Shown here: piece after piece, positions 1-64,000 of the stretch
Layout of the letters: each line of letters begins with the position of its first letter
Numbering within the stretch: the stretch's first letter is position 1
Origin: Blastocatellia bacterium
GTDB lineage: Bacteria > Acidobacteriota > Blastocatellia > RBC074
Direction: 5' to 3'
DNA: 64,000 nucleotides
Assembly (NCBI GenBank): GCA_016789725.1
Contig: JAEUQN010000010.1
Location: forward strand, 1-64,000
Position numbers and translations under genes: made by a program
Notes under the pieces: model-generated
What the model saw: the letters and a program-made list of their open reading frames with translations, nothing else
Told to the model about the DNA's origin: nothing
Databases searched by the model: none

Positions 1-1456
1 GTACGGACGCGATCAGGCCATACTTCCACCACGTTTGCTGCTTGACGTATCCGGTGCCGAAAAAGATAGGCCCCGGTGTCGTGCCGTAGTGGGTCAGTCC
101 TGCACTCAAGTTGGAAAAGTACGCCATCATCAGCACGGCTAAATACGGTGGCGCACCGGCAGCGAGAACAACCACCAGAAATGGTACAAACATCGCCGAA
201 GCATGTGCGGTAATACTGGCAAACCCATAGTGCGCGTAAAAGTAAATCAAGGCCAATAGAGCCAGCGCCGCGCCCCATTTCCAGCCTGCTGTGAAGCTGG
301 CGGAAACTTCTGCAAACTTTTTCGTGATCCCCGTTTCGCCCAACGCTTCGGCCATGCGCACCATTCCGCCGTACCAGATAAACACATCCCACGCATCCTT
401 TTCAGCCATCACATCGCTCCAACTGATCACTTGCGCCAGGAGCAAGATGCTGATGCCGAGCAGCGCCACGACCGAATAGTCAATTTTGTGGAGCCAGTTT
501 GTCGTCCCCCACAACAGTCCCACCATTACAAAAACGCCGAACATCAGCTTTTCGTGAAAGGACACGGCCCCCATTTTATCGAGTTCCGATTGCGCAAATT
601 CCGTTGCGCCGGGTGTTTCTTTGATTTGAGGTGGAAACAAGCGATACAGCAACACGCCTGTTACGATAATTGAAATCAACCCTGGTACGATGCCGCCAAT
701 CATCCAGCGCGTATAACTCAAATCCACCACGCCGTTCGTCGTTTGTGCGGCAAGGCGTTGAATCACCAAATTGCCCGCCTGCCCCGTCAAAAACATCGCG
801 CAAATGATGACTTCGCATTGATAAATAAAGACCATCAGAAACGCGCCGAGTTTGCGCGCCGTGTCGCCGGGGCGCGAGTCGTAGGCTTCAGCAATGCTTT
901 TCGCAATCGGAAATGTGATGCCGCCACAGCGCGCACCGTTTGACGGAATCACGGTTGCCAGCAACATGTCCGTACCGACCAGCGCATAGCCAAGCCCTAA
1001 CGATTTATGCCCAATGGTACGAATGAACAGCAACGCGATGCGACGTCCCAGCCCGGTTTTCAGCATCCCGCGCGACATGAAAAATGCTGCGAGCACCAGC
1101 CACACCACCGGGTCAGCATAGCCGCCCAAAATGGATTTCAGGCGCAAGGTTTCGATGGCTTTCAGATCATTGGGGTTTGAGAGGGTTCGGATGGCCGCCT
1201 CACTGAGCGGCATGGATTGGGTCAATGCCAGCGCCGTAATGCCCAGCAACACCATTGCGCTGCCAGAGAGTGGGCGCAGGATGGAGCCGATGATCGTTGC
1301 CACAAAAATTGCCAGCAAGCGCCACGATTCCGGTTTGATGCCTTCCGGCGGGGCAATCAATGCGATGGCGAAACCGCTGCCGAGAATGACAGCCCATTTC
1401 AAGACGAGGAGCGTGGCCGAAGACTTTTGTGCTTCGGCAGGGGCATGATTGGACAT
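1..1456 (-). CDS. DASS/SLC13-family anion:sodium symporter (CitT-like), 3' end cut by window edge
   Basis: Inner-membrane transporter of the divalent anion:sodium symporter family, which carries di- and tricarboxylates such as malate, 2-oxoglutarate or citrate. The frame is open from the ATG at 1456 to the left edge, 485 codons, close to the usual full length of 470-490, so only a few residues are missing. Reading the minus strand gives many hydrophobic segments and family-like stretches: 'ITAHASAMFVPFLV' and, near the end, 'YGTTPGPIFFGTGYVKQQTW', which resembles the GS/GTGYV region of CitT and 2-oxoglutarate/malate translocators. No Shine-Dalgarno sequence is clear before the ATG. clpA lies upstream on the same strand, across a 220 bp gap that holds a palindrome. 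The substrate cannot be told from sequence; the family call is firm. Confidence 0.85.
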   Translation of the reverse strand, partial: MSNHAPAEAQKSSATLLVLKWAVILGSGFAIALIAPPEGIKPESWRLLAIFVATIIGSILRPLSGSAMVLLGITALALTQSMPLSEAAIRTLSNPNDLKAIETLRLKSILGGYADPVVWLVLAAFFMSRGMLKTGLGRRIALLFIRTIGHKSLGLGYALVGTDMLLATVIPSNGARCGGITFPIAKSIAEAYDSRPGDTARKLGAFLMVFIYQCEVIICAMFLTGQAGNLVIQRLAAQTTNGVVDLSYTRWMIGGIVPGLISIIVTGVLLYRLFPPQIKETPGATEFAQSELDKMGAVSFHEKLMFGVFVMVGLLWGTTNWLHKIDYSVVALLGISILLLAQVISWSDVMAEKDAWDVFIWYGGMVRMAEALGETGITKKFAEVSASFTAGWKWGAALALLALIYFYAHYGFASITAHASAMFVPFLVVVLAAGAPPYLAVLMMAYFSNLSAGLTHYGTTPGPIFFGTGYVKQQTWWKYGLIASV

Positions 1457-1536
1457 TGAGTGCTTTGACGCGCTGCGAACTGCGCGTGGGTTGTTGATTG
1501 GACTTGCGGCAAAATGGAGGGGATAGATTTGAACGA

Positions 1537-1619
1537 TTTTTCACCAAAGAGACACAGAGCATTCACTGAGACTCACAGAGATTTTCTCCGTGTATCTCGG
1601 TGCTCTGTGGTGAAAAAAA
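1537..1619. repeat. Imperfect intergenic palindrome of CACAGAG-type units
   Basis: The outer arms TTTTTCACC (1537-1545) and GGTGAAAAA (1609-1617) are exact complements. The next arms, ACAGAGCA (1554-1561) and TGCTCTGT (1601-1608), also match exactly. The left half carries one extra unit of about 8 nt (aaagagac), as expected from slippage of a short tandem repeat. It lies between clpA and the transporter gene, both on the minus strand, and could fold in the RNA. It is one of several palindromes of this design in the window. Confidence 0.7.
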
Positions 1620-1677
1620 CTTCATCACAAACCGCCTGATTTTGCCTTTTTATCAAATGAGTTCTGGCGCGTTGTCC

Positions 1678-3933
1678 TTACATCTCCAACATGATTTCGT
1701 CATCCTTCACGCCGATCACGACGCGCCCGCCGTTTTGCAGCTTGCCGAACAGCAATTCATCGGCGAGCGGCTCTTTGATTTTAGTCTGTACCAGACGCGC
1801 CATCGGGCGTGCGCCATACAATTTGTCGTAGCCTTTTTGGGCCAGCCACGCACGCGCGGATTCGGTCAATTCCAGCGTGACATTCTTCTCGGACAACTGT
1901 TCACACACTTCGTTGACGAATTTGTCTACAACGCGCTCGGCGATTTCAAAGCTCAAAGGCTCAAACGCAATCCAGGCGTCCATCCGATTGCGAAATTCCG
2001 GTGTGAACGTGCGCTCAATCGCGCCTTTGCCCTTGCTGCCCGCTGCCGCTGTGATGTTTTCGCCCGTCTTGAAGCCGATGCCTTCGGCGCTCAATTCGCG
2101 TGCGCCTGCATTCGTCGTCATCAACAAAATGACGTTGCGGAAATCGGCTTTTTTGCCGTTATTGTCCGTCAGCGTCGCGTGATCCATGACCTGTAGCAAA
2201 ATATTGAAAAGATCAGGATGCGCTTTTTCGATTTCGTCCAACAGCAACACACAATGCGGCGATTTATTGATGGCGTCTGTGAGCAGCCCACCCTGATCGA
2301 AACCAACGTAGCCCGGAGGTGCGCCAATCAAGCGCGAGACCGTGTGCTTTTCCATATACTCGCTCATATCAAAGCGCAGAAACTCAATGCCCATCGCTTT
2401 GGCGAGCTGTTTGGCAAGTTCCGTTTTGCCGACGCCGGTTGGCCCCGAAAGCAGAAAAGACCCCACCGGCTTCGTTGGATTGCTTAAGCCCGCGCGTGAC
2501 AACTTGATCGCTTTGGTCAGTTGCGCGATGGCGTGATCCTGCCCGTAGATGACGGCTTTCAGCGCGTTTTCGAGCGTTTGTAAGCGGTCTTTGTCAGAAA
2601 CGGAAACGGTTTTGGGCGGAATCTTGGCGATGCGCGCGACGATTTGTTCGATGTCGTGCGCGGTGATCTCTTTGGGACGCTCAGCGGCGGGCATCATCTT
2701 AATGGCGGCACCTGCTTCATCAATCACGTCAATCGCTTTGTCGGGCAGAAAGCGGTCGTTGATGTATTTCGCGGAAAGTTCAGCCGCCGCCTTGATCGCT
2801 TCATCGGCAAAGGCCACGCCGTGATGTGCTTCGTAGGTGGTTTTCAATCCCTGCAAAATCTGAATGGTGTCGGTGAGGCTCGGCTCGCCGATTTCGATTT
2901 TCTGAAAACGCCGCGCGAGCGCCCGGTCCCGCTCGAAGGCTGCTTTATATTCAGGATACGTGGTCGAACCGATGCACCGAATTTCGCCGCTTGCCAGCGC
3001 GGGTTTCAGGATATTTGACGCATCCATTGAACCGCCACTGACTGCGCCTGCACCAACAATAGTGTGGATTTCGTCAATGAACAGGATGACATTGGGTTTC
3101 TGTTTGAGGACGGTAATGACGGCCTTGAGGCGTTGCTCAAATTCGCCGCGATATTTGGTGCCGGCCAGCAGCGCGCCCATATCCAGCGCATAGACCTCCG
3201 CACCTTTCAGCACTTCGGGAACGTCGCCCTGTTGAATTTTGAGCGCAAGTCCCTCGGCAATCGCCGTTTTGCCGACGCCCGGATCACCGACGTAAATCGG
3301 ATTGTTTTTGCGCCGACGACACAACACCTGAATCGTGCGCGTCAATTCGCTGGCCCGCCCAATCAACGGATCAATTCGCCCGGCAGCGGCGCGCTCAATC
3401 AAATTTGAAGTGAACGCCGCCAGTGGATCGCGCACGGGTTGATCTTCATCTTCGGGGTTTTCGTGCTGCGGCGAGAGATGTTCCTTGTCATCTTCGGTCG
3501 TAATTTTGGAAACGCCGTGCGAAATGAACTTCAGGACATCCAGCCGCTTGACGCCTTCACGCTCCAGCAAGTAGACCGCAAACGAACGACGCTCCTGGTA
3601 AATCGCCGCCAGAATGTTGCTGCCGTCAATTAACTCCTGCCCGGAGCCTTGCGCCTGTAACGTGGCGCGTTCCAGCACGCGCTGAAACGCCGGAGTTTGT
3701 TCGGGCAATTGTTCCGAACCTTCGGGCAACTGTTCAAGTTTTTCTTCCAGAAAGGCTTCCAGGTCGCGCTGCAATTTCCGCACATCACCGCCACAATGCC
3801 GAATCACATCGCGCGCGGTTTTGTCCTGTAATAAGGCCAGTAACACGTGTTCAAGGGTCAGAAATTCGTGCCGCCGATTGAGGGCTTCACTAAAAGCGCG
3901 GTTCAGGGTTTCTTCTAATTCTCTGGTTAGCAT
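1678..3933 (-). CDS. clpA: ATP-dependent Clp protease ATP-binding subunit ClpA
   Basis: AAA+ unfoldase that feeds substrates to the ClpP peptidase in the cytoplasm. The 751 aa product matches the usual ClpA length (about 758). Order of domains: Clp N-domain repeats (residues 1-140), first AAA module with Walker A GDPGVGKT near residue 215 and Walker B 'ILFIDEIHT', second AAA module with GPTGVGKT near residue 495. The 'EGIGF' stretch near residue 617 fits the ClpP-docking IGF/L loop, which separates ClpA from ClpB. The ATG at 3933 starts the typical 'MLTRELEETLNRAF' N-terminus. The frame stays open about 100 codons further upstream, but that part is low-complexity and overlaps the divergent gene, so I rejected it. 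No clpS was seen next to it, although clpS often accompanies clpA. Confidence 0.95.
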   Translation of the reverse strand: MLTRELEETLNRAFSEALNRRHEFLTLEHVLLALLQDKTARDVIRHCGGDVRKLQRDLEAFLEEKLEQLPEGSEQLPEQTPAFQRVLERATLQAQGSGQELIDGSNILAAIYQERRSFAVYLLEREGVKRLDVLKFISHGVSKITTEDDKEHLSPQHENPEDEDQPVRDPLAAFTSNLIERAAAGRIDPLIGRASELTRTIQVLCRRRKNNPIYVGDPGVGKTAIAEGLALKIQQGDVPEVLKGAEVYALDMGALLAGTKYRGEFEQRLKAVITVLKQKPNVILFIDEIHTIVGAGAVSGGSMDASNILKPALASGEIRCIGSTTYPEYKAAFERDRALARRFQKIEIGEPSLTDTIQILQGLKTTYEAHHGVAFADEAIKAAAELSAKYINDRFLPDKAIDVIDEAGAAIKMMPAAERPKEITAHDIEQIVARIAKIPPKTVSVSDKDRLQTLENALKAVIYGQDHAIAQLTKAIKLSRAGLSNPTKPVGSFLLSGPTGVGKTELAKQLAKAMGIEFLRFDMSEYMEKHTVSRLIGAPPGYVGFDQGGLLTDAINKSPHCVLLLDEIEKAHPDLFNILLQVMDHATLTDNNGKKADFRNVILLMTTNAGARELSAEGIGFKTGENITAAAGSKGKGAIERTFTPEFRNRMDAWIAFEPLSFEIAERVVDKFVNEVCEQLSEKNVTLELTESARAWLAQKGYDKLYGARPMARLVQTKIKEPLADELLFGKLQNGGRVVIGVKDDEIMLEM

Positions 3934-4038
3934 AAAAACAACAGGCGTAATGAAGACATCGCTAATAAAATTCCCAAAGAGGAACGCGGCGGGTATTCTA
4001 CCACGCACACCGCTGAGAGCCAGCAGAAGAGATACCGA

Positions 4039-5127
4039 ATGAAGAGGAAAAAAGCAATGAACTACTATGGAAAAGCTGAGAAGCGACACGGCGAAAGGGG
4101 GATGGGGCGATGGGGTGAGAGGGCGATGTGTGGTTTGGTGTTGTTGTTTCTCTCCGTCCTGGTTTTTGCGCAGGACGCAAAAAAAGAGTTTGAGATTATC
4201 GAAGGGCATTTTCATGACGGGTTGGGAACACATGCCGAATTGGTGTTGGCCAATGCGCTAATCGCGCAGGCAAAGCTTTTGCAGCCGCGCTTTGACCTGA
4301 CACGCAGCTACAACAAAATGACTGCTGCCATGGCCTCCTTGCCGGAAGGACATCCAAGCCGAACAGTTTTCCAGACTGAAATCACGAACATCGAACAGGC
4401 CGCTCCAAACGGCGCGCGCGACATCTTGCAACAAGCGGGTGGCACGTTAACCAAGGTGCATCACACCGCGCGCGATTTTGCGGATGCCAGAGCAGGCGAT
4501 TTGAAACTGGAGTTTGCCGACCGACCGCCACTTTCGCTTTCGGTCAAAACCGACAAATCCAAACGCGTCGCCGTCGCCGAAGGCCAAACGCCAGACATCG
4601 CGCACAAATGGGCCGAACGCTACTTTCGCGTGACCGCTGTTGAATTCACTGAAATACTCGCCGAACTGGGGTTTTCTTCTCTGGGAGAAGCTAAAGAACA
4701 TTATCTGAACCTGGCGCAATTGGTGGCTCAGGTGTTGATTCGCAAACTGGAACTCAGGGATTGTCAGCCGAATGATTTCCGTCGCGCCCGTGTGGGAAAT
4801 TTGGACGCGGCGAAATATTTGCTGCGCCAACTGCGACACTACAAACACGGCAACGACGGGAGCCGCGTAATTATTTTTGATCGCACAACCGGTGCAGTGA
4901 AATGGGATTCCTTGCTGGATGGCATTGATATTGAGGCGCTGACGGTCGAGCGCCTTTCATTTTTACCTTCGCATCCGCGTGGTGGGCGTGTCATTGGCTC
5001 GGAATTCGGCTTGAAGGTGGACGGCCAAACCATCGTGTCGTTTCAAATCAAACACAAACGCGGCAAAGCACGTGGCACCGCGCGGCAGTATGAATTCAGC
5101 GACATCACGACACGGTTGCGGCTTTGA
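4039..5127 (+). CDS. Candidate type II restriction endonuclease, start uncertain
   Basis: Not recognised with certainty. The case for a restriction enzyme is context: its 3' end overlaps by 23 bp a convergent D12-class adenine methyltransferase, a common layout of type II R-M systems. Around residues 150-185 the protein reads D-LKLEF-(x)-LSLSVKTDKS. An acidic residue followed by a strand with a Lys resembles a PD-(D/E)XK core with Ser in the acidic position, as some HaeIII-like enzymes appear to have. The C-terminus is basic ('KHKRGKARGT'), suited to DNA contact. Oddity: residues 30-45 (MCGLVLLFLSVLVFAQ) look like a signal peptide, unexpected for a restriction enzyme. The first 30 codons cross a GATGGGG-rich tract, so the true start is unclear; ATGs at 4039, 4057 and 4126 are possible. 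Alternative: an exported protein unrelated to R-M. Confidence 0.5.
   Translation: MKRKKAMNYYGKAEKRHGERGMGRWGERAMCGLVLLFLSVLVFAQDAKKEFEIIEGHFHDGLGTHAELVLANALIAQAKLLQPRFDLTRSYNKMTAAMASLPEGHPSRTVFQTEITNIEQAAPNGARDILQQAGGTLTKVHHTARDFADARAGDLKLEFADRPPLSLSVKTDKSKRVAVAEGQTPDIAHKWAERYFRVTAVEFTEILAELGFSSLGEAKEHYLNLAQLVAQVLIRKLELRDCQPNDFRRARVGNLDAAKYLLRQLRHYKHGNDGSRVIIFDRTTGAVKWDSLLDGIDIEALTVERLSFLPSHPRGGRVIGSEFGLKVDGQTIVSFQIKHKRGKARGTARQYEFSDITTRLRL
4081..4128. repeat. GATGGGG-type short tandem tract
   Basis: Reads gaaaggggGATGGGGcGATGGGG, then tgagagggcgatg: a degenerate run of 7-8 nt units just upstream of, or inside, the N-terminal part of the candidate restriction gene. No matching inverted arm was found nearby. 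It is low-complexity sequence and makes the annotated N-terminus of that gene doubtful. Confidence 0.5.
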
Positions 5128-6127
5128 CCACTTTCACATAATGCACATATTCAATTGTCGCATCGCGTTTATAGGCCCGCCCATTGTCGGCCTTGAAGCG
5201 GTTATAAGGGGTTTGGAAAAGCTTCGGCTCGCCGCGCAAGCTCAGCAATTCCTGAATATCAGTTAGGCTCATCACTCCTTCGTCGTTATAACTCACCAAA
5301 ATATGTGTGGTGCGGGCGGCGCGAATCAATTGCTCCATCGCTGTCTGGGCCGCATCGCTCCGACAATAAGCACTTTTCGGATAGTCCCGCAGCCCTGTTA
5401 GACCTCTCAGCGACGGATTGTCATAGGCGGCAATTGTTTCCAGCACGTGATAATTCGCGCCATATTGCCGATGGTTGTAGGGTGGATCAAGATACAGCAC
5501 ATCACATTCGATTTCAGCAATGAGCTGGTTTGCATCTTTTTGCTGTGCGTGGCAATCCGCCGCGTGGCAGGTCAATTGTAACGGCTTCAATTGTAGCGGA
5601 CGAAGCGCGCTGGCCTTGAATTTCTTCAGATATGCGCCGTAAACACTGGCAGTGTTTGCCACCTGATCTATGGCCTCTAACAACGAACACAATACATAAA
5701 AATATTCCTGCTCAGTGATTACTCCCTCCCTATGCCAAACCTCAATTGCTTGCCGAATGGCATCAGCTTTTTGCGCGTTTGCCTCGGTGTAATACATCCG
5801 CCCGCCTGCGGGGCTGTAATGATGAGTAATAAATCCAGTAACACCTGGCAATTCGTTGATGAAAGCAAGTGGGTCTTGTGGGGATAACGAGCGGAGGCCT
5901 GTAAAATCAGGCGTTGTATGGATTTCGAGATACGCTTTGTTGAGCACGTAAGCATAGTATTGAAGGTCATTGGCGATGACCTTCAATCCCAAGTCTTTGA
6001 AATGCCTGCCAACTGCGCCAGTGCCTGCAAATAAATCACAAAAGACTTTTTCGCTGCCGTCTGTGACTTGACGAAAAACCTCTTCGAGAAAAGGCAGGAG
6101 AGTAAGTTTGGAACCGATGTAATTCAT
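5105..6127 (-). CDS. D12-class DNA N6-adenine methyltransferase
   Basis: Transfers a methyl group from S-adenosylmethionine to adenine N6 in DNA. The 340 aa product begins 'MNYIGSKLTLLPFLEEVF', the classic start of the D12 (Dam-like) class. It carries the SAM motif DLFAGTGAVG near residue 33 and the catalytic DPPYN motif near residue 214, followed by 'HRQYGANYHVLETIA', which I associate with type II modification enzymes. The ATG at 6127 gives this N-terminus directly. Its last 23 bp overlap the convergent gene at 4039-5127, its likely restriction partner. If that gene is not a nuclease, this would be a solitary methylase. The recognition site cannot be read from sequence. Confidence 0.88.
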   Translation of the reverse strand: MNYIGSKLTLLPFLEEVFRQVTDGSEKVFCDLFAGTGAVGRHFKDLGLKVIANDLQYYAYVLNKAYLEIHTTPDFTGLRSLSPQDPLAFINELPGVTGFITHHYSPAGGRMYYTEANAQKADAIRQAIEVWHREGVITEQEYFYVLCSLLEAIDQVANTASVYGAYLKKFKASALRPLQLKPLQLTCHAADCHAQQKDANQLIAEIECDVLYLDPPYNHRQYGANYHVLETIAAYDNPSLRGLTGLRDYPKSAYCRSDAAQTAMEQLIRAARTTHILVSYNDEGVMSLTDIQELLSLRGEPKLFQTPYNRFKADNGRAYKRDATIEYVHYVKVVKAATVS

Positions 6128-6190
6128 ATTGCTTCAGTGTCTATCGGTCATTATCATAGCGCGTTCGATTTCGATTCGCAGAGTCAAACT

Positions 6191-8050
6191 ATGTACAGAG
6201 GTTTTCTTTTAGGATTGGTTGGTCTTGTTTTTTTCACACCTGCCTTGGCGCAGGAAGTGACGGGGTGGTGGCGGTGGCTGAATCCACGTCCACAGGGGAA
6301 TCCGCTCTATGCGGTTCAATTCCGTGATGAGCGCACCGGGATTGCGGTTGGACGTGATGGCGTCATTCTGCGCACCGACAGCAGCGGGGCAGAGTGGGAA
6401 AGCGTGCGCGGCCCGGTTCGGACACCGCTTTACGGCTTGGCCTTTATGGGGCGTAAGAGCGGAGGAATCAGAAACGCTGGCGCGATAGGATCGTGGATCG
6501 CAGTTGGCGCGCGCGGTGTGATTTTGAAATCACGCGATGACGGTGTGAGCTGGACCGAATTGCGAAGCAACACCAGATTCCTGTTGTACGCGGTGAATTT
6601 TGTGAATGAAAAGCGTGGCTGGGCGGTTGGCTACGACGGGACGATTCTTGCCACGACGAATGGTGGCGAAAAGTGGCAGGCACAAATCAGCGGTACCAAA
6701 AAAGCTCTCTTGGCTGTTAGTTTTGCCAATGAGACGCGGGGCGCTGCGGTGGGGGCCGATGGCACGATCCTCATCACTGATGATGGCGGAGCAAATTGGA
6801 AAACGGTGAATTCTACCTCGGCGCGTTCGTTGCGTGGCGTAGCGACCCCGACCCCGACACAATTCTGGGCGGTCGGGATTAACGGAACGATTCTCGCCAG
6901 TAAAGACGGCGGCGAAACGTGGCAAGTGCAACAAAGCCTGACCACCCGCACGCTGCACGCGGTCGGATTTCTTGACAGTCAAAATGGGGTTGCTGTCGGT
7001 ACGGACAGCACGATCTTTGTGACCAAAAACGGCGGCGAAAAATGGGAGGCGGAAACCACGCCGGAAGCTCAGTCGCTTAACGCGGTTTGCTTTCTGGCTC
7101 CAAAGCGATTGTGGGCGGCGGGCGATGCGGGCGCGCTGCACATCTTCGATGGTGACAAATGGCTTCCGCAATTGCGGGGCTGGCAACAGGCTTTGTCGGG
7201 TGTGAGCTTTGTGGATGGTAAACGCGGGTGGGCAGTCGGTGAGAAAGGGGCAATCCTGATGACCGACAATGCGGGAAAATATTGGAATTTACAGGATTCC
7301 AAAGTCGAAACGGACTTGCGCGCCGTGCAATTTGTGGAGGACCGGCGCGGCTATGCTGTTGGCGAACGCGGTGTGGTGTTGCGAACGTCAACGGGTGGCA
7401 GCGAATGGGAAACGCTCAACAGCAAGACCGAAACAAACTGGCGCGGGCTTTCCTTTGTGACGGCGAACGAAGGCTGGATTGCAGGGGACGGCGGATTGAT
7501 CTGGCACACGGACGACGGCGGCAACAATTGGACACCGCAAACGACCAACTCCCAAGTCAGGCTGGAAGCGATTGCGTTTCCGTACCCCAAGCGAGGTTGG
7601 GCGGTTGGCGCAGGCGGCACCATTTTGACCACGACGGATGGTGGGATCACCTGGGCGGCGCAGGAAAGTGGAACCCTGCAAACACTGTTCGCTGTGAGTT
7701 TTTTGAATGACAAAGAGGGATGGGCTGTGGGCGAGAATGGCCTGATTCTGAAAACGTCTGACAGTGGCGAAAACTGGCTGGTGCAAATCAGCAACGTTAC
7801 CAGCCCTTTGCTCGGTGTCCACGCGATCAGCGCCAAAGAAGCCTGTGCCGTTGGATTGAACGGCATCATTTTGTTTACGAACGACGGTGGCACGACCTGG
7901 ACCCGCGACTTCAGCAACACCAGTACCGCTTTGCGCGCCGTGGTTTTCAAGGGACACGAGGGCTGGGCCGTGGGCCGCGATGGCATCATTTTGAAGTATG
8001 CCGGGATCGGATCGGGCGAATTGAAAACTGTGTTTGGGAAGAAAGAATGA
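6191..8050 (+). CDS. Exported YCF48-type beta-propeller protein with 14 repeats
   Basis: 619 aa. The signal peptide is MYRGFLLGLVGLVFFTPALA (cut before Q). The rest is 14 consecutive units of about 41 aa with the pattern L-x-A-V-x-F...GWAVG-x-x-G-x-I-L-x-T-x-DGG-x-x-W, as in YCF48/HCF136-like and BNR-type propellers. Fourteen units could close as two seven-bladed propellers. Unit 7 (around residues 310-345) is shortened and lacks the DGG-W part. The ATG at 6191 is chosen because it starts the signal peptide; the upstream in-frame extension overlaps the methyltransferase promoter region. The stop overlaps the next start (ATGA at 8047-8050), so the two genes are probably translationally coupled. 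Substrate unknown; probably a periplasmic or surface scaffold. A photosystem role is not implied. Confidence 0.85.
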   Translation: MYRGFLLGLVGLVFFTPALAQEVTGWWRWLNPRPQGNPLYAVQFRDERTGIAVGRDGVILRTDSSGAEWESVRGPVRTPLYGLAFMGRKSGGIRNAGAIGSWIAVGARGVILKSRDDGVSWTELRSNTRFLLYAVNFVNEKRGWAVGYDGTILATTNGGEKWQAQISGTKKALLAVSFANETRGAAVGADGTILITDDGGANWKTVNSTSARSLRGVATPTPTQFWAVGINGTILASKDGGETWQVQQSLTTRTLHAVGFLDSQNGVAVGTDSTIFVTKNGGEKWEAETTPEAQSLNAVCFLAPKRLWAAGDAGALHIFDGDKWLPQLRGWQQALSGVSFVDGKRGWAVGEKGAILMTDNAGKYWNLQDSKVETDLRAVQFVEDRRGYAVGERGVVLRTSTGGSEWETLNSKTETNWRGLSFVTANEGWIAGDGGLIWHTDDGGNNWTPQTTNSQVRLEAIAFPYPKRGWAVGAGGTILTTTDGGITWAAQESGTLQTLFAVSFLNDKEGWAVGENGLILKTSDSGENWLVQISNVTSPLLGVHAISAKEACAVGLNGIILFTNDGGTTWTRDFSNTSTALRAVVFKGHEGWAVGRDGIILKYAGIGSGELKTVFGKKE

Positions 8051-8592
8051 ACAATCCGACAATGACTAGAGAACAACAAGGGCTGACGATTCGGAGTGCA
8101 ATGGTCGCCGATGCTGAGACTTTGGCTGAGCTATCTGCCACCTCCTTCCATCAAGCATTTGATGGATCGTCCAAACAGGAAAACGTAGATGGTTATGTGC
8201 AGGCGGCCTTCAATCCCGCTCAGCTTACGATGGAGCTAAGCGATCCACACTCGACATTCATGATCGCGGAATTGGGCGATCAGACAGTTGGGTATTTCAA
8301 ACTTATAACTGGTGAAGTCCCGGATTGCGTGCAGGATTGTCAGGCAATAGAGCTTTCGCGTTTGTATGTGCGACAGGAATTCATTGCGCAAAAAATCGGT
8401 GCAGCACTAATGCAGCGAGTGTTAGAGGAAGCGCGCGCCAAAGGCCACGCCACAATTTTCCTGGGCGTGTGGGAACACAATTACCGCGCACAAGCCTTCT
8501 ATCAGAAATGGGGCTTCCACCGTGTGGGTGAGCACATTTTTCAAATGGGCGACGACCCGCAAACCGATTGGTGGATGGCGCGAACGTTGTGA
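8047..8592 (+). CDS. GNAT-family N-acetyltransferase
   Basis: 181 aa acyl-CoA-dependent acetyltransferase. Motif A is 'LSRLYVRQEFIAQKIGAALM' (residues 105-124), with the Q/R-x-x-G-x-A phosphate loop for CoA, followed by 'FLGVWEHNYRAQAFYQKWGF' (motif B, residues 139-158). The 'LGVWEHN..A..FY.KWGF' signature is typical of PaiA-like and spermidine/spermine-type GNATs. The start ATG overlaps the stop of the propeller gene by 4 bp. A second ATG at 8062 is possible. It ends 6 bp from the convergent mqnC. Substrate unknown. Confidence 0.8.
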   Translation: MNNPTMTREQQGLTIRSAMVADAETLAELSATSFHQAFDGSSKQENVDGYVQAAFNPAQLTMELSDPHSTFMIAELGDQTVGYFKLITGEVPDCVQDCQAIELSRLYVRQEFIAQKIGAALMQRVLEEARAKGHATIFLGVWEHNYRAQAFYQKWGFHRVGEHIFQMGDDPQTDWWMARTL

Positions 8593-8598
8593 GGTCTT

Positions 8599-9681
8599 TC
8601 AACTCAGCCGCGTGTAATCTGCTTTGCGTTTTTTGGGCGTGAAGCCTTCTTCGATAATTACATTCACGAGCATATCTTCGGTCGCTTTGTGATTCGCGCC
8701 CGCTTTGGAAATCACGTTTTCCTCAATCATCGTCGAACCAATATCATTCGCGCCGAAATGCAGTCCGCGTCGCCCGTCGGCCAACCCTACTGTCAACCAC
8801 GACACCTGCACGTTTTTGATGTTGTGCAAATACAGTCGCCCCAGCGCGAGCCAGCGCAAATATTCTTCACCTGACAAGCGGTTCGGGATCACTTTGCCAA
8901 TCGGTGTATTGTCGGGTTGGAACGTCCAGGGGATGAAGGAAATGAACCCGCCCGTGCGCGCTTGTAGGTGATAGAGTTTCTCCAAATGCTGAAGGCGCTG
9001 CTCCAGCGTTTCGCCGTAGCCAATCATCATCGTTGCCGTGGTTGGCAGTCCGATTTTATGCGCCGCTTCCATTGCATCGAGCCATTCCTGACTGTTGCAT
9101 TCGGTGCGGCGTTTCCGGCGAATTTCGTCCACCAGAATTTCGCCGCCGCCGCCTGGCAAACTGTCCAAGCCTGCGGCTTTCAGTTCGTGCAAGACCTGCT
9201 CATTGGTCATCCCAAAAGTCTTCGCCATCCCATAAATCTCGGTCGGCGAAAAGCAGTGTAAGTGAATGCCGTAGCGTTGCTTCAATTCGCGCAGCAGGCC
9301 TGTGTAATATTCCATCGGCAAATCGGGGTTCAGTCCGCCTTGCATTAACACGCCGCTGCCACCAATTTCGATCATCTCTTCGACTTTTTCGTAAATTTCT
9401 TCATAGCTCAGTACATAGCCGTCTTTGTCGCCCGGCTTGCGATAAAACGCGCAAAAATTGCAGACTGAAAAGCAGACGTTTGAGTAGTTGATGTTGCGAT
9501 CTACGACATACGACACGACGTTGTCGGGATGGAGTTCGTGGCGCAATTCGTCTGCGAGGCGTTGTAACTCTTCGGTCGGAGCTTCGTTGATCACGCGGAG
9601 CCATTCGTCCGGCGCGAGATGTTCACGATGGGCGATGCGTTCGAGTAAGGATGTGATGGTGGTTAAGGTAGCAGTAATCAT
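8599..9681 (-). CDS. mqnC: Cyclic dehypoxanthine futalosine synthase MqnC
   Basis: Radical SAM enzyme of the futalosine pathway to menaquinone; it cyclises dehypoxanthine futalosine. 360 aa from the ATG at 9681. The CxxxCxxC cluster 'CFSVCNFC' lies near residues 68-75, with '[12 protein letters not shown]' after it. Other landmarks are '[17 protein letters not shown]', '[15 protein letters not shown]' and '[20 protein letters not shown]', all characteristic of the MqnC/MqnE group; the length and C-terminus fit MqnC better. The frame is open 26 codons upstream, but no strong start is seen there. It is divergent from pepP. No other mqn gene is in the window, so the pathway is scattered. Confidence 0.9.
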
Positions 9682-9860
9682 AAGGTTGATGATGTCCGGT
9701 GGACGTGGCGAATTGTTCACGTACAGATCAAGTTTTTCAGGTCGTCTGCAAAATTGCAAGTTGCCAATTCAGGTACGTTCGGGGTAAATACGATAGCGCG
9801 GTGGACAACCTGGTTATCCAATGACCTACGCCGCATCTTTAATCACAGGAGCATGCCTTA

Positions 9861-11174
9861 ATGAGATCACCACGACTGACCGAGTTCATGAGCAAGATGG
9901 AACCCAACAGCGTTGCTATCTTTTTTTCCGCGCCGGAAATTTTGCGCAACGCCGACACTGATTACGAATTTCGTCAGGACAGCGATTTTTACGCGCTGAC
10001 CCATTTGAATGAACCGGAATCTGTGGCCGTGATTTCACCCGGTCACGACAAACATCAATATGTGTTGTTCGTGCGTCCGCGCAATAAGGAAATGGAAATC
10101 TGGAACGGCTTGCGCGCAGGGGTTGAAGGTGCGATCAGTCAATATGGCGCGGATGCTGCCTACGACATCAGTCAGCTTGGACAAGTCCTGCCAAAATATC
10201 TGGAGGGCAATCAGAAGTTGTACTATCGTTTCGGCCTGCGCGAAGAAAACGATTTACGCGTCATCAAATATCTGAACAGTTTGAAAGCAGCCATTCGGGC
10301 GGGCAAGCAAACACCTTCGACCATTATTGATCCGAGCTTTTTATTGCACGAATTGCGCTTGCGCAAGACCGCTCCCGAAATCGAAAACATGCGGACTGCC
10401 GCGCGCATCAGCGCCGAAGGCCATATTGCGGCGATGAAAGCCTGTAAACCGGGAATGTATGAATACGAGTTGGAAGCCCTGGTTGAATATGTGTTTCGTT
10501 CCAAAGGCGCGGGCGGCACCGCGTATCAATCCATTGTCGGTTCGGGGTTCAACTCTACGATTTTGCACTACAACACCAACAACGCGCAGATCAAGGACGG
10601 CGATTTGGTGCTGATTGATGCGGGGGCCGAGTACCAGATGTTTGCGGGTGACATCACGCGCACCTTTCCCGCAAATGGCAAGTACAGTAAGGCTCAACAA
10701 GCCGTGTACGAACTGGTGCTGCACTCCAACAAAGAAGTCATTAAAATGATTAAGCCCGGCGAAAGTTTTATGGCGCTGCACGAAAAGACGATTGACATCA
10801 TCACGCAGGGCTTGCTGGATTTGGGCTTGTTGTCAGGTGATCTACAAGAGAACCGCGACCGAAAAACCTATGAACGCTTTTTTATGCACCGCACGGGGCA
10901 TTGGTTGGGAATGGATGTGCATGACGTGGGACGTTATAAGCTGGAAGACGGCTGGCGCAAGATCGAGTCGGGGATGGCCTTTACGGTCGAGCCAGGCATT
11001 TACATCCAACCCGGTACGGAAGGCGCAAGCGAAGAATTTTACAACATCGGCATTCGCGTCGAGGACGATATTGTGGTAACAGAAAGTGGATGCGAAGTTT
11101 TGACTGCGCTTGTTCCCAAAGAAGTTACCGAGATCGAAACCTTGATGAAAGAATCTATTTCGATTGCAGTGTAG
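9861..11174 (+). CDS. pepP: Xaa-Pro aminopeptidase (M24B, PepP-like)
   Basis: Metallo-aminopeptidase that removes N-terminal residues preceding proline. 437 aa, close to the 441 of E. coli PepP. The N-terminal aminopeptidase P domain (residues 1-150, with '[19 protein letters not shown]') is followed by the pita-bread catalytic domain. Dinuclear metal ligands are visible: Asp near 253 ('LIDAGAEY'), Asp near 264 ('GDITRTFP'), His in '[13 protein letters not shown]', Glu in 'TVEPGIYI' and Glu in '[10 protein letters not shown]'. The start is supported by an AGGAG at 9848-9852. The operonic status of the two small coiled-coil ORFs downstream is uncertain. Confidence 0.93.
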
Positions 11175-11252
11175 AGGCGCGCGGAAAAGTTTATTGCTAT
11201 GTGTAGAGGCTTGTATTAAAGTCGAACTGCGCCCTGAGAAGAGCTACTCAAC

Positions 11253-11492
11253 ATGGAATATAAGCCAAACTTGTTGCCCAATTTACTTGATGACTTCCCG
11301 TCGGACCTGACGCTTTCCGAGACGTTACAGAAACTCGTGCGGGAGTTATCGCAATGTGTAGAAACTCTACGTGAAACACATGAGTTGGTGTCACCGCAAC
11401 TGGCTGAATTAGAACAACGATATCCAAACGCCCTCACAAAACGCGATGATCAAAGAAGCATGGGACGCGCTTCGAGCAGCTATCCTGCTTGA
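11253..11492 (+). CDS. Small coiled-coil protein, function unknown
   Basis: 79 aa, not recognised. Residues 20-58 (LSETLQKLVRELSQCVETLR and on) form an amphipathic helix likely to be a coiled coil. The last 16 residues (after 'NALTK') look unlike the rest and overlap the next ORF by 47 bp in another frame. This could be two overlapping genes or one gene with a frameshift near 11440-11446 (a +1 shift would join the helices). An AGAAGAG sequence 9-15 bases upstream of the ATG may serve as ribosome site. Confidence 0.45.
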   Translation: MEYKPNLLPNLLDDFPSDLTLSETLQKLVRELSQCVETLRETHELVSPQLAELEQRYPNALTKRDDQRSMGRASSSYPA

Positions 11493-11715
11493 TTCCGAAC
11501 TCAAACGACAACGCGAAGACATTTTACGTGCCCTCGGCATCATTCGTGAGCTGGCGGCGGAGAATGATTCTTTACGCGAACGGCTTACGCGCCTGGAAAA
11601 ATCGCACACCATGCTTCAGCAGGAAATGCGCCAAATCTTACTCAAACAATTGCACGAAGCCTCGTTGTCGGAGGACGCGTCATTATCCCGATCTGAAAGC
11701 CGACAGATTCATTGA
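11446..11715 (+). CDS. Small coiled-coil protein, overlapping the previous ORF
   Basis: 89 aa, not recognised. Residues 5-75 are a continuous heptad-like helix (LKRQREDILRALGIIRELAA, then ENDSLRERLTRLEK), i.e. a long coiled coil of bZIP-like or FlxA-like appearance, with a Ser-rich tail. It has no Shine-Dalgarno sequence and starts inside the preceding coiled-coil ORF, 47 bp before that ORF stops. It could be translated by coupling or be the second half of a frameshifted gene. The Oar-like barrel gene follows after 62 bp. Confidence 0.45.
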   Translation: MIKEAWDALRAAILLDSELKRQREDILRALGIIRELAAENDSLRERLTRLEKSHTMLQQEMRQILLKQLHEASLSEDASLSRSESRQIH

Positions 11716-11777
11716 TGAGATGGTACTGAACGCCGGACATAATTATCGGCTGAATGATCTGATTTACGGTTTCCTTT

Positions 11778-14660
11778 ATGTTGATGGTTTGTCGGTACAG
11801 TATTCTGTTTCTCGCCTTTTTCTTTTTCACTATCTTGGTTGAAACCCGTGCCCAGAGCGATTCTGCGCCCAAGCCCACATCGCCTAAGCCAACCCAGAAG
11901 CCCGGCCCTTCGCCTGCCGCTACTCCTCCCAAAAGGCCGCCGAGTGAGTTGCAAAAAGCTGTGCAGGAGTTTCGCGTCCAGGTCGGGCAAATTGGCTCCG
12001 GTGCGGGACCTGCCAGAATGGCCGGGAAGCAAAATGCTTACACGGGGCGCATTTATGAATACCTTCGCAACAATGCCTTGGATGCCTTACCACACGAAGT
12101 GCGGCAACGTGGTGGCAGCAAGTCTTTGCTCCAACGCAATCAATTTGGTTTCAGTTTGAGTGGGCCGGTTCGTTTACCCAAGGTGTATGACGGGCGCGGC
12201 AAAACCTTCTTTTCAGTTTCATACGAAGGGACGATTGAACGCATTGCACAAAGCTATTTGTTTACCCTTCCTACGACAGGGCAACGGGCAGGAGATTTTT
12301 CTGATTATGTGGACACCGCAGGCAATCCTGTAAAAATTTACGATCCGGCGACGACGCGCCCGAATCCCAATTACAATGCCACACAGCCGATTGCTGAGAG
12401 CAACTTGCAATATCTACGCGATCCGTTCCCGAATAATGTTATTCCGGCGAATCGGCTCGATCCGGTGGCACGAGCCTTGGTGGCAATGTATCCCACGCCC
12501 AACGTTTCCATTGGGCCATTTTTGCAAAATAACTATGCGGTCAATAACCCCTTTGAGAATCGCGCCAATGGCATAATTGCGAAGTTGGATCACACCTTGA
12601 CGGAACGTCAGCAACTCAGCTTCAACCTGAATACCTCCAGCGGGCTGCGCAAATCGCCCGAATATTTTTCAGGTCCGGCCAATTCCGGTCAGCCTAGCTA
12701 CAATTTTGAGACGCGCAGCGTTTCGTTGCAAAACACGTGGACCAAGTCACCCAAAGCGATTTGGCGCTTCAGCTTTTCGGCTTATCACAACCTGACCAGC
12801 TCATTGGAAGCGGAACAAGGTAAACAGGATTATCCGCGCCAACTTGGATTGACAGGATTATTTTCTGGTATTTTCCCAACCTTCCGATTTGGTAACTACC
12901 TCGGCATTGGCCCGCGCAATAATTCCGTGTTTCGGGAAAGCAGTTATTCCTACAGCCCTTCAGTTTCCGTTTCGCTTAACCGCAAAGCGCATACGCTCCG
13001 CCTGACGCAATCTTTCCGGCGCAATTTTGACAATGTTTTTAGCCCCTTTGCGCCGGCTGGATATTTTACGTTTGGGACGGCGATTACCAGCCTGCCGGGC
13101 ATTCTTAATACGGGGAATCCTTTTGCCAGCTTTTTGCTGGGCATGGTCAATCAGGGCGAAGAATCCATCGTTGGGCATCCGTCGTATTACCGCAAAGATT
13201 TCGTGAATTTCATCGCCAGCGACGAATATCGCGTGCGACCGGGAATCACCGCGACGTTTTCGGTCAACACGGAAATTTCAATGCCTCGCATCGAAAAGTT
13301 CAATCGGCAATCCACCGTTTCGCTCAAGCACATCAACCCTGCCAATGGCAAACCCGGCGCGCTGATTTTTGCCGGACGCAATGGCATCGGGCGCGCGTTG
13401 CAACCCACGACGATGCGGGCCGAGCCGAGCATTGGCCTGGCCATGAATCCGAACCGCAAGACGGTGGTGCGCTTAAATTATGGCCTGAGTTATCAGGCTT
13501 ACTCGCTCTATGGTCGTCATTTCGGCACACAGGGATTCAATACTGCCGCGCTGTTCCTTTCGCCGAACGATCAGTTGGAGCCAGCTTTTACTTTGCGCAG
13601 CGGCGTGCCGCAAAACTTCCAATTGCCGCCGAACCTGACTCCGACCGCCGCGAATGGAACAGACGCTGATTACGTTGATGCGTCTGGTCGTTTGCCCTCG
13701 ACACAGCAGTGGAGTTTGAGCGTGCAACGCGAATTACCAAAGTCGTTGCAGATTGAAATTAATTACGTGGGATGGCGCAGTCGAAATCTTTTCGTAGACA
13801 GTTTGGTACGCTTGAATGCGGTGCCGATTGAGAATTTGCAGTACCGTGATCAACTCTACAATCAGGCGTTCCGAGACTCGTTGCGACCTTATCCGCAATA
13901 TCGTAACTTAGCCTTGGGCGGCGTCTATCCGGCGGGGCAGGCGCACGGCCACGCGATGAATGTGACGTTGGACAAGCGGTTGTCCGCCGGGTTGTACGGT
14001 CGCGTGAGTTATCGCTTTGCCAAACAACTCGACAATGTGTCTTCTGGCAGCCCGCAAGACCCGAACAATCTGGACGTCGAAATGACGCTTTCGGCGAGTG
14101 ATATTACGCATAGTATGCAGGCCAGCTACACGTACGAGTTGCCGTTTGGCAAAGGCAAAGCGTGGTTGAGCAATGATGAATGGCTCAGCAAAGTCATCGG
14201 TGGTTGGAGCGTGAGCGGGCTGACATCGTGGCGAGGCGGCAATCCATTGGTGATTCGTCCGCTATTCAATCGGACCGGCACACTGATTCCAAATTTGCAC
14301 GTCAACGTTGTGCCGGGCGTCAATCCAAATGTCGAAAATCCTTCGCCGCAAGCCTGGTTCAATCCGGCAGCCTTTGCGCAACCTGACGATTTCACGATTG
14401 GCAATGCGTCGTATGCCCATCCCACCTTGCGCGAACCGGGCACGCAATTTCATCACCTTTCCATGACAAAACGCTTTGAGTTGAGCGGTGACAAAACGCT
14501 CGAATGGGTTGCAGAAGCGTTCAACTTCCCGAATCACGCGAATCTGAACGATCCCGATACGCGCATCGGAACGCCAGCCAGCCCGAATTTGAACGCCGGG
14601 AAAATCATCGGTTCGACGGGCGGACGCGTGATGCAATTGGGCGTGCGGATCTTGTTTTAG
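11778..14660 (+). CDS. Oar-like outer-membrane beta-barrel protein lacking the plug and regulatory domains
   Basis: 960 aa. A signal peptide (to about residue 25, '...ETRAQ') precedes a Pro/Lys-rich spacer ('PKPTSPKPTQKPGPSPAATP'). After residue 110 the protein aligns by eye with the barrel half of acidobacterial Oar-like receptors: 'FGFSLSGPVRLP', 'KTFFSVSYEG', 'QRAGDFS', 'YLRDPFPNNVIPANRLDPVA', 'LQIEINYVG', 'VSYRFAKQLDN' and the C-terminal strand ending in 'VMQLGVRILF'. A terminal Phe is the usual Bam signal. The N-terminal carboxypeptidase-like beta-sandwich and TonB plug seen in the second receptor (30519-34301) are missing and replaced by the spacer. It may be an open or differently gated channel, or a shortened paralogue. 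It ends 13 bp from the convergent glycosyltransferase gene. Confidence 0.8.
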   Translation: MLMVCRYSILFLAFFFFTILVETRAQSDSAPKPTSPKPTQKPGPSPAATPPKRPPSELQKAVQEFRVQVGQIGSGAGPARMAGKQNAYTGRIYEYLRNNALDALPHEVRQRGGSKSLLQRNQFGFSLSGPVRLPKVYDGRGKTFFSVSYEGTIERIAQSYLFTLPTTGQRAGDFSDYVDTAGNPVKIYDPATTRPNPNYNATQPIAESNLQYLRDPFPNNVIPANRLDPVARALVAMYPTPNVSIGPFLQNNYAVNNPFENRANGIIAKLDHTLTERQQLSFNLNTSSGLRKSPEYFSGPANSGQPSYNFETRSVSLQNTWTKSPKAIWRFSFSAYHNLTSSLEAEQGKQDYPRQLGLTGLFSGIFPTFRFGNYLGIGPRNNSVFRESSYSYSPSVSVSLNRKAHTLRLTQSFRRNFDNVFSPFAPAGYFTFGTAITSLPGILNTGNPFASFLLGMVNQGEESIVGHPSYYRKDFVNFIASDEYRVRPGITATFSVNTEISMPRIEKFNRQSTVSLKHINPANGKPGALIFAGRNGIGRALQPTTMRAEPSIGLAMNPNRKTVVRLNYGLSYQAYSLYGRHFGTQGFNTAALFLSPNDQLEPAFTLRSGVPQNFQLPPNLTPTAANGTDADYVDASGRLPSTQQWSLSVQRELPKSLQIEINYVGWRSRNLFVDSLVRLNAVPIENLQYRDQLYNQAFRDSLRPYPQYRNLALGGVYPAGQAHGHAMNVTLDKRLSAGLYGRVSYRFAKQLDNVSSGSPQDPNNLDVEMTLSASDITHSMQASYTYELPFGKGKAWLSNDEWLSKVIGGWSVSGLTSWRGGNPLVIRPLFNRTGTLIPNLHVNVVPGVNPNVENPSPQAWFNPAAFAQPDDFTIGNASYAHPTLREPGTQFHHLSMTKRFELSGDKTLEWVAEAFNFPNHANLNDPDTRIGTPASPNLNAGKIIGSTGGRVMQLGVRILF

Positions 14661-14673
14661 CAAGGACGCGAGA

Positions 14674-15702
14674 TCAAATGTTTTGGCCACGCGAGGACTT
14701 GGTTTTACTTGGCAAATCGCTCCGATAAATACGCGCGATGTTGTACGTTGTGCGGTGTTCGGGGGCGTAATACAACCGCGCGAACAAATCGCCGATGAAA
14801 CCTAAGCCGAGGAACTGCATCCCACCTAAAAACGTGACGGCGCTGAACAACAGGAGCGGCCCGTTTTTGATGAAGATGTCTTCGTGCCAGACCAGCTTTT
14901 TCGCCAGTAACCACGTCGCAATCATCCCGGACATCACAATCATCGTCACGCCGATCTTGCCAAAGAAATAGAGCGGGCGTGCCAAATACCGCAGCAAAAA
15001 CCGAATCGTCAAAATATCGAATAGCACGCGTCCTGTACGCGCCAAACCGTAATGCGATTTGCCGCCGCCGCGCGGCATGTCTTCGATGGGAACTTCGACG
15101 ATGGAAGCACCTTCGATATGGGCGAGCGCCGGAATGAAGCGGTGCATTTGCCCGTACAACGGAATGCGTTCGAGGACTTCGCGGCGATAGGCTTTGAAGG
15201 TAGTACCGAAGTCATGGAGCGGGACGCCCGATGCTTGTGCCATCAATTGATTCGCAATTCTTGACGGGAACGTACGCAGAAACCCATCGCGCCGATGCTG
15301 TCGCCAACCGCTGACGACGTCGTAGCCGCCTTCTTCAATCTTTTCGATAAAGCGCGGAATGTCTTCGGGGCGATGCTGCTGATCGCCATCCATGGCAATA
15401 ATGATGTCGCCGCGTGCGCGATCAAACCCGGCGGACAAGCCAGCCGTTTGCCCAAAATTGCGGCGCAGTCGAATGCCGATTACATGTGGATCAAGCGCCG
15501 CGATGTCTCGCAGCAGGATTTGGGTGCGATCCGTACTGCCATCATCCACGAGGATCAATTCATACTCTTCGCCGATGGCTTGCATGACGTTCGTCAGCCG
15601 TTCATACATCGGCGTGATGTTGAGTTCTTCGTTATGAAACGGGACGACGATGGAATAGCGAAGAGGTCCATCATTATCTGGCGAAAGTTGGTTCGTATTC
15701 AT
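14674..15702 (-). CDS. Family 2 glycosyltransferase, polyprenyl-phosphate sugar synthase type (GtrB/DPM1-like)
   Basis: Likely transfers a sugar from a nucleotide donor to polyprenyl phosphate at the cytoplasmic membrane face. 342 aa from the ATG at 15702. GT-A features: 'YSIVVPFHNEELNI' at the start, 'LVDDGSTDRT' and the metal-binding 'MDGDQQHRPEDIP', then 'GGGKSHYGLARTGRVLFDIL'. Two hydrophobic segments at the C-terminus (about residues 245-270 and 278-305) match the two-helix GtrB type. A TTG 13 codons upstream is an alternative start with no better ribosome site. Upstream on the same strand lies a Gfo/Idh/MocA gene with its own terminator. Confidence 0.88.
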   Translation of the reverse strand: MNTNQLSPDNDGPLRYSIVVPFHNEELNITPMYERLTNVMQAIGEEYELILVDDGSTDRTQILLRDIAALDPHVIGIRLRRNFGQTAGLSAGFDRARGDIIIAMDGDQQHRPEDIPRFIEKIEEGGYDVVSGWRQHRRDGFLRTFPSRIANQLMAQASGVPLHDFGTTFKAYRREVLERIPLYGQMHRFIPALAHIEGASIVEVPIEDMPRGGGKSHYGLARTGRVLFDILTIRFLLRYLARPLYFFGKIGVTMIVMSGMIATWLLAKKLVWHEDIFIKNGPLLLFSAVTFLGGMQFLGLGFIGDLFARLYYAPEHRTTYNIARIYRSDLPSKTKSSRGQNI

Positions 15703-15768
15703 TGCACGAATAAGCTTAGAAGGGCGGGGAAGAGTTTGCAACTAAAGTGATCTGACGCGAAAAAACAA

Positions 15769-15798
15769 AAGGGACAGTCGCATCACGAACTGTCCCTT
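15769..15798 (-). terminator. Rho-independent terminator of the 15831-17153 gene
   Basis: Perfect 10 bp stem AAGGGACAGT/ACTGTCCCTT (15769-15778 with 15789-15798) and a 10 nt loop. Read on the minus strand it is followed directly by a T-run interrupted by one G (15761-15768), the classic form. Confidence 0.9.
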
Positions 15799-15830
15799 CA
15801 ATCTTGTCTGAAATCGTTTGTGCGCAAGCC

Positions 15831-17153
15831 TTAGCGCATCGTAATTGCGCCGCCCGTTCCCAATGAATCCAGATTCATTTTCAGATTCCATTTTTCATTG
15901 GACTTCATCATTTTGTCCCAACTGACTTCACGGCCTTCGTAGGCAGCCATTCGGCCCAGAATCGTGGTCAACGTGGTTTCGGCACCCATCTCGCATTCGT
16001 TGTGGAACTTGCCTGATTTGACGCTTTCGACCAGCGCCTTCATCTTCGTGCCGACTGCCGCGTGCAAATCAACTTTGCCGCAATCAATCTTATCGGCAAC
16101 CTTTTGGCCTTCCTGCACTTGATTGTAATTGATCGTCGCCGGGCCGCTTTGCAACGACTCCGATGCGCCTTTTGAGCCGAAGAACCGCTCGCCCGATTGG
16201 CGATAGCCTTTGTTCCTGAACTGATTTGAATTGAAGCTGATGTGGACATCGCCCGGATAGGTGTAAGTCAGAATGAAGTGGTCGCTGCACAAATATTCCG
16301 CCGGAATGCCATCCACCTGCTTGCGCAACCCGCGTCCATTGGTGCCGGTGGCTTTGATCGGATGCGACTTTAACGCCCAATTCACAATGTCCAGAATATG
16401 AATATTTTGTTCGACCAAAATGTCACCTGACAGCGCACGATCAAACACCCAGTTGCGAAGGCGCGCCTCTAAATCGGTCATGCCAGGTTTGTTTTGACGT
16501 CCCAAATCGTTGGTGTAGTAGAAGGTCTGCCCCAGTACGATGTCGCCGATTTCGCCCGCATGAATGCGATCAATCATCCCGCGATAGCCCACATCGTAAC
16601 GCTTTTGCAAGCCAACATGCATACTGACTTTGCCATTAAATTTCTTGCCGATATTCATCACCTTCAGACAGCCGGTGACATCGGTCGCAACGGGCTTTTC
16701 GCAATACACGTGTTTGCCATTGCTGACCGCCGCTTCGAGGTGATCGGGGTGGAAGTACGGCGGGCTGGTGACCAGCACGACGTCCACATCCTTCGATTGC
16801 ACCAGCTTTTCGTAGGATTTGTGGCCTTTGAAAAGATTCGCTTCGGCGATTTTGCCGTAGCCTTTTTCCTCAGACTTTTTGTCGAAGTTCGCGCGTGCTG
16901 CCAACACCTTGTCTTCAAAGATGTCCATCAGCGCGGTAATTCGTACGTCTGTGTTGTTCAGGAATTCGCCGCCATCGTAAGTGCCGCGTCCGCCGCAGCC
17001 GATGATGCCGAGTCCAAGCGATGAATTGGCGGCATAGCCAAATGCCGTGGATGAGCGAACGATAAGCAGGCCCGCACCTGCTGTGGCACTGGTTCGCAGA
17101 AAATTGCGGCGCGAGACCGATGCCCCCAGAATTGATTTCGATTGCATTTTCAT
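15831..17153 (-). CDS. Tat-exported Gfo/Idh/MocA-family oxidoreductase
   Basis: 440 aa NAD(P)-dependent sugar dehydrogenase-like protein. The N-terminus has a twin-arginine signal, 'SRRNFLRTSATAGAGLLIV' (about residues 10-28). The Rossmann motif is 'LGIIGCGGRGTYDGG', and the family motif E-K-P is in 'VYCEKPVATD'. The start ATG at 17153 is set by a GGAGGA box 7 bases upstream (17161-17166); the open frame reaches slightly further but lacks a better start. Tat export implies folding with cofactor in the cytoplasm and action in the periplasm, as in many Acidobacteria and Planctomycetes paralogues that act on plant or algal sugars. It is monocistronic, with the terminator at 15769-15798. Substrate unknown. 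A second member lies at 24656-26005. Confidence 0.9.
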   Translation of the reverse strand: MKMQSKSILGASVSRRNFLRTSATAGAGLLIVRSSTAFGYAANSSLGLGIIGCGGRGTYDGGEFLNNTDVRITALMDIFEDKVLAARANFDKKSEEKGYGKIAEANLFKGHKSYEKLVQSKDVDVVLVTSPPYFHPDHLEAAVSNGKHVYCEKPVATDVTGCLKVMNIGKKFNGKVSMHVGLQKRYDVGYRGMIDRIHAGEIGDIVLGQTFYYTNDLGRQNKPGMTDLEARLRNWVFDRALSGDILVEQNIHILDIVNWALKSHPIKATGTNGRGLRKQVDGIPAEYLCSDHFILTYTYPGDVHISFNSNQFRNKGYRQSGERFFGSKGASESLQSGPATINYNQVQEGQKVADKIDCGKVDLHAAVGTKMKALVESVKSGKFHNECEMGAETTLTTILGRMAAYEGREVSWDKMMKSNEKWNLKMNLDSLGTGGAITMR

Positions 17154-17338
17154 GAAGAGTTCCTCCGTTGTCTGCATTATAGCCAAGAGCGGTTGATATG
17201 CCAGCCATTTGCGGTCACAAACTATGAAGTAAAGAACTGCCGCCGAAATTCATCGTGTCGTTGCTGCGCGATTGGCATCAGTCGCGCAACAGAGTCGGAG
17301 GCACGTCGTAGCGAATTGATTCGCTCGCGCGAGTAGCC

Positions 17339-17604
17339 AATGATGGTCGTTGAAAATTAACTTCGGCAAGAGTGAGGGTTTTGTTTTCGACCCAGCGGGT
17401 CGCCTGAGTGTAGGCAGGTCGTTTACGGCCTGTCAGAGGAAGCATAAACCGTCCGTCCCAGCGGGACGGTTGAGCCAACTGCATTCAATCGTCCCACTGG
17501 GACGTGTGGCGCTTCGGTGCTTCGTTACAGGCCGTCAACGACCTGCCTACACTCAATCGCCCCTGCTGGGGCATGGCCGGATTTAGTTTTCAAAGACCAT
17601 CATT
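17339..17604. repeat. Nested long palindrome, MITE-like or structured element
   Basis: Fills most of the gap between a Gfo/Idh gene and galU. The outer arms, 17339-17360 and 17583-17604, match at 20 of 22 positions. The inner arms, 17405-17433 and 17527-17555, match at 28 of 29. The 93 bp centre holds two small palindromes, CCGTCCCAGCGGGACGG (17453-17469) and CGTCCCACTGGGACG (17490-17504). Beyond the outer arms GTAGCGAAT (17308-17316) pairs with ATTCGCTAC (17602-17610), with an extra small hairpin on the left. No open frame of note lies inside. It looks like a non-autonomous mobile palindrome or a REP cluster. Confidence 0.75.
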
Positions 17605-17621
17605 CGCTACTACGTGGCTTA

Positions 17622-18479
17622 TTACAAATTGAGCAACTTCCGAATGCGTGGTTCCAATGCCGCCCGCATTTCAGCATCTGACAGCGCATATTCCAGCACC
17701 GTCTTCAAATAATTCACCGGATCACCAATCGTCAGCCATTCGCCGCCTTTGACAGCTTCGACACAGACACGACCGCCTTGCCGAATGTATTCACGGATCG
17801 AATCGGTCAACCACAATTCATTCGCTTTGCCGAGCGGGATTTCTTTCAGGATGCGGATGATTTCGGTCGAAAGCAGAAACCGTCCGAAGGTTGAGAGATT
17901 CGATTTCGCTTCTTCGCGAGAAGGCTTTTCGACAACGTCTTCCATCTCTAAATCTGCGCTGCCTGCCTTGAGCTGGACAATGCCATAACGCACGACGTCT
18001 TCCCACGGCACTTCCTGTGTGCCGACGACCAACGCGCCCGTGCGATGATGTTTGTCAATCAATTGCTGCGTGAACGGTTGCGGCGCTTTGATGATGTCAT
18101 CGCCGAACGCGTAGATGAAGTGGTCGCCGTTGTTAATGTGACGGCTGGCGACGACGAGCGGCGTGCCATTGCCATATGGCCCGGCTTGCGGCTCGAAGAT
18201 GATTTCCACGCCGGACATCTTATCGAGAAATTCATCAAGCGGTTGATATTTGCCCCGTGGCAGAGACGTTTCCCGTTGATATTGGCGATGCAACGGGGCC
18301 GGGTTTTCGCCGGTAATGATGACAATTTTTTTGAGGCCGGAAGCGATGAACTCTTCAATGATAAGTTGCAGTGCTGGTTGGTTGATGATGGGTAAAAGTT
18401 CTTTGGGATAACCCAACGTGACGGGCAGCATACGAGTTCCTGAACCCGCAGCGGCGATCACGCCTGTCGTTATACTCAT
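17622..18479 (-). CDS. galU: UTP--glucose-1-phosphate uridylyltransferase
   Basis: Makes UDP-glucose from UTP and glucose 1-phosphate for envelope glycans. 285 aa, usual length. Nucleotide-binding N-terminus 'MSITTGVIAAAGSGTRMLPV' (the G-x-G-T-R-x-L-P signature), then 'YPKELLPIINQPALQLIIEE', 'FIYAFGDDIIKAP' and 'VEKPSREEAKSNL'. A GGGAG lies about 9 bases before the ATG at 18479. It is 72 bp downstream of the TPR gene on the same strand and could be co-transcribed. A generic glucose-1-phosphate thymidylyltransferase is less likely, given the GalU-type motifs. Confidence 0.9.
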   Translation of the reverse strand: MSITTGVIAAAGSGTRMLPVTLGYPKELLPIINQPALQLIIEEFIASGLKKIVIITGENPAPLHRQYQRETSLPRGKYQPLDEFLDKMSGVEIIFEPQAGPYGNGTPLVVASRHINNGDHFIYAFGDDIIKAPQPFTQQLIDKHHRTGALVVGTQEVPWEDVVRYGIVQLKAGSADLEMEDVVEKPSREEAKSNLSTFGRFLLSTEIIRILKEIPLGKANELWLTDSIREYIRQGGRVCVEAVKGGEWLTIGDPVNYLKTVLEYALSDAEMRAALEPRIRKLLNL

Positions 18480-18551
18480 TGGTTTATTCTCCCGTTGGTT
18501 GATTTGTGTAGCGATGACTATCTGGGGCAGGTGAATTCTTAACGCGTTATT

Positions 18552-21500
18552 TTACTGATTTCGAGGTTTGGGTGTGGATTCGTCTTCTTTGACACGACGG
18601 GGACGCACGGTAATTTTGTCTTTGTTTTTGTCTTTGTCTTCTTCTACGTCATCGGCGTTGCGTGTTCCTTTGCGTCCCTGGCCCGCAGGCTTTTCGGCTT
18701 CGACTTCCAGCGCTGCACCGGCACTTAACTTACCTGCGCTTTGCCCCATGGCTTTGGCTCGCAATTCTACTTCGACCGGCAAGCCTTCTGCCGTGCCTGG
18801 GGCCGTCACTTTGGGCGTTGTCGGAATGACTCGGCCACTTTCATCGGTCGGCAAACCAGGGTCTGGAGTTTTACTGATTCTGAGCGGCACATCGCCTTCC
18901 AAATGCCCGCTGGCGGCCTCTTCGGTGGCGGCGGTGGCATTCCCTTTTTTGCCAACTATCGCGCCGCTCACGACGGCCCCCCCGCCAATCGCTTTCTCAA
19001 TTTCCGCGACTCGCGCGTCACTCAGCTCGGTCGTGGTAGCAGTCTTTGGGAGCGTTGTTTCTTGAGCGGTGACCAGCGGTTCAGTGGTTGCGTTGGATCG
19101 CGCGGCAGTCGTCGCCGATGCTGCCGGAGGCGCTGAATCTTCTGTTTCTAAAAAGGACAACATCTGTTCCGGCAAGTAACGCGGCATTTCTTCCAGCGAA
19201 GATACCAACAGGTTGCGGATGACAATTGTTTCAGGAAGGATGATCGGCGCTGAGACTGAGGATGATTTTTCCTCTTCTATTTTGACCGTTGCCGTTGAGG
19301 CTGTTTCCGTTGTTTTGCTGGGAAGTGGCGCATCTTCTACGTCGAGAGATAATGCGGATGGTGGTTCTGTCTGAGCTAATTCTTCGGCCACCAATGCCAG
19401 TGAAATTGGTTTGACTTCAGGCAAAAGAATGGGGGATGCCGTTGCCGCAGATTCTTCGACAGGTTTGCTACTATTCGTTGCAACAATGAGTGAAGGCGGC
19501 AGCGCGTCTTCGCTGGTGAGAATCAGTTCCTGCGCCGGGGCCATCGGGCCTAGTTCGGCAATGGCCCAAGTGACCAGTGCCGCTTCCGGCAAAATGACAG
19601 GACTGACGGCGGCTGCGCCCGCCTCCGGTTTTACCTCGGATTTGATCTCCGCCACCGTAACTTCTGCCGTAATCTTTTCCGCTGCGACCTCAGGTTTCGA
19701 GGTGCCTTCGCTAACAACAGGCGGTGTTGTCGTTGTGGTTTCGACTGGTTTCACCTCTGTTTTGATCGGCGGTGTTGGCGGGGTAATGGGGGCGGTATTG
19801 GTTGCCAAGGCTGTTTCGCGGGTTTTGCCAATGCGGTCGTTCAACCCATCCAGTGAACCGTGAATTTTGCGATACAACGCTTCGATCACTGTGCGATTGA
19901 GGTCTGAACCAACGGAGTTTTTGTCAGGCGGTTCATACGCCACGATGTATAAATCCAACGCGTCTTTGGTTTGCCCGGCACTTTCTTTGGCCAGTGCCAA
20001 TTGCCATTGCGCGCGGTTGCGTTCGGGGATTGACCCATAACTTTCCACCGCTTGCTCCAATGTCTTAATGGCCTCTTCACTGCGATTGAGTTTAATGAGC
20101 GCCCGCCCGCGCAACACCAACGCACGTCCGCGAAACACGCGCAGGCGGCCATCACGATCATAATTGGGATAATCGCGCAACGAACCTTCCGAGGCCGTAG
20201 CCGATTCGGCGGCTTCCATCGCCTGATCAGTCAGCTTCAACACGGTTTCCAACGATTGTCCCGATTGCGTTAGCCGTTCTGCCGCATACAACCAGCGAAA
20301 GGGTTTGCGCGAGCCTTCGGTTTCGATAAAGTCTTCGGCTGATTTTTCAAGTTCAACCGAGGCGGCTTTATTGTTTTTTTGACTTAGTAAAATTGAGGAG
20401 AGTAATTGCGAAGAAGACTGTTTCGGGCCACGAAGCGCGGCTTCAAATCGCGCGAGATTTTCGGCTAACTTGAATTCCACCTCGCTTGTGATGGCCTCGG
20501 CTTGAAACATCGAGGCTTGCCGTTCGGGAGCCAACAATTCTGCCACTGTTTCCGCACTTACTTCCTGCACCCCGCCAAGTCGGGTCTGGAATTTTCCGGC
20601 TTTGTAGCTGAAGGCTTTTCCAAACTCATTCAGCGCGCCCTCAAAATCCTCGACCGCCAAATAGATTTTACCCAGAGTGAAGTGCAGGGTTGGGAAATCC
20701 GCATACTTCATCGCCGCGATGATATTGCGTTCCGCCTCGAAATATTTTCCTTCGGCCAACTCGACTTCAGCGGCAGCAATACGGGCCCAACTAAAGCGTG
20801 GTTCGGCGGCAATCGCGGCGTCCGTCGCTTGTCGCGCTTTGGTCCCGTTGCCTCGTGCCAGATAGGTCAACGCCAATTGAGTTTGCAAATAGAAATCGCG
20901 CGTGAGGTCTGTGTTTGTGATCCTGGTCGCCTGTGCCAGCAATTCGTTCGCGCGTTCGTCTTGGCCTTGAGCAAAGTGGCAGAGTGCTAACCCTTTAAGT
21001 GAGGGCGCATGTTCTGGTTCCAGACTGAGTTGCTTGTTGTAGAGGTTTGTTGCCACTTCATAACGACCGCGCGCGCGTTGCAGATTCGCCAGCTCAAAAT
21101 AGGCGCGACTATCGTTGGGATCCGCTTTAATGGCTGCTGTGTACTGTTCGGCTGCTCTATCCAGATTAAGATTGACGCGGTGTGCCGCACCGAGCAGGCG
21201 ATAGATGCGTGCATTGTCCGGCGTGAGTTTGGCCGCCGAATTCAACGCGCGCAAGGCTTCCGTGGGAGCTTCGACGCTCAAATAAAATTCGCCGATAGAC
21301 GCGAGCCTGATCGCTTCAGTGCCAAAGCGTGCTTCCATTTCGCGGGCCAATAAAATTGCTTCGGTGCGATAGCCTCTGATTGAAACCGCCAACGGAATGC
21401 GCGCTGCGACTTCTTCAAAAAACTTGTCGTCTACTTGTTTGGGAAATGCTGCAATTGCCTGTTTGAAGCTTTGAATCGCCTCGTCTACGGTTTTGGCGGC

Positions 21501-21752
21501 CAGTTGGGTTTCCCCCAGATAGGCATAGACCCGCGTCAGCTCGGCGCGCGCCGTTTCGGCCTGTTGTGCATCGGGTTGGGTCTGGAGAAATTTTTGTAAC
21601 GCTTCAAGTCGAGCCGCCGGATCGTTCATTGCTAACACGGTTTCCAAGGTGGGCTGCGTCTCTTGCGAAAAGATGCTGAGACTGAAAATTGCGATCAGCA
21701 GGGATACCCAAAGAATTTGCCAGAACGTGGAATTGTGTACAGATAAAGTCAT
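18552..21752 (-). CDS. Very long exported TPR protein with a repetitive acidic C-terminal half
   Basis: 1066 aa from the ATG at 21752, which starts a signal-like N-terminus (hydrophobic 'ILWVSLLIAIFSLSIFS', residues 14-30, then QETQP). Residues 35-650 are tetratricopeptide helices, e.g. 'LLGAAHRVNLNLDRAAEQYT' and 'LGKIYLAVEDFEGALNEFGK'. The C-terminal 420 residues are Pro/Thr/Glu/Ala-rich and probably disordered. Within them a motif (S/A)P-(V/I)-(I/L)-LPE, about 30 residues, (S/V/T)-E-D-(A/S)-x-x-P occurs three times. The end is highly charged ('EEDKDKNKDK'). A frame extension with a TTG start at 21818 was set aside because it overlaps the promoter at 21804-21832. It probably organises an envelope complex; the binding partner is unknown. 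galU follows after 72 bp. Confidence 0.75.
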   Translation of the reverse strand: MTLSVHNSTFWQILWVSLLIAIFSLSIFSQETQPTLETVLAMNDPAARLEALQKFLQTQPDAQQAETARAELTRVYAYLGETQLAAKTVDEAIQSFKQAIAAFPKQVDDKFFEEVAARIPLAVSIRGYRTEAILLAREMEARFGTEAIRLASIGEFYLSVEAPTEALRALNSAAKLTPDNARIYRLLGAAHRVNLNLDRAAEQYTAAIKADPNDSRAYFELANLQRARGRYEVATNLYNKQLSLEPEHAPSLKGLALCHFAQGQDERANELLAQATRITNTDLTRDFYLQTQLALTYLARGNGTKARQATDAAIAAEPRFSWARIAAAEVELAEGKYFEAERNIIAAMKYADFPTLHFTLGKIYLAVEDFEGALNEFGKAFSYKAGKFQTRLGGVQEVSAETVAELLAPERQASMFQAEAITSEVEFKLAENLARFEAALRGPKQSSSQLLSSILLSQKNNKAASVELEKSAEDFIETEGSRKPFRWLYAAERLTQSGQSLETVLKLTDQAMEAAESATASEGSLRDYPNYDRDGRLRVFRGRALVLRGRALIKLNRSEEAIKTLEQAVESYGSIPERNRAQWQLALAKESAGQTKDALDLYIVAYEPPDKNSVGSDLNRTVIEALYRKIHGSLDGLNDRIGKTRETALATNTAPITPPTPPIKTEVKPVETTTTTPPVVSEGTSKPEVAAEKITAEVTVAEIKSEVKPEAGAAAVSPVILPEAALVTWAIAELGPMAPAQELILTSEDALPPSLIVATNSSKPVEESAATASPILLPEVKPISLALVAEELAQTEPPSALSLDVEDAPLPSKTTETASTATVKIEEEKSSSVSAPIILPETIVIRNLLVSSLEEMPRYLPEQMLSFLETEDSAPPAASATTAARSNATTEPLVTAQETTLPKTATTTELSDARVAEIEKAIGGGAVVSGAIVGKKGNATAATEEAASGHLEGDVPLRISKTPDPGLPTDESGRVIPTTPKVTAPGTAEGLPVEVELRAKAMGQSAGKLSAGAALEVEAEKPAGQGRKGTRNADDVEEDKDKNKDKITVRPRRVKEDESTPKPRNQ

Positions 21753-21791
21753 TACTTTACGCCAGGGCCGAATGATGGATTCTGCTCGTTG

Positions 21792-21832
21792 TGAACGCCC
21801 CAAATAATAGGCGTTCAAGAGGGTAAAGTAAA
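21792..21832 (-). promoter_or_regulatory. Promoter with a palindromic operator around the -10 box (TPR gene)
   Basis: On the minus strand the -35 is TTTACT (21827-21832) and the -10 is TATTAT (21804-21809), with 17 bp spacing. The -10 is framed exactly by an 8 bp inverted repeat, TGAACGCC (21792-21799) and GGCGTTCA (21810-21817). A second inverted pair, TACTTTAC (21753-21760) and GTAAAGTA (21823-21830), surrounds it. The start codon is about 50 bp downstream. The layout suggests a repressor site; the regulator is unknown. Confidence 0.5.
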
Positions 21833-21868
21833 ACTCGAATTTTGACTTAGCGTAGGATCAGAATTGGT

Positions 21869-23422
21869 TTAGAGCGCGACTGCCTGTTCGGCCCACACTT
21901 GAAACTCACGATGTTTGTTGACCTCGGCGTGGGCTTGGACCTCGCCGGACGCGACTTTCAGCAAATGCTGGAACAACCGCTCGCCGACTTCTGCAATGCT
22001 TTCCGTGCCATCAATGACAGTTCCTGCGTTCACGTCAATATCGCGGTTCATCCGATTGAAGGTCGCAGAATTCGAGGCCATTTTGACGACCGGCGCAATG
22101 GCGTTGCCAATCGTCGTGCCGCGCCCGGTTGTGAACACCACAATGTTTGCGCCCGATGCCACCAGACCCGGCGTGGATTCCTGATCGTAGCCCGGCCCTT
22201 GCATTAAGTTCAGCCCACGCTCTTTGACGCGCTCGGCATAGCCAATCACGCCTTCGACGCGTGACGTGCCGCCTTTCGCTACGGCACCGAGCGATTTGAT
22301 CGTGATGTTTAGCAAGCCTCCCGCCTTGTTGCCCGGACTCGGATTTTGATTCAAGACCCCGCCGAATTTCGCGGCGTAATCTTTATACCAATCTACCAGG
22401 CCATAGACCGCGCGCCCGGTTGTCGCATCTTTGGAACGCTGCGCCAAGAGGTGTTCGGCCCCACAGAATTCTGGCACTTCGGTCAAAATCGTCGTGCCGC
22501 CTGAACGAACCAGTAAATCTGAGGTCACGCCCAGCGCAGGATTGGCTGACAACCCGCTGAAGCCATCGGAGCCGCCGCATTTCAACCCCAGCACCAACTC
22601 GCTCGCAGGGACGGATACGCGCGCATTTTGGTTTGCTACTTCGAGCATTTCTTCCACCAACTCCAAGCCACGTTTGATCGCTGCTTGCGTGCCACCCACA
22701 TCCTGAATGCCGAGTCGTGCGACCGGTTTGCCGCTCGCCAGATGGTGTTCGCCCAGATATTTGGTCATCAGTTGCATATTCGTTTTTTCGCAACCGAGAT
22801 CAATCAAGACTACCCCACCGACGTTGGGATGATCGGCGTAATTCGCCAAGGACCGCATCAACACTTCGACCGTCGAGCCGTCGTTACAGCCACAGCCTTT
22901 GTTATGCGGAATAGCGGTGACGCCGCTGACGTTCGGATATTTTTGCGGATTCCACAGCGTGAATTCCGCCAGCATGGAGATTTGCAAAGCTTCGTGTGAC
23001 GAACACATTGAAGTCGGCACAATCAAAATCCAATTGCGTGTGCCGACTCGACCATCTGGGCGGCGGTAGCCCATAAATGTGGCGACGTCGAGTTCATCGA
23101 AGTACTGCGGCGCGGGTGTGTGCAAATCTTCCGGTAGGTCGCGGACAACAGGAACCTCGTCCGTCATGTTCGCGTGCGTAATCGGATCGCCTTCAGCAAT
23201 GCCGAGCGAGGTGCCGATAGGCTGACCATATTGCCGCACAAATTCACCCGCCGGAATGGCGCGGGTCGCAAAACGATGACCGGGATTCACGTCGCCAGTG
23301 ATGGTGATCGCGTGACCATTCAGTTGTAGTTGTTGTCCGGTAGAAACAGGGAATTTGACGACGGCAAGGTTATCCTGCGCGCTGACAACAACGGCATATT
23401 CACTAATCGGTTCAATCTTCAT
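21869..23422 (-). CDS. uxaA: Altronate dehydratase (UxaA-like)
   Basis: Dehydrates D-altronate to 2-keto-3-deoxy-D-gluconate in galacturonate breakdown. 517 aa, slightly longer than E. coli UxaA (495). The N-terminal SAF domain (residues 1-95, 'ITITGDVNPGHRFATRAI') is joined to the large UxaA domain: 'GYRRPDGRVGTRNWILIVPT', the Cys-rich 'IPHNKGCGCNDG', 'IDLGCEKTN' and 'LGLKCGGSDGFSGLSANPA'. The conserved Cys residues are in place for metal binding. GGAG lies 7 bases before the ATG at 23422. The DUF6807 gene precedes it by 46 bp on the same strand. The related galactarate dehydratase shares this fold, so the exact substrate (altronate or another aldonate) is inferred from similarity and from the hexuronate-type transporter at 28112. 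Confidence 0.88.
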   Translation of the reverse strand: MKIEPISEYAVVVSAQDNLAVVKFPVSTGQQLQLNGHAITITGDVNPGHRFATRAIPAGEFVRQYGQPIGTSLGIAEGDPITHANMTDEVPVVRDLPEDLHTPAPQYFDELDVATFMGYRRPDGRVGTRNWILIVPTSMCSSHEALQISMLAEFTLWNPQKYPNVSGVTAIPHNKGCGCNDGSTVEVLMRSLANYADHPNVGGVVLIDLGCEKTNMQLMTKYLGEHHLASGKPVARLGIQDVGGTQAAIKRGLELVEEMLEVANQNARVSVPASELVLGLKCGGSDGFSGLSANPALGVTSDLLVRSGGTTILTEVPEFCGAEHLLAQRSKDATTGRAVYGLVDWYKDYAAKFGGVLNQNPSPGNKAGGLLNITIKSLGAVAKGGTSRVEGVIGYAERVKERGLNLMQGPGYDQESTPGLVASGANIVVFTTGRGTTIGNAIAPVVKMASNSATFNRMNRDIDVNAGTVIDGTESIAEVGERLFQHLLKVASGEVQAHAEVNKHREFQVWAEQAVAL

Positions 23423-23468
23423 TCAAATCTCCAACAAAGCCGGATTTCGCCAATCTGAGCTGCTGGCG

Positions 23469-24524
23469 TTATTTGGTCACTTCTTTCAGAAACTGATTGT
23501 ACAGCGCTTCGGTTTGCTCTTTGCTCAACGGGCCGGAGCTAACCACAATGCGGAAGCGCAGGGTGATTTTTTGGCCCGGTTCCAACGTGTAATTCAAAAC
23601 CGTCTTGCCGCCCGTGAATTCTTTGGCACCGAATGGATTCGCGGCGAACAAACCGTAGCCGCGCGCGTGCCAATAGGTCGGATAGGTCGGATTCTTCGGA
23701 TGATCGAAGATGCCAATGCTTACGTCTTCTCCTTTGACATTACCGCTGAGCGTCATCCACTTGGAACGTTTGCTCCAGGCTTCTTTTTCACCTTTGAGTC
23801 CTTCTGCGTTGATGTATTTGCCATCCACACCCGTGTTGTCCAGCGTTGGCACTTTGGTCGGGACACCATTGGCATCGGTGAAGATTTCCGGTCTGGTCGA
23901 AGGTTCTTCCAACGTCCGCGCCACGCGAATGCCGAGCGCGCCTTCTTTGCTGTCACCGAAGACCACCTTTTTGCCTTGCGCTGTGAGCGTAATGACGCGG
24001 TCAATGATGCGCAGATTGGGTGCCGAGCGGAAGGTCATTACTTCATCCTGCTGCAAGACTTTCGAGTTGTCGGGCATAATCCAATCTGCCTGCAAAGTGA
24101 CAGAAGCAGCGTTCTTGCCGTTCTTGATCTTGCTGGCGGCGGTATGCACGATTTTGCCCATTTTTGCGGCATTGTAAGACGACTTCACATCGTCCGAAGG
24201 CGTGTTCCAAAAGTCTACGCCGTTGATGTCGCCGTAGGTAAACCACGACGAAATGTGATGCGGATGGTCGGTGCGCTCGCCCGCGACTTTTGCCATCGGG
24301 AAGTTGCGCGTGACGACTGTGCCTTTGGACGTTTTGAGCGGATAGAGAACCGGTTTCTTTTGCCCGTCCCACCAGCAATAGGACGTGAACAATTCGCCGT
24401 CAATCATTACGTCGAGCTGCTTCTTTTCTTTGTTCTCGACGATTTTGATGCCTTTGCCGTTGGCGAAGGTCGCGGGGGCGAGAATTAAACTCATAATGAG
24501 GGTCAGTAAAATTGCGCGTTTCAT
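23469..24524 (-). CDS. Exported PmoA-like (DUF6807) protein
   Basis: 351 aa with a signal peptide (MKRAILLTLIMSLILAPATFA). The rest has the features of the family named PmoA-like or DUF6807: 'YCWWDGQKKPVLYPL', 'RTDHPHHISSWFTYGDINGV', 'GLFAANPFG', 'TLEPGQKITLRFRIVV'. The name 'methane oxygenase PmoA' attached to this family is misleading; there is no membrane monooxygenase here. Such proteins are often found beside Gfo/Idh genes in Planctomycetes and Acidobacteria, as here. GAGGA lies 6 bases before the ATG. Function unknown; probably a periplasmic carbohydrate-related protein. Confidence 0.8.
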   Translation of the reverse strand: MKRAILLTLIMSLILAPATFANGKGIKIVENKEKKQLDVMIDGELFTSYCWWDGQKKPVLYPLKTSKGTVVTRNFPMAKVAGERTDHPHHISSWFTYGDINGVDFWNTPSDDVKSSYNAAKMGKIVHTAASKIKNGKNAASVTLQADWIMPDNSKVLQQDEVMTFRSAPNLRIIDRVITLTAQGKKVVFGDSKEGALGIRVARTLEEPSTRPEIFTDANGVPTKVPTLDNTGVDGKYINAEGLKGEKEAWSKRSKWMTLSGNVKGEDVSIGIFDHPKNPTYPTYWHARGYGLFAANPFGAKEFTGGKTVLNYTLEPGQKITLRFRIVVSSGPLSKEQTEALYNQFLKEVTK

Positions 24525-24557
24525 AGAATCCTCGTTTTATCTACTTCTTCACAGAGA

Positions 24558-24650
24558 AAGCAAAGAGAAGACAGGATTGCGGCAAGATTTACAGTAAAGT
24601 CGTTTGTGAATCTGGTCTTCAATCTTGTCAACCCTGTCTTCTCTTTGCTT
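24558..24650. repeat. Intergenic palindrome with 18 bp perfect arms
   Basis: AAGCAAAGAGAAGACAGG (24558-24575) is an exact complement of CCTGTCTTCTCTTTGCTT (24633-24650). Inside, CAAGATT (24583-24589) pairs with AATCTTG (24621-24627). It fills the space between the Gfo/Idh stop (24656) and the DUF6807 ribosome site, both genes being on the minus strand, so it is transcribed if they are co-expressed. No T-run follows, so it is not a typical terminator. Confidence 0.75.
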
Positions 24651-24655
24651 AATAT

Positions 24656-26005
24656 TTACGAAGTTACAACGTCCTGCTTCTTCTCATCAAACGTTACTTT
24701 CTTGCCCGTTTGAATCGCTGCGATGGTCATGCATAACGCAACCGAATGATCGTAGGCCGCTTGAATATCGGCATTCGTCTTGCGATTGCGCGAACGCGTA
24801 CACTCCATCCAGTTCTTCATGTGGGCGAGCGTTTCTTTGTCCACGCCCGTGTTGGCGGCGGTTTCGATGCCGCCTTCATCGGACAGCGTCAACGGCTCCA
24901 GCAGGTTTGCTTTCATGCCCATCTGCCCCGCCATTCTTGCGTTCAATCCGCCTTCCGCGCTGACTTTATTTTTGGCTAAATCCAAGGTGCCGCCGTTCGA
25001 GAAATAGATTTCCTTCACGTCTCCGGCAGCATTGGTTTGGCGCGAGGAATACAGCACCTGGAAGCCTTTGCCTGTTTTCGGATGATTGTAATCAAAGGTT
25101 GCCGTCATCGTGTCCCAATTGGTGCGCCCATCTTTCCACAGGTAAATGCCGCCATTGGCGACGACGCTGGTCGGGTGATGAATACCGGTGAACCAATGTA
25201 CGGTATCAATCTGGTGAACCATCCATTGATCGGGAATGCCAGAAGAGAACGGAGAGAACAAGCGGAATTCCAGATGCTTGCGCGCATCGAACGGAATTTT
25301 AGGATCACGATTGATGAGGAAGCGTTTCCAATCGGTGTCCTGCTCTTTCATCAACGGCACCACATTTGGACGCCGCCAGCGACCGGGCTGATTCACGTTC
25401 CAGGTCATGTCCGCAAACACGATGTCGCCGAATTTGCCAGAATCCAAATACTCTTTCGCGCGCATATAGCTGCTGGTCGAACGGCGTTGCGTACCGACCT
25501 GAAAGACCTGCTTCGAGCCGCCGATCACTTTGAGGGCCAGGTTGGCATCGGCCATCGTGCTGGCGAACGGTTTTTCGGCGTAGACATCTTTGCCCGCACG
25601 GACAGCTTCGACGGCGTGATAGGCGTGTTGGAAATCAGCCGTTGCGATGATGACCGCGTCAATGTTCTTCATCGCGTACAGTTCATCGGTATTGCGCGCC
25701 ATCGCCAGGTCTTTGGCTTTGGCGGTGTATTGATTATTCGCAATGATTTTGGATGTGTTTGTTTCGCGGTGATGTTTCCAAATATCGCACACCGCGACCA
25801 GTTCATAATTCATCCCGCCCGCAAGTTCCATAAAGGCCGGAACGAGGGATTGCATCATCCGGTCGCCCGCGCCAACAATTGCCACGCGAATCCGATCATT
25901 TGCCCCGCGCACTTTGGTTGTGCTGTATGCCGGCAGTCCGCTGATCGTCAATCCAGCGGCGGCTGCCGAAGTGGTTTTGAGAAAATCTCTTCTACTGTTG
26001 CTCAT
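24656..26005 (-). CDS. Tat-exported Gfo/Idh/MocA-family oxidoreductase (second copy)
   Basis: 449 aa. Tat signal 'SRRDFLKTTSAAAAGLTISG' (residues 4-23), Rossmann motif 'VAIVGAGDRM', family E-K-P in 'VYAEKPFASTM', catalytic-region His in 'QWMVHQIDTVHWFTG'. It differs from the copy at 15831-17153 (for example the 'RWRRPNVVPLMKEQDTDWKR' stretch), so they are not a recent duplication. AAGGAG (26014-26019) lies 8 bases before the ATG. Upstream member of a minus-strand group with the DUF6807 protein and altronate dehydratase, suggesting periplasmic sugar oxidation coupled to sugar-acid use. Substrate unknown. Confidence 0.9.
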   Translation of the reverse strand: MSNSRRDFLKTTSAAAAGLTISGLPAYSTTKVRGANDRIRVAIVGAGDRMMQSLVPAFMELAGGMNYELVAVCDIWKHHRETNTSKIIANNQYTAKAKDLAMARNTDELYAMKNIDAVIIATADFQHAYHAVEAVRAGKDVYAEKPFASTMADANLALKVIGGSKQVFQVGTQRRSTSSYMRAKEYLDSGKFGDIVFADMTWNVNQPGRWRRPNVVPLMKEQDTDWKRFLINRDPKIPFDARKHLEFRLFSPFSSGIPDQWMVHQIDTVHWFTGIHHPTSVVANGGIYLWKDGRTNWDTMTATFDYNHPKTGKGFQVLYSSRQTNAAGDVKEIYFSNGGTLDLAKNKVSAEGGLNARMAGQMGMKANLLEPLTLSDEGGIETAANTGVDKETLAHMKNWMECTRSRNRKTNADIQAAYDHSVALCMTIAAIQTGKKVTFDEKKQDVVTS

Positions 26006-26182
26006 AAATGAACTCCTTCGGAAAAAGCGCCGTAGACCATCAGCCTGCGGCTACGTGTGATGAAAGGGACGAACGAAAACTTCTTCGGTGCGAATCAATC
26101 AGGTCTGCCAGTTGAGTAACTTTAGAAGACCCCTGAAAGGTTGTCAATCACTTGGCTGATTGGTGTGACCAGTCGCCGAATT

Positions 26183-26210
26183 TAGGATTTTAGATTTTGG
26201 ATTTTGGATT
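26183..26210. repeat. GATTTTG heptamer tract at the nagB 3' end
   Basis: Four 7 nt units (GATTTTA, GATTTTG, GATTTTG, GATT) in tandem, ending exactly at the nagB stop codon. Same kind of short tandem tract as at 36374, 37402 and 54532, here without an inverted arm. Confidence 0.6.
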
Positions 26211-26947
26211 CAGCCGGATGATAGCAAGGCCGCTGAAGCCTGATCGAGATATACCGTTGCATTTGGATGGGTGCGCAAAATCGAAGCCGGAGCCAGCGGA
26301 CTGACCTCGCCTTCGAGACACGCTTTGACCGCTGCCGCTTTGCGCGTGTCCGGCACCACACAGACAATTTCCCGCGCCTTGAGAATTTGCCGAACAGACA
26401 TTGAGATGGCTTGTTTCGGCACGTCTTCCAGCGTTGGGAACCACCCTTCGCCGAATTGTTGACGACGACAGGCTTCGTCGAGATTGACGATGATGTAAGG
26501 CGTTTCAATATCAAAGTCTGCTGGCGGGTCATTGAAGGCGAGATGCCCGTTTTCGCCGATGCCGACGAACGCGACATCAATCGGAGCCGAGGCAATCGCC
26601 GCATTGGCCTGTGCGCAAACTTCATTCAAGTCTGCTTCCCCGTCAAGCAAGTGATAGTTTGTGATCCCCGTTGGTTGAATAAAACGTTCCATCAGGTACT
26701 TGCGAAAACTAGCTGGATGTGCGATTGACATGCCGACGTATTCATCCAGATGAAACATCTCGACTTTCGTCCAATCAATGTTCGGAGTTTTGGTCAGAGC
26801 CTCCAGAAATTCAAACTGCGATGCGCCCGTGGCGGCAATGATGCGCGCGTGACCATTTGCCGCGATTGCTTGGCGAATGGCGTGGGCTGCTTGTTCCGCA
26901 GCAGCTTGCCCTAATGAGAGTTTGTTATCGAAGGTTTTGGTGTTCAT
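26210..26947 (-). CDS. nagB: Glucosamine-6-phosphate deaminase
   Basis: Converts glucosamine 6-phosphate to fructose 6-phosphate and ammonia. 245 aa from the ATG at 26947 ([13 protein letters not shown]); the upstream open extension of 30 codons runs into the divergent nagA promoter and was not used. Family marks: '[16 protein letters not shown]' (phosphate loop), '[19 protein letters not shown]' (catalytic Asp in HLDEY), '[17 protein letters not shown]', and the Lys/Ala-rich '[19 protein letters not shown]'. It is divergent from nagA with 84 bp between the starts, so both amino-sugar genes probably share control. A heptamer tract forms its stop region. Confidence 0.92.
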
Positions 26948-26963
26948 GGCTTTAAGATTAACT

Positions 26964-27020
26964 GCGAATTCACGCCAATTAAAATCAGAAAATAATTCGT
27001 GAAAATTCGCGTGAATTTGC
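26964..27020. promoter_or_regulatory. Inverted repeat between divergent nagB and nagA
   Basis: GCGAATTCACGC (26964-26975) is complementary to GCGTGAATTTGC (27009-27020) at 11 of 12 positions. It lies in the 84 bp divergent gap and is well placed for shared control by an amino-sugar regulator. However, its ATTCGCG-type units also resemble the short-unit palindromes elsewhere in this window, so it may be repetitive sequence rather than an operator. Confidence 0.4.
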
Positions 27021-27031
27021 GGCAAAAAAGT

Positions 27032-28003
27032 ATGCAAATCGAATTTCCCGGTTTCTTTGATTTACAGGTCAACGGCTTTGCAGGCGTGGATTTCAACGAG
27101 CCTTGCACGCCGGAACAATTGCACCACGCTACCACCGAAATTCGAGCGACTGGCGTGACGCAATTTTTGCCAACCATCATTACTTCGTCGCGCGATCATT
27201 TTGCAAGCTGTGTGCATCCGCTTTTGCATTTTGCTGACGCGGCAATTGCGGGCATTCATCTTGAAGGTCCTTATATTTCGCCCTTGGACGGCGCGCGCGG
27301 CGCGCATCCACGCGAACAGGTGTGCGATGCCTCGATTGAAGATTTCAAGTGGCGTCAGGACGCCGCGCAAGGCCGCATCGTGTTGGTTACGATTGCGCCC
27401 GAAGTGCCGAATGCACTGGCCTTGATCGAGTATTTGGTCGCCCAAAAGATCCGCGTTGCTATCGGACACACTGCCGCGACGCCGGAACAAATTCGGGATG
27501 GCATCAACGCGGGCGCAACCTTGTCAACGCACTTGGGCAATGGTTGCGCGAATCTGTTGCCGCGTCATCCAAACTTTATTTGGGAGCAACTGGCAGCCGA
27601 TGAATTGTGCGCGAGTTTTATTGTAGACGGACATCATCTACCTGCGGCCACCGTCAAATCAATGGTGCGCGCCAAAACGCCCGCACGAACGATTCTGGTC
27701 ACGGATGCTATCGCTGCGGCGGGATGCGCTCCCGGCGTTTACACCATCAGCGGGATGCAAGTGGAATTGCAGGCGTCAGGTCGTGTTGCCGCACCCGGTG
27801 CCGCGAATCTGGCGGGTTCCTCTTTGGCCATGAACGACGCGGTTGCCAATACCGTTCGCTTCACGGGCTTGGCGTTGGCCGACGTGTTGCCGATGGCCTC
27901 TATGCAGCCGGCAAATTATTTAGGTCTTGATCCTCGCGGCACTGTTATTGCCGATTGGGACGAGTCGAATTATGCTCTGAGTGTGACTACGGTGATTTCG
28001 TAA
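27032..28003 (+). CDS. nagA: N-acetylglucosamine-6-phosphate deacetylase
   Basis: Removes acetate from N-acetylglucosamine 6-phosphate, the step before NagB. 323 aa from the ATG at 27032, giving '[20 protein letters not shown]', the usual beginning; a GTG 33 bases upstream is an alternative. Amidohydrolase fold marks: '[20 protein letters not shown]' (metal Glu), '[19 protein letters not shown]', 'THLGNG', catalytic Asp in '[10 protein letters not shown]' and 'NLAGSSLAM'. It is shorter than E. coli NagA (382) because the N-terminal sandwich part is reduced. With nagB it gives a complete route from GlcNAc-6-P to fructose 6-phosphate. Confidence 0.9.
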
Positions 28004-28111
28004 TCACTGGCAATCTTCATAAACCATCACAACCCTGATTGACGCACCGCGAGCAACGCTACGACACGGTGCAACATTGAGCATCTTGCGCGCTGGTACA
28101 TAAACACACCT

Positions 28112-29392
28112 ATGAAAAAACGCCCCATCAAACATTTGCGCTGGTACATTGCAATTCTGATTTGTTTCGCATCGGAATTGAACTACATGGATCGCAACAC
28201 ACTCTCCGTTCTGAAAGTCACGATCCAGAAAGCCCTGAACTTTGACGACAACGGCTACGCGCTGATTACCGCCACGTTTTTGTGGACGTATGCCGTGGCG
28301 TACGTCATCAGCGGGTGGGTTGTAGATCGCTTAGGTTCACGGCGCGGTTTTTTGGTATTTGTGTCGGGCTGGTCAATTGCGAATATGTTGCACGCCTTTG
28401 CGACCGGCGTGGGCAGCTTCCAATTTTATCGCGGGTTGTTGGCAACAATGGAACCCGCGAATTTTCCGGCAGGCATCAAGGCCGTGTCTGAATGGTTTCC
28501 GATGCGCGAACGTGCATTGGCAGTGGGGATTTTTAATGCCGGAACCGCGCTTGGCAATACGCTGGCCGTTCCGGTTGCTGCAGCAGTGGCATTGGCTTAT
28601 GGATGGCAAGCCGCCTTTGTTTTCACGGGTGCTATCGGCTTCATTTGGGTAGGAATTTGGTATTTTGCTTATCACCTGCCGCAAGAACATCCGCGCATTT
28701 CCGAAGAAGAAAAACAGTTAATTCTGGCGGGCCGCGAAGAGGAAGACAAAACCGCTCACGAAAAGGCGTCGCCGTGGCAATTGCTGAAAATGCCTGCGAC
28801 GTGGGGCTGTGCGCTGGCGCGGTTGTTGACCGACCCGATTTCATACTTCCTGTTTTTCTGGACGCCGAGTTATTTGGAAAAAGAGCGCGGCTTTGACCTG
28901 AAGCAAGTTGGCATGTACGCGTGGATTCCGTTTGCGGCGCTGACGCTGGGCAATTTGTTTAGTGGCGCGATGCCGCGTTTTCTGATTAGTCGAGGCTGGG
29001 CGCTGAGCACCGCACGCAAAGGCACGATGCTGGGAGTGTCAATTGCGATGTTGATTTTGTGCTTCGTCGTCACGCAAGCCACGACCCCCGTGGCAGCCGT
29101 CTTGATTTTGGCGGCGGTGATGTTTGGGCATGCGGCGTGGGGCAACATCACATTGCCCGCAGAGGTGTTTCACAAAAACGCGGTTGGCTTTGTCACCGGT
29201 TTTGGCGGATTTTTAGGCGGCATTGCGGGCGGCATCACGCAATTGGTTATTGGCAGTGTGGTCACGAAATACGGCTATGGGCCAATCTTTGCGGTGTGTT
29301 CGGTGATGTATTTGGCTGCTCTGGCAGCGGTTCACTTTTTGATTGGTGAATTAGGTGTCATTCGCCAAGTGAAGTCGGCTGCTCGCGCCTAA
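28112..29392 (+). CDS. MFS transporter, anion:cation symporter type (hexuronate transporter-like)
   Basis: 426 aa inner-membrane permease with about 12 hydrophobic helices. 'ASELNYMDRNTLSVL' near residues 20-34 is the signature of the ACS subfamily (ExuT, GarP, DgoT). 'GWVVDRLGSRRGF' is the MFS loop 2-3 motif, and 'FPAGIKAVSEWFPMRERALA' is typical of hexuronate and galactonate carriers. No Shine-Dalgarno is evident. It is convergent with the FadR-type regulator 18 bp away and lies in the same block as altronate dehydratase, which suggests uptake of galacturonate or glucuronate. The substrate is inferred. Confidence 0.85.
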   Translation: MKKRPIKHLRWYIAILICFASELNYMDRNTLSVLKVTIQKALNFDDNGYALITATFLWTYAVAYVISGWVVDRLGSRRGFLVFVSGWSIANMLHAFATGVGSFQFYRGLLATMEPANFPAGIKAVSEWFPMRERALAVGIFNAGTALGNTLAVPVAAAVALAYGWQAAFVFTGAIGFIWVGIWYFAYHLPQEHPRISEEEKQLILAGREEEDKTAHEKASPWQLLKMPATWGCALARLLTDPISYFLFFWTPSYLEKERGFDLKQVGMYAWIPFAALTLGNLFSGAMPRFLISRGWALSTARKGTMLGVSIAMLILCFVVTQATTPVAAVLILAAVMFGHAAWGNITLPAEVFHKNAVGFVTGFGGFLGGIAGGITQLVIGSVVTKYGYGPIFAVCSVMYLAALAAVHFLIGELGVIRQVKSAARA

Positions 29393-29410
29393 GCAAAAGC
29401 CGCTGAGAGG

Positions 29411-30166
29411 TTATTTTTTCGAGCGCGTTTTTTTCGCTGCGGCTGTATTCGACTTGCGGGTATCGTTCTCCCACGCTTTTTCGGCAGATACTAAATGTGC
29501 GGTCAGTAACTCTTTAGCGCGGCGTGCCTCGCGCTGGCGGACGGCTTCGTAAATACTTTGATGCCAGTCAATCGCGTCTTCCTTGTCACTGGCACGTGCG
29601 ATGGATTCGCGGCGTACCTGTAACAACAACGCCGCCACGGTGTCCATCACGCCGCTCATCACTTTATTTCCGGCGGCGGCGGCTAAGGCTTGGTGAAAGC
29701 TGACGTCGTGTTGGAGATATTTTTCAGGGTCTTTGAGGCTTTTCCGCATCCCTTCAATTTCCATTGCCATTCGTTTCAGATGTTCCGACGTCGCGCGTTC
29801 AGCCGCCAATTCTACCAATCCTGTTTCAATGATGCGCCGCGCTTCAAACAATTCAGCCGTTTCCGTGTTATGAATCAGCGTCATGAACTCCATCGGTTCG
29901 GCGAAGATTTCCGGCGATGACTCGGCAATAAATGTTCCTGCGCCGGGCTTGGCGCGAATAATTCCCATCACCGATAAAGCTTTCAACGCGGTGCGCAGCG
30001 ACGGGCGACTAATGCCCAGCATGTCGGCCAATTCCCGTTCAGGTGGAAGTCGGCTGCCCGCTTTCAATTCGCCTTGTTGCAAAAGTTCTTTGATGCGCTG
30101 CACGACGAGTTCCGTGATACCGGACCGATCAATCGGAGCAAGGGTGCGAGAGAATTGATTGTCCAT
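29411..30166 (-). CDS. GntR-family regulator with FCD domain (FadR/UxuR subfamily)
   Basis: 251 aa from the ATG at 30166, preceded by a GGGA box. The winged helix-turn-helix is at residues 15-80 ('LKAGSRLPPERELADMLGIS', then 'RPSLRTALKALSVMGI'); the all-helical FCD ligand-binding domain spans about 95-225 ('FEARRIIETGLVELAAERA', 'HDVSFHQALAAAAGN' and 'DWHQSIYEAVRQREA'). The Asp and His residues typical of metal-binding FCD domains are visible. The C-terminus is Lys-rich. Neighbours suggest that it senses a sugar acid and controls uxaA and the MFS gene. A TGGTNNNACC site lies upstream at 30225-30234. Confidence 0.85.
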   Translation of the reverse strand: MDNQFSRTLAPIDRSGITELVVQRIKELLQQGELKAGSRLPPERELADMLGISRPSLRTALKALSVMGIIRAKPGAGTFIAESSPEIFAEPMEFMTLIHNTETAELFEARRIIETGLVELAAERATSEHLKRMAMEIEGMRKSLKDPEKYLQHDVSFHQALAAAAGNKVMSGVMDTVAALLLQVRRESIARASDKEDAIDWHQSIYEAVRQREARRAKELLTAHLVSAEKAWENDTRKSNTAAAKKTRSKK

Positions 30167-30224
30167 AAAATCCCAGCTAATTGAGCGACGGGCGAAGGCG
30201 GCGAGTGGCCGCAACGTTTTCATT

Positions 30225-30235
30225 TGGTAAGACCG
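30225..30235 (-). promoter_or_regulatory. Possible GntR/FadR-type operator
   Basis: TGGTAAGACCG matches the TGGTNNNACCA pattern bound by FadR-type regulators except at the last base. It lies about 60 bp upstream of the regulator's start codon, as expected for self-control. It is a single site, so chance cannot be excluded. Confidence 0.35.
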
Positions 30236-30302
30236 TCAAACTTTAGAACCGCCTGATTGCCTTGTCAACCTAACCCTCTGCAATTCCAGTTTTTTGGACA
30301 GG

Positions 30303-30331
30303 TTTTCAAGATTTCGGATGCGGAATAGTAT
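30303..30331 (+). promoter_or_regulatory. Possible sigma-70-type promoter for the Oar-like receptor
   Basis: TTTTCA (30303-30308) and TAGTAT (30326-30331), 17 bp apart, each match four of six consensus bases. It would give a leader of about 180 nt containing a short ORF. Weak on sequence alone. Confidence 0.25.
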
Positions 30332-30378
30332 TCGGGTGAGCAGCGGACCAGAGGCGCATTTATCAAGGAGTGTTGTCA

Positions 30379-30522
30379 ATGCGTAGCATCACGATCAAAC
30401 TTCCCCAAACTCGTCAGCCTGGAATGCGAATTGCGTCAAAAAGCCGTGCTATCATAAGCACTTCATTTAGATTTCTTAAGCAAGCTTGGGTGCTTGCGCA
30501 TCAACCTCAGGAGGAAAAATGA
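30379..30522 (+). CDS. Possible 47-residue leader peptide coupled to the TonB-dependent receptor
   Basis: Short frame beginning [20 protein letters not shown] and ending PQEEK, basic with no recognised domain. It has a good AAGGAG 8 bases before its ATG, and its stop overlaps the receptor start (ATGA, 30519-30522), so translation could be coupled. The receptor's own AGGAGG lies inside its last codons. A small inverted repeat GTGCT/AGCAC occurs within it. It may be a chance frame in the leader RNA. Confidence 0.35.
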
Positions 30523-33500
30523 AACAATTTTTTCGAGCAGTCATCATCGCTTTCTGCGGGATGGTCGTTGCTGTTGCCGCTTACGCGCAAGGCACGACCT
30601 CTCGCGTGACGGGCGTCATAGCGGATAAAGCCGGAGCCGTTATCCCAGGCGCGACCGTCACGCTTACGAACGAAGGCACGAACGTCTCATTTACAACCCA
30701 AAGCACAGATTCGGGAACGTATGTGTTTGAAGCGATCCAGGTGGGGAGCTACACAATCACTGTTGAATTGAACGGCTTCAAAAAATATGTGGCCAAAAAC
30801 AATGTCCTGACCATTGGCGTCCCCTTGACAGTGAACATCGCCATGGAAGTGGGCGCGACAGCGGAACAGGTCGAAGTCGTGGGGCAATTCGAGAAAGTGC
30901 AAACTTCGACTTCAGGCAATCTCGGTTCCATCGTAGACAACAAGACCTTGGTAGATTTGCCGCTTGGCTTGGAAGCGGGAACAGGCGGGCGCAATCCACT
31001 TCTATTTTTACGCTTGCAACCGGGCGTGAGCGTGGGTGCTAATACGGGCGGTGCTACGCATGTTAACGGGGCACGGGATCGCGCCCAGAATCAAACCCTG
31101 GACGGCATTGACATCAACGAAACTAGCGCGGGCGGTTCCGACTTTGCGCCTATTCGTACAAATCCCGACTCCATTCAGGAATTTCGTGCCATTACCAGCA
31201 ATGCCTCCGCCGAGTTTGGCCGTGGCAGCGGTGCGCAAGTGGCCTTGGTGAGTAAGTCAGGGACAAACAACTTTCACGGGAATCTGTTCTATTTCAATCG
31301 TTCCAGCGCTCTGTCTGCGAACGAATGGGAAAATAACTTCAATAAAATTGCCAAGCCCTTCCTGCTGCAAAATCAATATGGCGGCAGTATTGGCGGCCCC
31401 ATTCTCAAGGATCGCACGTTCTTCTTTTTCAACTTTCAAGGGCAACGGCAAAAACAACAACGCACCGTCACGCGGACGGTTTATACCGCGACCGCCAAGC
31501 AAGGCATCTTTCGCTATCGCGTCGGCGGGCAAAATGGCCCGGCGGGAAGCTCCACCGCTGTGGTTGATAACAGTGGGAACCCAATCTTCCCGACGTGCAG
31601 CGCGACCGTTACTACTAATTGCATTGCCAGCTACAACATCGCTACCAACGACCCACGTCGGCTCGGTCTGGATTCTTCCTTGACGTCTTGGTATGCGTTG
31701 CAACCTGCCCCCAATAGCTTCTCGGCAGGCGGCGATGGCTTGAATACGGCGGCGTACATTTTTAATGTGCCGATTCGGAATCCGCAGGAGGATTACACGT
31801 TCAAGATTGATCACAAATTCAACGACCTCAACACGGTGTTCTTCCGGTATTCGTGGGGACGCCAGGACACACCCGATGACATTGGCAATGGCGGCGAACC
31901 GCGCTTTCCCGGACAACCCGGCACAGTAGACACGCTGCGCAAGCCCCTGAACTGGGCCGCGAATTATCGTCGTGTACTGAACAACACGATGGTCAATGAA
32001 TTGGTAGTCGGTGCGAATTTGTTCACCTTCTCGTTCTTCAACCCAGTCGTGAACAAACAGCCCCTGACTTGGGTAACCAATAATACGACTGATCCGGTGT
32101 CTTACTTTGGCGAAGGCAATGCGCGTGTGCTGAGCACCTATCAGGTGGTGGACAATTTCAGTTGGACAAAGAACCAGCATTTGATCAAGGCTGGTGTGAA
32201 TCTGCGCTACCAAATTCACGAAGATCAGCGCGGTTCGATTGCCTCACAAAATGCGTTTCCATCAGCCAATTTCAGCCGCACTGTGACTGTTGTCAATACG
32301 GCGTGTGCTTCAGGGACGTTTGGCTCAACGGGAACAACAGGTGTGGTCAGTGGGCAGGAACGATTCTGTTTGCCAGGCACCGCGACGACTTCGCCGCTCT
32401 ACATCAATGCTAACGATCAAGCGCGCTTGCAAAGCATGGTCAATGATATGCTGGGGCGCGTAGGCACGGTTTCGCAGGGCTTTGTTGCCGCGCCGGATGG
32501 CGTCAGCTATCTGCCGGGCGGCAATCTGTTCCTGAACGATGCGCGCTACCCTGAATATGATTGGTATATGCAAGACACATGGAAAGCGCGCCGCAACCTG
32601 ACCATTGATTTCGGTCTGCGTTGGGAAGGTCGCCTCACGCCTTTTGCGAGAAATCGTCTGTTCACGCCGAATCAGCGCGTGAGTGCAGGTGCGACGCCGA
32701 GCAATACGCTCCGCTGGATAGACAACGATTTGTATGACAGCGATCTGAACAATTGGTCGCCGACCGTCGGGTTTGCCTGGGATCCAAAAGGCGATGGCAA
32801 AACCTCGATTCGGGCGAACTATCGTTTGGCGTATGATCGTATCAACACCTTCGTGATTTCCTCGCAGATTTACAACACGATTCCCGGCATCACGTTTGGG
32901 AGCGCGAATTCGACGTTCGGCCCCTCTGGCGGCCCCGGCGGTGTGGCCGGACGTTTGCGTGATGGTGTGCCAACCTTGTCGCCTCCGGCGGGCATTTCGC
33001 CGCAGGCGCTGACGCAACCGGCCCCACTCGGCGCGGCGGGTTCGGCGATTACCGTTTTAGACCCGGACTTCCGTTCGCCGAAGACCAATATGTGGTCGCT
33101 CAATGTCCAGCGCGATTTTGGCAAAGGAATCTTGGTGGATGTGGCCTACATCGGACGGCGTGCGTCAGGTTTATTTGGCGCGTACAACGTCAACCAGATT
33201 GACATTTTCAATAGCAATCTCAACGGCGAAAACTTCCTGACCGCGTTCAATACAGTCAAGGCTGGTGGCGCGAGTCCGCTGATGGATCGGCTCTATGGCC
33301 CGGACACGAGAAAGAATACGGGCGAAACAGGCTCGGCGTTTGTGCGACGTCAGTTCGCCAATGACATCGCGCTCAACAGCGTTGCCATCGTGGCGCGCGA
33401 TGCGGCGCGGCGTGTGCAAAGCGGACGTTCCTTGTTAGACCTCGCGGGCTTGAGTCCGTTCTTCTTCCGCCGCTTCCCGCAATTTGAAAATGTCAACGTG

Positions 33501-34301
33501 ATTGACTCGAATGATTTTTCGACCTATCACGCGCTGCAAGTCATGGTGCAACGCAAGTTCACCAAGAACCTGACCTTTCAGGGATCATACACGTTCTCGA
33601 AGTCGCTGGACTCGCGCTCGTATGATCCCGCTTTCACGGTGGTCAGTGGCGGTACGAATCAATCGGCTTCCTCGACGCCGTTCAATATCAACAACCGCCG
33701 TCTGAATTATGCGCGTTCTGATTTCGACCAGACGCACTTCTTCGTCGGCTATGGCATTTGGGATTTGCCGTTTGGACAGGGGCAACGTTTCCTCACCAAT
33801 GCACCGCCCGTCATTCGGCAGATTGTCGAAGGCTGGAACATCAACGGCGTGCTCACGCTAACTTCGGGGCGTCCCTTCACTGTTTATTCCGGTTCCAATC
33901 AGATCAGCGATGTCAATTCGGTGCCAGCCAATTGCAACGGTTGCTCGCCGAAAATGGGCAAGGTGGATTTGACCTCCAGCACCTTTAATGGATTTGTTGG
34001 GTACTTTACTGCTGAGCAACTGGCCCGCTTCAGTCAACCTGCGCCGGGGACGGTGGGCAACGTGGGGCGGAATTTCTTTGATGGCCCCAATCGGTTCAAT
34101 GTGGATGCAGCATTTTTGAAACGCACACCGATTCGGGAAGGCATGAACTTTGAATTACGGTTTGAGTTTTTCAATCTGACCAATTCCCCGACGTTTAGCT
34201 TCCCCACCGCGACAATTACCAGTGCTACCTTCGGGCGCATCGGTGCGACGGTGATCAGCGAATCGCGCAAGGTACGTATCGGCGCGAAGCTGAACTTCTA
34301 A
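30519..34301 (+). CDS. Oar-like TonB-dependent outer-membrane receptor with carboxypeptidase-regulatory-like domain
   Basis: 1260 aa. Signal peptide 'VVAVAAYAQ' ends near residue 26. Residues 28-105 form the CarboxypepD_reg-like beta-sandwich ('[20 protein letters not shown]', '[15 protein letters not shown]'). The plug covers about 120-240 ('[20 protein letters not shown]', '[20 protein letters not shown]' and '[11 protein letters not shown]'). The remainder is a large beta-barrel ending '...VRIGAKLNF' with terminal Phe. The start ATG at 30519 has AGGAGG 6 bases upstream; a TTG 11 codons earlier was rejected. It imports large substrates across the outer membrane with TonB energy; the sugar context suggests oligosaccharides, but this is inference. 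A clear terminator follows at 34326. Confidence 0.93.
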
Positions 34302-34325
34302 TGCGAGCGTTTTTTTGACAATGCG

Positions 34326-34352
34326 AGGCTGAGTGAGAAAATCGCTCAGCCT
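34326..34352 (+). terminator. Terminator after the Oar-like receptor
   Basis: AGGCTGAGTGA (34326-34336) pairs with TCGCTCAGCCT (34342-34352), all 11 bp including one G-T wobble, with loop gaaaa, followed by TCTTTGTTT. Confidence 0.85.
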
Positions 34353-34368
34353 TCTTTGTTTCCACCGC

Positions 34369-34397
34369 TTGACAGCCTGCCATCGGATAGCGATGAT
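34369..34397 (+). promoter_or_regulatory. Promoter of the ATP-grasp / alpha-E / transglutaminase operon
   Basis: A perfect -35 TTGACA (34369-34374) and GATGAT (34392-34397, four of six bases), 17 bp apart, directly after the receptor terminator and about 120 bp before the first gene. Position and -35 are convincing; the -10 is weak. Confidence 0.5.
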
Positions 34398-34518
34398 AGC
34401 CCGGCACTGAACATCAACTTACTTACATAACGTCCACCAACTAAAGACTCATCAAAAATATCCTGCCAAAGAGGGGGATAGTTCTTCGTTTGAGATTTCG
34501 ATAGGTCGGGATTTTCTT

Positions 34519-35976
<1,458 letters not shown>

Positions 35977-35979
35977 GGT

Positions 35980-36333
35980 ATGGCCAGCATTAACTACAAC
36001 GGCAGGATTTTTCGATCCAGCTCCAATACAGCGGAAGGTGAAGTAGATGCCCGCACGACTTTTCGGTATCGCCAGATGGGCGATATTGTGTGGGCCGAAT
36101 ATGCAGGAGGCAAAATCAGATTGGGGCAACTGGTGGGATTGGTTTTGCCGGATGAACGGTTGGAATTGCGTTATCAACACGTCAATGAGAGTGGGGAGTT
36201 GATGACGGGGATTTGCCTTTCGACGCCAGAGGTTTTACCGGACGGACGGTTACGATTACACGAAGCTTGGCAATGGACTTGCGGAGATTTTGCGAGCGGG
36301 GAATCTATCATTGAGGAAATACTGGTTTTATAA
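35980..36333 (+). CDS. Small beta-rich conserved protein inside the ATP-grasp operon
   Basis: 117 aa, without signal peptide. Predicted mostly beta strands: 'FRYRQMGDIVWAEYAGGKIR', 'GQLVGLV', 'LELRYQHVNESGELMTGICL', then 'STPEVL' and 'LRLHEAWQWTCG'. This pattern matches a stand-alone family often labelled 'n-acetylglutamate synthase' in databases; it has no GNAT fold, so I regard that name as wrong. It starts 3 bp after the ATP-grasp stop, so it is very likely co-translated. It is not part of the usual ATP-grasp/alpha-E/transglutaminase trio that I know. It may bind the operon's substrate or product. Confidence 0.7.
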   Translation: MASINYNGRIFRSSSNTAEGEVDARTTFRYRQMGDIVWAEYAGGKIRLGQLVGLVLPDERLELRYQHVNESGELMTGICLSTPEVLPDGRLRLHEAWQWTCGDFASGESIIEEILVL

Positions 36334-36373
36334 ATTCTTCACGTGAAATCAGTGGATAACAGGCCATTCCGTT

Positions 36374-36400
36374 CTTTTCCCTTTTGCTTTTGCCTTTTGA
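36374..36400. repeat. CTTTTGC-type tandem tract
   Basis: Reads CTTTTCC, CTTTTGC, TTTTGC, CTTTTGA in tandem, just upstream of the alpha-E start at 36417 where a ribosome site would be expected. No inverted arm is seen. Same kind of 6-7 nt tract as in other gaps of the window. Confidence 0.5.
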
Positions 36401-36416
36401 TTTCTATTTTAAACTT

Positions 36417-37403
36417 ATGCTTTCACGGGTAGCTGATTCTTTATTTTGGATGTCGCGGTACATTGAACGTGCTGAAGATTTGACGCGGTTACTCGCGGTC
36501 AATTTTCACTCGTTGCTCGATGCCGGGAAGATTGATTCGGAGCAAGGTTGGCAACCGCTCATCGCTATGACCTACGATGAGGAACGCTTTCGTGAACACT
36601 ACGATGCCTGCTCTGCGCTTAATGTCATTGATTTTATGCTTTGGAATCAGAGCAATCCGAACGCGGTGATTTGGTGCATCACGATGGCGCGCGAAAATGC
36701 TCGTAGTGTGCGCGAGCAAATCAGCAAAGAAATGTGGGAATACCTGAATCGCCTTTATTTCCGTGTGAAAGAGGCTGACCGAGCCGCCGTGTCGCGTTCT
36801 TTGCTGGAGTTTTTTTACGTTTTGCGCGATGGCTCGCAAGGGTTTCAGGGCATCACCAACGAAACGATGACACATGGCGAAGCCTATCAGTTCATTCAAA
36901 TTGGTAAGCATTTGGAGCGCGCCGAGAAAACCACCCGCATTCTTGACATCAAATATGAAAACGTCACCCAGCTTCCTGAAGGTTCGCCCGATGAAGCTTT
37001 GCAGCTAATGGCGATGCTCAAATCGTGCAGCGCCTTTGAGCCGTTTCGCAAGGAATATACCTCGCAATTGAGCGCCAAAGCCATTGTCGAATATTTGCTG
37101 CTGAACCGCGACTTTCCGCGTGCCGTGGCCTTTGGGTTACATCGTTGCTTGCAGGCGGTGAACGCGATTTCGGGCAATAATGAAAGCGGAAAGCTCAATC
37201 ATCCGCAGCGCAGCCTGGGGCGTTTGGTTTCAGAGTTGGAGTATCTGGACATTCAAGATATTTTGGGCCACTACTTACACACATATCTGACGCAACTTTT
37301 GTTACGCCTCAATCGCGCGGGCGAGGACATTACGCGTACCTATTTCAGCACGCAGGTGATTTTGCCTGAACTGCATCCACAACAGGCACAGCAACAACAG
37401 TAG
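36417..37403 (+). CDS. Alpha-E domain protein (DUF403)
   Basis: 328 aa all-helical protein. The start '[20 protein letters not shown]' is the family signature, with the second ERAE-like copy '[20 protein letters not shown]' near residue 168. It ends in a Gln-rich tail. The ATG at 36417 gives this N-terminus; no Shine-Dalgarno sequence is present, only a CTTTTGC tract. Alpha-E proteins always travel with the circularly permuted ATP-grasp and a transglutaminase-like protein; they may bind the peptide or tRNA-like donor, but no activity is established. Third gene of the operon. Confidence 0.9.
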
Positions 37404-37488
37404 GTGTCAGGTGTCGGTGTTAGGTGTTGGGGAAAACCTGCGGAGCAACCTTTAACACCTGGCACCTGGCACCTGGCACCTAACACCT
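37402..37488. repeat. Heptamer palindrome (AGGTGTC / GGCACCT units) filling the gap to the transglutaminase gene
   Basis: Left arm 37402-37430: AGGTGTC, AGGTGTC, GGTGTT, AGGTGTT. Right arm 37454-37488: AACACCT, three GGCACCT, AACACCT. The arms are complementary and 23 nt apart. The element starts within the alpha-E stop codon and ends 3 nt before the transglutaminase ATG. It therefore replaces any normal ribosome-binding region and would be a strong hairpin in the operon mRNA. Confidence 0.8.
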
Positions 37489-37491
37489 TTT

Positions 37492-38289
37492 ATGAGACTT
37501 CGCATTGAACATATCACAACGTTTTCTTACGATTTACCAATCAGTGAGGCCTACACGGAAATGCGACTGGCCCCGATGGATATTGGCGGGCAGCGCCGTA
37601 CATTCTTTCGCTTGCGAACCGAACCGGGTGGCGAGGTGACCCGCTATCTGGATCGCTACCAGAATGAAGTCCATTACTTTGATGTTTTACAATCGCACCA
37701 GCAGTTGCAAGTGACCGCTTTAAGCGAGGTCCTGACGGCAGACACCTTTGTGGACGACCAGGTAGAGCTTTCGCCATTGGATCAATACGATTATTTGACT
37801 CCAACGCGATATACCCCCGATCACGAATCATTACACGCGCTGGCCGAGGCCAACGTGGTGGTGGGGAATCGAATGGTGACAGCGTATTCGCTGATGCATG
37901 CGGTGCATCAGGCTATCGCCTATGAACGAGGCGCGACCAGCGTCAAAACCACGGCAGAGGAAGCGTTGTACCTTGGCAAAGGTGTTTGTCAGGATTATGC
38001 CCATGTGATGCTCTCCGCCTGTCGTCTAAGCGGGTTGCCGGCGCGATATGTCAGTGGTTATCTATATAGTCCGAATGCGCCGGAAATGGCGTCGCATGCC
38101 TGGGTGGATGTGTATGTGACAGGATATGGTTGGCGCTCGCTCGATCCCACGCATGATTGTCCCCAGGACGAGCGATATGTACGTGTTGCAACCGGGCGCG
38201 ATTACGCCGATGTTTCTCCGACGCGTGGGATATACAAAGGCAATGCGAAGGAAAAAATGGACGTCGCGGTGCAGGTCAGCGAGATTTAA
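37492..38289 (+). CDS. Transglutaminase-like cysteine protease-fold protein
   Basis: 265 aa. N-terminal bacterial transglutaminase beta-barrel ('[20 protein letters not shown]', residues 1-90) and papain-like core. The catalytic triad is visible: Cys in '[17 protein letters not shown]' (about residue 168), His in '[11 protein letters not shown]' (about 203) and Asp in 'SLDPTHDCP' (about 219). No signal peptide, so cytoplasmic. Last gene of the predicted peptide-modification operon; in this context it may hydrolyse or transfer the peptide made by the ATP-grasp enzyme. The ATG lies 3 bp after a heptamer palindrome, without a Shine-Dalgarno sequence. It ends 2 bp from the convergent SDR gene. 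Confidence 0.92.
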
Positions 38290-38291
38290 AA

Positions 38292-39038
38292 TTAGGTAAT
38301 CGCCCCGCCATCTACGGTCACGACTTCGCCGTTCATGTAGGTATTGCGATCTGAGACCATAAACGCGGCAAACTCTGCCAATTCTTCGGGATGTCCTCGG
38401 CGGCCTTTGGAGCACCAGAGTTCGTGAAGCTGCAAAAACTTATCCGGTAGCGCATCCGACAAATCCGTGTCGAAAATTCCTGCGGCAATTGCGTTAACAG
38501 TGATGCCGAAAGCCGCCGCTTCGCGCGAAAGACATTTCGTGAAGCCGATCACCGCTGCCTTTGAGGTCGCATAATGAACCGCCGTGGGCAGCGAACGAAT
38601 CGCACCAATGCTGCTCATATTCAAAATGGTTCCCGCGCGTTGGCGAATCATGTATTTGTAGATCGGTTTCGTGACGTTGAAAATGCCGTTGACATTGGTA
38701 TCAATGACTTCGTCCCACGCTTTTTCCGTGGTGGTGGCAAACATGTCCCCACGATTGATGGCGGCGTTATTGACCAGAATGTCAATGCGTCCAAACTCTT
38801 CGTGAATCTGCTTTACCATTTTGATGATGCCAGGACGATCTGTAACCGAGACTTTGAAAGACAACCCCTGTCGTCCAAACGATTGGATTTTATCAATAGT
38901 GGCAGCGGCCCGTTCATCGCTGACGTTATAGTTGAAAGCGATGTCTGCACCTTCGCGCGCAAAGACCTCGCACAACGCCCGACCAATACCGCGCGAGCCT
39001 CCAGTAATAATTGCTTTTTTTCCTTCCAATAAACCCAT
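38292..39038 (-). CDS. Short-chain dehydrogenase/reductase (FabG-like)
   Basis: 248 aa NAD(P)-dependent oxidoreductase. Cofactor loop 'TGGSRGIGRAL' (residues 12-22), 'NNAAINRG', catalytic Ser in 'ILNMSSIGAIRS' and Y-x-x-x-K in 'HYATSKAAVIGFTK', C-terminal 'GEVVTVDGGAIT'. It resembles 3-oxoacyl-ACP reductase but carries an unusual 'LHELWCSKGRRGHPEEL' segment around residue 210. Third gene of a minus-strand operon after the radical SAM enzyme and the glycosyltransferase (29 bp gap), so it may act on the same lipid. A housekeeping FabG role is less likely here because no other fab genes are near. Confidence 0.85.
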   Translation of the reverse strand: MGLLEGKKAIITGGSRGIGRALCEVFAREGADIAFNYNVSDERAAATIDKIQSFGRQGLSFKVSVTDRPGIIKMVKQIHEEFGRIDILVNNAAINRGDMFATTTEKAWDEVIDTNVNGIFNVTKPIYKYMIRQRAGTILNMSSIGAIRSLPTAVHYATSKAAVIGFTKCLSREAAAFGITVNAIAAGIFDTDLSDALPDKFLQLHELWCSKGRRGHPEELAEFAAFMVSDRNTYMNGEVVTVDGGAIT

Positions 39039-39067
39039 AAAAATTCTTTTTGTCTACGCTTTGAACG

Positions 39068-40273
39068 CTATGGCATATGCACGACTGGGGAAGTCGCCGT
39101 TTGGATATCAGTCTCTGATTGCTCCAGTTTGCGCGTGATTTCGTGAACGATGCGCCGCGTTGCATCAGGAATGGCAATTTTAGCCGACGCTAAACGAAGT
39201 GCTGTGTGTTCGGCTGGGCTGGCAATCAGGCGGCGGACAATGGGGACAATATCATTGGCCCGTTCCAACAAAATCCCGGCTTTATGTCGGGCCAGCAGAT
39301 TTGCCGTTTGAGATTCTTGTGGCATGGGCGGAGTCGTAACGTCCGCGATAATTGGCAAGCGCGAGGCCAAGGCCTCAAAAGTTGTCAACCCGCCTAGTTT
39401 GGATACCATCACATCTGCTGCCCGCATCAGCTTTTCCATCGCATCCGTGTAGCCAATAATTTTAATGGGAAAAGCCGCCTTCCTGGAAAGACGTGAGACC
39501 TCGTTGCGTAATTCTTCATTGCGCCCGGCCAGGAAGATGGCCTGAGCGTTTTCAATCTGATCGCTCTGATCAATCATTTGCTCAAAGATCCGCGGAATGT
39601 TGCCGCCACCAATCCACCCGGCGTTCACAAACATCGTGAATTTGTCAGGATCAAGGCCCAATTCCGCGCGCGCTGCAAGGCGCTCTTCTTCGTTCTGATA
39701 TTGAAACTTGGGATGAATCGGGATTCCGCAGATTTTGATCTTTTCAGGATTGATGCCGTAATCAATCAACTGTTGCCGCGCTTCTTCTGTCGCCACCAGG
39801 TATAAGCTCACATCTTCGCACGCCCATCCACGCCAAAATCCATAGCAAGGGTCTGTGACGACTGTGACGAGGGGGATGGTGTCGAGCAATCCCAGTTCTT
39901 TCATCACGCGCGCAAAGACGTGTTGCGTCATCGGGTGAACGGAGATTACCACTTGAGGACAAAATCGCTCGAACAATTGCCGCAAGTAATTTACGCCGAG
40001 CCGATAAATTAAATTTGATTCGTTCGGTTTGAAGCGTTCAATAGCGGCATAGTAATACTTCATCAAGGGTTGATGATGACGCAGCAGGTAGTTGTAAAAG
40101 TCTGCGAGTTTTTGGGCCAGGAAGTGTGATTCTTCAATCGCGCGCACAACATTGACGAGACAGTCAGGCGCTGAGAACCGTTTCAATCCATCCGCAATCG
40201 CAGCGGCTGCACTCGTATGGCCGCCGCCTGTTGCTGAAGTAATAATGAGGAACTTTTTAGCGCACTCGTCCAT
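39068..40273 (-). CDS. MGDG-synthase/MurG-like glycosyltransferase (GT28 type)
   Basis: 401 aa GT-B enzyme resembling plant-type monogalactosyldiacylglycerol synthase and bacterial diacylglycerol glucosyltransferase (UgtP). N-terminal 'FLIITSATGGGHTSAAAAIA' (residues 8-27) matches the S-x-G-x-G-H motif of this group, and 'VSVHPMTQHVFARVMKELGL' and 'VVTDPCYGFWRGWAC' fit the acceptor domain. The donor site is 'MVSKLGGLTTFEALASRLPI', then 'IADVTTPPMPQESQTAN'. It probably glycosylates diacylglycerol or another membrane lipid on the cytoplasmic side. It follows the radical SAM gene by 26 bp and precedes the SDR gene by 29 bp on the same strand. Confidence 0.85.
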   Translation of the reverse strand: MDECAKKFLIITSATGGGHTSAAAAIADGLKRFSAPDCLVNVVRAIEESHFLAQKLADFYNYLLRHHQPLMKYYYAAIERFKPNESNLIYRLGVNYLRQLFERFCPQVVISVHPMTQHVFARVMKELGLLDTIPLVTVVTDPCYGFWRGWACEDVSLYLVATEEARQQLIDYGINPEKIKICGIPIHPKFQYQNEEERLAARAELGLDPDKFTMFVNAGWIGGGNIPRIFEQMIDQSDQIENAQAIFLAGRNEELRNEVSRLSRKAAFPIKIIGYTDAMEKLMRAADVMVSKLGGLTTFEALASRLPIIADVTTPPMPQESQTANLLARHKAGILLERANDIVPIVRRLIASPAEHTALRLASAKIAIPDATRRIVHEITRKLEQSETDIQTATSPVVHMP

Positions 40274-40299
40274 TGAAGTGTGAATGTTGAGGGCTGAAG

Positions 40300-41451
40300 T
40301 TAGTTGGCACTTGCTTCGACCATTGGCCCGCTCAGCTCAGCTTTGTGCGATTTTTTCAATTGAGCTTCAAGTTTCTTGATCTGCACCAGATGCTTGGGGT
40401 TGAAAGCAAGCGAAGGATAGTAACAGTTTGATTCATGGGTGCAATGACAGCCGCTGCGTGCGTGTTGACGACGTTCATGCATCGCCGGCGAATTCCAGAG
40501 CTTCCAAAAATTCCAATCGAAGTCTCGCAGATTAGCAACGGGGTCAAGATTTTCGCAGCTTGAGACCGTCCCTTCGTCATAAATTACGCCGCCTGTGTTT
40601 CCCGCGTGACAGCGCAATTGAGCTTTCTTTTCCAACTCTGTCTTTGCAATGACATCGTGCATGTGAATGTCAATCGCTGCTTTGAAATACCCATTTTTGC
40701 CCGCGTAATGATTTTTGATCAGAGCTTTGCGTGAATCATCATCAATCAATGCCGAAAGCTGGCGATAGCGATTGATGTCAATGTTTAGTTCTTTGGCATC
40801 TGCTGCTGGCGGGCGAATATAGTTAACGTTGATTTTGTCGGGTTTGAGATCGTAGCGCAGGAAGTCATACCACTCGAAAATACGATCCTGATTCGAATTC
40901 ATAAAGCAGGTACAGGTTTGCACATCAAGTTGTGGGTGCTGCTTTTTGATTTGCTGTAACTGGCGCGCCGTATCAATTGCCTTGTCCCAGCTTCCGGCCT
41001 TGCCGCGAATCTTTTCGTGGTCTTCTTTTAATCCATCAATGCCAAGTGCCACCGTCACATTGAGCTTTGGGCATTCATCCAAAATTCGCGAAACGTCAGG
41101 AATAATACGTTGCTGAATGCCACCGTTTGACATCAGATACACGGATTCGAGCTGATTATTTTCATAAAACGCGCGGACAACCTCAGGCAGGTCTTTGCGG
41201 GTAAACGGCTCTCCGCCCGCAATAATCAATACTGGCAACTTGCCACCGAGCGTTTCGCTAATGCGTTGAAGGTTTTCAGTCGTGAGCTGATTTTTCTTGC
41301 GGGCTTTGTCGTTCAACTCGTCCGTGAAAAAGCAGTGAACACAGCGCATGTCGCAAACTGAAGTCACGAGGATATTGAGTACGACAGGCGAGGTCACACC
41401 TCCTGTCAATACGCGAGCATATTTTTTGAGTAATTCAAATCCGTAATCCAT
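40300..41451 (-). CDS. Radical SAM protein with SPASM-like C-terminal cluster domain
   Basis: 383 aa from the ATG at 41451 (AGGAA 6 bases upstream). A TTG start 28 codons earlier is possible but adds an unrelated basic stretch. The SAM cluster is CxxxCxxC in 'SVCDMRCVHCFF' (about residues 33-44), then 'PVLIIAGGEPFTRKDLPEVV'. The C-terminal Cys cluster is 'LRCHAGNTGGVIYDEGTVSS', then 'CENLDP', 'SGCHCTHESNC': seven Cys or more, consistent with auxiliary Fe-S clusters of the SPASM/Twitch class. First gene of an operon with a glycolipid-type glycosyltransferase and an SDR. SPASM enzymes often modify peptides, but here no peptide gene is near; a lipid substrate is an inference. It is not HpnH-like by motif. 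Confidence 0.85.
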   Translation of the reverse strand: MDYGFELLKKYARVLTGGVTSPVVLNILVTSVCDMRCVHCFFTDELNDKARKKNQLTTENLQRISETLGGKLPVLIIAGGEPFTRKDLPEVVRAFYENNQLESVYLMSNGGIQQRIIPDVSRILDECPKLNVTVALGIDGLKEDHEKIRGKAGSWDKAIDTARQLQQIKKQHPQLDVQTCTCFMNSNQDRIFEWYDFLRYDLKPDKINVNYIRPPAADAKELNIDINRYRQLSALIDDDSRKALIKNHYAGKNGYFKAAIDIHMHDVIAKTELEKKAQLRCHAGNTGGVIYDEGTVSSCENLDPVANLRDFDWNFWKLWNSPAMHERRQHARSGCHCTHESNCYYPSLAFNPKHLVQIKKLEAQLKKSHKAELSGPMVEASAN

Positions 41452-41728
41452 CGAAGTTCCTAACAGGGCAAATACGCCAAAGTTATGAAGCGTAGAGCGA
41501 CTGCTTATTAAGCTTTTTTTACGTTCCAATGTCAAACGTTCGCAAATGCTTGATTTGCTTTAACGAAAAAAAGTGTTACCCTGCGGCTGACCAAGAGATT
41601 TGGGACAGGCAAGAGAAGGCGGGGTAATAGAGAGCTTCCTGAAGACCTGAGTTCCTGCCAGATAGACGCTAGGGGGAATATCTATGCTGCCTTACCAAGC
41701 GATATTTCGATAAGGAGAGCTGCTCAGC

Positions 41729-42331
41729 ATGGCGAAATGCCCAGCATGCCGGAGTACCAGGGTGTATAAGGGATATCGCCCCGCCCCATTACTTCTCCGG
41801 CTCATACGCATTCATGATTTTTTATGTGAAAATTGCAATTTGCAATTCCGGGGGTTTTCTATTTTGTCACCTCGATCACGCAGTCGTAAGGGCAAAAAGA
41901 AGCATTCGCAAGATAATTCTCGTCTGATCGAATCTACCACCCCTGTTAACCTTGCTGAATCTCCTTCGATGGCCCAGCCCCGCAACCATGCCCAGCCGAA
42001 TCCGATGCTGGCACAAGCTGCTGGGGCGGCATCTTCGGGCGTGAGTCAGCCTTTACCTTCACAAGCTATGGCCTCACAAAGTGAATCAGCGAAACCAACC
42101 GTCAAAGGACAATGGGAACTTCCAGCGGGGGCGCTAGAAGAAATTGAGACACGCCGCCAATCGCATCGCTCTCATCAGGTTTGTCCCAACTGCGGTGCGA
42201 CCGATACCGAACGCCGTCGCCGTAAGATGTGGGAAAAAGCCGCCTTTGCCTTCACTTCGATTCGCGCCTACAAATGCCGAATCTGCGCCTCCGATTTTTA
42301 CGCGCGTCGTAAGCAAAAATCGGGCGAGTAA
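41729..42331 (+). CDS. Double zinc-ribbon protein with disordered linker
   Basis: 200 aa, not recognised as a named family. The N-terminal ribbon has Cys 4, 7, 33 and 36 (CPAC...CENC). The C-terminal ribbon has Cys 152, 155, 183 and 186 (CPNC...CRIC). Each is C-x2-C-x(25-27)-C-x2-C with a basic helix between the Cys pairs, so they look like homologous halves. Between them lies a Lys/Arg-rich patch (residues 48-60) and about 80 residues of Ser/Pro/Ala/Gln-rich disorder. AAGGAGAG lies about 10 bases before the ATG. The 277 bp between it and the divergent radical SAM gene show no recognisable riboswitch. Possible nucleic-acid or protein-binding adaptor. Confidence 0.7.
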   Translation: MAKCPACRSTRVYKGYRPAPLLLRLIRIHDFLCENCNLQFRGFSILSPRSRSRKGKKKHSQDNSRLIESTTPVNLAESPSMAQPRNHAQPNPMLAQAAGAASSGVSQPLPSQAMASQSESAKPTVKGQWELPAGALEEIETRRQSHRSHQVCPNCGATDTERRRRKMWEKAAFAFTSIRAYKCRICASDFYARRKQKSGE

Positions 42332-42357
42332 CGTTCTCTTTTTTACCTCAAAGAGAA
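42330..42357. terminator. Hairpin between convergent genes
   Basis: CGTTCTCTTT (42330-42339) pairs exactly with AAAGAGAACG (42348-42357), loop 8 nt. The zinc-ribbon stop lies just before it (42329-42331 overlaps the first base pairs) and the stop codon of the minus-strand gene lies in the loop. It may serve both directions. T-runs outside the stem are weak. Confidence 0.55.
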
Positions 42358-42879
42358 CGGCATCACCCAATCACCGTAAACCACTACGCCTGTTTTCACT
42401 TCTTGAAGAAGACGCGGGAAGCTGAGCGTTAGTTCATAGGCCTCCCCAGGCTTGATTTGAACGCGCCCGCTATCAGGAACTTTACCCGTCGAAGGGGTGC
42501 GATCTTTTAGTTTATATTCATTGCATTGTTCGTCTCGTAAGTATGCGCGGCCCTGCTCGTTAATCAACCAGCGCCCCCGGCTCATCGAATATTGCGGTAC
42601 ATCAAACTCTACTGGCTCATGGACTGCATAGGCCACGATGAGCACGCGGGTTTGTTCTGGCTCATTGCGAACTGAGACCAGTGCCAATTGGGCTTTACCA
42701 TTCCATTGCGTATCTGGGATACAGGCTTGAAACTTGGCTTTTTCAGTGTCACTGAGTTGCTTCCATTCCGCTGCTGTTAATCGTCGGTCACGGTGACAAG
42801 AATCTACACTGAGAATCGCCAAAGAAAGCAGAAGTGAAACGAGAAAAAAGATCCCAATCTGGGGCCAGTTTTTGGTCAT
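42343..42879 (-). CDS. Membrane-anchored or exported hypothetical protein
   Basis: 178 aa, not recognised. The N-terminus has one hydrophobic segment (IGIFFLVSLLLSLAILS, residues 8-24) followed by 'VDSCHRDRR'; the Cys is not in a good lipobox. The rest appears beta-rich ('QLALVSVRNEPEQTRVLIVA', 'GRVQIKPGEAYELTLSFP'), like an immunoglobulin-type or DUF domain outside the membrane. GAGG lies 8 bases before its ATG, inside the last codons of the preceding gene; the gap to that gene is 4 bp, so it is co-transcribed with the exported PEP-synthase-like gene and may be its partner. Confidence 0.65.
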   Translation of the reverse strand: MTKNWPQIGIFFLVSLLLSLAILSVDSCHRDRRLTAAEWKQLSDTEKAKFQACIPDTQWNGKAQLALVSVRNEPEQTRVLIVAYAVHEPVEFDVPQYSMSRGRWLINEQGRAYLRDEQCNEYKLKDRTPSTGKVPDSGRVQIKPGEAYELTLSFPRLLQEVKTGVVVYGDWVMPFSLR

Positions 42880-42883
42880 TGGT

Positions 42884-44815
42884 TTACCTCACGCGGACAT
42901 AAGGACGCGATTGCACAATGTAAATTTGATTACCCACCGTCAGCCATTCAATATCTTGATCGCGCCCATTGAAGGTGCGTTTGATGTTTGCTGCCGCCCG
43001 CGACAATCGCCTAATTAAATCATTGGTCAGCACCGCTCGATTGGTTTCAACTTTGATTTCACGTACACCACCTTTTTCATCGAATTTGAGCATTGTGTCA
43101 TCGTCCGAACGCGTCAGGATTTTGATTGCGTTGGAGCGGGGCTGATAAATGATTTGCTCCGCCACGCGTTTGCCTTCGACGACGCGAATGCCCAAGCCTC
43201 GTTTGGCATTCAGGTAAATTGCGCCCTGGTCTTCGCTGTCAAACGGATTGGTTGTAATCATGACACCCGCCGCATCAGCATTGATGCCTGCCTGCACCAA
43301 GACCGAAGGATAAACTGCGGAATGATTGATGCCCGCACTTTCACGGGCTTCGTACGCTTCATAATTCCACAGCGAGGCCCACACGGTTTTGATCGCCTCT
43401 TCCAACTCGGCGTCGCTTTTAATATTTGGCACACTGGTGTACAGCCCCGCCCCGCTGAAATTTGGGAGGTCTTCGGAATTCGTTGAGCTACGTGCGAACA
43501 CGCCTTTTTGTTCCAGCCTGCCAAACGTGGCGCGGACTTTCGTGCGGAGCAGTTTCTGAAATTCTGTGGTGTGTTTTCCCGCTTGAATACTTTGTCGCAG
43601 TTCTGCCAGTCGTTGTTTGCGATACGCCGGGTCGTGATTGAAGCGATCATTGCCAAGCAGTGTGACAATTTCTTCGTCGAGATGGTTGGCCTGTAAAAAT
43701 TGTTCGTAGAAATAAAACGGGATGCTGAATCCGGCGGGTACGATGATGCCGGGGATTTTGCCCAGATGAGCCGCGTGCATCACCTCGCCAAGATTGGCTG
43801 CCTTTGCACCGAATCGGTGCGAATGCTTCATCCGCTGGTTCTTGAGTTCGATGAGTTGTTTGAACTCCAAATCCGCTTCTGGCGTGAGCAAGTCTGAGCG
43901 TTCGGCAAGTTTGCGTCCGGCTTCAGCGGTTTCTTTGGTTTCTGCTGCCCGCAATACAAAGCCGTCTTCGCGGGCCTCGAAGTACACGAATTTGCCGACC
44001 AGCGATTTGAAAATCTCGTCAGCATTTTTCACGTACGCATTTGGAATGCCCCAGCCTGCTGCGAGCAAATTGACGTGTGCCAGTGGCGTTGAGAAATTCG
44101 TTGAGATGACGCCGGAGACAGGCGTCAGAGTAATCGGCGATTCGCGGAAGATGACGATTTCGTTGCGATCCAAAATCGTGTCATCCGTCAGCTTGTCCAC
44201 AATGCGCAACATCCCGACAGCTTTGGCTTGATGCAGTGGCAGATATGCTTTGGCTTCGCCAATATCCAAGGCGCGCAGAATAGATAGGTTTTTGACCTGC
44301 GCGGCGATGGTTTCCTGATGTTTGGAATTTGGTTTGTAATGGAGCGGCACGAAAAATGAGGCGTTGAGTTTTTGAGCGGCTTCATTTAGTAGCTCGGTCG
44401 TCAATAAATCACCTTCCCAAAATTCAAAGGTGAATTTGTTGGCTTTGGTTTGATAAGCAATCGTGCCAAGCAAAAAGCGCCGATTGCTTTCTAAGTAGTT
44501 ATGCTTGAAGAATTCCCGCCCGCGTTCAAGCGTGAGATAATTCGCGTTGACGAAATCTTTGTGAAACGCGTACCGCCTGGAATTGACGTAATACACTTTG
44601 CTTTGATTGGCGCGGTCAATGACAAACATCAAATGCGGCAAGGCATAAAAACGGCCCTGATAATAAACCCGCGCCAGTTGATCGAAGGCATCGCGTGAGC
44701 TGATTTTGTCGAGTGAGCGCGGCGTTGTAGAAATCGTTGTCGCCATCGCACGATTGGACTGAGCGGTGGCGGGAATGAACAGCAACAGGAGTAAAAAAGT
44801 TGTGAGGAGTTTCAT
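42884..44815 (-). CDS. Exported PEP-synthase-like protein (PEP-utiliser swivel domain plus PPDK ATP-binding domain)
   Basis: 643 aa from the ATG at 44815, which begins a signal peptide ([20 protein letters not shown]). The order is unusual. First comes a unique N-terminal region (20-190), then the PEP-utilising swivel domain with the phosphohistidine-like motif '[20 protein letters not shown]' (His about 248), then the PPDK/PEP-synthase ATP-grasp domain ('[20 protein letters not shown]', '[16 protein letters not shown]', '[20 protein letters not shown]', '[20 protein letters not shown]'). The C-terminal pyruvate/PEP barrel is absent. ATP-dependent phosphotransfer outside the cytoplasm would be surprising; perhaps the protein binds a nucleotide there, or the hydrophobic start is a membrane anchor. 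Its start is 3 bp from the divergent tilS start. A small membrane-linked protein follows. Confidence 0.8.
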
Positions 44816-44818
44816 AAG

Positions 44819-45814
44819 TTGACGAAGTTGGAAAAAAAACTGCGGGCCAGTTTGCGCCAGCTTGGGGTCCACAAACAAGATCGAATTTTGGTCGCTGTCT
44901 CTGGCGGCGCAGATTCCACTGCGTTGTTGGATGCGTTGGTGCGTTGGAAAAAAAACGAGCATCTTTCCTCAACTCTATTCGTCGCTCACTTGAATCATTT
45001 GTTACGTGGCGCAGAATCCGACGCAGATGAAACGTTTGTGCGCGAGATAACAAGACAGCTTCAGGTCCCTGTTTTCATTACGCAGGAAGATGTCGCGGCT
45101 TGTGCCGCGAGCGAAAAGAAAAACCTGGAAGCGACGGCGCGACGGCTGCGCTACGATTTTTTGCTGCGCATCGCTGAGCAATGCCAGGCCCGCGTTATTG
45201 TGACGGCTCACACCCACGACGATCAAGTCGAAACCTTGTTAATGCGATTGTTGCGAGGAACTGGCGCTGCGGGATTGCGGGGCATTCAGGCCAACCGGGA
45301 GTTGACGTTATCGCTCCGACTCGTGCGCCCAATGTTGGAAATCACAAGAACGGAAGTTCTCGAACATTGCGAACGGTATCAGTTAAGTTTTCGCTACGAC
45401 AGCTCGAACGAGTCCACCGAATTCACGCGCAATCGCATCCGCCACGAACTCGTGCCACTCTTGCAAACTTTCAATCCCAACTTTAGCGAAGCCTTGGTTC
45501 GTACGGCTTCACAACTTAGCGAGGACGATGCGTATTTACAAATCGAAGCTGCACAATTGGTTAATGAAGTGGTTAAAGAGCAACTGCTCAATTTTAAACC
45601 GTTACTTAGCTTACCGGTCGCTTTGCGGCGACGTGTTTTGCGGCTTTGGTTGGAGCAATCTCGAGGAGATTTGCGACGGATTGGCACCGCACACTTGATT
45701 GCGCTGGATGATTTGCTCACACGAGGCGAAGGTGGTCATTACGTTGAGCTGCCCGGTCATTGGCGTGTGTATCGTTATCGCGCCCATTTAAAGCTGCAAC
45801 TCTTTGCCCTCTAA
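44819..45814 (+). CDS. tilS: tRNA(Ile)-lysidine synthase TilS
   Basis: Adds lysine to C34 of the CAU anticodon of tRNA-Ile2, so that it reads AUA. 331 aa, the short form without the extended C-terminal domains. PP-loop '[16 protein letters not shown]' (residues about 25-40), '[17 protein letters not shown]', '[20 protein letters not shown]', 'GAAGLRGI', '[20 protein letters not shown]'. The start is TTG at 44819, supported by GAGGAG 9 bases upstream and by the lack of an in-frame ATG before the P-loop. It is divergent from the exported PEP-synthase-like gene by only 3 bp, so its promoter must lie inside that gene. ftsH follows, as in many genomes. Confidence 0.93.
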
Positions 45815-45961
45815 TTGCGTCTATACGTGCGGTGATAAATATTTCTAAGGCTTGCGTTTGTTGGTTTTTTTGTTACTTTTGTCGGCTTTGAAGGAAAATG
45901 CTAAGCGGAACGAAAAAAAATAGGCTATTATGACGGCAGGTTTTTAACGGAGGTATCTGAC

Positions 45962-47866
45962 TTGAACTCGACAATGAAACAAGTGCTTGTTTGGGTGCTC
46001 ATGATCGTGGGCGCAGTTGCGATTTATGCGTTTTTGCACAGCAGTGGCAGTAATGTTCAGGAAATTTCTTACCTGGAATTGGTGCGCAAGATTGGCAACA
46101 AGGAAGTCCAAACGGTGGTTATCAAACCGGGTGATGTCAGCGGAACCTTGACCAGCGGGGCAAAGTTTACAAGCAAGATTTCGGGCGATGCAGTTGCCGC
46201 GAAATTGTCCGAAGAACTGGTTAAGAATAACGTTGACTTCAAATTCGATCCAACTTCGACGGGGAGTCTCTGGGCATCAATTTTGATTACGTGGGCACCG
46301 ATTCTGCTCATTGCGGCCTTCTGGATTTTTATGCTGCGGCAAATGCAATCCGGGGGCAATAAAGCTCTTTCCTTTGGCAAGAGCCGCGCCAAATTGCTGT
46401 CGAATCAGCAAAAACGCGTGACTTTCAAAGACGTGGCGGGTGTCGAAGAAGCCAAAGAAGAATTACAGGAAATCATCGAATTTTTGAAGGAGCCGCAAAA
46501 ATTCCAAAAGCTTGGCGGACGCATTCCGAAAGGCGTGCTGATGATGGGGCCGCCAGGCACGGGTAAAACGCTGCTCGCCCGCGCTATCGCTGGCGAAGCG
46601 AACGTTCCATTCTTCTCAATATCTGGTTCTGATTTCGTCGAAATGTTTGTTGGCGTAGGCGCAAGCCGCGTGCGCGATCTGTTTGAGCAAGGTAAGAAAA
46701 ATGCGCCTTGCATCATCTTCATTGACGAAATTGATGCGGTCGGTCGTCATCGCGGAGCAGGTCTCGGCGGCGGTCACGACGAGCGCGAACAAACGCTCAA
46801 TCAACTGCTCGTTGAAATGGACGGTTTTGAATCCAATGACGGCGTGATTTTGGTTGCCTCCACGAACCGCCCTGACGTACTCGATCCGGCACTGCTTCGC
46901 CCTGGACGTTTTGACCGCCGCGTGGTGGTGAACCGTCCTGACGTGAAAGGCCGCGAAGGAATTCTGGCTGTGCATACACGCAAAATTCCGCTGGGCGAAG
47001 ATGTGGATGTTTCCGTAATTGCACGCGGAACGCCGGGCTTTACCGGGGCTGATTTGGCAAACCTTGTAAACGAAGCTGCGCTCAACGCCGCGCGTTATAA
47101 CAAGAAAGCCGTAGCGATGTACGATTTTGAATGGGCGAAAGATAAAGTCCTGATGGGATCGGAACGTAAATCGGCAGTGATGTCTGAAGAAGAAAAGAAG
47201 ACGACGGCGTATCACGAAGCGGGTCATACGGTCATCGGTATGAAAGTGCCGAACGCTGATCCAGTGCATAAAGTCACGATCATTCCGCGTGGAATGGCGC
47301 TCGGCTTAACGCAACAATTGCCGGAAGGGGATCGTTACACGCACTCTTCGGAGTACATCGAAGGTTCAATTGCGATTTTAATGGGTGGCCGTTTAGCCGA
47401 AGAAATTTTCCTCGGCAAAATTACGACCGGAGCTTCCAACGACATCGAACGCGCCACCGAAATGGCACGCAAGATGGTCTGCGAATTTGGTATGTCGAGC
47501 CTTGGCCCGTTAACATTCGGCAAAAAAGAAGAGCAAATTTTCTTAGGCCGTGAAATCGCACAACATCAGGATTATAGCGAAGACACCGCGATCATGATTG
47601 ATCAGGAGGTCAAGCGAATCGTGATGGATCAATACGAACGGGCGCGGCAGATCATGCTGGATAACCGCGAGATCACCGAGAAAATGGCGCTGGCATTGCT
47701 CGAAAAAGAAACGCTGGATGCCGTGCAGATTCGCCGAATTGTAGCGGGCTTGCCGCTGGATGATGATGGTTCGACTCCGAGCAAAACTCCTGACGCACCA
47801 AAACCACCAGATAAAGAGCCTGTACTAAAACCAATTCTCCCACCGATCAATCCAGCTACTGCCTGA
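45962..47866 (+). CDS. ftsH: ATP-dependent zinc metalloprotease FtsH
   Basis: Membrane-anchored AAA+ protease that degrades misfolded or short-lived membrane and cytosolic proteins. 634 aa. Two N-terminal transmembrane helices ([18 protein letters not shown], residues 7-24, and about 100-120), Walker A 'GPPGTGKT' near 197, Walker B '[11 protein letters not shown]', second region of homology '[18 protein letters not shown]', zinc motif HEAGH near residues 418-422. The TTG at 45962 is preferred over the ATG at 45974 because GGAGG (45949-45953) is 8 bases from the former and 20 from the latter. The C-terminus is Pro-rich. Confidence 0.97.
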
Positions 47867-47891
47867 TTGAGCAATTGGTCTGAAGCAAGAA

Positions 47892-47929
47892 AAATGCGGC
47901 GACTGAGTTTTTACTCGGTCGCCGCATTT
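47892..47929. terminator. Bidirectional terminator between ftsH and secA
   Basis: A 16 bp stem, 47892-47907 with 47914-47929, one G-T wobble, loop ttttta. T-rich sequence follows in both directions (gttttg on plus; TTTTTCTTG on minus). It serves the convergent ftsH and secA genes. Confidence 0.92.
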
Positions 47930-47952
47930 GTTTTGACTTAATGCCTTGAGTC

Positions 47953-50694
47953 TTACATCTCTACCCCGTGACATTTCTTGAATTTCTTGCCGGAACCGCA
48001 CCAGCAAGGGTCGTTACGCCCCACTTTAGGTTCCGTACTGACGTACGTTTTGGGTGCGCCAGATTCCTGCGACCCCGCTGCCGCGACACTGGCATTGGCT
48101 TTCGTGAAGGTTACTTCGCCGCGACGCGGGCGACGGCGTTGCAATTGCTCCTCGGGAGGCGTTTCCAGCACAAATTGTGTGCGATAAAGACGGCGCACCG
48201 TTTCGCTGTCAATGCGTCCCAGCATTCCCTCAAAGAGAGAGAAGGACTCTTTCTTATATTCGACCAGCGGGTCTTTTTGCCCATAGCCGCGCAGATTGAT
48301 ACCTTCTTTCAAATGGTCAATCGCAAGCAAGTGATCTTTCCACTGTGCGTCTACGATATTGAGCATCGTGAATCGCTCGTAATAACGCATTGCCTCCGCA
48401 CCGACCATCGCCTCTTTTTCTGCATAGGAGGTCTTCAGCTTTTCCCAAATCGCCTCGCGCAAACTATGTTGGTCAAGTACCTCCGGGTTGATGCCCGCTT
48501 CATCCAGGTCAAGGCCAAATTGATCCAGAATTTGAATCTTCAGGCCGTGGGCGTCACTGTCAGCATTGCCGCTGAAGTGCATTTCGATAATGGCATCCAG
48601 CTGCTCTTCTGCCATTTCCTGAATTTGTGTGCCGAAATCGCCTTGCTCTAACAAATCACGGCGCAGGCTGTAAATCGTGCTGCGCTGCTTGTTCATTACA
48701 TCATCGTATTTGATGAGGTGTTCGCGGATGGTGAAGTTGTGGCCTTCGACGTTCTTTTGTGCGGCTTCGATGCGTTTGGTGACGAGTTTGGATTCAATTG
48801 CTACGCCTTGCTCCATTCCCAGCTTAGCCATCACCGAGCGCAACCGATCTCCCGCAAAGATCCGCATCAGATCGTCTTCAAGCGAAAGGAAGAAGCGGGA
48901 TTCGCCAGGGTCTCCCTGACGACCGGCGCGACCACGAAGCTGATTGTCAATGCGGCGGGATTCGTGGCGTTCCGAACCAAGAATGTATAACCCCCCAAGT
49001 CCGATGACTTCTCTGTGCTCAGCTTCGATTTGTGGTTTGACCTTTTCAATGGCGACATCGAGCTGTTCTGGCGTCGCTTCGTCAGGATCAATTTCCTGTC
49101 GTTTGAGCTGTTCGCGGCCCAGGAACTCCGCGTTGCCGCCAAGCAAAATGTCGGTTCCGCGACCAGCCATGTTTGTTGCAATCGTCACCGCGCCCTTGCG
49201 TCCGGCTTGCGCGACAAACTCGGCTTCGCGTCCTGCATTTTCGGGTTTGGCGTTGAGCAGGTTGTGCTTGATATTCAATTTCTGAAGTCGCCGCGAAATG
49301 ATTTCCGAATTTTCGACCGAAGCTGTACCCACCAGCACCGGTTGGCCTTTCTCGTGCAGCGATTTGATTTCTTCTGCAATGGCCTCCCACTTTTCTTCGA
49401 GCGTGCGATAGATCACATCAGGGTGATCTTTGCGGACCATCGCGCGATGCGTTGGGATGCTGGTGACATCAAGATTATAAATCTTAGCGAACTCCACCGA
49501 TTCCGTTTCCGCTGTTCCAGTCATCCCGGAAAGTTTGTGGTACATGCGGAAATAATTCTGAAGCGTGATGGTTGCGTAGGTCTGCGTTTCCTTTTCGATT
49601 TTGACGCCTTCTTTGGCTTCGACCGCTTGATGCAACCCATCCGACCAGCGACGGCCCGGCATTACGCGTCCGGTGAATTCGTCTACAATTACGACCTCAC
49701 CCTCGCGGATAATGTACTGTTTATCCAGGTGGTAGAGCGTGTGCGCGACCAACGCTTGTTGCAGGCAATGCAACATTTCCATATTTGACGGATCATACAA
49801 ATTACCGTAGCCCAGCATCTGTTCAGCTTTTTCAATGCCAGCCTCGGTCAGCGTTGCGCTGTGTTGCTTCTCATCCACTTGATAATCAATGTCACGCGTT
49901 AGACGCGGAATCGTATCGTTGGCTTCGTAATACTTGGTCGTTGAATCTTCAGACGCGCCGGAAATGATAAGAGGGGTTCTTGCTTCGTCAATCAGAATGG
50001 AGTCAACTTCGTCTACGATGGCGTAATGATGTCCGCGCTGCACACAAGTGGACAGCTCAAACTTCATGTTGTCGCGCAGGTAATCAAAGCCGAATTCGTT
50101 GTTGGTGCCGTATGTAATGTCGGATTTGTATGCTTCCTGTCGCTCGAAATCATCCAGGTCGTTTTGAATGATGCCGACCGTCAGTCCCAGGAATTTGTAA
50201 ATGCGTCCCATCCATTCGGCATCACGTCTGGCGAGATAATCGTTGACCGTGACAACGTGAACACCTTTGCCGACCAGTGCATTCAAATATGCGGGCAGCG
50301 TGGCCACCAGTGTTTTACCTTCACCGGTTCGCATTTCGGCGATCATTCCTTTATTCAGAACCATCCCGCCAATCATCTGCACGTCAAAATGACGCATTCC
50401 GGTAACGCGTACCGACGCCTCGCGGACACAGGCAAACGCTTCCGGCAGAATTTCTTCAAGTGCTTCAAGTTCAAGCTGCCGATAAGCGTCGCGCGAAAGT
50501 TCTTCTGAACCTTCCAGCCGTTTGGCTAAACGTTCCTTGAATTCCGTCGTTTTCCCGCGCAATTCGTCATCGGACAGTTTTTGGAAAGAAGGTTCCAGCG
50601 CATTGATTTGCGCGACTACCGGGAACAGCTTTTTCAGTAAGCGTTCATTGGCAGAACCAAATATTTTAGTTAGAGCTTTTTCTACGGCGTTCAT
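47953..50694 (-). CDS. secA: Preprotein translocase ATPase SecA
   Basis: Motor of the SecYEG export pathway. 913 aa from the ATG at 50694 ([20 protein letters not shown]), with AAGG 8 bases upstream; a 50-codon upstream extension overlaps the promoter and was rejected. DEAD motor with '[20 protein letters not shown]' near residue 122, '[18 protein letters not shown]', DEVD in '[20 protein letters not shown]', '[14 protein letters not shown]', '[20 protein letters not shown]'. The C-terminal zinc-binding SEC-C motif '[14 protein letters not shown]' is complete, so SecB/ribosome contact is expected. The same motif appears at the start of the OGT-like protein at 59889. Confidence 0.97.
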
Positions 50695-50771
50695 GGAAAT
50701 ACCTTGCTGAATTGATGTCTCGTGGACAAGAGAAAGATAAGAAAGACCGGGGGCTAGGCATGCAATGGGGG

Positions 50772-50801
50772 ATTCTAGTTGACCGAGACAGAGAGCGTCA
50801 A
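50772..50801 (-). promoter_or_regulatory. secA promoter
   Basis: On the minus strand TTGACG (50796-50801) and TAGAAT (50772-50777), 18 bp apart, five of six bases matching in each. The secA ATG is about 75 bp downstream. Confidence 0.6.
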
Positions 50802-50821
50802 GCATTGGTTTTGGGCTGGCT

Positions 50822-50849
50822 TTGTAATCTGCTGTCGGAGGCATATAAT
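50822..50849 (+). promoter_or_regulatory. Promoter of the APC permease operon
   Basis: TTGTAA (50822-50827) and a perfect TATAAT (50844-50849), 16 bp apart; the start ATG is at 50895. The divergent secA promoter lies 21 bp away. Confidence 0.6.
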
Positions 50850-50894
50850 GCGTCGCCTGTTTCCGGTTTTGAGCCGCACTTTTGTTGAGGTTTT

Positions 50895-53150
50895 ATGAGT
50901 CAACCAACCCAGTCTGAAAATCCCCCTACAGATTCTACCAATTCCAACAGTCGTTATCGCATTGTTGTTGCCACGTCAGTGATGCTGTCGTTCATTTCGT
51001 TCTGGCGCGCAGCAGCGATTGTCCTAAATGACCTTGCTTCAACGGCCTACTACATCGGCGGCATCACGGAAGAGGCGATTGGCAAAGCCGCGCCCTGGTT
51101 CGTTCTTGCCGTGATCCTTTTCGCCTCTGCCGTACGAGCTGTCTACGTCGAAAGTTGCACGATGTTTGTACGCGGTGGTGTCTACCGCGTCGTCAAAGAA
51201 GCGATGGGCGGTACACTGGCAAAGCTCGCGGTGTCGGCGCTGATCTTTGATTATATTTTGACGGGTCCGATTTCGAGCGTGTCGGCGGGACAATACATCA
51301 CAGGATTGCTCAATTCGACCTTGCAGTATTTCGGCCTTGGTGTTCAATTACCGGTAAATTTGACCGCGCAGTTTTTGGCGATTGCAGTGGTCTGCTATTT
51401 CTGGCGACTGAATATCATCGGCCTGCACGAATCGTCAGAACGCGCCTTACGCATCATGCAAATCACGGGCGTGATGGTTGTGATTATTATCATCTGGTGT
51501 GTTGCAACGTTGGCGATTCGCCCCGGTCCCATCAATTGGCCGCCATTACCAATCCCGGAAAATCTCCACTTTGGCGTCAGCCCCACCAGCGGCCTTCATT
51601 CGCTTGGCTGGCTTAAAGACACTTCGTTACCGTCTATCGGGTTCATCGGATTGTTGATTGCGTTCGGGCATTCGGTGCTGGCGATGAGTGGCGAAGAATC
51701 GTTGGCGCAAGTCTCACGTGAGATCGAGCATCCAAAGCTCAAGAACTTGATTCGTGCTGCCGTTGTGATTTTTGCCTTCACGATTTGCTTCACGCCAGTT
51801 GTTTCATTCTTTGCGGTGATGATTATTCCCGATGACATTCGCTTACAATATTCGGGCAATTTGCTTTCGGGATTGGCAATGAATGTGATTGGGCCGGAGT
51901 GGCTGAAGCTATTGTTGCAAGCCTTCGTTGTGATCGTCGGATTTATGATTTTATCTGGTGCCGTCAATACCGCGATTATCGGCTCGAATGGTGTGCTGAA
52001 TCGCGTGTCGGAAGATGGCGTACTGACCAGTTGGTTTCGCGCGCCGCAAAAGAAATATGGCACGACTTATCGCATCATTAATTTAGTCGCCATCCTGCAA
52101 ATTATTATCATCCTGCTCAGTCGCGGCAACGTTATTTTTCTCGGAGAAGCCTATGCCTTCGGTGTTATTTGGAGCTTCACGTTTATGACGACTTCGATTG
52201 CCCTCTTACGTTTCAAGCGCCCTGGCATGCGGGAATGGCGCGTGCCGCTTAACTTGAAGCTGGGCAAGATTGAAATTCCGGTCGGCATCCTCATGGTTGC
52301 TTTGGTTCTGTTGTCATTGGCGTTGACGAATCTGCTAACAAAAGAACTCGCAACAATCTCTGGCGTCGCATTTACCTTGGCATTTTTCATCACGTTTACC
52401 TTATCCGAGCGTGCCAATGCGAGGAAGAAAGCCGGGCAAATTGGGCTGGATCAATTCAACCTCGTCGCCGATCAAACGGTTTCACAGCGATTGTTGGATG
52501 TCCGTCCGGGTGGTGTGATGGTGACGGCGCGCGATTACAACAGCCTGCATTATTTAAAGCGTGCGTTGCAGGATGTGGACACCGATGAGCAGGATGTGGT
52601 GGTGATGACGGCACGCGTTCTTAAAGGCCCCGGCGGAAGCGAAGAACAAGTTTACGAAGATGAGTTGTTCACGGATTACGAACAACTGTTATTCACGCGC
52701 GCAGTGGCGGTTGCCGAGAAGATGGGCAAAGAAATCAAATTGCTGGTCGTGCCGTCAAACGATGCGTTTCAGGCGACCGTGATGACTGCGATTGAGTTGG
52801 AATGTTCGACGTTGGTTGCCGGTGTTTCGACTAAAATGACCGCCGCACAACAAGCCAAAAAGATCGGCGATGTCTGGGAATCCATACAACATCCCAACAA
52901 ACGCAAACTCCGCGTGTTGAAGCTCATCAATCCTGATGAAACGGAAGTGGCGTATGAACTCGGCGCGCATCGTCCTAATGTGACCCCGGAAGATATTGAA
53001 CTGGCGCATCGGTTGTGGCTGGAGTTGGCGAAAGAGAACGAACACTTGCATCATAACCAGGTCGTGTCTCTTGCCCTGCGCCGGATGGCGAAAGATATGC
53101 AGGGCAACAAACGCGGCGAAATCATTTCTGAAATCAGACATTTCAGATAA
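50895..53150 (+). CDS. APC-superfamily permease with cytosolic C-terminal domain
   Basis: 751 aa. A Ser/Thr/Asn-rich N-terminal tail is followed by about 12-14 membrane helices (residues 25-520), including 'YYIGGITEEAIGKAAPWFVL', 'FVRGGVYRVVKEAMGGTLAK', 'IFDYILTGPISSVSAGQYI' and 'LAMSGEESLAQVSREIEHPK', which fit APC transporters of amino acids or related cations. The last 220 residues are soluble and contain a Rossmann-like part ('VVVMTARVLKGPGGSEEQVY', 'KEIKLLVVPSNDAFQATVMT') like a universal-stress or nucleotide-sensing domain. Substrate unknown. A glutaredoxin-like gene follows after 13 bp and probably belongs to the same transcript, with a terminator at 53462. Confidence 0.85.
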   Translation: MSQPTQSENPPTDSTNSNSRYRIVVATSVMLSFISFWRAAAIVLNDLASTAYYIGGITEEAIGKAAPWFVLAVILFASAVRAVYVESCTMFVRGGVYRVVKEAMGGTLAKLAVSALIFDYILTGPISSVSAGQYITGLLNSTLQYFGLGVQLPVNLTAQFLAIAVVCYFWRLNIIGLHESSERALRIMQITGVMVVIIIIWCVATLAIRPGPINWPPLPIPENLHFGVSPTSGLHSLGWLKDTSLPSIGFIGLLIAFGHSVLAMSGEESLAQVSREIEHPKLKNLIRAAVVIFAFTICFTPVVSFFAVMIIPDDIRLQYSGNLLSGLAMNVIGPEWLKLLLQAFVVIVGFMILSGAVNTAIIGSNGVLNRVSEDGVLTSWFRAPQKKYGTTYRIINLVAILQIIIILLSRGNVIFLGEAYAFGVIWSFTFMTTSIALLRFKRPGMREWRVPLNLKLGKIEIPVGILMVALVLLSLALTNLLTKELATISGVAFTLAFFITFTLSERANARKKAGQIGLDQFNLVADQTVSQRLLDVRPGGVMVTARDYNSLHYLKRALQDVDTDEQDVVVMTARVLKGPGGSEEQVYEDELFTDYEQLLFTRAVAVAEKMGKEIKLLVVPSNDAFQATVMTAIELECSTLVAGVSTKMTAAQQAKKIGDVWESIQHPNKRKLRVLKLINPDETEVAYELGAHRPNVTPEDIELAHRLWLELAKENEHLHHNQVVSLALRRMAKDMQGNKRGEIISEIRHFR

Positions 53151-53163
53151 GGAGTCGGAACGA

Positions 53164-53406
53164 ATGGCAGAAGTCAAAATGTATACCACCACCTGGTGTC
53201 CTGATTGTCGCATGGCGAAAAAATATCTCGATGCAAAAGGCATCGCCTATGAAGAAATTAATATCGAAACTGAACCCGGAGCGGCAGCATTTGTGATGTC
53301 CGTCAATTTGGGTAAGCGCAAGGTGCCGACCTTTGTCGTTGGCGAAGACGCATTTCATAATAGCCCATTTAGCCTGGCTTTGATGGAAGAAAAGTTCAGC
53401 AAGTAA
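53164..53406 (+). CDS. Glutaredoxin-like protein (NrdH/Grx type)
   Basis: 80 aa thioredoxin-fold redox protein. Active site CPDC in 'MYTTTWCPDCRMAKKYL' (residues 6-22), followed by the substrate loop 'EEINIETEP' and the cis-Pro in 'KRKVPTFVVGE' (near residue 52). The ATG at 53164 is set by GGAG 9 bases upstream; the longer frame runs back into the permease. CPDC is the mycoredoxin/Grx-like variant found in many Actinobacteria and Acidobacteria. Second gene of the permease operon. Confidence 0.88.
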   Translation: MAEVKMYTTTWCPDCRMAKKYLDAKGIAYEEINIETEPGAAAFVMSVNLGKRKVPTFVVGEDAFHNSPFSLALMEEKFSK

Positions 53407-53461
53407 GGCTGCTACGCGCGGTCAAAAAAAGGATCGCGGCGCTTGAATCGCGCCGTTGCAA

Positions 53462-53494
53462 AGACCCGTTGATGATACTTTCATTGACGGGTCT
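53462..53494 (+). terminator. Terminator hairpin after the permease/glutaredoxin operon
   Basis: AGACCCGTTGATGA (53462-53475) pairs with TCATTGACGGGTCT (53481-53494), 14 bp including two G-T wobbles, loop tactt. The T-run after it is poor. A smaller CGGCGC/GCGCCG hairpin (53437-53455) precedes it. Confidence 0.55.
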
Positions 53495-53568
53495 ATTGCA
53501 TTCAGATGCTCAGTGTTGAGCTTGAATAGTTAGCCCTGAAACAGCGGGAAAAGTGCCAAATTTCGTGA

Positions 53569-53625
53569 TTGTTTTTTTGTATATCTGTGCTATTCTGCGC
53601 ACCGTTTGAGACTTAATAAAAGTCT
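53569..53625 (+). promoter_or_regulatory. Promoter and palindrome upstream of the response regulator
   Basis: TTGTTT (53569-53574) and TATTCT (53591-53596), 16 bp apart. Just downstream, around the expected transcript start, AGACTT (53609-53614) and AAGTCT (53620-53625) form an inverted repeat that could be an operator. The leader to the GTG at 53817 is about 215 nt. In the 410 bp gap between the glutaredoxin and response-regulator genes I see these sites and the two hairpins, nothing else. Confidence 0.4.
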
Positions 53626-53816
53626 TAAATTCTTTACCTCACTGCCTCGAACGAAAATTGACATCGCCTGATAGTTCAGCCCTAAGCCGCAGATTTTCTT
53701 ACCCATCAGGCGCAGTAACCCAAAACAACCCAAGCGAGCAAAGAACGAATTCGTGATCGCTTGTCTGGTTCTTGTTACATTGCAGACAAGTACTGAACTT
53801 TTGGAGGAGAATTACT

Positions 53817-54527
53817 GTGCCAGTCGATCATACCGCGACTATCTTAATGGTCGAAGATGACAGCATGGTTCGCTACCTGGTGTCGGAATATTTCCGGCGT
53901 GTCGGATACGAAGTGATTGAAGCTTCAGACGGCGAATTAGGATTGCGAAACGGCTTGGAAAAGAGGGCCGATGTCATCATTCTTGACGTGATGATGCCGA
54001 AGATGAATGGCTTCGATGTTTGCCATCAACTTCGCCAAAATAATATCACCACGCCAATCATCTTTTTGACCAGCAAAAGTGAAGAACAATATACCGTCGC
54101 CGGTTTAGAAGGCGGCGCGGACGATTTTTTACCTAAGCCTTTTAGCCCGCGTGAACTCGAAGCCCGCGTCAAAAGCGTGATTCGTCGCAGCGGTGTCCGT
54201 ACCTTTGATGAACCGGTGGCAGGACGCATTGTACGCGGTGGCTTAGCCATTGATCCTGAAGCGTATTGCGTCACGCTTAATGAAGAACCGATTCAAGTCA
54301 CGCCGATTGAATTCAAGATTCTCGAACTCCTGATGTCGAATCCGGGCAAAGCGTACTCGCGCGAAGCTCTGCTCGATCAGGTCTGGGGGACTTCATACGA
54401 AGGTTACGAGCGTAACATTGATCCGCACGTTATGCGTCTGCGGGCCAAGGTAGAGCCTGACCCCGCGAAGCCAACTTATGTGCTGACCGTGTGGGGCATT
54501 GGCTACAAGTTTAATGATAAGGTTTAG
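53817..54527 (+). CDS. OmpR/PhoB-family response regulator, orphan
   Basis: 236 aa. Receiver domain (residues 8-122) with acidic pocket 'VEDD', phospho-acceptor Asp in 'VIILDVMMPKMNGFDV' (about residue 57), Thr/Ser in 'FLTSKS' and Lys in 'DDFLPKPFSPREL'. Winged-helix DNA-binding domain (138-232) with 'QVTPIEFKILELLMSNPGKA' and 'VWGIGYKF'. The GTG start at 53817 has GGAGGAG 7 bases before it, which decides against the longer frame. No histidine kinase is beside it. Confidence 0.92.
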   Translation: MPVDHTATILMVEDDSMVRYLVSEYFRRVGYEVIEASDGELGLRNGLEKRADVIILDVMMPKMNGFDVCHQLRQNNITTPIIFLTSKSEEQYTVAGLEGGADDFLPKPFSPRELEARVKSVIRRSGVRTFDEPVAGRIVRGGLAIDPEAYCVTLNEEPIQVTPIEFKILELLMSNPGKAYSREALLDQVWGTSYEGYERNIDPHVMRLRAKVEPDPAKPTYVLTVWGIGYKFNDKV

Positions 54528-54531
54528 TTTA

Positions 54532-54641
54532 TTGATAGTTAATAGTTAATAGTTAATAGTTATTGGAAATCTGATTGCTACTTACTACTTATTCGCCAAC
54601 TCTTGGACCTTAACTGTGAACGGTTAACTATTAACTATCAA
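54532..54641. repeat. Heptamer palindrome (AGTTAAT units) after the response regulator
   Basis: TTGATAGTTAATAGTTAA (54532-54549) is an exact complement of TTAACTATTAACTATCAA (54624-54641). The left arm continues with two more AGTTAAT units to about 54562. It begins 4 bp after the response-regulator stop codon. Loop about 74 nt; no T-run. Confidence 0.8.
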
Positions 54642-54766
54642 CCTCTAATCACTAGATCAGCAATACCGAAAAAGCAACCGCGCACATACGACTATTACTA
54701 TTATTAGCGCGGTGGTCATTACTGATCTTGCAGTTTGCGATGAATGGATCGCAAAAGGAAAAGGAT

Positions 54767-55420
54767 ATGACCAAGAACTACTACCGAGTAAATCTGTATC
54801 TGTCTATTCGTTCAGCCCGAATAGCGTTTTTACTTTCCTTTATTACCCTTCTTAGTTTTTCAGGTTTGGCGAATTCACGCAGTGTGAATTTTGCCGAAAT
54901 GACTTCGCACGCCGGGCGCATCGTGCATGGGCGAGTGGTGGAAGTGCGCGATGGCGTTCATCCGCTTCAGGAGCATCTGGCTGTAACGTTTATCAAAGTG
55001 CAGGTCGTCGAGATGCTGAAAGGCGGAGCGGCGCGCGAAGTCACGTTTATGCAATATGGAAACAGCACGAATCAGTATCTGGTTCATCAACCGAAATATC
55101 AGGTGGGCGAAGAAGTCGTGCTGTTTTTATACCCGGAAAGTAAGCTTGGTTTGACCAGTCCAGTCGGGCAAGGCCAAGGCAAATTCGTCGTACGTCACGA
55201 TCCACGCAGCGGCCAGCGAATGTTGCTCAACGAGCATTTAAATCGCGCGTTGTTTGCTCGGTTAGATGCCGCCAGAGTCAGCAGCAAGCTGGCCTTGACG
55301 ACCACTGAGCGCGAAGCTGTTGTGAAGCCAGAAGGGCGAGCCGGAGCCGGGGTAGACGTTACTACCTTTCGCTCGCTTGTGCGGAAATTTGCTGCCCATC
55401 CGAAATCTAATTTGCAATAA
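54767..55420 (+). CDS. Exported hypothetical protein, partner of the downstream metalloprotease
   Basis: 217 aa from the ATG at 54767 (AAGGA 7 bases upstream). Signal peptide through about residue 36 ('AFLLSFITLLSFSGLANS'). The mature part begins with 'AEMTSHAGRIVHGRVVEVRD', then 'TFIKVQVVEMLKGGAAREVT' and 'YQVGEEVVLFLYPESKLGLT', an OB- or TIMP-like beta pattern. I believe similar proteins precede matrixin-type proteases in other Acidobacteria; this is from memory of the family layout. It may be a chaperone or inhibitor of the protease. Confidence 0.65.
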   Translation: MTKNYYRVNLYLSIRSARIAFLLSFITLLSFSGLANSRSVNFAEMTSHAGRIVHGRVVEVRDGVHPLQEHLAVTFIKVQVVEMLKGGAAREVTFMQYGNSTNQYLVHQPKYQVGEEVVLFLYPESKLGLTSPVGQGQGKFVVRHDPRSGQRMLLNEHLNRALFARLDAARVSSKLALTTTEREAVVKPEGRAGAGVDVTTFRSLVRKFAAHPKSNLQ

Positions 55421-55453
55421 AAATTTGGCGAATCTATCAGGTCTACGGTATCT

Positions 55454-55481
55454 CTGAAAGCTGCGATTTTAATGCTTTCAG
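55454..55481. other. Hairpin upstream of the metalloprotease gene
   Basis: CTGAAAGC (55454-55461) and GCTTTCAG (55474-55481), perfect 8 bp stem with a 12 nt loop, in the gap between the two exported-protein genes. No T-run follows, so it is more likely an mRNA structure than a terminator. Confidence 0.35.
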
Positions 55482-55535
55482 GGATTCGTCAGACTTCATA
55501 GATTTCTTACTACTACCGAAAAAGGAGAAAGCATT

Positions 55536-57950
55536 ATGCGTGATCTGTCGGGTCATTCGCATCGCCCCCGTCTGCGTTATAAGCGCAACGCCTCGTCTCA
55601 TTGGAAAAAAATGGCTCATCTCTTGTTAAGTGTGGCTTTGATCGCCAGCGTCTTGCGATGGGATCAGCCGGTTCAGGCGGGGACCTCGCTGGCCGTTACT
55701 CCGAGCGGAAAAGAGGTGGCCTGGCGTGGCGGAACGACCATTACCTATCACGTGGATCAGGGGCCGCTCGGCCCGCTCAGCAACGAACAAGCGGTGACGA
55801 TGGTAGATGAATTATTCGGCCTTTGGCAGAATGTCCCATCCGCGAGCTTGAGTCTGCAACGCGCAGGGGCCTTACCCGTTGACGTGACTTCCGCGAATTA
55901 TGCGAGCTATCGCACGAATAGCGCGGATTCTTACCACCCGATTATCTTCGATACAGATGGGTCCATTACTGATGCCGTATTTGGTGTAGGCGCGAGCGAT
56001 TTTACAGCGGGGTTTTCCGGTCCCAGTTGGGTTGTTGGCGGATTTAGTGATGGCGAGATTGTGGACGCTTCCGCTGTGTTGAATGCCAAGTTTCTGACCA
56101 GTGGTTACGGGTCGCTGACGGAGTTCAAAGGCATCATGCTCCACGAATTCGGACATTTTCTTGGCATTGGGCATTCACAGGGAAATATTGGGACCGCCTT
56201 CGACCGCGAGGTTCTTTTCAACAACAATCACACGTTACCGATTATGTTTCCGATTTCATTGGGTGACCGTCCGGTAGAGTTAACCTGGGATGACAAATCG
56301 CAGGCAACGCGACTGTATCCAGGTGCTACGGCCAACGCGAGTGGGACCATCAAAGGTCGTGTGTACTTAGCGGATGGCACGACTCCCTTTCAAGGTGCAA
56401 ATGTCGTTGCTCGTCGGGTGGATGATCCGCTCATTGTCGTGGCTACTTCGGTCTCAGGGTTTTTATATCGAGGGACAGGTACCAATGCGAGTCGCGGCAC
56501 GTTGGATTCCGCGTATCAAGGCTACTTTGAAATCTCTGGTTTGCCGGCTGGAAATTACACGGTCGAAGTCGAACCCATTCACCCCGGTTTGGTTAGCGGT
56601 TCCTCGGTTGGCCCGCTTGATCCACCTGTAGATTTACCCGGCCCGGCGGAGTATTACAGCGGCGGCGAAGAATCGAATAGTGACACCTCCACCAGCGCCA
56701 AGCTCGTGTCTGTTAGTGGCGGGCAAACGGTCGAAAACATCAACGTGATTCTCAACAATTCTCCATTGCCTGCGATGAGCGAAAGTGAGCCGAACAGCAG
56801 CATTGCCGCTGCCAATGAAATCACTCTGCCTATTTTTATCAGCGGAAATGTCAGCGCCGGAGATGCTGGCGTGAATGATTCAGTATCGGGCCAAAGCGTA
56901 AAGGATTTTTATTCGTTTACGGCTGAAGCCAACGATTGGGTGACAATTGATTTAAATTACGGCACGCCGAGCGCCGATTTATCGTTGTATTTATACAACA
57001 ACAGCAACCAACGCGTTGCGCTTTCCGTCCCGTGTTTATACGGTTCCGGCTGTCCCGGCTCACGTCAAATCGGCCCAATGAAAATGCCCACCGCAGGCAA
57101 ATATACCATTGGCGTTGGCTCGAATTCTGGTTCAGCCAGCTACACCTTGCAGGTGACAGGGCAGCGTAACTACAACGGCAGCGCGACAACTGTGAATGGG
57201 GCAAGTTTTCTGTCCGGCGGCGCGATGGCTCCTGATACGATTGCTTCTGTGTTTGGGGTGAATTTGACAAGCAGCACCGTCCTGGCCACAGCCGGGCAAG
57301 CACTGCCCACCGAACTTGGTGGTGTTCGCGTGGAAGTGAATGGCGTGGCTGCACAATTGTTTTTCGTTTCGCCCAATCAGCTCAACTATCTGATTCCTTC
57401 GGGGACGGTAGCCGGTACGAAAGGCGTCGTCGTAAAAAATGCGGCAGGCGAAGTGGCGCGCGGTCAGATCGAAGTTTCGCCCATTTCTCCGGCCTTTTTC
57501 ACTGCCGCGCAAAATGGCTCCGGCGTGCCATCGGGCTATATCACGCGCGTTGCAGCGGGGACCTCGCAATTTTCGGACGAGCAGATAGTCAGTTTTGCGG
57601 GCGGCGGCGTGACCCCAATCACGATTGATCGGCGCAATGATCAGATTTTCCTGATTCTCTTTGGCACCGGCATTCGCTACGCGCCGAATACAAATGCGGC
57701 CAATGATATTGCGCTGGCGGGCGGCGGCACCTTGCTCAATGTGGCTGAAAGTATCGAAGTCACCATTGGGGGCAAAGTCGCCAGAGTTGATTTTGCGGGG
57801 CCGCAAGGCCAATTTTACGGCTTGGACCAGTTGAATGTGCTGATCCCCGCAGATGCTGTTGCCAGTCCGACCGCACCCGTCATTATCAAAGTCCGCGATG
57901 CCAACGGCAATCTTGTGACCGCGAATCAGATGACGATTGCATTACAGTAA
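55536..57950 (+). CDS. Exported matrixin-type metalloprotease with PPC and TIGR03437-like C-terminal domains
   Basis: 804 aa. A long basic N-region precedes the signal helix ('MAHLLLSVALIASVL', about residues 28-42). Catalytic zinc site HEFGHFLGIGH (His 203, 207 and 213; H-E-x-x-H-x-x-G-x-x-H) with 'MFPISLG' as Met-turn region. Then a carboxypeptidase-regulatory-like part ('GTIKGRVYLADGTTPFQGAN'), a PPC domain (about residues 405-545, 'SEPNSSIAAANEI', 'VKDFYSFTAEANDWVTIDLN') and a final TIGR03437-like domain (about 550-804, starting at 'VNGASFLSGGAMAPDTIASV' with 'VSPNQLNYLIP', 'LFGTGIRYAP' and 'GLDQLNVLIP'). AGGAG lies 8 bases before the ATG. The last domain is strongly associated with Solibacter-type Acidobacteria. 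Confidence 0.92.
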   Translation: MRDLSGHSHRPRLRYKRNASSHWKKMAHLLLSVALIASVLRWDQPVQAGTSLAVTPSGKEVAWRGGTTITYHVDQGPLGPLSNEQAVTMVDELFGLWQNVPSASLSLQRAGALPVDVTSANYASYRTNSADSYHPIIFDTDGSITDAVFGVGASDFTAGFSGPSWVVGGFSDGEIVDASAVLNAKFLTSGYGSLTEFKGIMLHEFGHFLGIGHSQGNIGTAFDREVLFNNNHTLPIMFPISLGDRPVELTWDDKSQATRLYPGATANASGTIKGRVYLADGTTPFQGANVVARRVDDPLIVVATSVSGFLYRGTGTNASRGTLDSAYQGYFEISGLPAGNYTVEVEPIHPGLVSGSSVGPLDPPVDLPGPAEYYSGGEESNSDTSTSAKLVSVSGGQTVENINVILNNSPLPAMSESEPNSSIAAANEITLPIFISGNVSAGDAGVNDSVSGQSVKDFYSFTAEANDWVTIDLNYGTPSADLSLYLYNNSNQRVALSVPCLYGSGCPGSRQIGPMKMPTAGKYTIGVGSNSGSASYTLQVTGQRNYNGSATTVNGASFLSGGAMAPDTIASVFGVNLTSSTVLATAGQALPTELGGVRVEVNGVAAQLFFVSPNQLNYLIPSGTVAGTKGVVVKNAAGEVARGQIEVSPISPAFFTAAQNGSGVPSGYITRVAAGTSQFSDEQIVSFAGGGVTPITIDRRNDQIFLILFGTGIRYAPNTNAANDIALAGGGTLLNVAESIEVTIGGKVARVDFAGPQGQFYGLDQLNVLIPADAVASPTAPVIIKVRDANGNLVTANQMTIALQ

Positions 57951-57955
57951 TTTTT

Positions 57956-58023
57956 AGCTACGAATGATACGAACTGACGCGAATGGCTTTTGATATTCGT
58001 GTCAGTTTGTGTCATTTGTCGCT
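57956..58023. repeat. Palindrome (ACGAATG-type units) filling the gap to the next gene
   Basis: A 29 nt left arm (57956-57984) pairs with 57995-58023 across a 10 nt loop. Of 29 positions, 24 are Watson-Crick, four are G-T wobble and only one is a mismatch. The wobbles would be paired in RNA of the plus strand. It lies between the protease stop (57950) and the next ATG (58032), leaving no room for a Shine-Dalgarno sequence. Confidence 0.8.
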
Positions 58024-58031
58024 TATCATTT

Positions 58032-59249
58032 ATGACTTCACTGAAGCCCATCAAAAAACTTGTTCATAAAGCCAAGGCAATTCACGAACGTCACCGCGAA
58101 CGCCATCGCCCGAGCGGCTTTGGTTTCGCGCTGGCAGACAGCATTGAATATCTCGACGCCGCACGCTGGGACGCCGTGACACACGATTCATCAGTGTATT
58201 TGTCGCGGCCTTATTTGCGCGTGTTGGAATCCGCCGGGCCGGAAAATTTGCGGCAACGGTATGCCTTGATTTTTCAGGGCCGCGAACCCGTCGCCACTGT
58301 TGCTGCGCAAGTCGTCACGATCAGCGCCGCCAAATTGCCCAAAAGCAAAACGGCACAGGCTGTCACCAAACCACTTGAACGGCTCGAAGAACGAATGCTG
58401 GTGTGCGGCAATTTATTGTCCTGGGGCATGCACGGTGTGAGCTTCGCTCCGAACGTGGATCGCGCTGAAGTCTGGCCTGCCGTGGCTGAAGCGTTGTACC
58501 GCATTCGCCGCGCTGACCGCCTGTTTGGTGATACAGATTTGGTGATGCTGAAAGATGTGCCGCCCGAACACACAACGGGCATCGAAGCCCTGAAACGCTT
58601 TTCGTACCGCGAACTGGAAACCGAGCCGAATATGGTATTGCGGATTTCGTCCGCCTGGAAAAGCTACGAGGATTATCTGGCAAGCTTGACCTCAAGCTAT
58701 CGCAAGACTGCACGGAAAATCACAAAGGATGTTGAGGCTGCCGGAGGCCGCGTCGAACGCCTGAACACGGATGAAATCATCAATAACGGCGGGGTGATTC
58801 ACGACTTGTATGGTAAGGTTCACGAACGCCAGAAGCTGCGGCTGATTACGCTCTCGCCCGATTTTATTCCTGCCTTAGCCGCAACCTTTGGGGACGACTT
58901 TCGCTGCAACGTAATTCGCAAAGACGATGAAACACTCGGCTTCGTCACCACGCTTAAAGATGGCAAGACCGCTGTCGGCTATTACATTGGTTTTGATAGT
59001 GCGGCGAACGCAGAGATGCCGATTTACTTTCGCTTGCTGCAAGCCGTGATCGAAGACGCGATTGCAATGGGCTGCGAACGCTTGTCGCTCGGTCGCACTG
59101 CGCTGGAACCCAAAGCCCGTTTGGGTGCCAGGCCCGAACCCATGAGCGTGTGGATTCGGCATCGCATTCAAGCCCTGAATTTGGTAGTGCGTGGGCTTTT
59201 ACAATCCGTTTCGCACGAAGATGCACCGGAGCGAAACCCTTTCAAATAA
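58032..59249 (+). CDS. FemAB/GNAT-like acyltransferase
   Basis: 405 aa, cytoplasmic, with a very basic start ('KLVHKAKAIHERHRERHRPS'). The C-terminal half resembles GNAT_6/peptidoglycan-bridge (FemAB-like) enzymes: 'SYEDYLASLTSSYRKTARK'-like 'YLASLTSSYRKTARKITKDV', 'FRCNVIRKDDETLGFVTTLK', 'AVGYYIGFDSAANAEMPIYF' and 'CERLSLGRTALEPKARLGA'. The ATG at 58032 is the first start after the palindrome. Such proteins acylate peptidoglycan precursors, lipids or polysaccharides (compare CelD/BcsL-like). Neighbours at 59889-64000 suggest a surface-glycan role. Substrate unknown. Confidence 0.75.
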   Translation: MTSLKPIKKLVHKAKAIHERHRERHRPSGFGFALADSIEYLDAARWDAVTHDSSVYLSRPYLRVLESAGPENLRQRYALIFQGREPVATVAAQVVTISAAKLPKSKTAQAVTKPLERLEERMLVCGNLLSWGMHGVSFAPNVDRAEVWPAVAEALYRIRRADRLFGDTDLVMLKDVPPEHTTGIEALKRFSYRELETEPNMVLRISSAWKSYEDYLASLTSSYRKTARKITKDVEAAGGRVERLNTDEIINNGGVIHDLYGKVHERQKLRLITLSPDFIPALAATFGDDFRCNVIRKDDETLGFVTTLKDGKTAVGYYIGFDSAANAEMPIYFRLLQAVIEDAIAMGCERLSLGRTALEPKARLGARPEPMSVWIRHRIQALNLVVRGLLQSVSHEDAPERNPFK

Positions 59250-59256
59250 AGGTCGT

Positions 59257-59688
59257 ATGAAATCAATTTTTGTTCGAATTACAGTAGCAACAGTGGTTGT
59301 ATTTATGGTCGGAGCCGCGATGATGTGGCCTGCGCAGAATGGCTCAGCCAAACAGCAACTCATCGAAACCGCTCATATCAGCCAGCAAGCGTATTCGCTC
59401 TACCGCAAGGGAGGTTACGCGACAGCCAAAGCGGCGCTGAGCGGTCACATTGAATATCTGGATCGTTTGACTGCGACCTCCGCGCGTCCCAATGCCAATC
59501 CTGCCGCAGTGGATGCGATGATCTTCACGGTTCGTCTGGCGAAATTGGAAGAAAAGCACGGGGGGGCGGACAAGGCAAAATATATGCAAGACGCCAGCGC
59601 GCGCTGCACAAAGCTTCAGCATCCGTGGCAAAACTGTTCTGAAAACATCCTGCGACAGAAAGTAGATCAAATGGATCAATGGCATTGA
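59257..59688 (+). CDS. Small exported helical hypothetical protein
   Basis: 143 aa, not recognised. Signal peptide or anchor 'VRITVATVVVFMVGAAMMWP' (residues 6-25). Mature part helical with a TPR-like pair ('QQAYSLYRKGGYATAKAALS') and two Cys near the C-terminus ('SARCTKLQHPWQNCSEN') that could form a disulphide in the periplasm. It begins 7 bp after the FemAB-like gene, with AAAGG upstream, so both share a transcript ending at the terminator at 59703. Confidence 0.65.
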   Translation: MKSIFVRITVATVVVFMVGAAMMWPAQNGSAKQQLIETAHISQQAYSLYRKGGYATAKAALSGHIEYLDRLTATSARPNANPAAVDAMIFTVRLAKLEEKHGGADKAKYMQDASARCTKLQHPWQNCSENILRQKVDQMDQWH

Positions 59689-59702
59689 AGTAGGCGAATC
59701 CC

Positions 59703-59735
59703 GTCGGGCGGCAAGTTCTGAACTTGTCGCCCGAC
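59703..59735 (+). terminator. Strong rho-independent terminator
   Basis: A 15 bp stem (59703-59717 with 59721-59735, one G-T wobble) and 3 nt loop, followed by ATTTTTG at 59741-59747. Confidence 0.9.
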
Positions 59736-59747
59736 TGCGAATTTTTG

Positions 59748-59776
59748 TGTAAAGGTTCGCTTGATCTGCGTATAAT
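59748..59776 (+). promoter_or_regulatory. Promoter of the OGT-like gene
   Basis: A perfect -10 TATAAT at 59771-59776 directly after the terminator; the -35 (TGTAAA, 59748-59753) is poor. The leader to the TTG at 59889 is about 105 nt. Confidence 0.45.
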
Positions 59777-59888
59777 GCCCGCGACTATTGAGGCTGTTCG
59801 TATGATTCACATCGTCCTCACTACCGCTTTTTATCCCGCTTTTCTTTACTTGTCCCCCTGCTAATCAGCAAGCTCGTGGAGTCTTCAT

Positions 59889-62219
59889 TTGACGAAACCT
59901 CAACTTCAATCGGCGTTGCCCGGTCGCAACGATCTTTGTTCCTGCGGAAGCCAGAAGAAATTCAAAAAATGTTGTGGTCGTGCCGACGCCACTTCGTTGC
60001 CTTTTGTCACATCGCCTGTTGAAACGGCCTCCTCGTTGTGGGGTGCGGCACGACAAGCGTTTGAGGCTGATGATTTGGCGCGGGCGCAGGCGAACTGCGA
60101 CGCGCTTTTGCAGCTTGAATCAAAGCACGCTGATGCGTTGCATTTGCGTGCTCTGATTGCGTTTCGACAAGGCGAATACACGACCTCGCTTCAATACGTG
60201 CAACAAGCCATCAAGCTCGCGCCGCGTGTCAGCCTGTACTGCAATTCGTTGGGGTTTATTCAAAAAGAGTTGGGGCGATGGGATGAAGCCGAACAAGCGT
60301 ATCGCAAAGCTTTGCAGCTTGATCCCGACAATGCGATGGCGCATTACAATCTGGGCGAACTATTTACCACGAGTGGGAAAAATGCGGAGGCTGAACCATG
60401 TTATCGAGAGGCGCTTCGTTGCCAACCTGACTTTTACGAAGCGCAGAATAATCTGGGACTCTTGTTATTTCAGGAGAGGCATTACGAACAGGCCGCCGGG
60501 CATTTGGCACAGGCGATTCGGCTTCGTCCCAGCGAAGTGAATACCTATCTCGGACTGGCCCGCACCTTATGCAAGCTCAATCGCTTTGCCGAAGTGGAAG
60601 CCGTTACGCAAGAGGCGATCCGGCGGCGACCTGATGCTGCCGAAGCGTGGCACAATTTAGGTTTCAGTTTACGTGGTCAGGGAAATGTTGCTGGCGCAAC
60701 CACCGCTTACGAAACGGCGTTGCAATTGAATCCGAATTTGTGCGAAAGCCATCTAAATCTGGGCAGCCTATACTACGAAAAAGGATTGGCAGATGTCGCG
60801 CGGCAGCATTTTGCGCACGCTGAAGCCATCAGACCTTTCGATGGTATCAAGCTGCGCAAGGCGCTCTGCGTTCCCGCTTTTTACGATTCCCTCGCACATA
60901 TCAAAGAAGAGCGCGATCAGCTTATCGCCAATCTGGATGGGCTGATGACCGAATCTTTGCGGATCGAATCGCCAGATGAAGAGATTGGATTGACCCCGTT
61001 TTTCCTGGCCTATCAGGGCGAAAACGAAGTTGATCTGTTGAGTCGCATAGGGGATTTATTGCTGAAATCCTGCCCGGCGCTGGGCGATGTTGCGCCGCAT
61101 TGCTTAGCGCCAAAAACAATGTCCACCCACACGGATGGACGTCTTGATATTGGTTTCATCTCGCATTGCTTTGGCAAGCCAGCACATATCGTAAATCGCG
61201 TGATGGCGGGTATTATTGCGAATTGGCCGCGAGATCGGTTTCGGGTAACCGTGTTATCGCCAGGAGAAGTATCGGGCGAGATTCTCCCAGGTTTGCGCGA
61301 AGGAGATCGGGTGGTCAACGTCTCAACACAATGGGTGAGCGCCAAGCGGCAAGTCGCCGACGCGAAACTCGACATTTTGTTGTATGCCGATTTGGGGATG
61401 GACCCCTGGACATATTTTCTATCATTTGCGCGGCTGGCTCCGATTCAATTGGTGATGGGTGGGCATCCGATCACGAGTGGCGTTCCCAATGTGGATTATT
61501 TTCTTTCATCTTCGTATGACGAATTGCCGCAGGCGCAGGATCATTACCGTGAACACCTGATTCAGATGTCGGTGCGTCCGGTGTGTTTTTCTCCTGCGCC
61601 AAAAATGCCGCAGACAAAAACACGCGCCGATTTTGGGATGTCAGAACAGGCGCATATCTACTTATGCCCAATGACGCCATTCAAGATTCACCCTGCCAAT
61701 GATGCTCTGTTTGGCGAGGTGTTGCGGCGCGATCCAGCGGGCGAATTGGTGTTTGTCGTCAATCACCAAACGGAGCTGTGGGCGCGCCTGAAACAACGAT
61801 TTGCCCGCACGATTCCTGATGTTGTAGAGCGCATTCGATACTTGCCCTATATGTCGTTGCTGGATTTGGCAGAAGTGCTACGACTGAGCAATGTGATGCT
61901 GGATACGGTAGGCTTCAATGGCGGAACGACCGCGCTGGAAGCTCTGTCTGTGGGGACACCGATCATCACGTTGCCCGGCGAATTCCTGCGCCAGCGCGGT
62001 ACGTATGCGCATTACAACCAAATCGGCTTGTTCGATTGCGTCGCCAAAGATGAAGCGGATTATGTGCGCTTAGCCACCGAGATTGCGGGTTGTGCGGATC
62101 GGCGCGAGCACATCAAGCAGGAAATCCTGGCGCGCAATTCCGTCTTGTTCGGGCAAATGGGATGGATTCAACCGCTCAGCGAATATTTGCTGGAAGAATT
62201 GGAAAAACGTTGCGGGTAG
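59889..62219 (+). CDS. SEC-C / TPR / O-GlcNAc-transferase-like (SPINDLY type) fusion
   Basis: 776 aa. Residues 11-30 are a SEC-C zinc motif ('GRNDLCSCGSQKKFKKCCG') like the SecA tail. About eight TPR units follow (48-310, e.g. 'WDEAEQAYRKALQLDPDNAM'). The C-terminal half (about 400-770) has the OGT/Glyco_transf_41 landmarks: 'LDIGFISHCFGKPAHIVNRV', 'DILLYADLGMDPWTYFLSFA', 'RLAPIQLVMGGHPITSGVPN', 'YLCPMTPFKIHPANDALF' and 'GFNGGTTALEALSVGTPII'. It probably adds a sugar to protein Ser/Thr; TPRs select substrates. The TTG start is supported by GGAG 7 bases upstream and by the intact SEC-C motif. SEC-C on such an enzyme is unusual and may bring it to nascent or exported proteins. Substrate and sugar unknown. 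Confidence 0.88.
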   Translation: MTKPQLQSALPGRNDLCSCGSQKKFKKCCGRADATSLPFVTSPVETASSLWGAARQAFEADDLARAQANCDALLQLESKHADALHLRALIAFRQGEYTTSLQYVQQAIKLAPRVSLYCNSLGFIQKELGRWDEAEQAYRKALQLDPDNAMAHYNLGELFTTSGKNAEAEPCYREALRCQPDFYEAQNNLGLLLFQERHYEQAAGHLAQAIRLRPSEVNTYLGLARTLCKLNRFAEVEAVTQEAIRRRPDAAEAWHNLGFSLRGQGNVAGATTAYETALQLNPNLCESHLNLGSLYYEKGLADVARQHFAHAEAIRPFDGIKLRKALCVPAFYDSLAHIKEERDQLIANLDGLMTESLRIESPDEEIGLTPFFLAYQGENEVDLLSRIGDLLLKSCPALGDVAPHCLAPKTMSTHTDGRLDIGFISHCFGKPAHIVNRVMAGIIANWPRDRFRVTVLSPGEVSGEILPGLREGDRVVNVSTQWVSAKRQVADAKLDILLYADLGMDPWTYFLSFARLAPIQLVMGGHPITSGVPNVDYFLSSSYDELPQAQDHYREHLIQMSVRPVCFSPAPKMPQTKTRADFGMSEQAHIYLCPMTPFKIHPANDALFGEVLRRDPAGELVFVVNHQTELWARLKQRFARTIPDVVERIRYLPYMSLLDLAEVLRLSNVMLDTVGFNGGTTALEALSVGTPIITLPGEFLRQRGTYAHYNQIGLFDCVAKDEADYVRLATEIAGCADRREHIKQEILARNSVLFGQMGWIQPLSEYLLEELEKRCG

Positions 62220-62243
62220 TGAAGCCAATTAAGGCTTCACTAC
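62216..62243. terminator. Hairpin containing both stop codons of convergent genes
   Basis: GTAGTGAAGCC (62216-62226) and GGCTTCACTAC (62233-62243) form a perfect 11 bp stem with loop AATTAA. The stop codon of the OGT-like gene (62217-62219) and that of the TylF-like gene (62229-62231) both lie inside it. No clear T-run; it may slow or end transcription in both directions. Confidence 0.55.
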
Positions 62244-62942
62244 ATAGGCCGTCGGCATCCAGCCAAATTGGAATGTTTTGATTTTGGCATCCGGCATAAA
62301 TTCCCGAATCGCGCGCGTTTCGCCGGGTGCGACTTCGTGATTGTATTGATCAAACACCATCACGCCACCGCTGGTCAGACGCGGCCAGAAATGCTTCAGC
62401 GTGGAACTGACAACGTCGTACAAACCGCAATCCGAAAAGATGAGCTTGAATTGTAAATGCGAATGCTCAGCGAAAAATTGCTCTAAATCCTGTGTCACAT
62501 CCAGATTGTGAATGTGAACAATATTGTCCAGCTTTTGCGCACGAATCAGCCCCATCAAGCGACCATAATCCCCGGTGCATTCGCCTGCCGAAACATACTT
62601 TTCTTCGTCCGTCGTTTTAGCTCCCTGAAACCAATCGAAGCCGTGGACGAGCGTCAATGCGTGCGGCTCAAAAAGCTGTGTCAACTTTGCATAGAACAAG
62701 CTAACCGAGCCTTTGTACACGCCAATCTCGGCAATATGTCCAGCCACGCCCAACGTCATTTTGTAGGCTTCGTACAGCGAAATATAACGCGCCAATGTCA
62801 GCGGGCCAGCGAAGGCGGGGAAGTAGTGGATGTAATCGGTAGGCTCAAATCCCAACGATAAGATTTGTTGTAGCCCGTCGTAATAATCAGGCTTGCGGGA
62901 TGCGAATTTTTGCAGTTCAAATTCTCCAACTTGATGACTCAT
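62229..62942 (-). CDS. TylF/macrocin-type O-methyltransferase-like protein
   Basis: 237 aa, SAM-dependent methyltransferase of the TylF group that methylates sugar hydroxyls. SAM motif 'HIAEIGVYKGSVSLFYAKL' (about residues 69-87), 'VHGFDWFQGAKTTDEEKY', metal-type Asp in 'FKLIFSDCGLYDVVSSTLKH' and 'SGGVMVFDQYNHEVAPGETR'. GAGGA lies 7 bases before the ATG at 62942. It follows a GNAT gene by 25 bp on the same strand and is convergent with the OGT-like gene; probably modifies a surface sugar. Confidence 0.8.
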   Translation of the reverse strand: MSHQVGEFELQKFASRKPDYYDGLQQILSLGFEPTDYIHYFPAFAGPLTLARYISLYEAYKMTLGVAGHIAEIGVYKGSVSLFYAKLTQLFEPHALTLVHGFDWFQGAKTTDEEKYVSAGECTGDYGRLMGLIRAQKLDNIVHIHNLDVTQDLEQFFAEHSHLQFKLIFSDCGLYDVVSSTLKHFWPRLTSGGVMVFDQYNHEVAPGETRAIREFMPDAKIKTFQFGWMPTAYVVKP

Positions 62943-62967
62943 TCAGTTCCTCGTTTTGTCTGGGGCG

Positions 62968-63546
62968 TTATCTTTGGTTTGCTTGCGCCGCACGGAATTC
63001 GCGGTCGAGCAATTCGTATAAATGATGGCTGTGCCAGATGCCGTCTTTCTGAAACTCTTCGATTTGTTCGCCGACATAACGAAACCCGCAACGCTGGATC
63101 AATCGCTGTGATGCCTCATTCACGCCGAAATGACTTACGCAGAGTTTGTGCAGCCCTAATTCCTGAAAGGCGAATTGCATCACGCGCTGGACGGCTGCGG
63201 TCATGATGCCTTGTCCCTGATGCGCACGACCGAGCCAGTAAGCCAGTTCGGCTTTGTTGTAGGTCAACGCGCGATGGCTGCGTGTGAGTGCGATCAGGCT
63301 GACAATGCCGCAAAATGCGCCGTCCTTGAAAATGCCCCACGTCATTCCCTGGCCGGATTCGCGCCGCGTGATTTCGCCCTGCAAAAACGCCAGCGTTTGC
63401 GCTTTGTCGGTGTGCGCTTCCCACGCCATGTATTTCGAGATTTCCGGGTCGGAAATGTCCGGCCAGATCAAGTCAAGGTCGTTGAGTTCCAGTGGTCTGA
63501 GCTTTAAATCGTCTATCATCAAAACCAGGGATGGTTGTGGTTGCAT
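62968..63546 (-). CDS. RimJ/RimL-type GNAT acetyltransferase
   Basis: 192 aa. 'LKLRPLELNDLDLIWPDISD' at the N-terminus, 'AELAYWLGRAHQGQGIMTAA' (CoA loop, about residues 99-118) and 'GLHKLCVSHFGVNEASQRLI' mark the RimJ/RimL subgroup, which acetylates protein N-termini or sugar amines. GAGGAG lies before the ATG at 63546, inside the end of the upstream gene (3 bp gap), so the three minus-strand genes are one operon. Substrate unknown; amino-sugar acetylation would fit the neighbours. Confidence 0.82.
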   Translation of the reverse strand: MQPQPSLVLMIDDLKLRPLELNDLDLIWPDISDPEISKYMAWEAHTDKAQTLAFLQGEITRRESGQGMTWGIFKDGAFCGIVSLIALTRSHRALTYNKAELAYWLGRAHQGQGIMTAAVQRVMQFAFQELGLHKLCVSHFGVNEASQRLIQRCGFRYVGEQIEEFQKDGIWHSHHLYELLDREFRAAQANQR

Positions 63547-63549
63547 TCG

Positions 63550-64000
63550 TTACTTCTCCTCTGCCACAGCATAGCCGAAACCTTCTGCGCCAAAGCCATT
63601 GCCGTTATAAAACATTAGCGTGCGCTGCTTGTGTTGCAGCAGTGCCGGATAGGCCAGCATGCCAGAATCCCAGCCCGTTTCAGACAAATGGATTCCGGCC
63701 TGCGCATCATCGCGTTGCCAGTGTTCCAAATCCTTTGAGTAGGCGTATCCGATGCGATACGCGTCTGCGCCATCACGAAAGCTGTGACTGCCGCGATAGC
63801 AAAACCACATGTGATAACCGTCTGATCGCTTCAGCACGTAAGGCCGTGTGATCGCTTCATCCGGGCGTTGTTGGCGAATCGCTGGGCGCGGCTGCGGCGT
63901 CCACTGAATGCCGTCACGTGAGTGCGCGAATTTGATGTCGTAGGTGTGTTCGTACTTGTCGTTGATCTTCAGCCAATCGGTGCCAGAGCAGTACCACATA
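63550..64000 (-). CDS. Glycosidase-like beta-propeller protein (GH32/GH43 type), 5' part outside the window
   Basis: 150 codons visible, open at the right edge; the true start lies outside. Repeated blade-like motifs with aromatic-Asp-Gly-x-x-W: 'FAHSRDGIQWTPQ', 'KRSDGYHMWFCYRG', 'YAYSKDLEHW', 'TLMFYNGNGFG'. This matches the five-bladed propeller of GH32, GH43, GH68 and GH130-like enzymes. Catalytic residues cannot be assigned on a fragment. First visible gene of the operon with the GNAT and TylF-like proteins. Confidence 0.65.
   Translation of the reverse strand, partial: MWYCSGTDWLKINDKYEHTYDIKFAHSRDGIQWTPQPRPAIRQQRPDEAITRPYVLKRSDGYHMWFCYRGSHSFRDGADAYRIGYAYSKDLEHWQRDDAQAGIHLSETGWDSGMLAYPALLQHKQRTLMFYNGNGFGAEGFGYAVAEEK

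Follow-up and report, generated by a model that had tools for sequence, protein, structure and literature searches.

An N-terminal SEC-C motif on a TPR-GT41 glycosyltransferase of a Blastocatellia bacterium and its recurrence in other genomes

The window analysed here, a stretch of 64,000 nucleotides from contig JAEUQN010000010.1 of a Blastocatellia bacterium, encodes a protein (Table 1) in which a SEC-C motif, TPRs and a Glyco_transf_41 domain are all recognised by Pfam within one open reading frame. The first-pass annotation, which had described a SEC-C motif joined to a TPR enzyme resembling O-GlcNAc transferase (OGT), was therefore right about the fusion, and right also that SecA, encoded about 9 kb away on the opposite strand of the same window, bears SEC-C, which lies at its C-terminus. 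SecA, the motor of protein export, is the best-known carrier of this small metal-binding motif. The SEC-C motif of the window protein (PGRNDLCSCGSQKKFKKCCGR) has four cysteines spaced CxCx8CC and belongs to PF02810 by both its profile and its four Cys/His ligands, scoring 30.5 bits (E 3.4e-7) against a Pfam gathering threshold of 20.4, and 35.8 bits in a scan of the genome. The TPR families score up to 129.8 bits, and Glyco_transf_41 was found at residues 571-751 with 66 bits (gathering threshold 25). An artefact of gene prediction or assembly was considered and rejected, the identical architecture being present in other genomes. The gene at 55536-57950, likewise in the window, has a large product that carries PPC and Soli_cterm domains and matches matrixin below the cut-off.

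Table 1. Features of the window in and around the SEC-C/TPR/GT41 gene
Feature	Position	Strand	Basis
SecA with C-terminal SEC-C (motif 47965-48018)	47953-50844	-	
FemAB/Acetyltransf_6-like gene, upstream	58032..59249	+	Pfam
GGAG, likely ribosome-binding site, 7 bases 5' of the TTG start	59878..59881	+	read from sequence
SEC-C/TPR/GT41 gene, 776 aa, TTG start	59889..62219	+	
SEC-C motif, residues 13-31, CxCx8CC	59925..59981	+	Pfam PF02810
Linker, residues 32-46, modelled mostly at low confidence	59982..60026	+	AlphaFold2 model
Eight TPR helix pairs, residues 47-314	60027..60830	+	Pfam TPR families; model helices 47-59 to 301-314
GT41 catalytic region used as query, residues 396-776	61074..62216	+	Pfam PF13844, PDB sequence matches, fold matches
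His433, aligned with the conserved GT41 active-site His	61185..61187	+	alignments
Lys599, aligned with the GT41 donor-phosphate Lys	61683..61685	+	alignments
TylF/Methyltransf_24-type methyltransferase, with homologues at the GT41 loci L074 and L075	62229..62942	-	Pfam, homology
GNAT acetyltransferase	62968..63546	-	Pfam; PseH match 32.3 bits (cut-off 93.1)
Partial GH32/43-like gene, extending as far as contig position 64476, with homologues next to the GT41 genes of L104, L126 and L135	63550..64000	-	

The glycosyltransferase part retains the residues by which GT41 enzymes are recognised. His433, which aligns with the histidine of 'FGNHPTSH' in human OGT, is near-invariant and Lys599 is invariant in the alignment of 37 sequences behind the structure model (36 of them kin hand-chosen from 80 loci, see below), and in a 50-row alignment H and K each occupy these positions in 48 of the 50 rows, including all 11 rows with SEC-C; as in OGT, they are presumably the active-site histidine and the donor-phosphate lysine. 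Directly before His433, two residues are inserted in the window protein, and its GHPxTSG stands in place of the (G/A)YPxTSG of human and Xanthomonas OGT. An AlphaFold2 model (mean pLDDT 91.3) consists of the eight TPR pairs followed by a C-terminal glycosyltransferase part, and its best fold matches (Foldseek) are plant SPINDLY and then human OGT, aligned by fold at an identity of about 20%; the predicted arrangement of a TPR superhelix followed by a GT-B domain is that of SPINDLY and of human and Xanthomonas OGT. By sequence, the solved structure closest to the GT region is that of Xanthomonas OGT (80.9 bits), with human OGT and SPINDLY also matching. Thus the GT41 part of the first-pass description stands, but with Xanthomonas OGT nearest in sequence and SPINDLY in fold, UDP-GlcNAc is not to be assumed as the donor. 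Identity with the N-glucosyltransferases (NGT/HMW1C) was rejected, the NCBIfam NGT model scoring 35.5 bits against a cut-off of 1000. By its build, the product is predicted to be a soluble, cytosolic-type TPR-GT41 protein glycosyltransferase. We know of no SEC-C in human OGT, SPINDLY or Xanthomonas OGT. Residues 1-41 of the model, which include SEC-C, have pLDDT mostly below 50, so that the model does not place SEC-C, and this low-confidence N-terminus fits a tag on a flexible linker.

In a scan of the 7.77-Mb draft genome (88.6% complete), SEC-C was found in two open reading frames only, those of SecA and of the window glycosyltransferase, and the GT region of the latter had a single match, at its own locus. 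No match to SecB was found in the same draft, though its SecA bears SEC-C. The SEC-C profile with CxCx8C[CH] is shared with SecA, YecA/UPF0149 and YchJ, but it is C-terminal in SecA and the UPF0149 protein, and in YchJ it is present in two copies of which the best is C-terminal, whereas it is N-terminal in the glycosyltransferases; at residues 13-31, the motif of the window protein does not have the position that characterises the metal-binding domain of SecA, namely the very C-terminal end of an export factor. HMW1C reportedly glycosylates its own adhesin before export, and in a similar manner SEC-C could dock the window enzyme to SecA, SecB or the Sec channel, so that Sec-exported surface proteins such as adhesins would be glycosylated before they leave the cell. 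In favour of this account, which we consider distinctly unlikely, are the binding of SecB and of 70S ribosomes by the SEC-C domain of SecA (PMC6620043; SecB binding also in PMC8076867), the large PPC/Soli_cterm protein with a weak matrixin match encoded at 55536-57950, and the weak match to the NGT model (35.5 bits). It is opposed by the lack of a SecB match in the genome, by the distance of the NGT match from its cut-off, by the lack of any recognised adhesin-secretion gene in the listed neighbourhoods of the window gene and its kin, and by the nature of the recognisable acceptor-like genes of kin loci, which are flagellins. Flagellin is exported by the flagellar type III apparatus and not by Sec.

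The SEC-C profile is also found on unrelated proteins (UPF0149/YecA-type proteins, YchJ and many plasmid proteins), which partly bears out the objection anticipated in the first-pass annotation that SEC-C might be common on unrelated enzymes with no export link. SEC-C is present in 336 of 396 genomes of a sample of the phylum, where the matches listed are mostly in open reading frames of SecA length. When plasmids were searched with a 62-residue SEC-C-bearing query, 929 records (570 of them conjugative) matched under a permissive threshold (E up to 1), and for most of the 60 plasmid matches listed the annotation is that of a SEC-C metal-binding protein, with no role named. SEC-C proteins of no known role have been raised in a review as possible accessory Sec components (PMC8076867). 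The SEC-C/GT41 enzymes enlarge this set, and serve as a warning that SEC-C need not mean Sec. The mycobacterial SEC-C protein Rv0613c/MSMEG_1285, with TPRs in MSMEG_1285, affects the surface exposure of HBHA, a methylated protein whose secretion is thought not to involve Sec (PMC6032435); unlike for the window protein, no glycosyltransferase domain is mentioned in the available parts of that paper. By analogy, it may be regarded as a precedent for a SEC-C/TPR module outside Sec.

Relatives of the GT region were sought at several taxonomic depths. None was found in 57 further genomes from the same family and class, and in the phylum sample 28 of the 395 genomes other than this one had matches, many of them weak; SEC-C was seen in none of the 24 GT41-like open reading frames extracted from these 28 genomes, 6 of the 24 frames being open at the 5' end. 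The upstream FemAB-like neighbour had no match in 18 other relatives. With no GT-region match in those 57 genomes and none to this neighbour in the 18, the window gene seems to sit in DNA that is patchily distributed and lineage-specific. The GT region matches 87 plasmid records (SEC-C is absent from the three best) but no record among 50,697 from phages, and a phage origin was rejected on this basis, the two viral contigs that matched doing so in the SEC-C stretch only.

A pattern-led GT alignment scan of 84,980 species genomes yielded 475 confirmed relatives, and N-terminal SEC-C was found in 2 (L120 and L147) of the best 80 of these, 7 of the 80 being open at the 5' end, where a SEC-C could be hidden. 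In the class to which L147 belongs, GT41-like matches are present in 64 of 274 genomes; 80 regions from 55 of the 64 were surveyed (20 mostly weak places and 9 genomes were left out), and the SEC-C-GT41 fusion was found in 5 of the 55 genomes and not in the other 50. Altogether, 16 of 276 GT41-like open reading frames, copies included, have an N-terminal SEC-C by motif pattern. A near-complete domain is present in 258 of the 276 (19 of the 258 are open at the 5' end and could conceal a SEC-C), giving 261 domains, since some have two, and 247 without copies, of which 11 come from proteins with an N-terminal SEC-C and 236 from proteins without; because the loci were picked by similarity, 11 in 247 is not a prevalence. 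The search for other such fusions, suggested in the first-pass annotation, has thus produced ten further non-redundant proteins, and in all eight of those checked with Pfam, SEC-C above its cut-off, TPRs and Glyco_transf_41 were present. The fusion occurs in seven genomes (that of the window, G419, G420, G636, G662, G627 and G500), with two SEC-C-GT41 genes each in G419, G420, G636 and G662. By these sequence comparisons the SEC-C/GT41 fusion is not a one-off and is a variant of a known enzyme type; searches of open-access literature showed no report of it.

The tagged enzymes are scattered among untagged ones. On a FastTree phylogeny of the 247 domains, SEC-C requires 6 changes, at least 5 of them forced by starred branches, and an IQ-TREE phylogeny of 50 rows again gives 6 changes with at least 5 forced, SEC-C lying on either side of a split with 100% support. 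Constraining the SEC-C rows to one clade costs 697 log-likelihood units (p-AU 1e-57), and a single inherited SEC-C-GT41 family was rejected on these grounds. The trees are quick ones made on a sample, with many unsupported forks and program warnings of long branches, and counts of changes cannot separate gain from loss; since SEC-C is rare on the tree, repeated gain by GT41 enzymes would seem the simpler reading. The window protein itself is on a long branch, and the rows nearest to it by path, at large distances, are mainly cyanobacterial and lack SEC-C. Cyanobacteria have no flagella.

All 11 tagged proteins keep the four cysteines and a basic core within approximately their first 35 residues, and this bears on whether SEC-C has any docking role. 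As an often-shuffled metal-binding motif, widespread in the phylum sample (336 of 396 genomes), present on unrelated proteins and missing from the proteins of 236 of 247 GT41 domains, it could be a neutral passenger that has become stuck at the N-terminus. A passenger would be expected to decay, yet cysteines, basic core and N-terminal place are kept in 11 of 11 proteins that form no single clade, and we therefore hold this explanation to be unlikely.

The surroundings of the window gene consist largely of putative sugar-modification genes. From 62229 to about 71000, the minus strand encodes the TylF-type methyltransferase, the GNAT and GH32/43-like proteins, a second methyltransferase, a hexapeptide acetyltransferase, an AMP-ligase, an SDR protein, a DegT aminotransferase and a GNAT/FemAB-like protein, and by gene content this run looks like a sugar-modification island. 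No homologue of NeuB/PseI, and thus no linked pseudaminic acid pathway of the FlmG type (see below), was found at contig positions 55001-74158, and no flagellar gene was recognised adjoining the window gene. Flagellin (Flagellin_N/C) and FliS are encoded in this genome (G000) on another contig, C144.

Linkage to flagellin is more direct in some of the kin. In the window's own branch, flagellin was found by phmmer, and confirmed by Pfam, in 5 of 80 kin loci, representing about three lineages; this is an uncontrolled raw count, and flagellin was found in none of the other 75 loci. In L068 and L072, flagellin, GT41 and DegT genes occur together (with FliD tested in L068 and FliS in L072), and in L075 flagellin and GT41 genes are accompanied by FliD, FliS and a homologue of the window's methyltransferase. 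L104 and L126 contain GT41 genes, DegT and flagellins, and these two, as well as the short L135, contain genes homologous to the hexapeptide and GH-like ones of the window, with E-values of 3e-55 to 5e-75 over the three loci and of 4e-58 to 5e-75 in L104 and L126. GT41 kin beside flagellin genes occur on both branches of the tree: L240 and L270, the untagged kin closest to the two G662 proteins, follow a Flagellin_N-type gene. Among the seven fusion genomes, flagellin adjoins the fusion in G636 only, where two SEC-C-GT41 genes have flagellin and FliD as neighbours, and genes resembling PseB and PseC (each below its cut-off) are found nearby. The SEC-C-GT41 genes of G420 and G419 occur with PseI (above cut-off in G420, a homologue in G419) and other sugar genes, and those of G662 are next to genes for GDP-mannose dehydratase and a GDP-fucose synthase-like protein (487.8 bits, cut-off 500); no sugar or flagellin gene was recognised near the fusion in G627 or G500. 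At the level of whole genomes, flagellin is present in all six other fusion genomes versus 149 of 274 in the class sample. Within that sample it is present in 46 of 64 GT41-bearing genomes versus 103 of 210 others (p 0.0015, a weak statistic), and in all five fusion genomes, which are too few.

An island containing DegT, hexapeptide acetyltransferase, SDR, AMP-ligase and methyltransferase genes would also suit polysaccharide synthesis. The acceptor could accordingly be a surface polymer or other envelope component of an O-antigen or capsule island, with SEC-C serving only to stabilise or regulate the enzyme, for example by sensing metal or redox state; the non-adjacency of flagellin in this genome agrees with this, as does the suggestion that the metal bound by the SecA domain may be iron (PMC6620043). 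We think it improbable, considering that two of the neighbouring gene families recur with GT41 genes and flagellins in L104 and L126. To our knowledge, moreover, all characterised TPR-GT41 enzymes act on proteins. FlmG, likewise a TPR-containing glycosyltransferase, does so too (PMC7591256).

FlmG of Caulobacter crescentus, a cytoplasmic flagellin O-glycosyltransferase that binds flagellin through its TPR-containing N-terminal part and has the glycosyltransferase as its C-terminal part (PMC7591256), is the closest known system as judged from its description. The window protein resembles it in having a TPR N-terminal part and a C-terminal glycosyltransferase in a soluble, apparently cytoplasmic protein, in the presence of flagellin in the genome, and in having some kin that adjoin flagellin and amino-sugar genes. 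It differs in that SEC-C is not mentioned for FlmG in the available parts of the paper, from the main text of which 'zinc' is absent (PMC7591256), and in that the window gene has no nearby NeuB/PseI and a flagellin that is not adjacent. For want of a NeuB/PseI homologue at contig positions 55001-74158, the window protein is compared with FlmG and not filed as FlmG.

Set beside the observed architecture, the conserved residues, the scattered recurrence of SEC-C, the sugar-gene neighbourhood, the flagellin of the genome and the flagellin linkage of some kin, the reading that we tentatively favour, and that falls somewhat short of probable, is that of an FlmG-like cytosolic TPR-GT41 glycosyltransferase, probably for flagellin, in which SEC-C is a tether with the ribosome as its likeliest partner. 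For the window enzyme we infer acceptor, donor and SEC-C partner as follows. The TPR superhelix would grip an unfolded or new acceptor, most probably the flagellin encoded elsewhere in the genome, and the C-terminal GT-B domain would add an activated sugar to it in the cytosol, ahead of export. The donor would probably be a modified amino sugar made by the adjoining island, with its aminotransferase, hexapeptide acetyltransferase, GNATs, methyltransferases and AMP-ligase. SEC-C, on its flexible linker, would be a small tether gained on several occasions by enzymes of this kind, and by analogy with SecA its likeliest partner would be the ribosome, where the enzyme could wait near nascent acceptor chains.

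Against the FlmG-like reading, no flagellar gene was recognised adjoining the window gene, the flagellin of its genome being on another contig; flagellin was found in only 5 of 80 kin loci, and cyanobacteria are among the nearest kin; G636 alone of the seven fusion genomes has adjoining flagellin, and NeuB/PseI is absent at 55001-74158; and there is the insertion before the histidine, while most GT41 kin do without SEC-C (236 of 247 domains). The first-pass annotation had proposed docking at the ribosome or the translocase, with glycosylation during or before export. Action before export fits the occurrence of GT41 kin beside flagellin and the precedent of FlmG as a cytoplasmic flagellin-modifying TPR glycosyltransferase, and it is likely that proteins are glycosylated ahead of export; for docking to SecB or to the Sec translocase there is no support, there being no SecB match and flagellin not using Sec, and for the same two reasons the ribosome is the better guess as the SEC-C partner, docking there being possible by analogy with SecA.

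A bolder form of the FlmG-like reading would make SEC-C a portable ribosome tag, bolted several times and in different phyla onto the N-termini of TPR-GT41 enzymes for co-translational cytosolic O-glycosylation of flagellin, or a comparable exported protein, while the chain is still nascent and before its chaperone and the export apparatus take over. This is doubtful, but if true it would be a bacterial counterpart, outside Sec, of co-translational glycosylation. How cytosolic O-glycosyltransferases find their acceptors before folding or export is poorly understood, as is the specificity of systems such as that of FlmG (PMC7591256). A recurring small tag with ribosome- and chaperone-binding precedent offers a handle on the question and makes it directly testable.

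Several minor observations were made among the kin. At L282:9756-16315, two overlapping SEC-C-GT41 genes adjoin GDP-mannose dehydratase and a GDP-fucose synthase-like gene, and are flanked by a porin-like gene on one side and PilT/PilU-like genes on the other (the porin-like and PilT/PilU-like assignments by eye). SPINDLY is a fucosyltransferase, and by analogy GDP-fucose may be the donor for the L282 enzymes. GT41-like matches lie within approximately 10 kb of Flagellin_N matches at G494:C15, G624:C1, G517:C61, G445:C44, G593:C46 and G506:C15. G419 and G420 also encode SEC-C/TPR proteins (L167 and L168) whose C-terminal parts run off their contigs, L167 having matches to SEC-C and TPR-type families only (Pfam), and the planctomycete genome of L068 encodes a SEC-C protein (L156) that is TPR-like by eye and has no GT41 match. 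A basic MNRxxRRxxxK-like start is present in 5 of 73 5'-complete GT41 kin open reading frames versus 1 of 1410 other long open reading frames in the loci; the five (L076, L083, L106, L124 and L137) are all alphaproteobacterial, L106, L083 and L076 being from Rhodospirillales, and this start is possibly an alternative tag in the place of SEC-C.
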